From Hyperoplus lanceolatus (lineage: Eukaryota > Chordata > Actinopteri > Uranoscopiformes > Ammodytidae): 64,000 nt of DNA. Shown in pieces: positions 1 to 64,000 of this stretch. Numbering within the stretch: the first letter of the stretch is position 1; the number at the start of each line of letters is the position of its first letter. The notes beneath the pieces are model-generated. The model was given only the letters and a program-made list of their open reading frames with translations, was not told where the DNA came from and searched no databases. Made by a program: the position numbers and the translations under genes. The stretch is taken from the NCBI GenBank assembly GCA_026929865.2, contig CM049400.1, positions 18,055,001 through 18,119,000 of the forward strand, read 5' to 3'.

Positions 1-1161
1 TCCAAGACAAAGACAGGATTTTTGAACATTGACAAAGAGGAGTAGAAGGAGACAATGAGGTACAGAATGTAAGGTGATTTCTAAAGAGAATGAAGGGGGG
101 AGTAATCAAGTTTGCCCACGCTTTTATTCTCCTGTTCTAAACGAGGCATGTTTTGTCCATGTGTCATAGCTGTTGACCGTGAACAGAGATGGCTATGTTC
201 TCCTTGTAGGTATATATTACTCAATTAACGTTGATAGAAATCGCACATCCATCATAAAACTACAGACACAGTCCATTCATCTGAATTAGCTGATTGAGTG
301 ACAGGGCACAGATGAGGAGACGATCTGTCTTTGTCCCTCTCCGCAATCTGGGATGATGCATTTATGAATTATCTTTCAAAGCAAAGCAATTGCATTTTTT
401 TTATGCTGAAGCATATTTCAAAAAGAATAAGGCTTTCCGAGTGTGCAAATCGTTACAGCTGGATTATCACTGACTTGCAGCAATTAACTTCTCTCCGCTT
501 CAACATTCCGCACACCGCTCTGTCGGCTGCCTATTCCTACGGACACAAGATTTTGTCAATATATTTTTTTCTATGCATGCTGCTCACGCGGTTGCATAAG
601 GCAGGGGATGGGGCTATAACGCAATGAGTTATCTAACATGACAAGTCAGAGCAGGACAAAGCTGCAGCTGTGTGTGTGTGAATATGGGCTGTGAAAGTAT
701 TTCAGTGGCTCAGTGTGGGGACTAGGGGAAGGTGAAGTCATAATAACCCTGCCAGACAGTCAACCTTCATAGAGCCTCTGGGGTAGAAGAAGCCTATAGA
801 TCAGAGAGCTTTGTTCACCTGCCATAGCTGATGGAGAAGAGCTACTCAAAAACAGTCCGATGATTTAAATGTATCTCCTCAAATGTCACTGTTCTCTCTG
901 CCTGTGTGGCCATTCTTTTTTTGAAAATACGATGCTCCCTTTGGTTCCCCTTACACAGCGAGCTGATGCACATGGTGGTGGGCCTTATACAGTATAAAGC
1001 TAGTGAGTGAGTGTATGTAAATCACAACAAGTAATCCCCCTCCTTCAGGCTGTCGCTACACAGCTGGCTGCAAGAAAGAGAGAGAGAGAGAGAGAGAAAG
1101 AGAGACCTCCCTCCATTCCTGTGAGAGGAAATCTGCTTTTCTTTATTAATTATGCTGATTT

Positions 1162-1308
<147 letters not shown>

Positions 1309-1737
1309 CACATGTGCAAAAAGCACCAGCCAATCAACCAGTAGCAATTACTTCCTTCAAAAGGACAGTGAATATCCAGCTTCCTCAAATCAAGCCGCAT
1401 TGTGCTAGCCAGCCATGCAGGCTCTGTTCCAGTAAATCAGTTTTCCAGCCAGTTAATGACACATGATTGGATGACACATGAGGTCTTCCCTAAAGCATCA
1501 GAAGAAATTCTAACCTACAAAATAGCCCTCAAGTCGCTTACTTCAGTGCACCTGGACTAGAAAAGCAATCTGTGGCAAAGACACCCGGTCATGTTTTTGA
1601 GAAGGTTGTGACAGTATTTTTTTTGTTGAAGGAGGGAAGGGGAATATGTACCGCATGTCTGGGCTTATTAAAACAGAAGCAGTTCCCATCCAGTATACGG
1701 AAGCCACGCTGGCATTAATTAGACAGCATTCACAACA

Positions 1738-1740
<3 letters not shown>

Positions 1741-1820
<80 letters not shown>
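1741..1820. repeat. (TG)n microsatellite
   Basis: A pure TG array of about 80 bp. Confidence 0.97.
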
Positions 1821-1821
<1 letters not shown>

Positions 1822-2071
1822 ATGCATGTGTGTGCATTACTGTACACATTCAATCAGAGAAAGAGAGAGAACTTCAAAGAGACCAGGGAGTCTCCGAAGA
1901 GCTTGTGGCATTCAGAAGTCACATTCGCTCAAAGAGGCGTGTTAATGAAAACTAAAGTCGCATTGCATCAAGCGGGGAAGACTTCATTCAATTGGGTATG
2001 ATGATCCCCATAAGCGCCTGGTGATTTTTGGAAGCAGTGTGGATGAGCTGTAAGCCCGGATCCCTCATCAC

Positions 2072-2193
<122 letters not shown>

Positions 2194-2980
2194 CTTCAGT
2201 TTGATTTGCTTAATGCCAGTGTATTAACATGAAATGAAAGAGTGCGCTGGCATGCATCACAGAACAAATGCCACGGGGGAATCACTCACAAGATAGGCTA
2301 CACTCACTTGCAGCTGTAAAGTGAGTGGGCCACTTCCTTTAACGCACATCTCAGCTTTTTTTCTCACGTTGTAAACAAGAGCAATGGAGGGTGAATCACT
2401 CGGCAGGTTAGAGCTTGTCTTCACGACTGACACAAAAAGGGTATAACTTTGCAGCACACACATTCCAACTCTAAGCTTAGCTGGAAACTATTATCTACTG
2501 CTTCAAGCCCACACCCTCCAGATTTACACATAAACAACACTGAGGCTTCTGATGCCTGGCAGACAAGTTGAATTCCAATGTGTGAGAGAAACTCCCCGGC
2601 AGGACAGCATCCAGCTACTTAAATCAAGCTGAAGGCGACGCTATGTGTGTCTTCGCTTGATAAAGAGGGGAAAACTAACTCGTGTCTGAAGTGCGTTGGC
2701 AGTGACGGGCAAAACGAGCTGCACTCAAAGACAGCTCTCCCACGGTGAGACTACCCTGTAACCTTGACAAAAAAAAACAGAGGAATACCGCCGTGGCATA
2801 CATTAGCAGTGACAGACAGACAGTGTGGCTGACAGGGAAGAGAAAAACACAGAGAAGTATTGTCCACCACGGCGGGAGAGATTAAAAGCTTTCCCTCTTG
2901 ACTTGCTTGCCTGCCTTCCACCAACTCAAACCTAATACCGTCCCATGGATTAGGCAAGACCCGTCTCTAAATCCCCCAGT

Positions 2981-3011
<31 letters not shown>

Positions 3012-3103
3012 CACAGCCAACAGAGACTATAAGGAGAGACAAAGTCACACAAGAAAGTGGAGAAAGTGAGGAATTCTGGGAAAGTTCTCTTCTTCTGACT
3101 TAC

Positions 3104-3196
3104 CCTCTCTCCACTGTTCCTCCGCAGAGTCCCCACCGGCAGTTTAAGCATCAGCCGGCGGGTTCTCCCGGGCGTCATGGCTCCCTGCACCACCAT
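3104..3196 (-). CDS. Candidate alternative first coding exon (31 codons) of a minus-strand gene
   Basis: Read on the minus strand from the ATG at 3196, the frame is open for exactly 31 codons. It ends at a strong donor (AGG then GTAAGT) in phase 0. A second in-frame ATG lies at 3178. The peptide is basic, with an R-T-R-R patch and a M-L-K-L-P-V-G-T-L-R-R stretch. The sequence upstream on the minus strand is fairly CpG-rich (about 3200-3340), as expected near a promoter. Phase and strand match the frmd4a-like exon at 57270-57314, so I infer an alternative start of the same gene, but I do not recognise the peptide itself. It could instead begin an unrelated gene lying to the left, or be a chance frame. 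No acceptor exon is visible in the window. Confidence 0.4.
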
Positions 3197-3516
3197 AGTG
3201 CTACTGCGCTCCAGAGTGTGTGTGTCCGTGGGTGTGTGAGCATGGGTGCGAGGTGCGTGGGAGGTGGGTGTCCTAGCCGTCCCTTCCAGCCTGGCAGCCG
3301 GGTGCTCCACGCGGGCTTGCGCGTGGGTCGCGTAAATAGATTAGGGAAAGAAAGTGAGTGATGTCAGTGTGTAGCCTACACACACACACACACGCACACA
3401 GCAGCCCCAACCTGCCACTTCCTATGTGCCTCTCCCTGCTTCTGCTTCCCTCTGTGGTAGAAGAACACTTCCCATCTCCTCTCAGCTGCGCTCCACTCTG
3501 CCGCTCACGAGGTGAA

Positions 3517-3651
<135 letters not shown>

Positions 3652-4061
3652 TGAGAGTGTGTGTGAGAGGGAGCGCGCTTTGTCTCTCCTCTCTTTCTTC
3701 TCTTTTCCAGCCCCCTTCCTTCCCTATATCTCCTTGCCTCCCACATACACACTCTTCCTTCAGTTGGGGGGGCTTAACCAGGTCACTGGATTAATGTGAC
3801 GTTACGGCTGTTATTAGCATACGCGCTCGTGTCACGTGCTCCAATAATAATTGTGTGTGAGCATACACAACACCCCCCCACCATCATCCATCCGCACACA
3901 CCCACACACACACAGCTTTTACAGGGGATCACGTGGGGGACCTCAAAAGGAATATGGGATGTTTTGCCATCTGGTAGGGAGATTATCTTTGAAATCCCAC
4001 ATCCAGCTTTCTCTCCCAGCACTGTCTATCTGGACTACGACACAAATGGGGGAGGGGGGGA

Positions 4062-4082
4062 CACGCACACGCACACACGCAC

Positions 4083-4150
<68 letters not shown>

Positions 4151-4155
4151 ACACG
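4062..4155. repeat. (CA)n microsatellite with CG and AA interruptions
   Basis: An imperfect CA array of about 94 bp. Confidence 0.95.
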
Positions 4156-4557
4156 TCAAGCAAGCACAACCTTCATGCATGCAGATATTGACTTCGCTGT
4201 CACTTAATTTATCGTCTGCATGCGGAAAAGTGTGAAAATTGCCTGATTTTTCTTTTGTTCTTTTCCAAACATCTTCATGTGTGACAGCAGTGGAGCTGCA
4301 AGGCCTCATTCCCTGCAGAGATCTGTTATCATGATGGATATCATGCAGATTCCCCCCAAACCATTCTTTCAGCTGAGTCAGTCCTCCTGTATCCACCACA
4401 GTGGTCCTTACATCTCCATTAAAGCTATTGGACTCATGAGTTACAGCTGCACCATAGTGACTTACTGTCATATTTCTCATCATCACTCACCACCAGCTCT
4501 GTTTGCCATCTGCACATCTATACTAAACTGTCAGCTGATTAACTTAAGTGGATCAAC

Positions 4558-4558
<1 letters not shown>

Positions 4559-4609
<51 letters not shown>
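4559..4609. repeat. (CA)n microsatellite
   Basis: A CA array of about 50 bp followed by a short TA run. Confidence 0.95.
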
Positions 4610-4616
<7 letters not shown>

Positions 4617-5561
4617 TTGCAGATGTTCGATCTCTACATATGCACGTAGGTTGTAGCACATGTATGGCCGGCCGGTTCAACTATAGAAGAGCAAGCAGAT
4701 CTCTTGTATGGGATAGATAGGTAGCTGTTGTAAGCCAGTAACACTGGATTATAACCAGAAAGATTTAGCTCGTTCATCACAGTTATGAGTTGACAGTTGA
4801 GAGCAGGTCAGAGGGTATGAAATCAGATTAAAGCCACCATTCTAAATGAGCAACCAAACGCTTTTTTTTTCAACCGACCTAGCAAGTAGGTTTAGTGACA
4901 TGATACTGTATATGCCACGCTCACGTAGTCACACCCACACACACACACACACAAAAAAAAACACACACATTGTGATAAAGCCGAATATACAGGAAAAAAT
5001 CCTCCGCAGTGGTAATCCCCAGTAAGCATTATTTATTCAATGCCCTGGCCCACATCAGTGTGTGAGTGACTGTGGCCTACATGAGAAATATCAGAGGGCT
5101 ATTTATAAACGTTGTGTGCAGACATCCAGGTCTTGCAGATGGACGTGCTTGAGGAATTGAAAAAGGAGAGCGAAGGACTCGCTTCAGTTCTCTGCTTGCT
5201 TGTTTTGTTTGTGGTACTCTTTGCGTGGCGCGCGTGTGAGTGTGTGTTTAATGTAAATTCAGACAGCGATGACTCTGCAGATTCGTGAGACAAAAGCCTT
5301 GCATTGCTTTCACAGGGTTCTTGTACACACAACTCTAACAAGGGAGATGACAATACTCCCTCCTAATTGAACAGTAAATAATGTGTGTTTGTTTTTGTTG
5401 TTTGTTCTCCTCTGCTGCTTTCGTTTTTTTCAAATTCCACTGCCTCAAATCTAGTGAGGTAATAAGTGCTCGCCATGACAGGGGGTTGGAAAAACAAACA
5501 ACATGTTACTATTCTGGATGCTTCAGGCTAGATGAACAATGACCCATTTCAGTCAACAAAC

Positions 5562-5601
5562 ACACGCACGCACGCACGCACGCACGCACGCACACACGCA
5601 C

Positions 5602-5638
<37 letters not shown>

Positions 5639-5645
5639 AACACAA
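5562..5645. repeat. (CACG)n/(CA)n microsatellite
   Basis: Tetranucleotide CACG units pass into CA units. Confidence 0.95.
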
Positions 5646-5992
5646 ATAAAGGCTATTTGAACACCATGAAACAAATATGTGAAATAAAAATGTTGCACAC
5701 ATCACACAGAAAATCTGGCTAAAAAAATATTGGAGTTTCTGACAGGATTCAATATGCTTGATCAGTTCACAAAAGCTATCCTCAGAATGGTAAGGTGTCA
5801 AAGGTAACATGTTACAATAACACAATACCCAAAAGCATCTGCAGATAACAAGAGAAAGAGAGGGAGAGAGAGAGAGAGATTTTTTTTTTTTGAGATTTTA
5901 CAAAAATACTTTATTCAAATATTCATTATTTTACATGAACATTCAACAATTTAAAAGTCAATTAATGTTTATCTCTTCATTTTAAAAATAAA

Positions 5993-8898
5993 TTATCTTT
6001 TAAAAACATGTGCAAACAACAACTCATCATCGATAACTGAACAAACAATGTTCCCATAGCACCAGCGGGTCTTAAAAGTGTCTAGATCTCCAATGTTTTT
6101 ATAAAAACTATACTCTAGCCACAGTCTGACTCTGATGTTGATTAGCCAGACTGTGCCTGCGTCCTGCCCTTCTTTGTTTTCAATTTGGTTTTTTCTGCTG
6201 ATGTAAATTGCCATTTTGGCTTCACCAGATAAAAAATTCAAAAGTTGACATTTTTCCTTGTTCTCTTTTTGGTATCTGGCACCCATGATAAAAACTCTGT
6301 CGGAAAAAATTACACCAAATTAATTAAAAACCAATGCTAAAAGAGTGAAGAACTGCGCTAGTCGCTTACACTCAGTAAAAACATGAAAAACAGTCTCAAG
6401 GAGATCACAAAAAGGACACGTGTTAAAAACCGCTGGATTAAGAACAGAAATAAAAGAATTGGAGGCAATGGCACCATGTAAAATTCGCCACTGGAGGTCG
6501 GCAGTCCGTTTTTTAAGGGGAGGTTTATAAAACAATCTCCATTGAGGACCGGGCCCAGTGTGGCCCCCCAGCCTACTGGTCCACACAGTGGGGGGGCGGC
6601 TGCTCAGTCCGGCTCTGTTTATGCTCTTATTGCAGTTGGCGTAAATGGTTTTCTTGTCTGCTTTATTTACGGTCAGCCTGCTCATGTTGCTTGGAGTGAG
6701 CAGGGGCCCGGTCAGCTCTCCTACCACGGGGCTCAGGCGGACATCAGGGAAGGGGTCAGTGGGGTCTGGTGTGGCTCTTTTCAGGCAGTAATCTTTGAGG
6801 AGACTTCTTTCTTTGATGCTCAGCCTCTGCCTCCAGAGCTCCAAGAGTCTCTCCGCCACTCGCTGTGATTGAAGGCCCAGCCGAGTGCCCAGGGCCCTGG
6901 CATCATCCAGCTCTGGCCCCACTTCCTCCACCAGCTGCTGCAGGCAGACGGTCCCTGAGCGGCACAGCGCCCCCGTCAGGCCGGGGGTGGTGTTGTTGGT
7001 GATGTCCAGCCTGGCCCCGTGGATCAGCGGCTCCTTTAGTAACCAGTACAGAGAGTTAGCTTCATGGCACACTTTACGATTAAAAAGGGCCCATGACTTA
7101 AAAACACCCTGATAAAACGGAGGTAACCCACTTAAATTTAAAAATTTAGAATCAGTTAAAAACAGAGCAGTATCCAGCCCCAGGTTACTTACATGTCTGA
7201 GAATGCAGCTGGCCACATTCCTCCACACCAGGTCTGTCGAACCAGACAGGAACTTCTGTACAAACTGAATTCTAAAAGTGGCTGTTCTACTGGCCAAGTG
7301 GATGAGGCCCTGTCCCCCCTCCTCTCTGGATAAAAACAGCACTCCCTGTGGCACCCAGTGCAACCCGTCCCAGAAAAAATCCACTATTTTTTTTTTTAAT
7401 TTGGGCTAGTAAGCCTGAGGGAGGGTCAACACATGAGAGGCGGTGCCACAGTTGGGAAGCTACTAGATTATTTAAAACCAGGACTCTACCTCTGTAGGAC
7501 ATCTGTGGCAGTAGCCATTTCCACTTAATTAGTTTACTTTCTACTTTTTCAGTGACGTTCTCCCAGTTCTTCTGGACTAAAACATCCTTACCAAGGAATA
7601 CACCAAGGTACTTAATTCCGTCTGTCTTCCAGGTTAAATTTTGGGAAAGAACTGGGAGACCGTCACGCCATTCACCGACAGCGAGGGCTTCACTCTTTTT
7701 CCAGTTAACCCTCGCTGCCGATGTAGCTGCAAAATCATCAATAATGTTAATTAAAATGTCCACATCTGCTTGGTTTTTAGTAAAAACAATTACATCATCA
7801 GCGTAAGCAGATAAAACAATATTTTCATTAAAACCAGGTAAAACCAGACCTTGTAGGTTGGAGCGTATTTTGTTGAGGAGGGGTTCCAGGGAGAGCGTGT
7901 AGAGCATTCCGGACAAAGCACAGCCCTGCCGCACGCCTCTACACACTCTAAAAGGAGCACACAGACCACCGTTAAATTTCAGCACACTCTCAACATTACT
8001 GTACAACACTTTGATCTTGGCTATGAAGCCAGCGCTGAACCCAAACTTCTCCATAACTCTCCAGAGGAAGTTGTGTTCGACGCGGTCAAATGCCTTTTCC
8101 TGGTCTAGGGAAATCAAACCAGTGTTAATGCCAATAGACTTAGAGACCTCCAAGACATCCCGAATTAGGTAGACGTTGTCTACCATGGACCTGCCGGGCA
8201 CACAGTACGTTTGGTCCCGATGGACGGACTGCTCCATCGCCTCCCTCAGCCTGTTGGCGAAGGCTTTGGACAGAAGCTTGTAATCCACACAAAGCAATGA
8301 CACAGGCCGCCAGTTCTTGATATCCTGCAAATTACCTTTTTTGGGTAAGAGTGTTATAACTGCCCTCCGGCAGGACATCGGCATGGAGCCGCAGGCCAGG
8401 CTTTCATTAAAAACATCTAACAGGTCTGCAGCTAAAATATCCCAGTATGCTTTATAAAACTCAACTGTCAGACCGTCGATGCCCGGAGCCTTCCGCCCCT
8501 GCATGCCCTTGTAGCTCCTCCCTGCTCAGAGGCCTCTCCAGCTGTGAGTTGGTCTCCGTAGAGACCTGAGGTAGCCCCCTTAGGAACCCCTCCAGCGTGT
8601 CCTTCTCCTCGTACTCCGAGGAGTAGAGGGAGGAATAAAACTCTACAGCTCTGGCCCTGATTTGCCCTGACTCTGTCAGCTCCTGGCCTGTGTCTGAAAG
8701 CAATGTGTGGATTACCCGCCTCTGCCCATTCCTCCGCTCCAGGCCGAAGAAGAAGCTAGATGGAGCATCCATCTCAGTGATGTTCTGTACTCGGGACCTG
8801 ACTAGAGCGCCTTGTACTTTAGTGTCCAGCAGGTCAGCTAATAAAAGCTTTTTTTCTTTGAGGATTTCAATATATCCCCGTTCTCCATGATGATTCAC
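5993..8898 (-). pseudogene. LINE ORF2, reverse transcriptase and C-terminal part, frameshifted
   Basis: Three pieces, read right to left. At 8461-8898 is the linker after the endonuclease. At 7287-8504 is the reverse transcriptase proper, with the G-R-K-A-P-G-I-D-G-L entry motif, L-D-Q-E-K-A-F-D-R-V, G-V-R-Q-G-C and the catalytic Y-A-D-D-V-I-V-F box. At 6320-7384 is the C-terminal region, with a L-Q-W-R-I-L-H-G motif and a C-P-F-C ... H ... C zinc-binding cluster. A stop near 6317-6319 interrupts the frame, which then continues in phase to 5993. Frameshifts lie near 8890, near 8470-8505, and at the homopolymer around 7385-7395. The motifs are intact enough to name the enzyme (RNA-directed DNA polymerase used for target-primed reverse transcription), but no continuous product can be made. 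Confidence 0.9.
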
Positions 8899-9751
8899 TC
8901 ATCTTTTCCAGTTCTACTATAACAGTCTCTAAATCCTTCATAGATCTAGTAATGTCCTGTGAGACGTTGAGGGTGTGCTGCTGACATAGAAGTTGGATTT
9001 GAGTCTTACCATGGTCCCACCACTGCCTAAGACTACTAAAATCCCCCTTTCGCTGCCTAAAAACACCCCAAAAATAACCTAAAACATCCTTAAACTTTCT
9101 GTCTAATGCTAAACTAGAGTTAAAATGCCAATGTGCGCTTTTTGGCTTAAAATCTCTAATTAAAACATGACATACAAGCAAGGAATGATCACTAAAACCA
9201 GATGGCATAATACTACACATTTTAAAAATATTAAAATGATGCTTAAAACCATAAAACCTATCTAGCCTAGCTGAGGAGATCCTACTCTCTCTAAGGTGGG
9301 ACCAGGTGTACTGACGGCAGTCTGCATGCATCCTTCTCCACACGTCCACTAGGCCATGAGAATGGACCAGCTGCCTCAGCGCATGTTGAGAGGCTGGATG
9401 TGGCTCTGCATGATTGCGATCTAACGCCTCATTTTCTGTACAATTAAAATCCCCACCCAAGAATAAAAAATCCTCTGAGTTACAGCTATTTAATTTGTCT
9501 GTTATTTTTTCTAAAAACAGCTTCCTCTCTGTACCATTGGTTGGAGCATAAACATTTATAAAAACGATATTAAAATGTTCAAACTGCGCTTTAATTAAAA
9601 GCAACCTCCCCATTATGACATGCTCGACCTCCATGGAGACTGGAGAGAAACCCCTAGAAAAGAGTAAGCCCACCCCTCCACTTAGGTTAGTGTGCGGTGC
9701 GCGGTGCGGCGATCGGCCGCTCGGAGACAGCACTCGGCCCCGCAGCTGCAT
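8867..9751 (-). pseudogene. LINE ORF2, AP-like endonuclease domain, N-terminally truncated
   Basis: The frame encodes the middle and C-terminal part of an exonuclease-endonuclease-phosphatase fold. Visible are F-I-N-V-Y-A-P-T, the G-G-D-F-N metal-site motif, Y-T-W-S-H-L-R-E and the S-D-H catalytic triplet near the end. The N-terminal third, which carries the first catalytic Asn and Glu in this family, is absent. The frame runs directly into GC-rich sequence that is shared, in another frame, with the end of ORF1. The domain would nick target DNA in a live element, but here it cannot be functional. Its downstream end shifts frame near 8890 into the reverse transcriptase part. Confidence 0.85.
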
Positions 9752-10503
9752 CCCCCACAGCCGCGGAGCGGAGCTCCGCAGGGGCTTCCCCTCGCCCCGC
9801 CGCCCCGCCCCGCTGCCCTCCCGGGGCCAGGCGGAGCCGGCTCCCCGCGCCCCGGACAGGCCTTCACTGTATGGCCCTCAATGCCACAACCAAAGCACTT
9901 CATTACTGACGAGGAAGCAAATATCACGTAATCATAATCATCTACCTTAACGTGAAAGCGGAGGTTGAGCTCCGCGTCTCGGTTGTTAAGTATCATATAG
10001 ATGTGTCTGCGATGAGACACTACGTGCTTCAGTAAGGGAGACTTACAACCAGACAGGATCTTCTTCATCGGTGATACTACTTTTCCATGTCTGGAAAGCT
10101 CTTTACTGAGAAACTCGTCAGAAACTAACGGAGGGACATTAGATAGAGTAACTTTGGTTGCCGGCTGTTCCAGGGGCAGCACCTGCACGAACATGCCATT
10201 CACAGTGAGACCTGCCTCGATCACGCGGTTTACCTTCTCCACCTGGTCCAGGAAGAGCACAACGGCGCTGTTCATCCGAGCGGCCGACTTCAGGCTGCCG
10301 TGCCCGACCAGCGCACCCACCGCCATACCTATATCCTCCACGCTACACGGGAAGCTGGCACCAACTTTGATGCCATGCTTCCGCGTGAGCTGAGAGAACA
10401 CGCCATTTACCATGGCGTCTCTCAAGACGCCGACCAGCGAGTACGCCGGCAGGCACAAACACCACACACAAAACCCCCTTAACTCCCAAAAAACAAATGT
10501 CAA
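9682..10503 (-). pseudogene. LINE ORF1 (gag-like nucleic-acid-binding protein), C-terminally altered
   Basis: The frame is 273 codons. An internal ATG, the M-V-N-G-V-F-S-Q-L start, may be the true one, because the first roughly 30 residues look like untranslated sequence. The body has the L-E-Q-P-A-T-K-V-T-L-S-N-V-P-P segment typical of Tx1-group ORF1. One CCHC knuckle follows, C-F-G-C-G-I-E-G-H-T-V-K-A-C, encoded near 9870-9910. After the knuckle the reading changes abruptly to a low-complexity Gly/Pro/Arg stretch from very GC-rich DNA (about 9690-9870), and the frame stops. In a live element ORF1 coats the RNA. Here the C-terminus appears lost in the same deletion that removed the start of the endonuclease. 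Confidence 0.8.
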
Positions 10504-10940
10504 TCAAATAAACTTTCACCAGTGCAACTACATTTAAGTTTAAATCATTACAAACAAAAATAAATCAAGATAGAAAACACACACGCTCCCGACTCATTCA
10601 CACACCTCACTCCCAGCATGCACCGAGAGAGAGAGGGGAGAGAAAGAAAATAAGAAATTATAGAGAAAAGATCACTACCTGCCTGGTTACATGAGATGCT
10701 AATGAGTGAGGGGGCAAACAAAGCGTCTGGCTTGTCTGGGTAAGCTCTATACTGCGTGTGTGTCTGTGTGAGTCTTTGTTCATTGCTGTAAGTCGAAGAA
10801 GAAGAAGAAGAAGAAGAAGCAATGGTTCTCAAGAGCAGAATTCTGGCATTGTTATACATTCATTTACCCTGATAACCCAGCCAGTCTCAGCCCACGGCGG
10901 TCTGACTCATCCCTATGGTCCTGCTCCTCCCTGTATGTTG

Positions 10941-10943
<3 letters not shown>

Positions 10944-10993
<50 letters not shown>
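10944..10993. repeat. (TG)n microsatellite
   Basis: A TG array of about 50 bp. A short (GAA)n run lies at about 10796-10820. Confidence 0.95.
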
Positions 10994-10995
<2 letters not shown>

Positions 10996-11564
10996 CGGGT
11001 GTGTTTATGGAAATGCCCTCTAGCTGGACTCGCTCCCCATCCCAGGCAGGGAGAGAGGGGGTTGTATGTTTATGTTTTCAAGACTCAAAATTACAAAGGG
11101 TTGTGTTACACACCGCCAGGATATGCAGATACACGGTTAAAATGGCTCCAACAGTGCCACCCAGATAGCTAAATTCAATTCCTTTTCTCACTGTGTTCTC
11201 CTTGCACGTGCTTGCTAAGCGAGAAGGAGATGAGCAGAAAAGCGGACCTTCACACCCTTCATCGGGGCCAGAACCAATCATGGGAAAAACACTTTCACAT
11301 GCTCAGGAATGTTGCAGATAGCCTGTGAGATTATTTTAAGGGGAAATGAGGACAAATTAAAATAAAGAAAATAGGGCATATTGATATTTGAGAGAGATTT
11401 GGTGGAACGCGTGGGACAGGTTTTCCGGGTCAAACCGTGTCGCTCGGCACAACATTTGCTAAACCCACAGTGAGGTGACTGCTGTGTGTGCATGTGTGGG
11501 CGTGTGCACATGCTGTTTGTCTGCCTGCTTGTGTGTCTTTCATTATGATTAGCATTGCAACCCG

Positions 11565-11956
11565 ACAAAGGGATAGCCTGGCTCCGCCCGCCCGCCTACT
11601 TCCGGCCAAATTTTATTTTCCCTTCAGTAGTCAGTCTGGGTGTACAGCCCATTTCCCAGTTTTGCTGGAGATTCGACAGCCGGTCCAATCAGCGAACAGA
11701 GCGAGTGGCTGAGAACGATGACGTCGAAGTCGCGCTCCAGTTTCAGTTGCCAGAAGCCGGCTCATGACACACGTGACGACCAAACGTTATGCGATTGGTT
11801 GGCTAATCCAGAGTGGCACTGGGCAGATCCAATAGTTTTAAACTTTAACAGACACCCGCCTCCATGAGTGAACGTTTGCCAATTAAAGCACTGCCAGACC
11901 TTCTGTACAAATGAAATGAAGTACGATGGTCTGGTAGCACCAGGCTAACAAAGGGA
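11565..11956. mobile_element. 374-bp non-autonomous DNA transposon with perfect 9-bp target-site duplication
   Basis: The element spans 11574-11947. It begins TAGCCTGG and ends CCAGGCTA. Both flanks carry ACAAAGGGA, at 11565-11573 and 11948-11956. Near the right end is a subterminal stem with CCAGACC and GGTCTGG arms around a short loop, followed by the terminal CCAGGCTA. The element at 49475-51308 has the same termini and a similar subterminal arrangement, so they are one family. No transposase frame is present. A 9-bp duplication is typical of Mutator-like elements, which I infer only from that length. Confidence 0.85.
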
Positions 11957-14900
11957 ATGTGGACTGAAAAATCCCTCTCCATCTTCGCATGCGCACTGTT
12001 CATAACCTGGTAAAAAAAACTGCATCCTTTTCTGAGTGCAGTTCACATTCAAGCTAACACACTACCATCACACAGTCATCATCGCCTTAATGGAATTCGA
12101 ATATCGTTCCAGTGCGCCAATCAGTAGTCTATGATGAGGGCAGCGGCAGGCTTGAATGGGGCACTAGATGTGCAATTTGTCCCAGTGAATAGCATACGAG
12201 GCATCTGAATTATTCACCCAGGCCTATACTGGAAAAGCCTCTGCATGTATCAGGCCAGTTGACAACAGAATCTGGACCATGTCTAGGATAGAAATTGGAG
12301 GCGAAATGGTTACGGCGGAATGGTTAATGGAGGTGCACGTAAAAATTGTATCAAGCTTATGGTTATAGTATTTTCACAATTTATTTGGATAATTGTGCAG
12401 TCTAACGAGGGTGGGGATTAATGGGGATGGAAAATCGAGACACAACTACTAAATCGGATCATATTACTCAAATTTAATTCGGGGGAAGCCACATTTTTCC
12501 CAGAACTTTATGTAATATCACATAATTGGTTTGATACAGCTTTTGCTTCTGAGCCATATAGACCAAATCGAGAGAGCCACGCCATTGCAATTGCGGACTA
12601 TTACAATGAGTATGGGCATTGTAGTTTGTTGTGAGTGTGATTTGCTACATACATTGTTCTGGTGTTATACATTCACACCAGCCAGCAAGTATTGATTAGT
12701 GTATTAATAATCTGCTACTGAAAGATGTCCCCTAAAAATGCGCTATATATATTTGATTCATGGTAAAAAAAAAAAGAAGTGCAGTGATTAGCTGTTTGAG
12801 CAAATAATTTACTCTGTAACATCAAAAAGCGCAAAAAAGAAACTACATGTTTGTGAACGATTTTTTAAAGACTTCAGTATGAATGAATGGGTTAGGCCCT
12901 GAATGCCAGAGACATGTTGGGAAATGATGGATTTGTTGACAATAAAAACAAATACACCAAGATAGCCTTACAAAAAATCTGACATCTAGAGAGTACTGAT
13001 AGCCGTATGGTGAAAGCCCATAACACATTTCTACAAAATCCAGAGTGAGATTCTAGCTGGGGAACCTATGTTGCATGGCGCCACTCTGATGTAAAGCACT
13101 CGGAATTGCCTTTTTGCTGAAAAGCTACTTATAAAATCTGTGCTAATCAAATAAATGCAAAAGAATAAGCATGACAAAAAGCAAGGTAACTAAGGTCGAA
13201 TGAAAAGCGCTTTGAAATCCCTCCAAAGTTATGCCTCGTGTCCTGAGAGGACTTGACATTGTGACTCCAGCCTCAAAACCGATCAATACCGATGTCAGAA
13301 TAATGTAGACGGGTTGATGTTGTTTTGGTGGCGAGTGAGGGAAGGTAAGTGACAGAAACGTGTAGAGGGAGGAGAGAGAGGAGAGAGAAAGGAGGATGAG
13401 GTCATGATTTTGTCACTGTGACTGGGTGTAATGGGTGATACACCCATTACTTAACAGAATGGTATAACGCATAACACACCCAGTCAATAGCCTCTATCAC
13501 AGCCTATTGCACTACAGTTCACCACAGGCAAAATTTAACAGTATACGCTGGGTAATAGGTTTTTGCAAAAAGCACAGAGACCAATAGACATAGACAATGC
13601 AGTGATACAATAGTACCGTAGAGTGGACACAGTGTACAAGCTCCTGGTATCAGTACGTCACAGTGTTTGTGCTCCTGGCTGACTGAATGCCCCTCGGCAA
13701 CCACAGGCCCATTGTGACAGACCAGCAGCTCTCCCAAAGATACAAACTATAGTGTTTTATGGCTGCTGGAAGAAAGAGGGGGAGGACAGGACTGAAAAGA
13801 GCAGTGCACTACAGCTGTGATGAAACAATCCTATCCAGCTGAGGTCTTCCTCTGTCAGAACAGAGACAGAGACAGGGGGGGGGACAGAGGAGGGAAAAAA
13901 CAAGTGATCAGCGAGGAAAAGAGGAGAATGAGAGAAGGAGTGTTCTTGCTCTGCCTCCAGGCCTCTGTCACTGGAATGATGAGGACGACGGTGGGGGGGA
14001 AGAGGACAAGGCAGGTGGAGATGTTTTGCGGGGCGCGCGAGGAGGAGATTCAATTAAACTACACAAGGACTGAATGCATTTTTAATCACAGGCAACGCTT
14101 CGTTTTCCTGACGTGACTGTCAGCCTTTGTATGAGAGTGTGAGGCGGCCTCTCTCTCTCTCTCTCCATCCTCCACTTGCAGCTCACACAGCTCAGCGGAC
14201 CAGCAATACAATACAAAGCAGCTTTGGCAGATGCTGATGTGACGCACTGAACGGACATTTTACAGCAGCCAGAAAAGAAAAAAAAATCCAATCACCAGAT
14301 ACAGATCATGGCACTATTTTAATCATGTCAAAAGGGTCCTGTCACTGTGTGTGTGGCAGCATTGCCATGTTCAGTGTTCATGGCTTTTCTTATTAGATTT
14401 TCTGAATTCTGAGCTGGTAAATGCGTGCCTCTGTAACCATGTTGTGTGCAGTCAAGTGCTTTGAATCTACGATAGATAGCGGCCTTTAATGAGTGCACAC
14501 AAGATATAAAAGTGTTGACCGGAAAAATCTACAAAAGTCTACCAATGTCTTGACTACTCCAGCCTCCCTGCGTGCAATCCAGGCTACAAAATGATAGTGA
14601 CCTCCTTTTCCTTGTAGTAAAAAGAGGTTGTAAAGGAAACTCGCTGGCTCGGATCCTCCCTGCTCTCCTGAATCATTCATACGCGCAGTGGTGCTAATGA
14701 AAATAGCTGTGCGCGTCCTCGGATATGGCTGTGTGCGCTCGGCTGCTGCTTCAAGCCAAACGAGCAGCACAGATAGCGCTATACGGAGTTTCCTTCTCTA
14801 CTGGAGGATGGATGAGCACCGTCATTACTCTAACGACACTTAATATTTCCTCTAACGACCCCTGTCTCAGCTCGCTGCTGGGGTTAATTCACACGTTGGC

Positions 14901-16581
14901 TTAAATGTATGCTGACGACACCCACTTATAGTGAAGTCACACACTATACAAAAGAAAAACCCTCAATGAATACAGTTTTTTTCCCTGCAATCTCTCCTGT
15001 TTTGGAACAGTCTGACACAATGTTTTCAGTGGTATAGATGCCGGATCCATGAAAGTATTCAACTCCCTCCCCTGCCTTTATTTGATGGTTCACTAAAGTA
15101 GTCCTCTTTTTAGTTTATGCCTGTGTGTCTTTAAATGTGTGTGTTTGTGAGCTCATGTGTTTGCTTGTACGCATCATGCATGCATTGCCATGTAGCATGC
15201 TCAGTAGGGAAACCGGCATGGAAAGCCTAGCATGCAGGCTATTTGAATATTTCTCATTTACATATGCAAAGTGGCCAGATAGATAACCCTCGGTTTTCCA
15301 GCCCCTTCCAACAATTAGAGATATAAATAAATAAGCAGCCTAATTAGGATGCTGAAAGGAAATGTGGAGGAAGAGGAAGTGTTTTTCCTGACTCCCGTCT
15401 CAAACGCATTGCATGAATAATCCAAATCCTATTCGGGGCCATAAACACTAATCTTTTATTGCTTTCGGTCATGAATCATATATTATGAAAATGACCAAAT
15501 CTCCAAAGTAGGTTGATAGATTCAGGGGGATCATATATCAGTGAAATCGATGCTCTGAGGCCATGGAATGAATGCAGTGATAGTGTTCATTGGCAGTAGA
15601 GTATGTGTGAGGACAGATTTCAGATTACTGGTCCCTCCAACAGATGCCTGTGCCTGTAAACAATGTTAAAAGGAAACAGCAGCTTAACGACCAAACTCAT
15701 TACAGTAGCAGGCAGCTCACAGCAACCAGGGATTTGGATGTCGTCTCTACAGTGTGTGTGTGTGTGTGTGTATGTGTGCATTTATTGTGAATACATGTGT
15801 GTGTGTGTGTGTGTGTGTGTGAGTGAACGTTTGTGAATCTGTGTGGTTGAGGGATGCAGTGTCGGGCACTTTTTCATTCCAACAGCCGAATGGCTTGTAA
15901 ACCACAGGGGCCCCGAGTAATCTACCTCTAACCGAGCGTCATCGCAAATAGACGATCACATCCATCAGACTTTCCTTCGTCTTCTCATTCCACTTGCATC
16001 CCTCATTTCCTTATTCTCAATCCTCGCTTCCTTCACTCGGCTATTTTATTTAGTTTCTAATCAAAAGATTTATGGCTATCTGCAGATGAATATGAAGGCC
16101 GCAAACCACAGAAAAGCACATGAAAAGCCCAGTACCTAGATTTAAATGGGTTGGGGTTGGGGTTGGATGAAAGCTCCTCAAATGATGAGTTAACATTCCC
16201 AAAGTCTTAACTCAGTGGGCTAACCCTGTGTTGAGTCATCATGGATAGACAATGCAGTCCAGGTCAGCCCATGTATTCCCTAACTCTCCCTGTGCAGAGA
16301 GTTTGACGTTTAATCAGCACGTTCTTGTATGTATGTGGGTGTGTGTGTGTGTGTGTGCTAATTAATAAGGGAGCATCTGGAAAGATACGTGAACATATGT
16401 TGGCCTCTGGTCTCCAAATGCAATTGCGCAGCGGACAGGTCACCCGTATAAAACACACAGAGAGAACAGAGAGGAAAGGTGATGATTAAGATAAATGCAT
16501 TCAGTTACGTGCACCTAATGGCAGACATTAGCTGCCGTGGTTAAAGACTTAACTTAATGAGAAAAAGAGTGAACAACTTAC
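11957..16581. other. Non-coding stretch, putative intron
   Basis: No gene was recognised. The content is ordinary AT-rich sequence, short GA runs (about 13370-13390, 14145-14165), a nested perfect hairpin at 13419-13486, two short TG arrays (about 15750-15770 and 15800-15820), and a GGGTT-like triplet run near 16147-16166. Open frames here are short and show no recognisable motif. Confidence 0.55.
13419..13486. repeat. Nested perfect inverted repeats
   Basis: An outer 11-bp pair (TGACTGGGTGT and ACACCCAGTCA) encloses an inner hairpin. The inner hairpin has a perfect 10-bp stem (GTAATGGGTG/CACCCATTAC) and a 3-nt loop, at 13428-13450. Confidence 0.8.
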
Positions 16582-16647
16582 AAATACATCCATAAGCATG
16601 TGCTCCAGGGTCACCTCAATGTCCTCAAGTCGTGCTGCAAGAGTCAT
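16582..16647 (-). CDS. Candidate alternative first coding exon (22 codons) of a minus-strand gene
   Basis: On the minus strand an ATG at 16647 opens a frame of exactly 22 codons. The peptide is amphipathic (M-T-L-A-A-R-L-E-D-I-E-V-T-L-E-H-M-L-M-D-V-F), and it ends at a consensus donor (TTT then GTAAGT) in phase 0. Phase and strand agree with the exons at 57270-57314 and 3104-3196. The peptide could form a short helix or coiled coil. I do not recognise it. It may be an alternative frmd4a start, a first exon of another gene, or a chance frame. No clear promoter motif was identified upstream. Confidence 0.35.
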
Positions 16648-18855
16648 CGTTCAACTGGTCCGAAAAATGCCACAAGATAGTAAATAGATAGATTATAGAT
16701 AGAAAATGTAAACTTTGTAATCAAGGGATACAGATGGCTCAAAGGAAGTAGTTAAGCCATGTCAGTCATTCCCCAAAACATCCCAACTCTTCAAATGAAC
16801 GTGCCACGACAGCTTTTTAAAAGTCCAGCCTTATTTGTCCACATACTCCTTTCATTCTCCAAATCGAGACAGCCTCCCAAATGATTAGTCAAAGTCCAAG
16901 ATCCCATGAAACAAGCACGTCTATCTACACCAAACTTGGCTCTGAAAAAGACCTGCCTGGATTCCAATCAGGGCTCCAAATGCTTCCAAAGAGAGTGTGG
17001 GATCCCTACAGAAAAAAGGGCTTCAATCGCTCCTCTGAGAAACCTACTAATGAAGATGCGTGACATACTACAGCCTTGTAGTCCCCTCTCTTCAGATCTG
17101 AGTTATGATCCATGGGTGAGATAAAGACACTGACAACTCTCCCTGGCAGAGAGGGAGGGCAGAGGGTCGCACTCACTCTTCCCAGGATGCCCACAGGAGG
17201 AAAAGAGGAGCAGGGGGAGGAAGCACAAGCCTTGAAGCAGAGTTAACGGTCGGAGAAGCTGCTATACTCTGTAATGAAGTCATTCATCATTTTCATTTTT
17301 TTGGGGGATATCTTCCTATCTCGCACAAGTTGTCAGGATATCTCCTCCCTCTCTCTCTCTTTCTCTCTCCCTCTGTTTCTCAGTGCCCTTTTGGGTCTCT
17401 GTCCACAGTGGACGCCTTTGTACGAAAGGGAGAGCCCTTGGGGCAGCTGATGCTCAGTCCTGGGTGCTCTTGGCTGGGGTCATCCTCTCTCACACTGGGC
17501 CTCTCTCATCAATTGGGCCTTTGTGGAGGCCTCATTAAAAAGGTTGGCCCTGGATGCCGAGGCTCCGGTAGACACACAAGGCCGAAAACAGCAGTGATAT
17601 GGCCTGGAATGGATCTATGAATGACTGCAGGCCTATGTAACAGTGGGGTTGGGTGGGGGGTGGCAGAGGACAGGGAATGTGGGGTAGAGAGGGATTATTT
17701 TGGGGGGTAGGAGTGGGGTGGAAGGGGAAAATAAGGGTGCATAGCAAGGGGGCAATGATTCAATAAGGGAGGAAGGAAAGTAGAAGAAAAGGAGGGAAGC
17801 AGGGGAATGAAGGATGTTGGTGGGTCGCTCCACGGAGAGGGGAGTTGTTTTTGTTTTTCTGGCAAACACTGATGGAATGTACCCCAGCCCCCCCCTCCCC
17901 ATTTTCTCTGTTAACAAGACTTACAGAAAGAAAGAAACAAAGACACATAGAGACTGAGTCAGACAGTGGAGGGGAAAGGGGAAAGTGAGTTAAGCTGGGC
18001 TGCACCAGCAAACAGGATATGACCACAGACAGTAACCAGCTGTGACGAGGGAGACATGCCCTGGGTTCCAAACCACATACTCCTTCTTTTTACTATTCTA
18101 TAGACTGGTCATAAAAGCAATGTAGTTATCATGCAGTAGGCATACAATTTGGATGTACTTATACTTATTTATTTCATCATAACTACACACCTTGAACTTG
18201 CCTTTTGCTTCTATCTGTCTCATCGCTGGTTGTTTTCACTCAGAGCCTTCGTCGATGTGAGATAACTTCCGATTGAGGATTGAGGGTCAGAATTGCCAAA
18301 GAAAGCATGCTGATCTCCACACTAAAAGGGACTAAAACTACAACTCTAATAGTTTTCTATAATTCTTTACCGATAATATTTCTTATATACACAAAATTTA
18401 GGGCAACAAACTATTTAAAAGAAACACAAGTAAGCTCACAATGCATCATGGTAATTGGTGAGCCGTTTTCTTTAAACATAGGGATACTCTTTTCTACTTG
18501 TAACAATGTCTTCGTCGTACCTCTAAAAAGCTTCACCATCCAACCTCCATCTTTTTCTCCAAATCACTCTTTTGGTTCCACATCTCTCAATCAATCTATA
18601 TTCACCTGCTACTTCTCTCTCCTCCCTTCTTCGCATCATTTGGCGTTTTAGATATTCTCTCCAGTCATATTCCCCCCATCCTGTCCTCCTCTTGCCCTCT
18701 TTCTAAACCACTCAGACCAGGAGCACCAATGACCTTTGCCCTCTGACCTCTCTTGGGTGTGAGGTCGTCCTCAACCACTCATCCGCCGTCACATCAACTC
18801 CGTGGTCAGGAGCGCCAGGGTGTGACAGACTCTATTGCACAGCAGTGCTCCCGTG

Positions 18856-18960
<105 letters not shown>

Positions 18961-21033
18961 TAACACACTTCACTGGGTGTTAAAAACAGAGTGCAGGGAT
19001 CTGACAGTCCTTTGTTGTCCTCAGGAGGAGTTCCTGTCTGCCTGGTGTCTCTCCTAATAGTGCCTGCTGTGAATATGTAACACCCCGCCATTAATAACTG
19101 AGAAATATCCCTCTAATTCTCATCTGCATGCCGCTCATGCATTATAAATACACTCCTGCATGGTGAAGATGGACAGTATATGGCCACTAAAACTTGTCAA
19201 GGAGGTGGCCCGTGGTGACTGAATGCATTGAAGAGTGTCAAGAGCGGCACGGTATAGCCTATCATGACCTGAAATCGTCATTAGTGAGGAGCTTAGCCCC
19301 CAACAGAGAGGCAGTGCGGAACAGCATGTCCCAGTTCGACTCCTTGGCACGACAAGGGTTAAAACCCAGATTCCAGTGTGTAATCCAATGTGTGTGGAAC
19401 GACTCTTTGGTGTAATGTTTACTAGCCCATCACAGAGACAGCTGAATATCACCTCACCTCTCTGCATAATATACAGAGGCAATGCGACACATTATGCTCC
19501 ATTCCCCACATACAGGCTGCATATTACCGAATGATTTACACAAAACACAGGGTTTGAACAGCCAAGCTTATGTTTCCGCGGGGATATATTTAAAGATAAA
19601 AGGTGAAACTTACAAGAATCCAATGAACATTATCATACGCACAGAAACAAACAATAGTAATTGTATAGATTTACATGCACAGCATAAGAGAATGGTAGGA
19701 AAGTGCAACAAATAACAAAGAACATTATTCTGAACAAATTCTTCGCAGCAGGCCTTCAGCAGGCCTCATAAACAAGGACTGGGACCCCCACTGACACATA
19801 CCCCCCCCCCCCCACATAGATACTACACGTTACATTTACATACAGCCTCTACATTCCGCACACTCCTGCGCAAACTGTACAGCTCCTTTCAAAAACAGAT
19901 CTCACATAAAACATACACTATTTTTACTGTCATGTGTTCTTCTTTGTTTTTACTTTTGTATCTTCTCTATGTTTATGGTATGCAAAAAGATACCAAGGCA
20001 AATGTGTTGAATGGGACAGTACACCCGATTCTGATGCTCAAAATGATTGACATTAGAAAATACTAAACCCCAGGCTTGCTGCATCAACCAGCTAAAAATC
20101 AACTTCAACACACACCTTTCAGTACCTTAAGATGAAACACACTGAAGAAATCTGAGGAGTTCCTCCATCTTTCTCCACCACTAGTCTGTTGGTGGAAGTC
20201 GACCGTCCCAGTATCCCAGCAGGGAGCACCATCGTGGTGGCTGCCGCAGAAGCAGCAGCTCAGGCTGTGCATCACAACACTGGCCTTATCAAGACACTAT
20301 GAACGCGATTCATAGTAACAGCTCCGAGGACTGTTCTGCTCTTTAATTCTAACTTAAGGCAAAAGCACAGAGTGTGTGTCTGTGTGAGCGTCATTGACCC
20401 TGATGTCCACCTGGCTTTGAAAACAAGGATGTGTGGCTAATCAAACTCTCGGCAATCTTCCAATTGGTTTGAGGTATCTACGCAGACACTTACAGACTCA
20501 AAATAGTAGCTATGCTTGACATTAGCCTCTTAAGCACCTGTTTGCAGCTTACGGTCTTAAAAGGTTTACTGTCAGTCTTGTACACTGGGCAAGTTGGTGC
20601 AAAGTTTGCAGGACTGCAGATAGGGCAACCCACTGTGCCTTGTCTGGCTAAATAAGCTAATATGTTTTTATTGACTCACTGTTTGGAATACTTTAATAAT
20701 AGTTTTTATCCAAAATGTTCTATGCCTACCATTCTGTCTGATTATTATTAGCATTTAAATTAACATATCTTTATATAATATAGCTCCCCATCTTCTTTCA
20801 GCATTTGCATCTTTTGATTCTCTCTTATACTCTTTTTTTAGACATAACTCATGTCTTTTTTTGTCAGCATCGAGTGATGAAGGTCAGCAAGTGCAGATGA
20901 AAGGGATTCTGCTTAGTCATTCTCTGCAGCACTGTTGGTAATGTGAATTTTGCTGTGTCACTGCGAAGCCCAAATCTGTCATTCCACATCACAGAGAATG
21001 GCTCACTGCTTTTTGGGTGTCCTTCTGGGCACA

Positions 21034-21068
<35 letters not shown>

Positions 21069-21484
21069 CTAAAAGGGGCTGGAGAGGCAGGTGCACTCCA
21101 CTATCTTATGTTATTCATCATGTTGCAGTGAAAGTCACCTTGGATTTCCGTGAGACCCTTTCATACTTTTGAGTATGAAGTGAATAGACTGTCTGATGTG
21201 CAAAGGGCATCAAAAGGAATTCATAAAACAACACAACTCCCATGATCCTTTGTAACTTGGGTGGAGCTTCTAACTTTTCTGTCCTACATACAAGCCTCTC
21301 ACCTCAGAGAGTATGTGTCTGAGAGGCAAAGAGCAGACAGAATGCGACTGAGGCATATTTTAATGGCTGGTTGTATGAAGGCTCTGGATTGAGTCACGCT
21401 CCAGGATTTTCTGCCCCAGTAAACTTAGCCCACTTTACTCAGTGCCGAGGAGGCTTCCCAGCTTTCCTCTCGCACATACTGTAA

Positions 21485-21487
<3 letters not shown>

Positions 21488-21541
<54 letters not shown>
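21488..21541. repeat. (CA)n microsatellite
   Basis: A CA array of about 54 bp. Confidence 0.96.
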
Positions 21542-21544
<3 letters not shown>

Positions 21545-21912
21545 CAACACTGTTAAGTGGATAAAAAACATTGTTTCCATAACACTGATTTAACAGTTAA
21601 CACTCTGGTAGGCAAGGCATGCCTGTCTGCCCGCAAGTCTGCACGACTTGTATATGAATTACTCCAGCGTGCAAACATAACGCTCGCATCAACTTAGGAT
21701 CAAGACATGCATGTGAGTCCCCACTCCGATCCCCAAAGTCCACACACGATTAGGAATGTGATTTGTATCAGCGTGAGCGTTAAATGTTTGATGATACGGC
21801 TACATATTTAATCCTTACAGACCAGATCATGAGAGGAAATGGGTTATACATGATCGTACTCCCAAGGGAAAATACTGGGACACTGGAAAAGAGGGCAAAC
21901 ATGGGTTAACAA

Positions 21913-21913
<1 letters not shown>

Positions 21914-21990
<77 letters not shown>
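21914..21990. repeat. (TG)n microsatellite
   Basis: A TG array of about 77 bp. Confidence 0.96.
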
Positions 21991-21994
<4 letters not shown>

Positions 21995-22350
21995 TTGTGT
22001 GTGTGTGATATGCGCTTGTATAATGTGAGCAGATCGTTTTTAATGTATCATCACTACTTTGAATATTCACTATGGATTTGAATGCACTCAGATTGCTATT
22101 CTATACTATTTTAACAAAGATTGGTCTCAATCCTCAGACCTCTGTGTTAGAATAATTTGTCTACATGCCGGATACAGCTGTGCTTATAACCCTCGTAAAC
22201 CTCTCAGCCCAATAGTAACTACACAACTCATCTTCTTTATAAACAATGGATCATTGTGATCCCTCAGGCATGCAAATCATAAGCTAACATAGCATGCAAA
22301 AACAAATAAACAAATGCAAAGTACAAATGGGATGCACTTGTAAACGTCAC

Positions 22351-22351
<1 letters not shown>

Positions 22352-22384
<33 letters not shown>

Positions 22385-22406
22385 CTCTCTCTCTCTCTCT
22401 CTCTCT
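22352..22406. repeat. (CA)n(CT)n compound microsatellite
   Basis: About 29 bp of CA is followed directly by about 26 bp of CT. Confidence 0.96.
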
Positions 22407-22499
22407 TAGTTGTCCATCGATTTCGATGATGACGTGCACTTTTAACCTTTTTGTAAAAAAAAACATTTTAAATAAACAAAAACATACTTCTTCACTTAC

Positions 22500-22949
22500 T
22501 TACTTTACTTTCCCTATCCTATCATATGGCTACCACAGCCCAAACAGCACGGCCACTTTCAACAGACCCAGGCTCTGTACAAACAAGCTCCAGGTAGTGC
22601 CAATGCTGATTCTACCTATCCTATCCTACTAAAAGGCTATCACAGCCTAAAAACAGCAACGCACCTTCAACAGACCCAGGCTCCGTGCAAGCAAGCTCCA
22701 GGTAGTGACAATGCCCATGCTACCCATCCCCATTGTTCCACATCTATCTATGAGATTTAATGTGGCTATACAACCCAATCCTAGACCTACATAACCTCTG
22801 ACAAGTAGGACATGTAAATGTGTCAGTAGACACTGTGGGCTCCACAGGAGTTTTCCTCCTGTCCCTCTTCTGCTGTCTCCTGGCTGTCCTGTCCTCATCC
22901 AGCCTATGGGTCCCCTCCTTACACACCTGCCGCCATGTGGTGTGGTCAG

Positions 22950-23015
<66 letters not shown>

Positions 23016-23220
23016 ACATCACACATGCTTGCGTTCTCCCCGGAGTGCAGTAACCTAAGACAGACTCCACCTCTTGCTGCAGGCATGGGACATAAGCTGC
23101 TTGTTATACTGTACAGATGGGTCCCACACCTTCTGACAGGTGCAACAGCTCCTACGGCGCCCGCCACACAAACCAATTGCAAAACGCTGGCCAAATGACT
23201 CAGGCAGATTGTCTTTGTTA
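22500..23220 (-). mobile_element. 3' fragment of a non-LTR retrotransposon with duplicated 3' UTR unit
   Basis: On the minus strand a frame (22744-22950, continuing through a CA array) ends in a basic Arg/Lys-rich region. After it comes a C2H2-type finger (C-P-T-C, twelve residues, then H-I-K-S-H) and a stop. This layout resembles the C-terminus of fish LINE ORF2 proteins as I recall them. Beyond the stop, a unit of about 105 bp is repeated twice with divergence (about 22512-22614 and 22615-22725), with shared blocks such as CAACAGACCCAGGCTC and AGCTCCAGGTAGTG. The upstream part is interrupted by the CA array at 22953-23011. The exact clade was not determined, and a zinc-finger gene remnant is the alternative. 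Confidence 0.5.
22953..23011. repeat. (CA)n microsatellite
   Basis: A CA array of about 59 bp inside the retrotransposon fragment. Confidence 0.96.
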
Positions 23221-24178
23221 ATGTGAACAAGAGGAGGAGAAGAAAGAGGAGGAGGAGGAGGAGGAGGAGAGCCCTTGGGGTAAGAGAAAAGAGAGACGTA
23301 ATTTGAGGAGAACATATCCACCTACTGACAGTATACTCCAGGCCATCCCTCTCATCATGGGGAATGTCAGATATTAGTAGAATCATGACTGTGCAATCTG
23401 TGTATGTGCTGCTATACGTTGATTTATTTAAGATATTGATGGTCAGTAATAGCAACAACTCTGCATGTTTTTATGGGCAAGCATGAAAAAGTATTGTGTC
23501 TATAATGAATGGAGGATCCAGTGAGGGAGTGGGCTAACAGATAGGGGCCAGACTACCCCCCCCCCCATGGGGCTACAGGCTCCACTGGAGTCCCCCTGCT
23601 AGACAGACCAGTCACCTCCCACCCTTCACTGGCCTTTGTCCTTGCTACGCCTCCTCACCTCCACGGCAGTTAGAAAAAAACGTGCTGTGACAGGCTGGGT
23701 CTGATCTGTCCCAGGTTTCCCTCCAAGCCAAGGTCGCACCCCTGATATTTGACCACTTATTTACATTCAGCTATCATTATCGCCACGGGAACAGACGAGC
23801 ATACGAAAAAAGGAAAAGATTGGGTGCATAAGACATGAAGGACTGGGGGAAAAGAGGGGGGAGGATTTGTTTGGGAGGAAGCATTGGAGGGTAAATCCTA
23901 CGTAATTGCCCCTTCAGTAGACAGCATTGGTAATGCGGGATGGCCTCCTCGGTCACTGACAAAACTCATTACCAATCAAGTGTGGCCTTTAACATGTGCT
24001 TCCCTCCTTTCTATCTCTTTGTCCCTCGCCCGTCCTTCTCCTTCTTGTCATTTTCCTTCTCTCTTGATTTCACTCCCTGCTCTTTGTCTCCCCCCTGCTT
24101 GTTGTTGTCTCCTTCTCGGACAGCAGGAGGAGCAGGATGAGGTCATTAATTATACACATAACAGTTCCCTGGTCATCT

Positions 24179-24181
<3 letters not shown>

Positions 24182-24227
<46 letters not shown>
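24182..24227. repeat. (CA)n microsatellite
   Basis: A CA array of about 46 bp. Confidence 0.95.
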
Positions 24228-24229
<2 letters not shown>

Positions 24230-24372
24230 CCCTTCCCTACCTGGGTCCCTCCACAAGCCGTTGTATCTCTGAGATGTAGCTGCGATGAAGGATGAGAGGA
24301 GCCGTGCACTGTCCAATAAAGCTTGGTGTTTACTGAGGCCAAACGGCAAGCACTACCCCCCACCCCACCCCA

Positions 24373-24373
24373 C

Positions 24374-24464
<91 letters not shown>

Positions 24465-24467
24465 CAC

Positions 24468-24502
<35 letters not shown>

Positions 24503-24503
24503 C
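24373..24503. repeat. (CA)n microsatellite, interrupted
   Basis: A CA array of about 130 bp with GC, AA and single-base interruptions. Confidence 0.96.
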
Positions 24504-24509
24504 AGCAGA

Positions 24510-26400
24510 CCAGTACTCATTAGAGTTGAAGGTCTCCGCTTATTGGCTCCATACATCAGGACCTGGTGAAGAGGAGGCTGGCTGTATTCTGTCAGCAGCA
24601 AATCCTAAGCAATGTCAGAAGTTTTTTTTTCATACCAGTGCTGACCTTCCCAATGCTCACTTACGGCTGTGAATAAATTCCTCTCTTACCTTCACCTTAC
24701 TGAAGGGGCTACAGGAGGACATATGGACACACTGCTTCAAACATAGGGCCTACTCTTCTTCAGCTATGGAACTCAACAAGACTTGCAAGCGTACTCAGGC
24801 TCATGATTTAGGGAGACCTTGGGACAGGCAAGGGGAATCCCATCACACAGCGCACTCCGATGGACAGAGAGTGAAATGCAGCACTCTGGTGAAAAGCTCT
24901 GGGAAAAAGGGTGAGACGAGGTGGAAGACAGAAACAGCCCATAAAAAGAAACTTACAAGAAATTCAATAAAACGCAACAAGACTTTTGTGAAAGCAAAAT
25001 CACACCTGATTACACATACAGTACACTAAGTCTCACAGAATGGTGTAATATTGTAAAGTCAGTCAAGTGACACACAGTAGATCAAAGGGTACTGCAGGTG
25101 CAAACTCTCACACAGATGTAACATGATAGTTGCGACACACTGGTTACCACGGAATTGGATCAGGGCCTCCGGGAAAAAAGAAAATGAAAATGATTACTCA
25201 TTTCTAACTGCGCCCACTTCAGGACCTGCAGGACAACATTTCATGTTCCATTACATCCCACGTGACATTGATGGTGTACTGAATGAAAGGGGGCTTCCTC
25301 CTCTTCAGTGTCTGATTAATATGATTATTATTGTTTGGCACTTTGTTAGTTTTGTTCAAGTCATGCCCAAGTGTCAACATGTGGCTTAACATATGTCCTC
25401 TGTGGGTACAAAGTAAGCTCAAGTGTCCAATGTTGGAAATAGAATCCATTTTTGTGATGTATGCAATGCACGTGATAACGTTGTATCACTCATTACCACA
25501 TGCTGCCGTTCTTAACCTTTGTGGGTGTGTGTTTCAAGTCAATTTTAAATGTGTAAATGTGCATCTCTCCAACTCCAAAAAACAAAGCAGAAAGCAAAGG
25601 ATCCAGTTATATCCCAATTAAAAAGACACACCTACATTGAATATCAGTGTTGCATACACATGCATATTTAAAATCACAAGTGTCAGACCACTTGCAAAGA
25701 TGCATGCATAAAGAGAGTACACACAGCAAACAAGAACAGCTGTTACTGAAAACCAGACACATCCACATACAAACACCTCTGGACATATATTAATGGCCTT
25801 AGCTGCAATGGCGGATGCTCACATCTGTTCAGAATACAACAAACACATGTGCGTGCACCCACACACAAGCACACACTGGGGTGAGTTATAAATCTGACAC
25901 ACGTCACATTAAAATGTTCTAACAAGCAGTAATGAGAGCATCGAGGGTCAGTGAGACACTTAGGATGATGTAAGTATTCCTTGGAGGATGGATGAGCATC
26001 AATCTGGCAACCTTGATTTCATATTTGGGTTTAATTCTGCATTATGGCAGCTGTCTACAAATGGGAGAAGGGTGGCAATAGGATAACTGGCAAACGCTGC
26101 ACAGTGCTGGTGCAGCCATTTTGGCATCTATCTATAAAGCAAGAAACGTCTGTCTGTGTGTCTGTGGCTCGCATATCTCTCTGAGTTTTGGTCAGATCGG
26201 CATGAGCTTCCGGATATTGCTTAAACACAGCACGAAGGTGTGCATCCTTCATCCTTCATTTTGAAGTTGTAGAAGTTATCATATTTATATCTGCGAGTCC
26301 CCCCCCACAAACACACACACACTGCTGCCTGCTACTGACACGTTAACGTTAATTGACAGCACGGTCTCGGATGCGGACGACCGTGCGGACAGTCTTCTTT
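24510..26400. other. Non-coding stretch, nothing recognised
   Basis: No gene, RNA or transposon signature was seen. Short open frames carry no motif. Confidence 0.5.
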
Positions 26401-26409
26401 AGGATTCAA

Positions 26410-26590
26410 ATTATTTTTTTTTTTTTTTTTTAAAAAAATTTTTTTTTTTTTTTTTTCAAAAAAAAGAACCCTCCCTAACCACCCCCTAAAAAAAAATTTT
26501 TAATAATAATCTTTAAAAAGTGAAAAAAAACCTACCATAAAGCAAAAAAATTTTTTAAATTTTTTTTTTTTTTTTTTGGAATTTTTTAAA
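26410..26590. repeat. Homopolymer-rich low-complexity block
   Basis: Long T and A runs alternate (T18, A7, T19 and others), broken by short C-rich and mixed words. The texture is unlike the rest of the window. It could be a degraded poly(A)-rich insertion or a poorly resolved assembly segment. Confidence 0.8.
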
Positions 26591-26778
26591 GAACTGGATT
26601 AGTGGGAGAAAACCTGAGACAAAATGTCTTATAAAACACATAGTGCTACCTACATTTTGGAGATGAAGCAAGAAATCGGATGAGCTCGGAAGTTATAGAA
26701 AACCAAAGTTTTAATAAATCCCCACACCAGTTGACATATATAGGTAAACAACCCCCAATATGTGCATGTATGCCAACA

Positions 26779-26905
<127 letters not shown>

Positions 26906-27221
26906 TTTGGAAGCAACCCCTTAGTCTAGGGCTATTTAAGAAAGACATATTTATCAAAGGCGTGTTCCTCAATGCTGCATTTTCCCATCGAGAAGCACCA
27001 CTAAGATCAGTAAAGCCGGATGGGATAACTGCCTGCTCTGTCATGGACTACTGCTTCAGAAAATCTTTCAAGAGCTAAAAAGAAAATCAAGATCGTTCTC
27101 AGGAATCACCTCCCCCTCCACGTCCAATATACCACCAAGTGCACATTTATTCCTCCTTCATCCTTGCAACTTCACAATTATAATATATCCCTAATCTCTA
27201 ATTCCGTCACTCCAGCTTTCC

Positions 27222-27267
27222 CATCCATCCATCCATCCATCCATCCATCCATCCATCCATCCATCCA
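27222..27267. repeat. (CATC)n microsatellite
   Basis: About 11 tetranucleotide units. Confidence 0.96.
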
Positions 27268-28917
27268 GCAGCCCCAACCTTGCTGCTGGGAGGCTGACAA
27301 TCCAACATCAATGATGCTGTCTGTTGACAGTATAGGGGTCCATATGTCTATGAGCTGTACATAGGAGATGTTATGGAGCATGGACACTGACCAGTCATTG
27401 ACCAGTGTGTGCATGTGTTTGTGGGCATCTGTTGGATCTATAGGAAAGCGTTCAACGACATCATACTAGAGCAGTCGTGTGTGTAAATCATGTATTAGAC
27501 ATTAGCTGGATAGAGCATGAAAAGTACCAATGTAACAGATGTGCATTCTATTTGAACTAAACTGACTCAACTATGAACAATGAGGAAGGAAGCTATACAA
27601 CTAAACAGAGCAAAAACAAAACATTTGGATCTGGAAATATCTGTAACATTATGGTATTGCATGTGATGTTCTATCTCAGTAGGCCTAAATACTGATTGTC
27701 ATGTCACATAGAGAGTATCTGTTAAGAACAAAAATGGCAGCATTGGTTATTATTATTTTTTCTTTCCTTTTGCGTCCTTTTTTATTCCCCTCACAAGTTT
27801 AGCATGGCCAATTCCCTCTGCACTGCAGTTTGTGTTGCCACACTAATCACTCCCTCTTTTGGCCTGGGGCGGGTGTAGTAGAACTCCAATACACATGGAT
27901 TCACAAGTTGCCTCTTTTCATCTGCCAAGACTTCACCAGGAGGCATTAATACACAGAGGTCCAAGTGATTACCCCTGAAATGGGCTTCTCCAACCAAACC
28001 AGTGGTAGTTATCGGTGCAGTTACAAAGATATGATCCTTTTTAGCTCGCTCGCTACCTGCCTTTTTGCCAATTACGCTCAAAGAGGCGCCCAGGCCAGAA
28101 GAGGCAAAAAACACTGGAGCCAGGGATTGAACCTGCAGTCCCTGCAGGGGGGAATGATTTTCGTTTGCGCTTTAAACCCGGCGCTTCGGGCTCCATTTGT
28201 ATTTTGTAATAGAGCCAGAATCCCTTAGTGCATGTGAACAGATCAGAGCTGGAACATGGCAGTTGCTGCCGGAGATCAACTGTGTAACTATTAAATGTTG
28301 ATTTGTTTTACGGTGCGATTATCTGTTGGTATGTATTCAGCACCTTAAGAAATAAGCCTCCACAACAATACATGCTGTTCCTATGTGTTGTCCACCTCTC
28401 AAAATGCTACAACAACAGCACACATACTTATCTCTCTCTCTCTCCCCCCTTAGGACCGTGTTAACATTAGTCCAGCTCTTGGTCAGCCGATCAAATTAAA
28501 GGAGTCCTGCTACTGACTGCTGCCAGCTCCCTCCCATGCTCATGTAAAGAGGTCACAGTTCAGAGCCCAGGGGACAATGCATTGGGGATGGAGGAGGTAG
28601 GATGGTTTAGAACAAGGGGGGAGAAATGGTGGGCCTCTGGTGGGGTTAAAGTGAGAAATGGCAGAATTAAGACTAGAGGAAATGCTTAAGTGCATGTGGT
28701 ATGAGATAAGAGAAAAATAGGTAAAAGGTAAAGGGGGAAGAGCGACACGACTAATCCCTGTGTGAGTGTGTATGTATATGTGCATTTTTTGAATATGTGA
28801 AATTGTCTGTGCTATGTAGATCTCCTGATAGGGTGATATATTATACCTGTTTACAGCAGGGTCACCCTTTGTTACAGGGGTGACACTACGAATCCTCTGC
28901 TTGTTCATCAAAGGTGA

Positions 28918-28919
<2 letters not shown>

Positions 28920-28993
<74 letters not shown>
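28920..28993. repeat. (TG)n microsatellite
   Basis: A TG array of about 74 bp. Confidence 0.96.
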
Positions 28994-28995
<2 letters not shown>

Positions 28996-30246
28996 GTGTG
29001 TGTGCTTGTGATTACGTTCCAATATACAAAAGTGTAATTGCCCTTTTGATTCTCCGGAGCCTTAAAGCAGTACATGGAAACACGTCTTGGGACTATCCAT
29101 TCTATGCAATTACAAAGATAGAGTCAATATACATAATGGCACTGCTAGAGGCTCTTTAATCTAAAATGCATGGTTTTAACCAGTGACACACAAACACAGA
29201 TGCCTTTAATTGAAGCATGGTACTAAAGTAGATTTCTCATTATGATATGATCTTATATGATTATGATCTTGCATCTATATGTTTGTGGACACTTGACTCA
29301 TTTTTTCCCTACCTTCTTACAACTACCTTCCTTGGAAATAATAAAAAAAAAACATGTCTGTATACTGATGTCCACCAATGAAGTGGAAAATTGGCACCCT
29401 GTGTTTCCATGGCAACATCTAACATTAAGTGCCTCGCTGGCTTGCCTCTCTGGTTGCTCAATTGCGCTCCGATTGATCTCATCATTCGGGCCTCTTTGAC
29501 GGGGCAAGAGCACATTTGACATGCTTGACACTGCGGGTCACATACACACAAACACACGCAAGTGCACAAACACTCAAAAAGCACACACGTGCCATGTGTG
29601 CTTTTTATTGGCTGACATGCAGAGTCGCATCTTCGAATGGAAAAAGTGCGCCAGAGAGAAAAGGCTTCAAAGAGGGAACTGTGGGAGGATCTCACTCTCT
29701 TTACATGGCATCCTACTGATATCATCAGTAAAACAACAGGGCCTCTGTATGTTCTGTCAATGCATAGATTTATGCACAGGACCATGTGATTGTTATGTAA
29801 GGAGGATTAACATTTTCCTGGATATACACAATATACAGTAGAAGAACATACAACTGATAAATTATTGTATAATATGAGCCTTATAGTATATTAATATTGT
29901 TGCCAATTGACCATGAGAGCCCAGACACATAAAGTTCTTGCATTTTATAGCTTATTCAACCAAAACCAAGCAATGAATGTATCCGCATTATAGCTGAAAT
30001 GCAAATGCATGAACTCTGTAAAAATATGGTTTTGTTTGAAATTGCCCAGTTACAATGATTTTTAAGTTAAGCAAATCACAGCACGCAGCTACTACATCTG
30101 CAACATTCGGGCTTTTGTGGCGCTGCCCCTACTATAATGTGCACCCTTGGCACAATACTTGGTGGGCTAATATGACAGCTGGGAGATGGGGCTTTGCAGC
30201 CACTGTTGTTTGTGTGTCTGTGCGTCAGCATGTCTGTTTGTTTGCA

Positions 30247-30262
30247 TTTGTGTGTGTGTGTT

Positions 30263-30331
<69 letters not shown>
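30247..30331. repeat. (TG)n(GA)n compound microsatellite
   Basis: About 30 bp of imperfect TG, then about 55 bp of pure GA. Confidence 0.96.
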
Positions 30332-30334
<3 letters not shown>

Positions 30335-31013
30335 TCTAAAAGTGTCTGAGTGTGTTTCCAAAGGCAGGCCCACCTTGTGCGTCAAAGTCCCCAGCATCCC
30401 TTCCTTTCTCTCCTAATTATTTTCACCCATGCAGCGAGGCGGTTGGCTTCAGGGCTGTGGGTCTGCTTGCTTCCATTTGGCTGCCTAGCCTCTCCTCCAT
30501 GCCACCCTGACCTTAACCATCCTGACAGCCGCCTGCCCGCTAATGAAGCAGGTGGATATATGGATGGACAGAAGGGGGGGGGTGAAGGAGAAGTGGATGG
30601 GGGGTAAAATAAACATGTGGTACCCAGGGCTTTGGGGGTTTAGGAGGGAGGGAGAGTCAAACACACAAGTTTTTATTGTGGCTGATGTTGCGAATGTAAT
30701 ATGATTTGCAATATTAGAGGGCATGATCACTTGCCAAGTGACACTTGGACACATGTTCTCTCATTTTTATTGAAAAACATATCAACATTATTATGGTGTG
30801 ACTTTTGTGGGAATCAGTAGAAAGATGTTTACTTAAGTCTTTTTAAGTATTTTGACATACATTTAGCCTTTAAAAAATATTGCACCTTCCGGCGATTTAA
30901 AATCTGCAGTAGGTTATATTCTGATTTGGATTACATTTTGATTAACTGTGCAGATAGGTCTGTGATGGTTTGCATGGCGACAAAACAACAGCATAGAAGA
31001 CAGTAAGGTTAGA

Positions 31014-31178
<165 letters not shown>

Positions 31179-31559
31179 TGGCCATTGGTTAATGGAATAA
31201 ATATGTGTTTGAGGGTAAGTGTGCATGTATGTCTGAGCCCATGGCCATTTCTGTAATGGCTCCATCTGTCATGGGCAGCTGGTCACACACAGAGAAACAA
31301 AAAAAATGCATGTGCACACGCATGACCCGAAGAGGAAAGAGACGGGAGACGAGAGAGGCAGTATCACTGGGCTTAAAAAAAATTGAGCGAGCCAGCAGAT
31401 AAAGGAAAGGGGTGAGAGAGAGAGAGAGGGGATGGAGTGAAAGAGAGAGGAAGAGCAGAGGAGTCTCTCTGATTAGATTGATGCGGCATTGACACGGTTA
31501 ATCTCTTGATAACTACTCCCTATTGATTCACTTACACAGGAGGAGTCGACTTCAGATGG

Positions 31560-31606
31560 CACACACACACACACGCACACACACACGCACACGCACACGC
31601 ACACGC

Positions 31607-31664
<58 letters not shown>
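31560..31664. repeat. (CA)n microsatellite with CG steps
   Basis: An array of about 105 bp. Its left half has regular CACACG units. Confidence 0.96.
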
Positions 31665-31666
<2 letters not shown>

Positions 31667-32763
31667 CCCAATATTTGCACAATATGTTCTATACGACACA
31701 TCTTCTCGAGGAAGCCTTCTATGATGCCAGTGCTCCTTGTTCCACTGACCTATATGCATATATAACATACAACAGGGGATACCAATGGGGAACTTGATAT
31801 TTCCCTTTTAGATTGTGTGAGTGTGTCTTTAGGTTCGTATCTGAGTTCATCCTTCCCCTCTCATCTTTGTTACAAAAAGAGAATAAGTGGAAAGTGTGAA
31901 CAGTTGAGCACTGGGAAGAGATGTTGAAATTGTGTGCAATGTCTACGTGTCCTGACTGACATCATTACCAAACTTAATAAGATTGTATTATAATGACACA
32001 AAAAGAGACTATACAATAAAAATGGAAACGCATAAGCATAGTAAATGGACACTCCTTAGATTCCCCCTGGATGAATTTGCTCACTAGATGTTCTCTGCGT
32101 TTGTGTTGACCTGCTTTCCTGTGTATGTAACTGCACAAAGGCAACACAGCCCACTGATGCTTAGTTTATTTCATTTTGCTGCTTCACTGCCCATTACTGT
32201 CATCCTAAATAAAGACACAGAGAGGAAGAGCGACATAGAATGCAGGGGGGAAAATAATTAAATAAATAAAATGTGGAAGGAGGTAGAGTAAAAGGGAGTT
32301 GTTGAGGAGATATGATTAAAGTTATTCCACTAGATACTGTAGTCCACACAGCCATCTCAGCACTATTTTCCCATTTTAGTGAGCTAGGGATGAGGATTAA
32401 AGCTTTTTATTTTTTATTACAGGCTATTGCTATTCCCTGTCTGTTATCTTGGGGTTGAGGTCACCTTTTGTGCACCTCTGAAGCGAGTTCTAGGGGCACA
32501 CTGCCCTGCAAAGACAAGGAGAAATAGATTTTCATTTATTCTTTTCTGTTTTTTGTCTTTTGAGATGTGAAATCAAATCGGGTTTAGTTTTATATGTGGA
32601 GGGAAATCTCACCCATAAAAAGCTACTAATGGGGTCATTGCTGCCACCACTCTTGTATCAAGGCAGGCAGAGGATACACTCTTCAGATTCACTACAGATG
32701 CTTTGTTGCTCTTTTCCTTTTTCCAGAGTATACACTGATCCACAGCCACGGATAAATCCCCAG

Positions 32764-32764
<1 letters not shown>

Positions 32765-32811
<47 letters not shown>
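32765..32811. repeat. (TG)n microsatellite
   Basis: A TG array of about 47 bp. Confidence 0.95.
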
Positions 32812-32813
<2 letters not shown>

Positions 32814-34819
32814 TTGTTTGGTTCATCTCACCTCTGCTGCTTTTAAATTCTCAAAACCAAGGTTTCTATGTTCACTAGATTTCCCCCTTTATCTCTTTTA
32901 GAAGTGCATTAAAGCAATTCTTATGCAGTGTACACTTTGAGAGACTCTGACACCACCACACTACTATGCTTCGATTCATCCACATAAATCTACTGAAGTG
33001 ACTTCGATACCTGGGCTGAGATACACCAATCTACTGTGAGGCATGTGAACCTCAATGTGGCTGATGAAGATTAATGCAAAAGTCATTTAGTCATTGACGG
33101 TGATTCCCACAGCTCCTGGGAAAAAATGTGGCCAAGGTGGCAGTCAGACAGCACAATATAGCAGGCTTGATTCCATGCCATATCTTTGAAGCCAAGTCTA
33201 TCTCCAAACAGCCCTCTTTGGATTAAATCATGGGGCCGATCTGCGAATACCAATTACAGCGCTCACATTAACTGCCAAAGACACAGCAAGGGGCAGACAG
33301 ACAGAAAAGACAGACAGACAGACGAGCAAAGAAAAAAACAGGATGGGGGGAAGTGAGGAAGAGACATATTCTAAAAGTGGCTAGAATTTAAAAAGAAGTG
33401 TGTGTTGCTGCATTCTGCACAAGAGAGAAGGAAACAATGATGAAAAGAGGAGGGAAGGTGAGCAGACGGGTGCACTGGTGTTTGACAACGCCATCAGGTC
33501 CCAGTGGCTTAACCCTTTCAAAACCCCACTAAGGTTGAGGTTCGTGTTGGAGTCATGGCTATGTTCAAACTGCTGCTAAAGGTGGCACAAAAGTGATCTT
33601 TCTCATCAAATGTGACTCAACTTGTTAGTCAATTTATTTTGCATAACAAAATCACATGGAACGTTTTTTTATTCCGATTTGTGCGATTGTCATTTGTGCT
33701 TCTAAATCCCACCAGACCTGGCTCCGATCCGCGTCTTGACACACCTCCATGGAGAAAATAGCAGGGCTCCATTGCTCCACAAAAAAAGCCATAATTAGGA
33801 AATCGGCTCTCTTTCTGCTCATCCTTGTCCTAATTCATCATCTGCTCACAAACGAGCTCACTCCCACTGCATATCAACAAGGTATAATTGAAACCCTAGA
33901 TGTTGACTTCAGTTGCCCACAAATCTATTTACATATGACAGTGTGCCACAAATAAAACCTTTGTTATTGTTCTTTTGCACATGCGGGTCACTTCAAGACC
34001 ATAATGTCAGACAGTCAAATAAAAAAATATAACCTGAACAGTCAAATAAAAAAATCAGGTCTGAGCAAAACATCCCAATTTAGCAATAAGTAGTTTATAT
34101 GGTTTTTAGGCATATGCTGCAATATGATCAATTTTAACAGCCTTAAAATATGTGCATATATTCACAGGTAGAGTTGCTGGAGGATGCATTTGGGAGTTTA
34201 TATTTGGCTTATATTAGGTCAGCACCAGTGGTGATATAAATAAGGAGGGGGAAGGGAGGGTGGGGTGTAGAAGAGAGAGAGCCAGGTTGTTAAATTATCC
34301 TCTTTGGGAAAAGCCGGTTGAAGGGGAAAACATGAATTAGACTCCATTACTGTCCACAGTCACACACAGTTGTGCTGAATGTCACATGCAGACGCAAATG
34401 GATTTGGACAAATAACCTAGTGTGTTCTTACAGTAACACACACAGGAACATAGACACATAGCATTATGTTCTACTTTCTTTAGCCTTTTTCAGTACGGCA
34501 CCAACACAGACATTCACTGTCAGGCAGATGCTCTGAGCACAATGTAGGGACATCAACCTAAAAGCTCCAATGTTGAACAGAGACATTACTATCTTGTACA
34601 AAAGGTTGTCTATTTTGCGAGAACAATGGTGAATCGCCACTTTCAGATATGCACCCAATTCACTGTACAAACTAAAGCCAGTTCCTCCTTTGTACCTCTT
34701 TCTCCATTCCTTCATTCTCCAACCCTAAATTAAAATGCCAGTGGTTTGTACTGAAGCGAGATAGGCACCACTCTTGAACACTGAGTCATTCTTTCAAAGC
34801 AACTCTAGTTAATGGGTGA

Positions 34820-34820
<1 letters not shown>

Positions 34821-34873
<53 letters not shown>
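34821..34873. repeat. (CA)n microsatellite
   Basis: A CA array of about 53 bp. Confidence 0.95.
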
Positions 34874-34874
<1 letters not shown>

Positions 34875-35122
34875 ACAAAATGTACATGCATGCACACACT
34901 TCACATGCAAATTGAGTTTTTCTGAAATGCATTTAGATTTTCATGTACTAACAGAGACCTCCTGTGCGTCTCCCACACTCCCCAGCATTCTGCCTATCGC
35001 CCCTTAGCAACGCCGCCGGTAGCTCGGAAAAACTTCTCAACCCCCGAGTTCCAGCATCATCACCACGGTGACAGCAGAGTGCGGGGCTGATTCATTTTCA
35101 GCAGTGGCATACTATCATCTCC

Positions 35123-35123
<1 letters not shown>

Positions 35124-35197
<74 letters not shown>

Positions 35198-35217
35198 TAT
35201 ATATATATATATATATG
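35124..35217. repeat. (AT)n microsatellite
   Basis: An array of about 94 bp with one TTC interruption. It is self-complementary and could extrude as a cruciform. Confidence 0.97.
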
Positions 35218-35546
35218 TGCCATTCTGGTGATGGATATCTGGGAGGAAAAACAAGCAGCAAGGTTGGGATGCTCCACAATCATCCCCATGGTAACCTACC
35301 CGCGTCCTCATTGGAGACAGCAGTCCTTCCATAGCTGATGATTTGGGCTGGTTCCGGTGAGTCCCCCTTCTGCTGTGCCAGTGTATTAATCCCAGGAGGT
35401 TAAATAGATCCCTTTAGAAACGCTGTCTCATCCTCCATGCAAACATCTCCTCTATACAACGCGGCTCCCTACCCACTCAAGAGTGCACTGACAGGCACAG
35501 AGGGAAGCTGTGTGTATGTGTGTGTGTGTGGGGGGGCACATAAACA

Positions 35547-35650
<104 letters not shown>

Positions 35651-35806
35651 TATACACACAGTGGGGAGCAGGAGCAGAGAGGGCAGTGCCAAAACTCCCA
35701 GCGCTTCTCCTCCTTCTGCCGACCTGTCAGTTGGTCTGTGATCTTCCTCTACAAAGCACCGTGGTATTAATGTGCAATGTCCAATGAAGGTCTCTCCTTC
35801 TATCTC

Positions 35807-35809
<3 letters not shown>

Positions 35810-35850
<41 letters not shown>
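35810..35850. repeat. (CT)n microsatellite
   Basis: A CT array of about 40 bp. Confidence 0.95.
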
Positions 35851-35852
<2 letters not shown>

Positions 35853-36122
35853 CCCTTCTCCCTCACTCTCCCCCTTACTGCCTCCAGCTACATTTGTTCC
35901 TTTCAATGTGGCAAATGATTGCAGGTCTCTTTTTCTGCTGGTGCCCTCCCTCTGCTCACACTCTCCCGCTCCTCTCCTCTCTCCCTCTGTCCCCTCTCGC
36001 CCTATCAGCTACCCATAATGCTTTGCTTTTTCGGTCCTCCTGTCAACTCCTTGTTCCCGCCCAAGCCCAAAAGACAGGGAGGGTGGGGTGGGCGGGGTGC
36101 AAGCCAAAAATGTACATTTACA

Positions 36123-36125
<3 letters not shown>

Positions 36126-36200
<75 letters not shown>
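36126..36200. repeat. (TG)n microsatellite
   Basis: A TG array of about 75 bp. Confidence 0.96.
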
Positions 36201-36203
<3 letters not shown>

Positions 36204-36237
36204 TGTGAAAGAGACACAGAGAAAGTCCACTCCAGGG

Positions 36238-36267
36238 GCCACTATTGTCCCTCCAGACAATAGTGGC
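36238..36267. repeat. Perfect 12-bp stem hairpin
   Basis: The arms GCCACTATTGTC and GACAATAGTGGC are perfect reverse complements around a 6-nt loop. Confidence 0.85.
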
Positions 36268-36727
36268 TCTTAATCGCCTAGCAACCTGATCACCCTCCAT
36301 TCTCTTAATAGACAAGGCATGAGTCACACTCTCAAACGCACACTCACACAAACCAGGTCCGTCCGTTATACAAATACCCACGCTCACACGGCTACAGCTG
36401 CACCATAACTCGTTGTACATATTCATAACATTGTACAGGTCATTTGGCATATCGTAGAATGTTGTAACTGTTGCTCACTGAAGGTTGTCTCACTTGTTGC
36501 ATGCAATGGAGCTGCCAGTAAAGACAAATATAATATGGATATGGATATGCATGCATCTCCGTGTGTTAATGTCAAGTGTGTGTTAACGTGCTTCCTCTTA
36601 AATGGCCCAACACACGGGTGAATCATCACCTCTGCTCTTGTCGTTGCCATGGCAACAATGACGGTTAGGGTAGGAGCAAAGAGAGCCAGCAAGGGCATTA
36701 AAACAAGCAAAATAAATAAATAAAAAT

Positions 36728-36765
36728 CTATGAATTCCTGTGACCGAGGTAACAGGAATTCATAG
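36728..36765. repeat. Perfect 14-bp stem hairpin
   Basis: The arms CTATGAATTCCTGT and ACAGGAATTCATAG are perfect reverse complements around a 10-nt loop. Confidence 0.85.
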
Positions 36766-39280
36766 GCATAGACTTATAGTCGCAGCACCTTGGCTCTTAC
36801 CAACACCAGTGGTTAAGGGAACTGAAACACTTCACTGCATGACACCAAGCGCTCTCTCATTCTCTATCTCACTTATTTTTATCCTGGCTTCTCTGTATTG
36901 ACCCATATAAGACAAAAAAAGCAATCCATTAACCAAATGAACCACGACAGACATTACCGTTGAGGATCCCTGATAAGCTTCATTATGCACACTGTGACAC
37001 ATTCTTACCATGCCAACACCAAACTACACAACTATCATGCTGTATGTCACTAAACGGAATGACTTTCACATTTAAGTAGTAAATTCAGTATACATATATG
37101 GGCATTGTGATGATTTGGTTTTAAAGTCTGCGTGTTAACATACATTTGAATCCCCCCAGCTGGTGGTCAATGGTGTACCGATTTATCTGTGCAGCCAAGT
37201 TGTTACATTGTCGCAAAACCATTGCAGTGATGAAAAAATAGATAGACTGGAACCTGCTGTCTCATATAACAACATTGATCTCAGGCGAACCTGGACAACA
37301 CAGACATCTCAGCACAGCAATGTGTGGACAAGATCAATAGCATTCAAGTGGCAGGTGGCAAAGGCCACTGTGGCCCTGTAAATGTGGGTTTGCTATTGTT
37401 TCAAAAGGTACACTGGAATTGATCAGTGTTTTATCAGAATCAGTTCTGCTTGTACTCATTTGGCCAATTTGATTTCAACTGGACTGCTAGATCGCAAACA
37501 TCAACATGTTTTAAAACCAAAACACAGCTCAGGTGCCTAGAGGGTGGTATTTTGATGTGATATTCAAAATCATTGAGCAAATCATTATTTAATTAAAATG
37601 AACCTAACTGGGTTCATATGCACCTATTTTTGATTTACAAAGCATATTTAAATAGGAGATTTCCCATAGGAGAACATTCCTTGGTCCACGTCACATCAGA
37701 CAATTTACCACTTCACACAGAACATCGGCATCAGACCATATGATTGTATTACTGAACACACACACATGTGTGCGCACAGACACGCACGCACGATGCACGC
37801 ACGCACACACACACACACACACACACGTCTAAGCACACACGTACACACACGTCAAGGACACAAGACAGAGACACAGATGAATAAACACAGAGAAGCACAC
37901 ATGAACCCATCATTCTCCCACACACTCATTGATGATGAAAACATTGGATAAGTGCCGCCCGCAGAGGTCTCAGTGGGAAGAGCTCAAATCTCATTATTTA
38001 GCAGACCTCTGACCTTAGAGTGATGGCACACCTTAAGGTAGTCTCCTAAACGTAGCCGCATAAATAAACCCAGAGCAGCTTTTCCCTTCACAATACACAA
38101 AAGGCTTCTTTCCCTTCATTTTTGCCAAACAATGCCTCAATTGATCCATTTTGTATTTTGGTTAGTCTCTGTTTTTTTCTCATTGCGGTACAGTATATAG
38201 TGAACCTTTACCCCGGCTTTATAGTGTGTTAGGAAAGATGACGTTTTTAGGAAGAACTAGCCTACTTATGGTATATTGTTTTAGGACGATGTGAAAATGT
38301 GCTTCTTTCTCACCAGGCTGCATGTGCGTGTGTATAGCAACTAGCGACAGTGACATACAGCCCTATATATCACCATCACACATTACTGCTGACAGTGAAT
38401 GTTAACCCGTCAGCGAATCCCACATGCTACACAGACACACACACACACACACGCGCGCGCACACACACACGCCAAACACACACCTCTTCCCTGCCCCCGA
38501 ACCCGCCCATATCGCTATTAAACCTGCACATAGCCGTACATAAAGGAGAGAATAGGTGGCTGGCTAGGATATAGTGCGGGAGATAACTGTTCCAATCATA
38601 GGACAATGCTGCACACAATGCAATATACTGCAGCACCTTAAACCCACCCACAACCCCTCTGTCTCCCCATCCCCCTGTTCTCCTCAGCTGGTCCCCAAAA
38701 TGAAACCCTAGCAAAGGGTTTCCATCACACAGATGTAAACTGACAACATCTTGGTCAGAGTCAGTGTGTGGATTTATCTAATGCCTCGTGGTTCTTGTTT
38801 GCCTTTCATCTTTTTCAGTGTCAATATTTTGCTTTATTTAATTCTTGCTACCGTTGTTTTCTTGTAGCCAAATGCAAACAACAGCATTAATTTGCTCTGA
38901 GCGAACATGCGAGGGACACGACACAGAAAAATGGGAAAATGTGTGTAATTTTCTATGGCTGTGTGTTTGTGTTCCTACAAAGCACTGCAATTACACTGTA
39001 AAAAGCCTGACATCCAATGGGCTGGAGTAATTAGCCGCTGCTAAACAGACTGTGACTTCACGGCCAAACAAAAGGAATTGAGTTCAATGATTATCAATTA
39101 AAGTCCCATCACAGCCAGACTATAGGAGCATTGGAGGTCTACCTCTTTCCATTAGAGCCACTCCAACTCCATTCAACCTGATATCTTTTTGGTCTTTTTA
39201 TCCTCTTGTGTCTCATCTGCCATTGTGTTTTATTTACTTTTTTGATATTTAATAGTGGAACTTCATGTTGGGATTATCTA

Positions 39281-39282
<2 letters not shown>

Positions 39283-39350
<68 letters not shown>
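39283..39350. repeat. (TG)n microsatellite
   Basis: A TG array of about 68 bp. Confidence 0.96.
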
Positions 39351-39352
<2 letters not shown>

Positions 39353-40661
39353 TAGAACATGACTTTATTTAAAACGTCCTTGTTTAGCAACCCAGGTGGT
39401 CAAAATCGAACAAAAACCTGTTGGCAGCCCGGGTGGCAGAGCATAATAGCATGAAGGAGAGGAAAAAAAAGATAAAAAGAGTAGTACTATGCCCAGGTGT
39501 CTGGCTGGGAACACAGGGGCCCATGTGTGACCCTGTCACCGCATTACAGCTAAATCAATGTTGCTGGAGTGGGAACTGCTGCTGACTATCATTCACCGCA
39601 CTGGGACTCTACGCTGACCACTAGCATGGACTCAGGAGGGAGTTGGAGACAAAAGATGTGCCCACCTGTTAACGATCACTGTCAATACTGTGTGTGGTGC
39701 TAGGGGAGAGGAGCTAGACTGCAATTCTCTGTTGCATTTTCTTGATATGTTTCGGTGCAAAAATGTCAGTTGACAGCATACCTGTTTCATTGTCCAAGAA
39801 AAAATGCAATCCTTAAGGATTTTTTTTGGCTTTGCTGGATGAAGTTTTTGTAAAGGATCAAGCAAGAGTCTTCAGATGCTATTTTTTTCTGCAATCAGAT
39901 TGAGTCATTTACAGAGGCAAAGGAGCAATCAGCTAAATCAATATTGACAGGTCTATGTGGTATATATTAGCGGGATTAAAGTAGTAAGCCAAGAAGAATG
40001 TTTGTTTACTGCCTGAAAAATCAATTAACCACATTATCATCATTAATATCTAAAATCCTCATTCCTGGTGGAGATTTGAGGTAAGCGGCTGTAGGCCTAC
40101 AGTGGAGCGATTAATCCAGGAATTACCCCTCATAGCGCTGATGTTCTGCCCCCACAATTTGTTTTTGTTTTAGACACCTGGTGGTTACAAATGGCATTGC
40201 ATGTGTGTTTTGTGTTTTTTGACCCTCCTGTGTTACCTTAGTTTAGTTTTGATCCAACAAGCAAGAGAGCCCAGCATACAGTTAATTCTCTCCTTTGTTG
40301 TCCTGAGAAAAGTCTCAGTCTGTGAGTATTTATGTTTAACGCTTCTAAATCACCTGAGTGGCATAGCAACTATGTTTGTTTAATTTCTGAGTGTTTAGTT
40401 TTAACTTGAATTTGGCGATGCTAATCGCGGCAGCATTTTACATTAAGAATACATTGTAAGTTAGCATTGAAGCTAGCGGGACCTAAAAGCCTTGTTTATG
40501 GCTGCTCATTTGTTTATGCTAGTAGTGTTGAATATGAATATATTGTAAAGTCCTTTTTTGTATGTTTTCTACAGTTTTACAAAAATCATCTGAAGTAAAT
40601 GGAACCTTATCACAAAGGCCTAAACTGTATCCTGTATCCTGGACTTTATTTCAAGGAACCT

Positions 40662-41900
40662 GGGGCCTCATTTATCAACCGTACTTACGCACAAATCTGT
40701 GCGTAAGTAGGGCGTAAGAACATTGCCACGCAAAGTATGGAATTTACCAAAATGTACTTAGACTTATGAATGTGTGTAAATATAAGCACAACTCTGACCA
40801 TGCTTACGAACAGAATCTAGTGGTAGAATAGCGATATTACAAGCACAAAGCAAAGCATTTAAGAGTTTCAACGTCTGCATTAATACTAGAACCGCCAGCG
40901 TTCTCTTTATATCTATAATCGCCACGCATCAAATCCACCCGTGCATTTCTAGGGTAATATAAAGTCATACATTTGTTTGTTTAATCATCATCTGTGTTTT
41001 GGACCTCTTGTTTTATAATCTAAGTTTCTTTAAGAACACTGATCACGACTCAGTAATGAAACTGAAGTAGATATAAAATCGCCAATACATCAATGAAAAC
41101 AGACGGTCAAAACAGCGTCCAAATGAGCTAACATCCTAAATGCAATAAATGGTTATATGGCACACTTATTTTTAGGTAAGCTCTAATTGATTATTCATTA
41201 AATGTGTCACACGTTTACATATTTTGAAGCGGAGGATCCCTCCGATGCTCTCTGTGCTTCTCATCTGACAGCACTCAGCTGTGAGCTGGACGAGCCGCGG
41301 TGACTCGCCAGACTCGCCAATCACTCATTTCACTTAGTAACTCTAATGTTGTTAGGAACTTATCTTCATCTCTTATTTATTGAGAGAGTTTATGAATGAC
41401 TGCACGTAAAGTTGTCAGATCGCGGACCCCAAACAATGCCGTTGCCTTACAACTTCACAAAATATCACATTTTCCCATGAAGCAAGCTTTCTTTTGTTTT
41501 AATGCCTGCACTAAGTGAGCCAACAAAATATATTTTGCTTTGATTCAACCTCGTTTACAAGGGTTTGTCCATTTATGTGTTGGAGAAGTTTCTTTTCGTT
41601 GCCCTCTTTGCCATTGTAGCGGAGAGGGATAAAACACATTCACATGGTTGATAAAGGGATGTGTTGTGACCATATATGGTTAATTGGAGGCGTTTCTGAA
41701 TGCAAATGGTCTGAGCATGAACGAGCATGGTACTTAAGAACATGTGGGATTTATCAAGATTGATGACTTACTGGTGTGCGTACGATAGGCCAGCGCACGT
41801 TTGATAAATACCGATTTTTTTGTACTTAAGCACATACTAAATTTCATTCGTAAGAGTGAATTTAGAACCTTTTCTACGCACTGTTGATAAATGAGGCCCC
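40662..41900 (+). mobile_element. 1.24-kb terminal-inverted-repeat element, copy A
   Basis: It begins GGGGCCTCATTTATCAA and ends with its exact reverse complement. A perfect 12-bp-stem hairpin (TACTTACGCACA/TGTGCGTAAGTA) lies just inside the left end at 40682-40709. The body matches, over its length and in reverse complement, the element at 49955-51208, with sparse differences. No frame long enough for a transposase is present, so this is a non-autonomous DNA element. A clean target-site duplication was not found: a weak 7-bp match (GGAACCT/TGAACTT) flanks it. The superfamily was not determined. Confidence 0.88.
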
Positions 41901-42432
41901 TGAACTTCTTGTTAGCTATCTGCTAAGCTAAACTAACCGAGAGCGAGAGCAGAATAGCTGATCCTAAATGAACTCACCAACAAAGGCCTACATGCTTGTA
42001 AGCCTACATCTGAAGATTGGGAGTGTGTCTCTGCTCTGGAAGCTTTAAAAAAAGATGTTAGTACAGTTGTTAGATGCTGTTTGGTGTCGTGCTCGTGGCC
42101 AATGCTGAAATTTACTACCATACATTGGGAGAGCGGGGGAAACCACTTCAGCCCCTATCAGAGCCAAGGGTCCTGGCCCGCCATGTTTCCAGAGAGCTAT
42201 AGGGCTGATTGTTTGCCAGAGGGAATTTGTCTGACATCCAATCTAAAGTTCATTAAAACAGCAATCCGGGGGAAACATGCTGCACATGCACATTGATACG
42301 CACACACGCGCTCAAACGCACACACAGAATATACACCAATATGCACCAATATGCACAGAGATGTACGTACATTTGCTTTGTGTGGCCGCCCACATTGGCC
42401 TGCAGTCCTGGACGTAGTTAAAGGGAAAGAGA

Positions 42433-42464
<32 letters not shown>

Positions 42465-42637
42465 AAGCCCCTCCACTCTAGCTCAGAGGGAGGAACACCT
42501 TATCTCACTACTGCAGAGAGACAGAGAATTAGAGAAGGGGGGAAAGATGGATGGTAGAGGGTAATGTGAGCAGGCTTTTTCAGTGAGAAGGACATAAGGG
42601 ATTGAGGGAAGGGAGCGAGTGGGCAAGGGAGAATGGC

Positions 42638-42638
<1 letters not shown>

Positions 42639-42682
<44 letters not shown>
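42639..42682. repeat. (GA)n microsatellite
   Basis: A GA array of about 43 bp. A shorter interrupted GA array lies at about 42428-42465. Confidence 0.95.
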
Positions 42683-42687
<5 letters not shown>

Positions 42688-44327
42688 TAATCAATCTCAT
42701 TTCCATAACTTTCATCGGCTAAAGAAGCAGCCTTTGTGGTCCCACTGATAAGAAAATGTGTGGCCAGATTCAACATCAACCTAACTGACTAACATCTTCC
42801 ACAAGGAAGCATCTTCTCACAGCAGCTAAGGAAGCCTCTGCTGGAAGCGACAAGGCAGCATTCACGTCATGAAAACTCTCCATATGTTTGCACTGATATC
42901 TTGATATCACCGAAGGAAGAGCCAATTGGTTTTATTCATCGTGAGCCATGGTGTAAGCGTGCATGCCCGATGCTATGAAGTCACTCCAGAGTGGTCTCCT
43001 AGCAATGGTTGTCAGGGGCAACCGGCATTCATGCAGACAGCACACCGAGCCTTGCAGGGAGGGAGGGAGAGAGAGAGAGAGACGCATTGAGAGTGACAGC
43101 GTGGTTGAGAGTTGACCGTGGTTATATTTACCATTTGCTGTGTCTTCTACAGCGTTCAGAGAAACACAATCTTTGCACCCATGATGCAGATCAATCAATC
43201 GTCCACCACCATGTGCCATTTATTATAAAATGGTTCGCAAAAGAAAGGTACAACTGCATAACCAAGGCCTTGTATGTTTAGCATACTGATTTTGTTCCGT
43301 CCTATTTATATATATTTGTGACACATGCTGTATACTACTCACACACACACACACACACGCCCAAATCCTGGCCAGACAATCACTATTGCATGGACTAGTC
43401 CTGATGTGTTGCCCACCATCATTCACACACTGCCCTCTACTGCTGGGCCGCAAACAAAACAGGCAGGTAATTCCTCCTTTCAAATAAAATATTACACCCT
43501 TAATACAAAGCATATGAGGATTTTACATTACACACATAATAATACAGTGGATAACAAACAGTTATTCAAAATATGTATTGCCAAAACTTGCTCTAAATCT
43601 CCAGCCACCATGAATAATGTTAAAATGCACGCAAGGAAGATGCAATTATTGGATGGATAATGAAAATGCAGTTCAATTTTCTACCTCTGTGCGGCTAACA
43701 ATCGGAATTCCCATTATTTACTGGAATATTAATGGAGAAGAAAAACTCATTTTTAATCAGTCATCTCTTCTTGTATCTCTGATCTGACTAGATACTGTTA
43801 TTAAATTCTTGTCCATTGAGATTGTATTGTTTCCATTTGACCGCAACAGTTACATTGAAGGAAAAATGATGGTAATGTGTGATGGAAAAAGAGCATGTTC
43901 TGATCTTAAGATTTCCAACAGCAGAAGCATTAAGTGACATAGCTGTAAATCTATTTACTGTTTATTATCACCTTTTTTTCATTTGGAATGAACAACAGAC
44001 ACACATGTTGTGATACATAAAAGCTCTCCAGTTATAGGGTAGGGTAGATTATACACTTGGTATAGAATAACTTCCGTTAAATCTAATTGTATAACTTTGA
44101 AAAAATGTATTAATAAGTAAAAGATTGGAGCATATGCTTTCATGAGGGTAGATATAGCTTTCTGAAACGATGCTTATTTGGGCTGCTTGCTGGTGTGTGT
44201 CTGCTGTGTAATTCATTATGCATTACAGAGGGGATTAGCCAGGATATGGTCTTGTAATGCCTAAAAATCAGCAGCTCTCATATCAGTCACATACCAGTTC
44301 ATGTCGGCCTATTAACAACATGCTGCA

Positions 44328-44592
44328 TTAAAGCTGGGGTGGAGGATTTGGGGCGAAAATGGCAGTTGGGATAGAGATTCCAATCCAAATTCCTCAACCG
44401 CTCCACTTGTTCTCTTTGGTCCCTCCCATATGGTCCCTCCCTGACACGCTCTACACTAACAAAGTCGTGCCAAAGTGAATGGACAGTCCCAACAGCCATT
44501 AAGAACAGAGAATCTGAGCCTCGCTCTGATTGGTCAAAGTGTACAGCTCATGTTAATTTTGACCAATCAGAAATCACATACCCCAGCTTTAA
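44328..44592. mobile_element. 265-bp MITE with TTAA ends
   Basis: It begins TTAAAGCTGGGGT and ends ACCCCAGCTTTAA, a perfect 13-bp terminal inverted repeat including the TTAA. Internal CTGATTGGTC and GACCAATCAG words form a further inverted pair. There is no coding capacity. TTAA-type ends occur in Kolobok/T2-like and piggyBac-like elements. Which of these applies was not determined. Confidence 0.75.
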
Positions 44593-46219
44593 CTGTGACA
44601 AAAAAATAGACCCATATAATAAGTCTATTTTAACAGTGACAGTTGTCAACTGCTTTTAATCTCCATCTGCGTTTGTGTGTGTTCACATGCACATACTGAT
44701 GGACACATAGGGAGATGCCATTTACAGCAGCAAGCTGTGGAGAAACATCCAACTGTTGCCCTTTCCCACTTCCTGACTTGTTCATTACTGCAGGGGGTTG
44801 CAAGTTTTAAGACACACCACTCTCTGCCACCTCTAGTAATGCAATGAGCCTGGCAAAGCAGCAATAAAGCAGGTTCTTATGGAAACTATAGGACTTTTGT
44901 TAAGAGCCGTTTCAGTAGTCTACAGCTCCCTCTTGAGGCAGACGGGTGAAGCTACAGTTACACAGTACACTGCCTGTCTGTACGTGTCTATCCTCCTCTT
45001 TCTCCTGCTGTGTCCTACTCTTTCATCATCTTCCTTCCGTTGCTGCTGCTGAATGTTTAATTTCATGTTATGATACATCCACATTTACAAAACCACCATC
45101 CCTCATTATATACAGCACAGCCCAGCTCCTCAGCTACCGTAAACACAAGTGAAGTTAAATGATGAACACACACAAAAAGTGAGCCACCACCAGACATCAT
45201 GGATATTTGTGTGTGATTTTTCTGTTAGGTTACAGTCTTATTTGTATAATTATGAACTGAATATCTTTGGATTTTGGACTGTTGGTCACAGGGCTTAGCT
45301 TTTTCACATTGGGACAACAACCTATTTAATTGGATCTGTGGATCTGGCATCTCATGTGTGTCACTTTGAAAACATGTGAATAAATCTTTGTCTGATATGT
45401 ATATTGTTAACTGTCTTATTAGTCTTTATTTCTCGATGAAGCTGATCCTTGTTTCCCTATTTTAAATGCATTTTAAATAAACAATAAAACAAACATTTAT
45501 TGCGCATATCAATGGATAATGAATACAATCATTAATTGCAGCCCTAGATTTTCTGATTCATTCACCCATCCACTTTAGGTGCCTTATCTTTGTATACAAT
45601 AAATTGTGTTTTTATGTAATGCTGATATAGTCTTTTTTTAACCTTTAAACATTTATAGCTGGTATGTGGCACATGTACTTGAACTTAAACAAAAGTATTC
45701 ATTCTGTGGAAAAAAAGCTGACCAACAACATACCTCAAATTACACCTACAGCTTTATTGCTGTCCGCTTATTTTAAGTACCTTGGGGCTAATCATACATT
45801 GATTATTAATATATCAACTTTAACACCAAGCTTTAAAAGGGACCTTAAAGATCTCTGCTTTGCTTTGCAGTGAGACAGGCAGCTGTTGCCAGGACAACCA
45901 AGGTCACACAGGTTGGTGTGTGGAAGTGGAAACCCCACAGACGAGATTGGGCAAAACGTCAGAGCAGGTCTGAACCGGACCTGATGCAGTCAGTGCTGTT
46001 TCAGAGTCAGACGTCTCCCTGTTGTTTGCTGATGTGATCTTCGCAGAGAGAGACTGTAAAATGGCAAGAATGAACTAAGAAATTCACAGTGAAATACATT
46101 GTTTATTGTGGATCCCCATTATTTGATGCAGAAGCGGCAGACTAGTCTTCCTGGGGTCTTGCGTTATGACAACAAAAGAGGCAATAGAGCTCTCACATGT
46201 TCCTGGCGTGTTTCTCAGT

Positions 46220-46220
<1 letters not shown>

Positions 46221-46291
<71 letters not shown>
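46221..46291. repeat. (CA)n microsatellite
   Basis: A CA array of about 70 bp. Confidence 0.96.
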
Positions 46292-46292
<1 letters not shown>

Positions 46293-46830
46293 GTTTATTT
46301 CTGAAAAACAATGTTGCTTCCTGTTGCCACACAGGAAGTTGGTGCTTGCCCTCCCTCCTCCCTGGTTTCACTTGCTCTGCACATTAACCCCCACCACGAA
46401 ATCTGTATACTCAACAAAACCGACAAACACCTGAGTCCACACTTCCTAAGGGGCGGAATCCACAAATATAAATCATGCATAATACTTGTTTATTTTTCAC
46501 TGAATATATGAGCAGGTGTGATGACATCAGATTTACATTGGAATTGGTTAAATCCAACGTTATTAACAATGCACAGAATGCTAGTGAGACAACTCCACTT
46601 ACTTGTTAAATATAAGGGACTGTCCAAAAACTGTAGTAAAGACACGGTAATAGCTCAAATACAAGATATGAACACAATGTTCTATCAACCCATTATGTTG
46701 AACTTTGAAAGCTACATTCATTAATGTGCATCAATTTTTCTTTCTGCAATTCCCACAACGCGCTAAAGTGGGTCACTCAAAAAATATGAATCAGGAAACA
46801 TTATTTTATACACATATTCACCCCACAGAG

Positions 46831-46939
<109 letters not shown>

Positions 46940-48190
46940 GTTTCTTTCTTGTGAGTGCCATTGCCAATTACATTTTTAACAAGCACTCGTTAAGAGACTT
47001 TCTGGCTAATCCTGATGGACAGCAGCACAATAGGAGGGTTAAAATGTTGGTAAGGGATTAAAACAAAAGGTCCTTCATTCTTCCACCTCTCATATTTGGG
47101 AGGAAAGACAAACACATTAGATTATTTTTGTTTGTTTAGAAAAGCTTGAATAATGTACTTCATGCATATACAGTATATGCAAAGGGCTTCACTGGTTGGT
47201 CATCAAGTGCTGCTGCTAACAAGACAGATCTTCATTATGACAAGGAGGACCTGTTCTCTGTTAACTCACTCCATATGGGAGACAATCAGCCCCACTGGGA
47301 CCTGTGTCAACCCGAGTGTGAAGCGTCATGCACATACTGCAGTACACACACACACACACAAAAATTACACACACATACACACATGCATGATTTGACTTGC
47401 AAAACTCACTCTCTAACTCACACACACACACACACACAGGGAGAGAAAATTAACTCGGAAAGCAAACAGAGATTGGTCTTTTCCACTCAGACATCTGCTC
47501 GGTCCCATAGACAGATGGTGAGCCAATCATGGCTGCTCCCTATGCCACTCTGCCGCCCCTCCCTTTAAACCTGCATCCTCCTGGCACATGTGACAGGTGG
47601 CGCCTTGCAAATGTGACAATGCCACCATTAACACCCCCGAGAAGAAATGTATGTATTCATCACATTATACCTGGCAGATTAGCAGAACCCCTCCAAAAAA
47701 AATAAAAAGTGAACCCAGTAACCTACCCTTTCTTTCACTTCAGTATTGCTCAAATAGCTCAAAGGCAAGAGATACAATCCAAAACCACGAACAGGAAAGC
47801 AGAGTAGCCACAGAACACACTGCAACTGACCTCCTTCTCTTCCTCCTGCTCCTGGCAAATGTATTGCACCTATCCACAGCTGCAGCTACCCACACAGGTT
47901 TGCCTCAGATATACCGCTATGATTGATTAGACTGGAATAGACTGTGGGCTTACTTGTTTTTTGATGCGGTGACGCCGAGCAGAAGACTCTCATTTATCTC
48001 CCTTGAAAGGTTGATTTCCACGGCAGCTTGGCCATCTAAAAGGGGGACGAGCTGTCAGATAGGCTTTATCCTGCAAGCCCAACTGACATTAGATGGGAAT
48101 CTCTTAAAGCCAGTGTGGGAATTTTATTCATCTAAACATTTTGTTTGTTTGGAAAAAGGAAATGTATTGTCTGCACCACACATAGTAGGT

Positions 48191-48192
<2 letters not shown>

Positions 48193-48240
<48 letters not shown>

Positions 48241-48261
48241 GTGTGTGTGTGTGTGTGTGTG
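48193..48261. repeat. (TG)n microsatellite
   Basis: A TG array of about 69 bp with one TT interruption. Confidence 0.95.
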
Positions 48262-48579
48262 AGAACATAGGGGGATAGTGTGTAGATCTAGGTTGTGTGT
48301 AGGCGAGAGGGAAAGAAAGATGCAGTTTTTTTTCCTGTGGTGCTGTGCGATCGATGAAATGGCCAGTGTCTTACAGTGAATTCAAATGAACACATATCAG
48401 GCCAAGTTTATGCACAAACGCGTACGCTGCATCAACCCCAGCAAGAAGGTTCAAGCTAAAAAGTACCCAGGACAGGGATGGAGACTGAGCCATAATTAAC
48501 ATCAAGATGGATGGAGGCAGGGATATGGATCGCAGGGAGGTGGTACTGGCAGACTTTGATGAGCATCTGCCAGGGTACA

Positions 48580-48582
<3 letters not shown>

Positions 48583-48615
<33 letters not shown>
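48583..48615. repeat. (CA)n microsatellite
   Basis: A CA array of about 33 bp. Confidence 0.93.
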
Positions 48616-48617
<2 letters not shown>

Positions 48618-49465
48618 GGTCACATCCTGCTCGTTAATGGCTGTTCCATTAACCCCTTCCTCACGTCGCCCACGCGGGCTGAGATCAGTTGATGACATCA
48701 TGGCAGACAGACGGTCAGGCCACAAGCAAGTAACGCATTCACACTCCGCCGAGAGCCTGCCTGTGCCTGCTCGCATTAACATGCAGGAGGGGATGCACTG
48801 ACTGCACACATACGTCTCACACACACTGCAAACACTTCACATATTCACACCTGAGACTATCCTCTGGTTACACACACACACAAAACACACAAACACACAC
48901 AGATGACCACAGCTGAGCGCGCAGATACTCCATTGAAGTCAATTAGAATGTCACCTTCACCTCTGCAGCTCATCAATACTCCTTAAACAAGCTGCAGTGT
49001 AAACAGCTCAGGAGATGTAATGATATGCTGTGGACACACACACACACACACACACCCAAACCCTTATACATAATGCATGTGATGAGAGGTGAGAATCATT
49101 TCTCTCATTAAGGTTCCTCTTGTTGGTCTCTTTTGCTCCAATTTAAATGTTTTCCCTTCCTCTGAACGAAGCGTTGTTGTTTTTTCAGCAATTTAGAGAA
49201 GCAGAACCAACAAACTAAAATAACCTTTCACATCTATGATGGTGAACAATTTCACAAGGCTGCTTAAAACTAATTTCAGCCTGAAGCAGAATGTCTTGAA
49301 GATGCCGCTTTGATCACCTGGACAGGTCAATCAATACTGTGATCATGGACGACTTTTAAAGCCACAGAATCATAGGCCCAATCAATATTCAACCTGATGT
49401 GACCATGACTTTGTGTGCTAAGCAAATAGTTTTACATTCAACCTTGAAGCCTTTTTTTTTTTTGC

Positions 49466-51317
49466 GCAATAAGGTAGCCTGGAAATCCAGACCCTGATAT
49501 CTTGAACGATAAAGGGTCTGGCCACGATTAATAGTAATTTCCAACTCAAGGGGCGGCTCCTACTCGTGAATTTCAAATGCCACTGCACGCAGTTGGATAG
49601 CACTACAACCAATCAGAGCGATGCACAAGGTGACGTAAGCCCCGTTCGTTTAGCGAACAGCTGTTAAACTGTTAAATTAAACGTTTGCCGTTGTCGGTCG
49701 GCAAAACAGAACATTCCACTTACTTGCTAATGCAAGATTTGAGTGCCATCTTCCAAATCGTTAAGGGTTGAGGCCAAAGCAGTCTCAAACTCGCACAACA
49801 TATCCGCAGCCATCTTTGATGTTTACTATCACGGCTTCGACGTCGCATGCACGTCACTGTCGTCATCCGGTTACGTCCTCCCCAGAGTACCATATAAAGG
49901 GCTCTGGCGCGCCCATATTAGATAGAACCAATTGAAACGTGAGCCCAGATTTCTGGGGCCTCATTTATCAACAGTGCGTAGAAAAGGTTCTAAATTCACT
50001 CTTACGAATGAAATTTAGTATGTGCTTAAGTACAAAAAAATCGGTATTTATCAAACGTGCGTTGGCCTATCGTACGCACACCAGTAAGTCATCAATCTTG
50101 ATAAATCCCACATGTTCTTAAGTACCATGCTCGTTCACGCTCAAACCATTTGCATTCAGAAACGCCTCCAATTAACCATATATGGTCACAACACATCCCT
50201 TTATCAACCATGTGAATGTGTTTTATCCCTCTTCGCTACAATGGCAAAGAGGGCAACGAAAAGAAACTTCTCCAACACATAAATGGAAACCCTTGTAAAC
50301 GAGGTTGAATCAAAGCAAAACATATTTTGTTGGCTCACTTAGTGCAGGCATTAAAACAAAAGAAAGCTTGCTGCATGGGAAAATGTGATATTTTCGAGCA
50401 AGTTGTAAGGCAACGGCATTGTTTGGGGTCCGCGATCTGACAACTTTACGTGCAGTCATTCATAAACTCTTTCAATAAATAAGAGATGAAGATAAGTTCC
50501 TAACAACATTAGAGTTACTAAGTGAAATGAGTGATTGGCGAGTCTGGCGAGTCACCGCGGCTCGTCCAGTTTACAGCTGAGTGTTGCCAGATGAGACGCA
50601 CAGAGAGCATCGGAGGGATCCTCCGCTTCAAAATATGTAAACGTGTGACACATTTAATGAGTAGCCTAATCAATTAGAGCTCACCTAAAAATAAGTGAGC
50701 CATATAACTATTTATTGCATTTAGGATGTTAGCTCATTTGGACGCTGTTTTGACCGTCTGTTTTCATTGATGTATTGGCGATTTTATATCTATTTCAGTT
50801 TCATTACCGAGTCGCCACGAAACGTGATCAGTGTTCTTAAAGAAACTTAGATTATAATACAAGAGGTCCAAAACACAGATGATGATTAAACAAAAAAATG
50901 TATGACTTTATATTACACTAGAAATGCACGATTGGATTTGACGCGTGGCGATTATAGATATAAAGAGAACGCTGGCGGTTCTAGTGTTAATGCAGACGTT
51001 GAAACTCTTAAATGCTTTGCTTTGTGCTTGTAATATCGCTATTCTACCTCTAGATTCTGTTCGTAAGCATGGTCAGAGTTGTGCTTACATTTACACACAA
51101 TCATAAGTCTAAGTACATTTTGGTAAATTCCATACTTTGCGTGGCAATGTTCTTACGCCCTACTTACGCACAGATTTGTGCGTAAGTACGGTTGATAAAT
51201 GAGGCCCCAGGTCTTCTTGATAAAGCTTCAACGGAGCGTGTCCAGACCAACAGGCGCAGCAAATTTAATTTGCCAGCGCCAAGTGGCAGGTCTGGGAATG
51301 CCAGGCTAGCAATAAGG
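49466..51317. mobile_element. 9-bp-TSD DNA transposon split by a nested insertion
   Basis: The outer element runs from 49475 (TAGCCTGG...) to 51308 (...CCAGGCTA). It is flanked by perfect copies of GCAATAAGG at 49466-49474 and 51309-51317. Its termini and CCAGACC/GGTCTGG subterminal stems match the element at 11574-11947. Removing the nested 1254-bp element at 49955-51208 leaves about 580 bp of outer sequence. No transposase frame is seen in it. The 9-bp duplication suggests a Mutator-like origin, by inference from length only. Confidence 0.85.
49955..51208 (-). mobile_element. 1.25-kb terminal-inverted-repeat element, copy B (inverted, nested)
   Basis: It has the same GGGGCCTCATTTATCAA termini as copy A at 40662-41900 but lies in the opposite orientation. 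The hairpin marking the left end of copy A is here at 51161-51188, next to the right end. It is inserted into the transposon spanning 49475-51308, so it arrived after that element. It has no coding capacity. The few differences from copy A suggest both inserted, or were homogenised, fairly recently. Confidence 0.88.
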
Positions 51318-51870
51318 TTCAAGTAACCTAAACCTGCACTGATCAATGTTAGTGACATTCAATCAAATTACTACAGGTAAGCATAATGTAGGCTATGTGT
51401 TCATTCAATACAACAAACCAACCAACACAGATATATTAGCAGCTTTTTGCCTATTTAAATTGTTTAACTCATTATCTTAAATCACAGTTCATGTGAGCAG
51501 AATTCTCACATCAACCCTGTTGCCAGCAGCAGAGGTAGACAGCTGACAAGCTCACATAACTCTCCTGGTGGATGCATGGACCTATAAAGAAAGGGTGGAT
51601 GCTACCCTTTATGGGTCGATGCCATGGTCGATGTGCTACCCGCCTAGCAGCAAAGTTAGCCGCTAGCTAACATTAGCTGGTGAAGAGCAGCTAGCAAGGT
51701 TGAAGGAAAAAGAAATTAGAGCTAGAAGAATAAAAAATAACAGACTTACATTTTTCCAGGAACACCTAACCTCCCGGATGTTTATGTCGGTCCATTTCTG
51801 CTGTACATTTGCCAAAATGTGGCTTTAAATGTAGTAACAATTTTAAATGGAAATAGCGGCCCAGGCAGAT

Positions 51871-51887
51871 TGCCCCCTGGTGGCCAA
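51871..51887 (-). promoter_or_regulatory. CTCF-like binding motif
   Basis: On the minus strand the sequence reads TTGGCCACCAGGGGGCA. It agrees with the known vertebrate CTCF core (TGGCCACCAGGGGGCGC) except at its last positions. A motif match alone does not show binding, and similar words occur in repeats. Confidence 0.45.
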
Positions 51888-52725
51888 AATCAAAGCCTGC
51901 TGCAGTTTTTGCTTTTTAAGGCTGAAAAAATATTATTACTTTAATTGCAAACCCTTGGGTAAAGCGTCACTTTATTTCAGTCAATTAAATGGATACTAAA
52001 GTAGCCTAAGTGAAACTTGTATCTCAGAACCGTCAACCAACCGCCAGCAGTTATTATTAACAATGATAATATTTGTATTATTATTATTATAGGCTACCGT
52101 CATTTTGCTTGAAGGTAAGCTGTTTTGAGTCTTACCTTAGACCACAGCCTTGATTTTTGTTTTAGTCATAGCCGCTCCAAAAACAAACCAACTTATTACA
52201 ATATGCATTATGTATCACACCAAAACAAACAATGGTCAAGTGTACGGTCACTGTTCATTTCATTGTCATAAATGAAACAGCAGATTCAACGCAATAGTAT
52301 CAGTGGTTCTTTTCCCCTGCAGCAAACACACAGATTTAGTTTAGCTGACATCAGCTGAACCAGCTCCTAACATCACTCAAGTGTGACCGTTCTGCAGTCA
52401 CACTGCAGTTCTATGGGAAAATAATGAACTAGAAAGTGTAAATCATAATGATTATTTTATTATAGAGACACTTGCACCGCACAAATAAGCAAAAATAGAG
52501 GAAGTTGAGAGGAAGAGGAAGCAAAGGAGATCAATGGGACAAGGACATGAAGTGACAGGTAGTGAGGCAATGTCAGTAAAATAAATAAAGCAATGATGAA
52601 ATCCCATCCGTGCATGTGCTTCTCAATCATACTAATCACCCATAAGAGTTGGAAATCTGTGCAGGGAATTGGCTCAGCTACAGAACCTTCTTTCAGTTCT
52701 GGCAGGAATTCAAGTATGTACAAAG

Positions 52726-52772
52726 GTGTGTGTGTGGGTGTATGTGTGTGTGTGTGTGTGTATGTGTTTGTT

Positions 52773-52841
<69 letters not shown>
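52726..52841. repeat. (TG)n microsatellite, interrupted
   Basis: A TG array of about 115 bp with TA, TT and GG interruptions in its left half. Confidence 0.96.
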
Positions 52842-52843
<2 letters not shown>

Positions 52844-55800
52844 ATTGTATGCATTGTCTGTGTGTCTGTTTGATTTAAAAGTGGCACGTTGACTCATAGC
52901 ATTAAGAATGAGATGAGATTATGAGATGATGTGATGTACTGAATCACTATATATACGTGCACACTCCAACCAGAAGCACCAAAAGTATCGGATACTCCTA
53001 TAACACCCTAATGCGCGCATACACACACACACACACACACACACACTTACACAAATGTTATCTGCTTCTCCCCCTCTTCCATTGTTACAGGCAGTAATCA
53101 ATTATCACAGTATGATGTCATTCTACTAACCCTCCCCCATACTGTTCAGTCCTCCTCTATGTGTAAACTGGCTGCTCTTTCGCAGTGTGCATCAGATCTG
53201 GAGCAGAAGATAGAAAAATGAATCCTATATTGGGAAAAACAATCTCCAAACACTGATGATCGCTCAAGTTTCGTTATCTAGACTACTATGTGGATATACC
53301 AAGTTTTTAGGTATAAGCACACACATTGACACACACCAATGCACGTTGCAACTACAGTATACAATATACACACACACATACACTGCATCACGTCATAGAG
53401 CTATAATTTGATTACAGCTGAATTAATCTTCTGGCTGGATCACACTGAGTCATCTGGTCTCCCTCCTCACACAATAATTGAATGAGGGACAGTAATGAAG
53501 AGACATGGACGCCAACATGAAGGGCAGCATAAGGTTTGTTGTTTTTGCGCCTGCCTCTCCGTCTATGTAGTAGTAGTTTGTAGCTGGATGCTCGCCCGAG
53601 TATGAATAACACCTCCAATTATCGGGTCATCAACAGGACCTCACATTGGGCAAAGTGCAAATTCATGGATGGACATGGTAATTGTTTTGGCAGGTGTGCA
53701 ATGATGTCATCCACCACACCTGTTTTTTTCCTTTTTCATGAAACAAACAGACAGTAGACATCTTATAAGTGCTGTATGCTGCTGCATGTAGCACAGATGA
53801 AGAGTGAAGCAGTGAGCTGCTGTTCTCTCACTGTATGCAGAGCAGAAACCCTCCCAGCAATATGGAGATAATCCACTCAGCTTCTGTGTGTGTCAAGATA
53901 CCGACTTGCCCTGCTTTCCCTCAGCCTTGTTTGCTGGGCAGAATGCATATCGATCAACTAGCCCCTGCATGTGGAAACAAACTGAACAAGAGCTCTGCAA
54001 AAAATAAAACAAGATGAGCCAGAGCAGAACAGTGGAATCATTGGAGTTCTCATTTTATGACAGCATCATCCCCCTTTCTCTAATTATAAGTCCATGTGAC
54101 ACTTTATCAGCATGCTTTGAATGTATGATAAATCCTGGATTAGCTGCATCACATCACTAAACCCTCTGACTGGAGCCTATGTGAGATGTTGTAGGATTTA
54201 GTCTGTCATTGCTATTTACCTCGTCTTCTCATCAAAAGTAAAGATTTAAAGCAGCTCCTTATAACCCCATATTTATTAATTTCTTTTTGGCATTTCATTT
54301 TGCTCTTCATGATACCCTCCCCCCCCAGGGTATTTCTAAGAGATGCTCTTCTTTGAGCCCTCTAGAGCGAAGCCTATCAGCTCAGTGAGGAGCATGGTGG
54401 CGAAGGCTATGGCTGCTCCAGTTTTGACTTCAAGTCCAGAAGTAACCCTCAGTGCAATCAGGAGCACACACACACACATTCATTTCAACCACAAAATAAA
54501 GGACTTATGTCCGGTATCAATATAGATACCAGTCTTGTGCAGTAGTTCTGTTTAGTTTAGATGAGGGATAAAGCTGGGAGACATGTCACATCCCTATGAT
54601 AGAGATCTAAGCAGTAAAGCTATAGCATGCCCCATTGAGGTCGACTGATACCATCTGATCTGTTCCAATATCAGATGAGAGCATGTCTTCCTGTGTGTAT
54701 ACACTGGAGACAGACCTGTTATTGATCTCTTCATCCTTCACTAAAGCGAAAATCCAGAGGGAGAGAGAGAGAGAGAGAATCATATCAATTGACATGCCAT
54801 GACACTTGCCATGAAATTCACCCTCTGTTTTATATATATATGTGTGCCCGTATTTAATTAATACGACGATAAATTGCATTTTTTAAATATAGTATTATTC
54901 CCCTAAGACTTAATCAATTTCAATTTCCCCTCTCTGTCAGAGTATTTTATAGATCCAACCCATTCATAACAATATTAGGATATACTTGCCATAATTCTCA
55001 TACGAGAGTTCCCCTTCTAGGCACAGTCTCTGTGACAGACATGAGACCATTTGGTTTTATAGCTGAGCTAGTGTAAGTCTGGGCCAATCACATTAGTTCC
55101 AGACCAATAAAGCCTGGAGGAGAACTAAAATGCAATTTACTGCATTTATTTATTTGCATCAGCCACAGATGGCAGAAAACAAGAAAACGTCATTTGTCCC
55201 TTTAACTGAATGAGGTTGCTCCCTGCCAGATATAGTTTGATATATAATATATATTTTCGTGCTGTCGGCGTAAATTGTGCTAATAAACAAAGCTCCTGTT
55301 GTTTCTGCAGGAGACAATCCCTTATTCACCAAAATATTAATACACACAGAGGCAGAAAGCATGCGTCAATATTAATCTTGGCTCATCGATGAACACACAC
55401 AGACACACATACACACACACAGCCAAGAAATCCATTAATAATTAAGAAAGGTTCGAGTTGTGAACGTGTCAGCCTGAATACAAATGCCGTGGATTTTGTG
55501 AACAAATCATTGAGCTCTGAGTTTAATTAACCAATGTCAATCTTGTTTGCGTTTATTTGAAAGGAATGCAAAGGAATATACAGCATATTTAATTCCTGTT
55601 TTTCTTTAGCCTTGGTGATCTTAAGAACCATGAATATAGCCCTGCCAAAGAAAACACCAAACGAGCAAGGGATGATGGCCATAATGAAGTGTGTTGCTCA
55701 TTGCCAAATGGAGAAGAGCGGGCGCCGAATGGTGAGAAAAGTGTATATAATCAAAAATGGCAGTAAAAAGTTTTGACAGTGAGCACGTCTTCCTGTGCGA

Positions 55801-57090
55801 AAGTCTGGGGCGGTCTGTCAGCTTTGACAGTAAGAGCACTTGTCAGGGTATGACTCTATATGCTAATGCTATCTGCCAGAGAAATGAGACGTTGTATGGC
55901 AGATGAAGCCATTTATTGCCTCCATGCCACAAAGGTCATGGAGCATATTTTAGCGGGAACAATGATCAAATGAGTTGCTAGTAAAACATTCAAGTCCACC
56001 TTTACTTCCTCCTTTTTCTTTATCACCTTTTCTCCTTCTACTCCTTCCTGTCATCCTTTGTTTCACTTTCCTCCCTCTGTCCTGTCAATCACCTCATGCA
56101 CTCCATATCCACCTGGCTCCTCTCGCTGCCTCTCCCGTGAGTGGGGTGCATGGCCTATCGCCATAGTAACAGACAGCCATGACAGGTGGAGATAGCAGGT
56201 AGTGCGGCGATGCATGACTACCCCTGGGACTGCAGAATTGCCAACAGTATAGAATGTGAATGAGCAGAGCGCGCTCTCTTACACCAAGACACCCTGTGTA
56301 TGCTACAGGGTGTACGTTCAATTCATTAAAGCTCATCACAACAGGGGGCTGTGCATTATCTGTGGTCTACACATGCAGCAAAGCCACGCTGCCATTGTAT
56401 CACTGGACAGAGTGGAGAAAGGAGTTAAATGGATTTAGGCATGTTGTGTGTTTTCTATTTCATCGCTCTCTATGGCCAGTCCTGAACCGGGCCAAACCAA
56501 GCCAGGCCAATCTGTTTCATGTCAGTGAGGGACCGGATTCTACACTAACAAGACACACACACACACACACACATGGAGCACATCCCTTCAGCAGCGTATT
56601 TACATGCCCTGCAGACACACACTGGTCGTTTTTCTCACACCCATATAATAAGACATATTTAACCTTTTATTTATACAGATAAATCCCATTGAGCCTGGAG
56701 ACTCTTTTTCATGGGAGACCTGTTCCCATATTATAAATGACATCCGTTTTCAACATGCACAGAAACCATTTTCAGCACTGCACCCCCGTGCCTGCAACAG
56801 CCTGCGAGGGATTCTTCTTCCCACACTTGACCACTGCAGCAGCTGACCACGTGGAGGAGGACTTAGGACAAAAGCTTTGCAGTTTTCTGAGTTGGATGCA
56901 AAAAAGACAAAAGCGCCTTTAAGCCTGTGTGCTTCCCCGGGAACTTATCAGAGGATTTCAGACTTGTGGTAAAGGGGGAGGAGCAAACAGGCAACATATG
57001 AGATGACAGCTCAGTCTCACCTGCTTCATTGGCTGCATGGGCATTTGCCATGGGGTGAAAGTGATGAGAAAATGAAAGCCACTGCTGGGT

Positions 57091-57216
<126 letters not shown>

Positions 57217-57269
57217 CAGAGAGTATTTAAAAAAAAGCGTTGGCATTACTGTACCCATCTGGGACTCAC

Positions 57270-57314
57270 CATGAGCAAACACACAGCTGATTCCGGCATG
57301 AGTTGGACAGCCAT
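57270..57314 (-). CDS. frmd4a: First coding exon of an frmd4a-like gene (15 codons)
   Basis: On the minus strand an ATG at 57314 opens M-A-V-Q-L-M-P-E-S-A-V-C-L-L-M. It ends exactly at a consensus donor (ATG then GTGAGT) in phase 0. The human FRMD4A protein, as I recall it, begins M-A-V-Q-L-V-P-D-S-A-L-G-L-L-M and is then followed by a second Met from the next exon. That gives 11 of 15 identical residues and the same exon boundary. FRMD4A is a FERM-domain scaffold linked to cell polarity at junctions and to Arf6 regulation. The FERM-coding exons would lie beyond the left edge of the window, implying a first intron over 57 kb, in line with the very large introns of this gene. An acceptor-like site at about 57330 suggests an upstream 5' UTR exon. 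The paralogue frmd4b is the alternative, but its usual N-terminus differs. Confidence 0.7.
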
Positions 57315-57459
57315 GATGGGATGCTCCTCCTATAGGTTCCCGTGAAGAAACAAAAATGTGAGTGTTGCCAATTTCCTGGAGGGGACTCTCGCTCTCTCTT
57401 CGTTATCCTCTTCCTCGTTCCTCTTATTCAGGGTGTCCTCACTCAGGGATGGAGCTCAC

Positions 57460-57678
57460 CTCTGTGCAGATGAAGCCCTTTTGCCTGCTGGCCCCTCCCA
57501 CTCTGTGTCCTCAAAACCACCTCTCTCTCTGTCTCTCAGTCAGTGCTGCAGACAGCCAGGGTGTCCCTGGTTGTAACGCCACACAGTCTCTGGAGAACTC
57601 CTCAATCTCTCCCAAGCGAGCGACTCCTCGGACTGAGCAAAAAGCAATCCCTTCTTCTTCCAGTTCTTTGATCTGAGC

Positions 57679-57711
<33 letters not shown>

Positions 57712-57720
57712 CCCCCCCAA
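57460..57720 (-). promoter_or_regulatory. Putative 5' UTR exon and promoter-proximal region of the frmd4a-like gene
   Basis: On the minus strand, about 260 bp upstream of the coding exon, sequence containing a (CTG)n run (about 57681-57709) leads to a strong donor (CAGAG then GTGAGC) at 57460. An acceptor-like site after a T-rich tract lies at about 57330, leaving a short intron of about 130 bp. The transcription start was not located. The exon is an inference from the splice-site pair and its position. Confidence 0.35.
57681..57709. repeat. (CAG/CTG)n trinucleotide run
   Basis: About nine to ten CAG units on the plus strand, followed by a C-run. It reads as CTG in the sense of the putative frmd4a 5' UTR. 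Confidence 0.95.
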
Positions 57721-57759
57721 AAAAAACACTACACGCCCCCCCACCCCACCCACCCCCTA

Positions 57760-59815
<2,056 letters not shown>

Positions 59816-59819
59816 GTAT

Positions 59820-59831
59820 AGTTTCACTTTG
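59820..59831 (+). promoter_or_regulatory. ISRE-like element upstream of the kinase-CARD gene
   Basis: AGTTTCACTTTG matches the interferon-stimulated response element consensus (AGTTTC, two bases, TTTC) with one mismatch at the end. It lies about 200 bp upstream of a TATA-like box. This is a motif reading only. Confidence 0.3.
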
Positions 59832-60016
59832 TCTCGGCATTCTTACCAACTTTTTTACCAACGTTTACATCTGTTAGTGGACAAAACGTGAGAGGATATA
59901 TGGTGAGTAAGACAGCTTTTTTCATCTGAACAAGTTGTATCAAGGACAAAACAAATGGGGAAATATTAATGGGAAAAACGTGGGTCAGTATCTTTATATC
60001 TATCATCTGAGTCTAC

Positions 60017-60025
60017 TATAAAAAG
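60017..60025 (+). promoter_or_regulatory. TATA-like box of the kinase-CARD gene
   Basis: TATAAAAAG lies about 400 bp upstream of the chosen ATG at 60420. A start of transcription near 60045-60050 would fit. A possible 5' UTR acceptor (TTTTTCTGCAG) lies at about 60370. Confidence 0.35.
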
Positions 60026-60419
60026 CTCTTGCCCTAAAGGTTTGCTCTCACAGTTTGATACAGTTTAATGCAATACAAATGACACAAACCACTAATTTTG
60101 GTCTTCCAGTGGTTTTGAATCCGTCAGGGTTTGAAAGGCAAATACTGTACATGTTTAGCTTCCAGAGGAGGAAGTAGAGGGCTGCCAGCAAAGATTGGTA
60201 TTTCCTTGTTTAATTCCTCATAGTGGAAGTCTTTTGTTTTTCAAGCCACTAGAGCTATTTGAATCAAATTGGATTGAGTTGTAAGCAGTAGATACAATGT
60301 AATGTTTGAGAAAAGATATCCAACCACTTATTAAACCACTTTCTTTACATTTTAAGCTGTTTTTCTGCAGTAATTGTTTTATTTAAAGTCACAGTTCTTC
60401 TACCTGAGTTGGGCAAGAG

Positions 60420-61276
60420 ATGGCACTGCTGGACCACGGTGATAAGAACTTCGGAGAATGGAAGTTGATTGGCTCTGGGGGATTCGGCAAAGTCTACAAG
60501 GCCAGACACAAGGACCTGAGGAAGATGAGGGCCATTAAGATACTTAATAATGTTAGGTAAATGAACACATATCTGCAATGTTTTGTCATTTCACTTGGGG
60601 GAATTGGTTTAAGTAATTCATGCATGCACAACCATACATGCTAAATAGAACTTTAAGCAGCCCTGTCTCTCTTTCTTTTTCTCTTCTCTTTTCCACAATC
60701 CCCTAAAATCATTCCAGCCTTCAGAGTGCACTGAATGAGGCTGAAACAATGGCCATAGCTCCCTGTGAGTTTGTGTTGACACTTTATGGAATGTATCAGG
60801 GATGTCCACCAGGTGAAGCAATGTCCAGACTTGGAATAGTGATGGAGTTCATGGATGGAGGGTCAGTTGAGTCCCTGCTGAAGAAACTGTCTGGCCCTCC
60901 ACCGTGGCTCCTTGCATTCCGCTTGGCCTACGAAGTGGCTCTAGGCATGAACTACCTCCATAGTCGGGGGCTCGTGCACTGTGACCTTAAGCCAAGTAAT
61001 GTACTGCTGACTGACACACTTAATGCCAAGGTACAGTGCCATCAACTGTGGCTCTTATGTTTACATTAAAGCTGAAACAGTTGTTTGTATAACATCCTGC
61101 TTCCCTTCTGACTCTATAGATAGCAGACTTTGGTCTGTCCAAGGTTTCACACAGTGTTTTGACCGGGAGCAGAGAAACACCAGGAGAAGAGGGAGGCTCA
61201 TTCAAGTACATGCCTCCTGAGGCTTTTAAGCTAAACTATAAACCTGTCCGTTCTTTTGACATTTATAGGTAATTAA

Positions 61277-61358
<82 letters not shown>

Positions 61359-63107
61359 TTATTATTATTAGCAGTAATAGTATTATGATGCTGTATATGG
61401 CCAACATGTATTAACCATGTATGACTTAAAAATGCCATTATTTCTCTCTCATTCAGCTATGGCATCGTGCTGTGGTCCATTTTTACTGGTGAAGAGCCCT
61501 ATCCAGGTTTGAATGGTTTCACTCACATTTCATCACATTTTGCACATAAACCAAACATTGTGGTATATATGTAGTTCATATGTACACACACTCAGTCGGG
61601 TTTCTATGTTTTGAGGCGAGTCTTCATCATATTAAATGTTTTGTAGCGGCCAATGCGGTACTTGTGAAACTGAAGATAACTGAAGGGGACAGACCTGACT
61701 GTCAGATATTTGAACAGAAGAAGGCAGTGGGGCTGAAAGAGCTGGTTGGTCTCATGAAGAAATGCTGGGATGGGAATGCCTCCAACAGGCCTGACTTTAA
61801 AGGTCGGTATATTTGTAAGTACTCTACTTACTCAATGTCATCATATCAGACCATTTTCTACTCTGAATTGTACACATCAGTCAAATGAACTTAGAAACCT
61901 CTTGTGGACTAGCTTGACACTTACTGCATTATTTGTAAAGCCATTGTTCATTCATGCACAATGTCATTTAAAATGAACATTGTCTTCTGTTTCAGAGTGC
62001 ACTAAAGTCACAGAGATTGTGACTTTAGACACAAAGCATGAGAAGGGAATTAATGACGCCGTCTTTCAAGTCTCGAAAACACTGGTACAGCTGAAACATT
62101 TTCTCATATTTGCGATAATCATGATTCCCTCTATGATAGGTGATGTTTACTCTCCATTTTACTATAGGGTTTACCAACCACTATACAAGGTCCAAACGTC
62201 ACATCACAAATCCAGACACCAGGTAGATTATGCAATCCCTGTGCGCTGTGAGTTTAATCCCTCAAATGATTCCTTACTTTCTCATATAAAACATGGCGTT
62301 CTTATTTCTTTCTCAGACCAGTCACAGCCACACGTTACAGTGGATTTTGGCAGACAGACACAAACTGAAAGGACTCCTGTACAGGTATGCCAAGTGCACT
62401 TTGACCTTTGCATCACTGGAAGCTCAGAACAAATACATGTATTGAATGAGGTTGTGTAATTTAGATGAAGAGAGACATACAACAAATCATACAACCTACA
62501 GTTGTTTGAGATAATTACACAATATAGAACACGCTTATTATTTTTGTCATCAGGATCCTGTCGCCATCCCTATTAAAACAATGAGCGAGAAAGAAAAAGG
62601 TGAGTGGCTTTTCTCTACTGATGCTCTATGTCACTATGATGAATTCAAAGTTATTTATTTTTCGATTTCCTGTGTGTTAACAAAAAAAACTCAAATAGTC
62701 ATGATATTTTTATTAACAACAAGTCTCATTAATAATCAAATTATGCTTTTTATGTGTACACAACAGCCAAGTTTGTCGATGTCAACAGAGCAACATTAAT
62801 TCAGGACGTGTCCGAGGTCATGTCGATAGTAGAGGAGCTGGGAAACATGGTCCATGGTGAAACCTACTCAAAGATTCATGCTAAAAAAACAAGCCAGGAG
62901 AAAATGAGACTGCTCTATAACGGGACATTTCGGTCAGGAGGGCAAAAGGTCAAAGCTGCCTTCTTCGACGCCCTCAACAAACTTGAGCCCCTACTAGTGG
63001 AAAGGCTCGGTAGGATTTCAATGTTAAAATGATCAAACATAGTAGTTTAATCTACAACAAGATAACGTTTTTAATTTGACTTTCCTCTTTCTCCCTCAGG
63101 TGGCTGA
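60420..63107 (+). CDS. RIP-family protein kinase with C-terminal CARD, ten exons
   Basis: Exons read from splice sites: 60420-60556, 60718-61030, 61120-61268, 61457-61506, 61647-61802, 61996-62139 (or 62084), 62317 (or 62322)-62384, 62554-62599, 62767-63009, 63100-63107. All phases agree, giving 437 aa (417 with the alternative exon 6/7 choice). The kinase domain covers about residues 12-267: glycine loop G-S-G-G-F-G-K-V (18-25), catalytic Lys40, helix-C Glu53 or 55, catalytic loop H-C-D-L-K-P-S-N (133-140), D-F-G (153-155) and P-P-E (182-184). HCD in place of HRD makes it a non-RD kinase. A linker of under 90 residues follows. Residues about 355-437 are a CARD closest in pattern to ASC (F-V-D, R-A-T-L-I, Y-S-K-I, K-M-R-L-L-Y). 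The kinase body resembles RIPK3, whereas kinase plus CARD is the RIPK2 layout. RIPK2 is longer (about 540 aa). The likely role is innate immune or inflammasome-linked signalling in the cytosol, which is inference. The start was chosen for its position just before the glycine loop. Confidence 0.85.
61277..61370. repeat. (ATT)n microsatellite in intron 3 of the kinase gene
   Basis: About 94 bp of ATT units inside the 188-bp intron 61269-61456, so the array makes up half of it. Confidence 0.97.
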
Positions 63108-63158
63108 TTCAAATTCAAATGTGGCCTTTCTGCAGTTTGTGGATAGTGATGTGAAAAA

Positions 63159-63370
63159 CTTGATTTGATTTGATTTGATTTATTTAGAACATGTTAAAGG
63201 AACAACAATATCAAGGATACATTCAAGAGCCATTGGGTAAAAAGTAAATATAAATAAAGGACTTGCAAGGAAACCCAGAAAACCCTCACTCAAGAGGGTT
63301 GGTATGGTGGGTTCCCTACAACTGTTCAACGATATGGAGAGATTAAAAAAAACATCAAACATGTATTAGT
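63159..63370 (-). mobile_element. Possible retroposon 3' tail in the 3' region of the kinase gene
   Basis: On the minus strand the segment ends in AACATGTTCTAAATAAA followed by four TCAAA-type units (63159-63182). This resembles fish LINE or SINE 3' ends that terminate in short tandem repeats. No coding remnant or target-site duplication was identified, so the left-to-right extent is approximate. Confidence 0.3.
63253..63258 (+). terminator. Poly(A) signal AATAAA, candidate for the kinase-CARD gene
   Basis: AATAAA lies 146 bp after the stop codon. A second AATAAA at 63788-63793 is an alternative. Confidence 0.4.
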
Positions 63371-64000
63371 TTGTATCAGGGGCTGGGGATATGGCTTTAA
63401 AATTTACATCATGGAATTTGTTTTACAGTTTTCGACCGTGATTTTATTATAGCATGGTATTCGTTTGTCTGTTGAAGTTTTACAAGGAGTAACCTGTTCT
63501 GTGCCTTCATTCAAATCAAATTTATATTTGATTAGATATTAGGAACCCTAACATTTGCGAAGTTTAGCCTGTAATATCTTTGCATCTATAACTCTAGTCA
63601 TAAGATGTATAGCAGCAGTAAATGATGCATAGAGTGACACTTGTTCTTCAGGATGTACTCTGCTGGCCCTGCTGGTCCAACTTGTTTTGGCCTATAGTTT
63701 GCTACATCTCAATCATGGCTTACTTTACTTGGCAACTTTATGCCGGGTTTGCCCTCAGGATGATTGATAAAATTACCTTACAATGATAATAAAGAGTAAG
63801 ATTTTTCATGTGTGCCCCTTTTTTCATTCTTCAGATTTTGACATTCACCTGGTGCAATGAATATCAAAAAATGGAGGCCTCAGCTCATAACATTTCTCAC
63901 ACCATTTATACAAATAAAAATGTGATAACAGTTTTTCCGAAGCTAGGCACCAGTTTACTTTAAGTTTGTCTAAGCTTGACACTTGACAAGTAGGAGGTAA
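63371..64000. other. Downstream region, nothing recognised
   Basis: AT-rich sequence with a second AATAAA at 63788-63793. No exon was recognised. It may be 3' UTR or intergenic. Confidence 0.5.

Follow-up and report, generated by a model that had tools for sequence, protein, structure and literature searches.

The window, a stretch of 64,000 nucleotides of Hyperoplus lanceolatus DNA (C6:18055001-18119000), carries on its plus strand, at 60420-63107, eleven exons that join into a single open frame of 437 amino acids ending in a TGA stop. All of the introns are of the GT-AG type. The product consists of a complete RIP-type kinase followed by about 80 linker residues and a C-terminal CARD, which runs from about residue 356. 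The open frame of this eleven-exon model bears out the original prediction that a complete kinase core and a downstream CARD lie here, all in phase. The features are as follows.

60420..60556, plus strand: coding exon 1, with the start codon, the glycine-rich loop GSGGFG (aa 18-23) and the kinase lysine K40; donor gtaaat
60718..61030, plus strand: coding exon 2, with the helix C region, the hinge and the catalytic loop HCDLKPSN
61120..61268, plus strand: coding exon 3, with DFG (aa 153-155), the activation segment and PPE
61457..61506, plus strand: coding exon 4, kinase C-lobe
61647..61802, plus strand: coding exon 5, end of the kinase domain, CW...NRPDFK
61996..62084, plus strand: coding exon 6, segment following the kinase, with homology to the corresponding RIPK3 exon
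62168..62222, plus strand: coding exon 7, linker, predicted from splice signals and frame
62317..62384, plus strand: coding exon 8, linker, predicted from splice signals and frame
62554..62599, plus strand: coding exon 9, linker, predicted from splice signals and frame, its donor toward the CARD exon in phase 1
62767..63009, plus strand: coding exon 10, CARD, its acceptor in phase 1 and placed one codon ahead of FVD
63100..63107, plus strand: coding exon 11, final residues and the stop TGA
63253..63258, plus strand: AATAAA, probably the polyadenylation signal, located about 146 nt 3' of the stop

Elsewhere in the window, the minus strand at 6320-10503 holds a LINE-type retroelement in several frames, with a reverse transcriptase match (PF00078, 4.5e-41) and with endonuclease-like and zf-RVT-like stretches that score below their cut-offs. 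Long simple repeats are formed by GAAA (57091-57214), TG (58588-58777) and ATT (61278-61358), the last of which sits in intron 3 of the kinase-CARD gene. Just downstream of the window on C6, plus-strand exons of an IMP dehydrogenase gene (L081, about 2919-4620; PF00478, 7.9e-19 for the joined pieces) provide a synteny anchor for finding orthologues.

The kinase is recognized by Pfam (PF07714, E 2.5e-45, aa 15-272) and retains K40, D135, N140 and DFG. Its catalytic HRD motif reads HCD (60977-60985). The equivalent motif is HHD in fish RIPK2 and HLD in fish RIPK3, so the arginine at this position is variable in the RIP kinase family. The window kinase is apparently competent. Among the best 60 of 2727 matches to solved structures, its nearest relatives are the RIP kinases RIPK4 (2.1e-46), RIPK3 (1.6e-44), RIPK2 (3.4e-36) and RIPK1 (5.2e-34), and other kinases follow from 2.3e-24, bar one chain labelled EGFR (9p9u). 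This places the window kinase in the RIP family. The exceptional chain, 9p9u_A, is 678 aa long, and its matches to RIP kinases (2.3e-36 and 3.2e-44) are far above those of other EGFR-type kinases; it is perhaps a fusion or a mislabelled entry.

Judged by the best structural match alone, RIPK4 comes out slightly ahead of RIPK3. In a tree of 11 rows, the window kinase is sister to fish RIPK3 with support of 93/95, and the two are identical at 124 of 257 residues (48%). The same pair is recovered (88/90) in a tree of nine rows that left out the long outgroup and a partial row from C4. Approximately unbiased (AU) tests reject placing the window kinase with RIPK2 (p 0.001, at a cost of 23.7 log units) or with RIPK4 (p 0.002, 28.1 log units). 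Support is lacking for a link between human RIPK3 and the fish pair; a clade of the window kinase with both RIPK3 rows is not recovered, and is allowed by the AU test (p 0.355, 1.8 log units).

The kinship extends beyond the kinase domain. Specifically, exon 6 shares 15 identical residues with the post-kinase exon of RIPK3, an alignment that none of 10000 shuffles equalled, and both exons are entered in phase 1 and left in phase 0. Against the RIPK2 counterpart, 229 of 10000 shuffles did as well, and the alignment score is 4 rather than the 52 obtained with RIPK3. Together, the tree, the AU tests and the homology of exon 6 uphold the original description of the kinase as RIPK3-like. One structural difference lies within the kinase region, where exon 2 of the window gene corresponds to two exons in both the fish RIPK3 and RIPK2 genes. 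This arrangement, with one intron fewer, suggests intron loss in the window gene.

Searches of the 807 Mb genome place the other members of the family elsewhere. A RIPK3-like gene lies on the minus strand of C23 at about 5.379-5.388 Mb (top structural match RIPK3, 9e-55), and a RHIM sequence, GVQVGNNNN, is found downstream on the same strand, to which it is linked by prediction; this RHIM, with the tetrad VQVG, scores 16.7 bits with the Pfam RHIM model, below the cut-off of 20. In this C23 gene, a reverse-transcriptase-like open frame, recognized by eye, separates the kinase exons from the post-kinase exon (L054 reverse complement, about 4539-5501). RIPK2, with a RIPK2-like CARD, is on the minus strand of C12 at about 24.088-24.098 Mb (1.8e-117 to RIPK2), a RIPK1-like kinase is also on C12 (4e-73 to RIPK1), and RIPK4-like genes are present on C13 and C4. 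Since RIPK1-, RIPK2- and RIPK3-like genes are found at these other places, the window gene is an additional gene. No second copy of it was detected: among 74 genome matches, all pieces above 64% identity are at this locus, and the next-best match (63% over 51 residues) is in RIPK3 on C23. A RIPK2 kinase query, for which 143 of 216 candidates were scored, gave 14 matches, five of them RIPK2 itself on C12; apart from the window gene, no further RIPK2-like kinase carrying a CARD was seen among the rest. A plain RIPK2 orthologue can be dismissed as the identity of the window gene, given a kinase that falls outside the RIPK2 clade and a separate RIPK2 on C12.

The C-terminal domain is less readily recognized by Pfam. 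With the PF00619 model it reaches 14.6 bits when the full-length protein is searched and 18.7 bits when the domain is taken alone; both values lie below the cut-off of 23.9, and the exon is not among the 43 matches of a Pfam CARD scan of the genome. In a phmmer search of solved structures, the top match is a GBP-like CARD (4irl, 2.6e-11), followed by NLRP1 (9.6e-5) and ASC (2.2e-4), and every one of the 19 matches with an E value of 10 or less is named GBP, NLRP1 or ASC. Because of the match to 4irl, a zebrafish protein with 49% identity, exon 10 is taken to be a CARD that Pfam undercounts. A fold computed for the CARD alone is helical with a mean pLDDT of 57.5, too poor to compare, and was not used.

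Used as a probe on the genome, the window CARD gave 15 matches, namely itself and 14 others. The best of the others (C7:35513556, 45% identity, 2e-11) adjoins a pyrin-domain exon (PF02758, 4.5e-15) and is predicted to belong to a PYD-CARD gene, the layout of ASC. On C7 and C9, further CARDs of this kind have FIIND matches close by, an arrangement known from NLRP1-like genes. In the reverse direction, 4irl as a genome query finds the window exon as the best of 16 matches, by a small margin (1.6e-10, versus 4.0e-10 for ASC and FIIND types). The exon boundary is also similar to that of ASC: the CARD exon acceptor is in phase 1 in both, one codon before FVD in the window gene and two codons before in the ASC gene of the same genome, whereas the RIPK2 CARD exon seems to begin further upstream.

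At C7:35.51-35.54 Mb, four pyrin-domain exons are each followed by a CARD match on the minus strand, the CARDs are not all of one kind, and a FIIND match lies among them; these may be tandem ASC-like genes. Several CARD exons of one kind lie near FIIND matches at 33.2-34.4 Mb on C7 and 34-36.3 Mb on C9, which are likely clusters of NLRP1-like receptors.

Trees of 82 columns were built with 20 or 10 of the 43 genome CARDs. The window CARD is sister to the GBP-like CARD in both (94/96 with 20 CARDs, 96/97 with 10). The larger tree is weak, with 17 of 22 inner forks open and a bootstrap that had not settled. In the smaller tree, which is itself weak, the fish RIPK2 CARD is placed next to ASC with a very long branch, the ASC, NLRP1 and GBP-type rows do not come together (p 0.127 when they are constrained to one clade), and a union of the window CARD with that long-branched RIPK2 CARD is not rejected (p 0.079). 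A placement of both domains firmly with RIPK2, which the original prediction named as a way for it to fail, is rejected for the kinase; for the CARD it is not favoured, although the test stops short of rejecting it. By sequence, the window CARD is nearest to the ASC/NLRP1/GBP (inflammasome) kind, to which we assign it. The matches to solved structures, to the genome and from 4irl, together with the tree, sustain the earlier view of this CARD as to its kind, whereas its nearest named relative is the GBP-like CARD, ahead of the NLRP1 and ASC types that had been proposed. A copy taken from a resident GBP gene was considered as its source and set aside: no donor was seen, and the 17 GBP-family matches (on C14, C8, C5 and C15) have no listed CARD match within 1 Mb. 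These matches may be atlastins.

We infer that the kinase part and the CARD part are spliced into one mRNA. Because exon 6 aligns with the post-kinase exon of RIPK3, the kinase part very likely reaches to within 682 nt of the CARD exon. No AATAAA lies between the kinase and CARD exons, and one is present at 63253, 3' of the stop. The first methionine in the CARD frame is the 17th CARD residue, 16 residues into the domain, and the phase 1 donor of exon 9 fits the phase 1 acceptor of the CARD exon. Exons 6 through 9 total 258 nt, such that the CARD stays in frame even when all four are skipped. On a rough weight scale, the acceptors of exons 7 through 9 fall in the 95th-99th percentile of local AG sites and their donors in the 98th-100th percentile of local GT sites. 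The alignment of exon 6, the absence of an AATAAA ahead of the CARD, the position of the methionine and the fit of the phases weigh against two adjacent genes or a partly dead locus, in which a RIPK3-like kinase, cut short, and an isolated CARD exon would not be joined in an mRNA. That reading would be helped by the acceptor of the CARD exon, which reaches only the 71st percentile of local AG sites on the same rough scale, by the lack of homologues for exons 7 through 9 (linker exons 6-9 have no Pfam family match at E up to 1), and by the variant signal ATTAAA at 61065, 61631 and 62572. With a frame that is open across all 11 exons, however, we consider it very improbable.

RIP kinases are distinguished by their tails: RIPK1 and RIPK3 carry a RHIM, and RIPK2 carries a CARD of its own type for NOD signalling. 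The spliced 437-aa protein contains no xQxG tetrad, as the original prediction had noted in seeing no RHIM core, and a look through all three plus-strand frames from 60000 to 64000 gave a single tetrad-like match, the TQSG at 61590, which falls within intron 4. A relic of the RHIM in the linker was also considered and is not supported, with 1830 of 5000 shuffles aligning as well. The window gene has in common with RIPK3 on C23 its kinase sequence, exon boundaries and post-kinase exon, whereas RIPK3 ends in a RHIM and the window gene in a CARD. With RIPK2 on C12 it has in common the layout of a kinase and a C-terminal CARD, but differs in CARD sequence and in the start of the CARD exon. The GBP, ASC and NLRP1 CARDs that it most resembles sit, by name or by adjoining exons, on GTPase-type, PYD or FIIND proteins, whereas this one sits on a kinase.

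The reading we favour, and consider fairly likely, is that RIPK3 was duplicated and that in the copy the RHIM-bearing tail gave way to a CARD of the ASC/NLRP1/GBP kind at the C-terminus, which would dock the kinase on ASC or FIIND-CARD proteins. Through CARD-CARD contacts with ASC or with NLRP1-like proteins that carry FIIND and CARD, the kinase would be clustered on specks or filaments and activated by proximity. It might then phosphorylate a local substrate, either one leading to necroptosis or NF-kappaB, as for RIPK3, with MLKL as a candidate, or a component of the inflammasome. It has been reported that zebrafish Gbp4 enters the Asc speck via its CARD (PMC4932187) and that flounder RIPK1 and RIPK3 depend on the RHIM both for binding MLKL and for driving necroptosis (PMC10825024). 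A more elaborate version is possible, and we advance it tentatively: exon shuffling swapped the amyloid-forming RHIM tail for the inflammasome CARD, ASC/NLRP1-like filaments switch the kinase on toward RIPK3-type targets, the protein thereby wires the inflammasome to necroptosis or NF-kappaB, and the vertebrate set called RIPK2B is in part this gene, misfiled.

Proteins with the same two domains have been described under the name of RIPK2. RIPK2B is reported as a second RIPK2 that keeps kinase and CARD in many vertebrates (PMC12119088), and a zebrafish protein of 513 aa, XP_005166455.1, is listed under RIPK2 with a kinase at 21-264, a CARD at 424-503 and 27.2% identity to human RIPK2 (PMC9573974, table 2). 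These are likened to the window gene by their descriptions, and they may be the same gene, such that the name RIPK2B may cover it. In the table of the latter source, about 145 residues separate kinase and CARD in human RIPK2, versus about 80 in the window protein (PMC9573974). The original prediction had proposed a fish-specific kinase; the genome search here covered a single fish, and RIPK2B is reported from many vertebrates. The accessible text of a paper on expanded inflammasome genes in goby (PMC6988351) yielded no RIPK. In the titles and abstracts searched, a set with subscription journals and preprints mostly outside it, we found no description of a RIPK3-type kinase with an inflammasome CARD. 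Our contribution is sequence evidence that traces the kinase and exon 6, the first of the linker, to RIPK3 and assigns the CARD to the inflammasome kind.

Two other accounts accept the gene as a unit. If the window gene were simply the fish RIPK2B, it would be a second RIPK2 paralogue engaged in NOD-type NF-kappaB signalling. The published listings just cited fit this account, as does the result that the scored RIPK2 query matches include no other second RIPK2-like gene with a CARD. We nevertheless think it unlikely, since the AU test keeps the kinase out of the RIPK2 clade, exon 6 aligns far better with RIPK3, and the CARD is not nearest to that of RIPK2. A different role is conceivable for a gene of RIPK3 origin, with which it is compatible: the CARD might cap ASC/caspase filaments or compete for them as a brake, and kinase activity would be secondary. 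Proteins consisting only of a CARD are known to act as brakes, and HCD in place of HRD could point the same way. Grouper RIP2 has been proposed to compete with ASC for caspase-1 (PMC10200930). The window kinase, however, does not look plainly dead, as it retains its catalytic lysine and aspartate as well as DFG, and RIPK2 and fish RIPK3 likewise lack the HRD arginine; we consider such a braking role possible but unlikely. The probabilities we attach to these two accounts overlap with that of the RIPK3 duplicate, because either could hold for the same gene.

If the window gene is indeed a RIPK3 duplicate with an inflammasome CARD, it represents a natural experiment in which the recruitment module was swapped while the enzyme was kept. 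One could then test whether clustering is enough for a RIPK3-type kinase or whether the RHIM itself is needed. The gene would also provide a direct signalling link between the ASC speck and a kinase in fish, and the pairing of these two domains could connect two inflammatory cell-death pathways.
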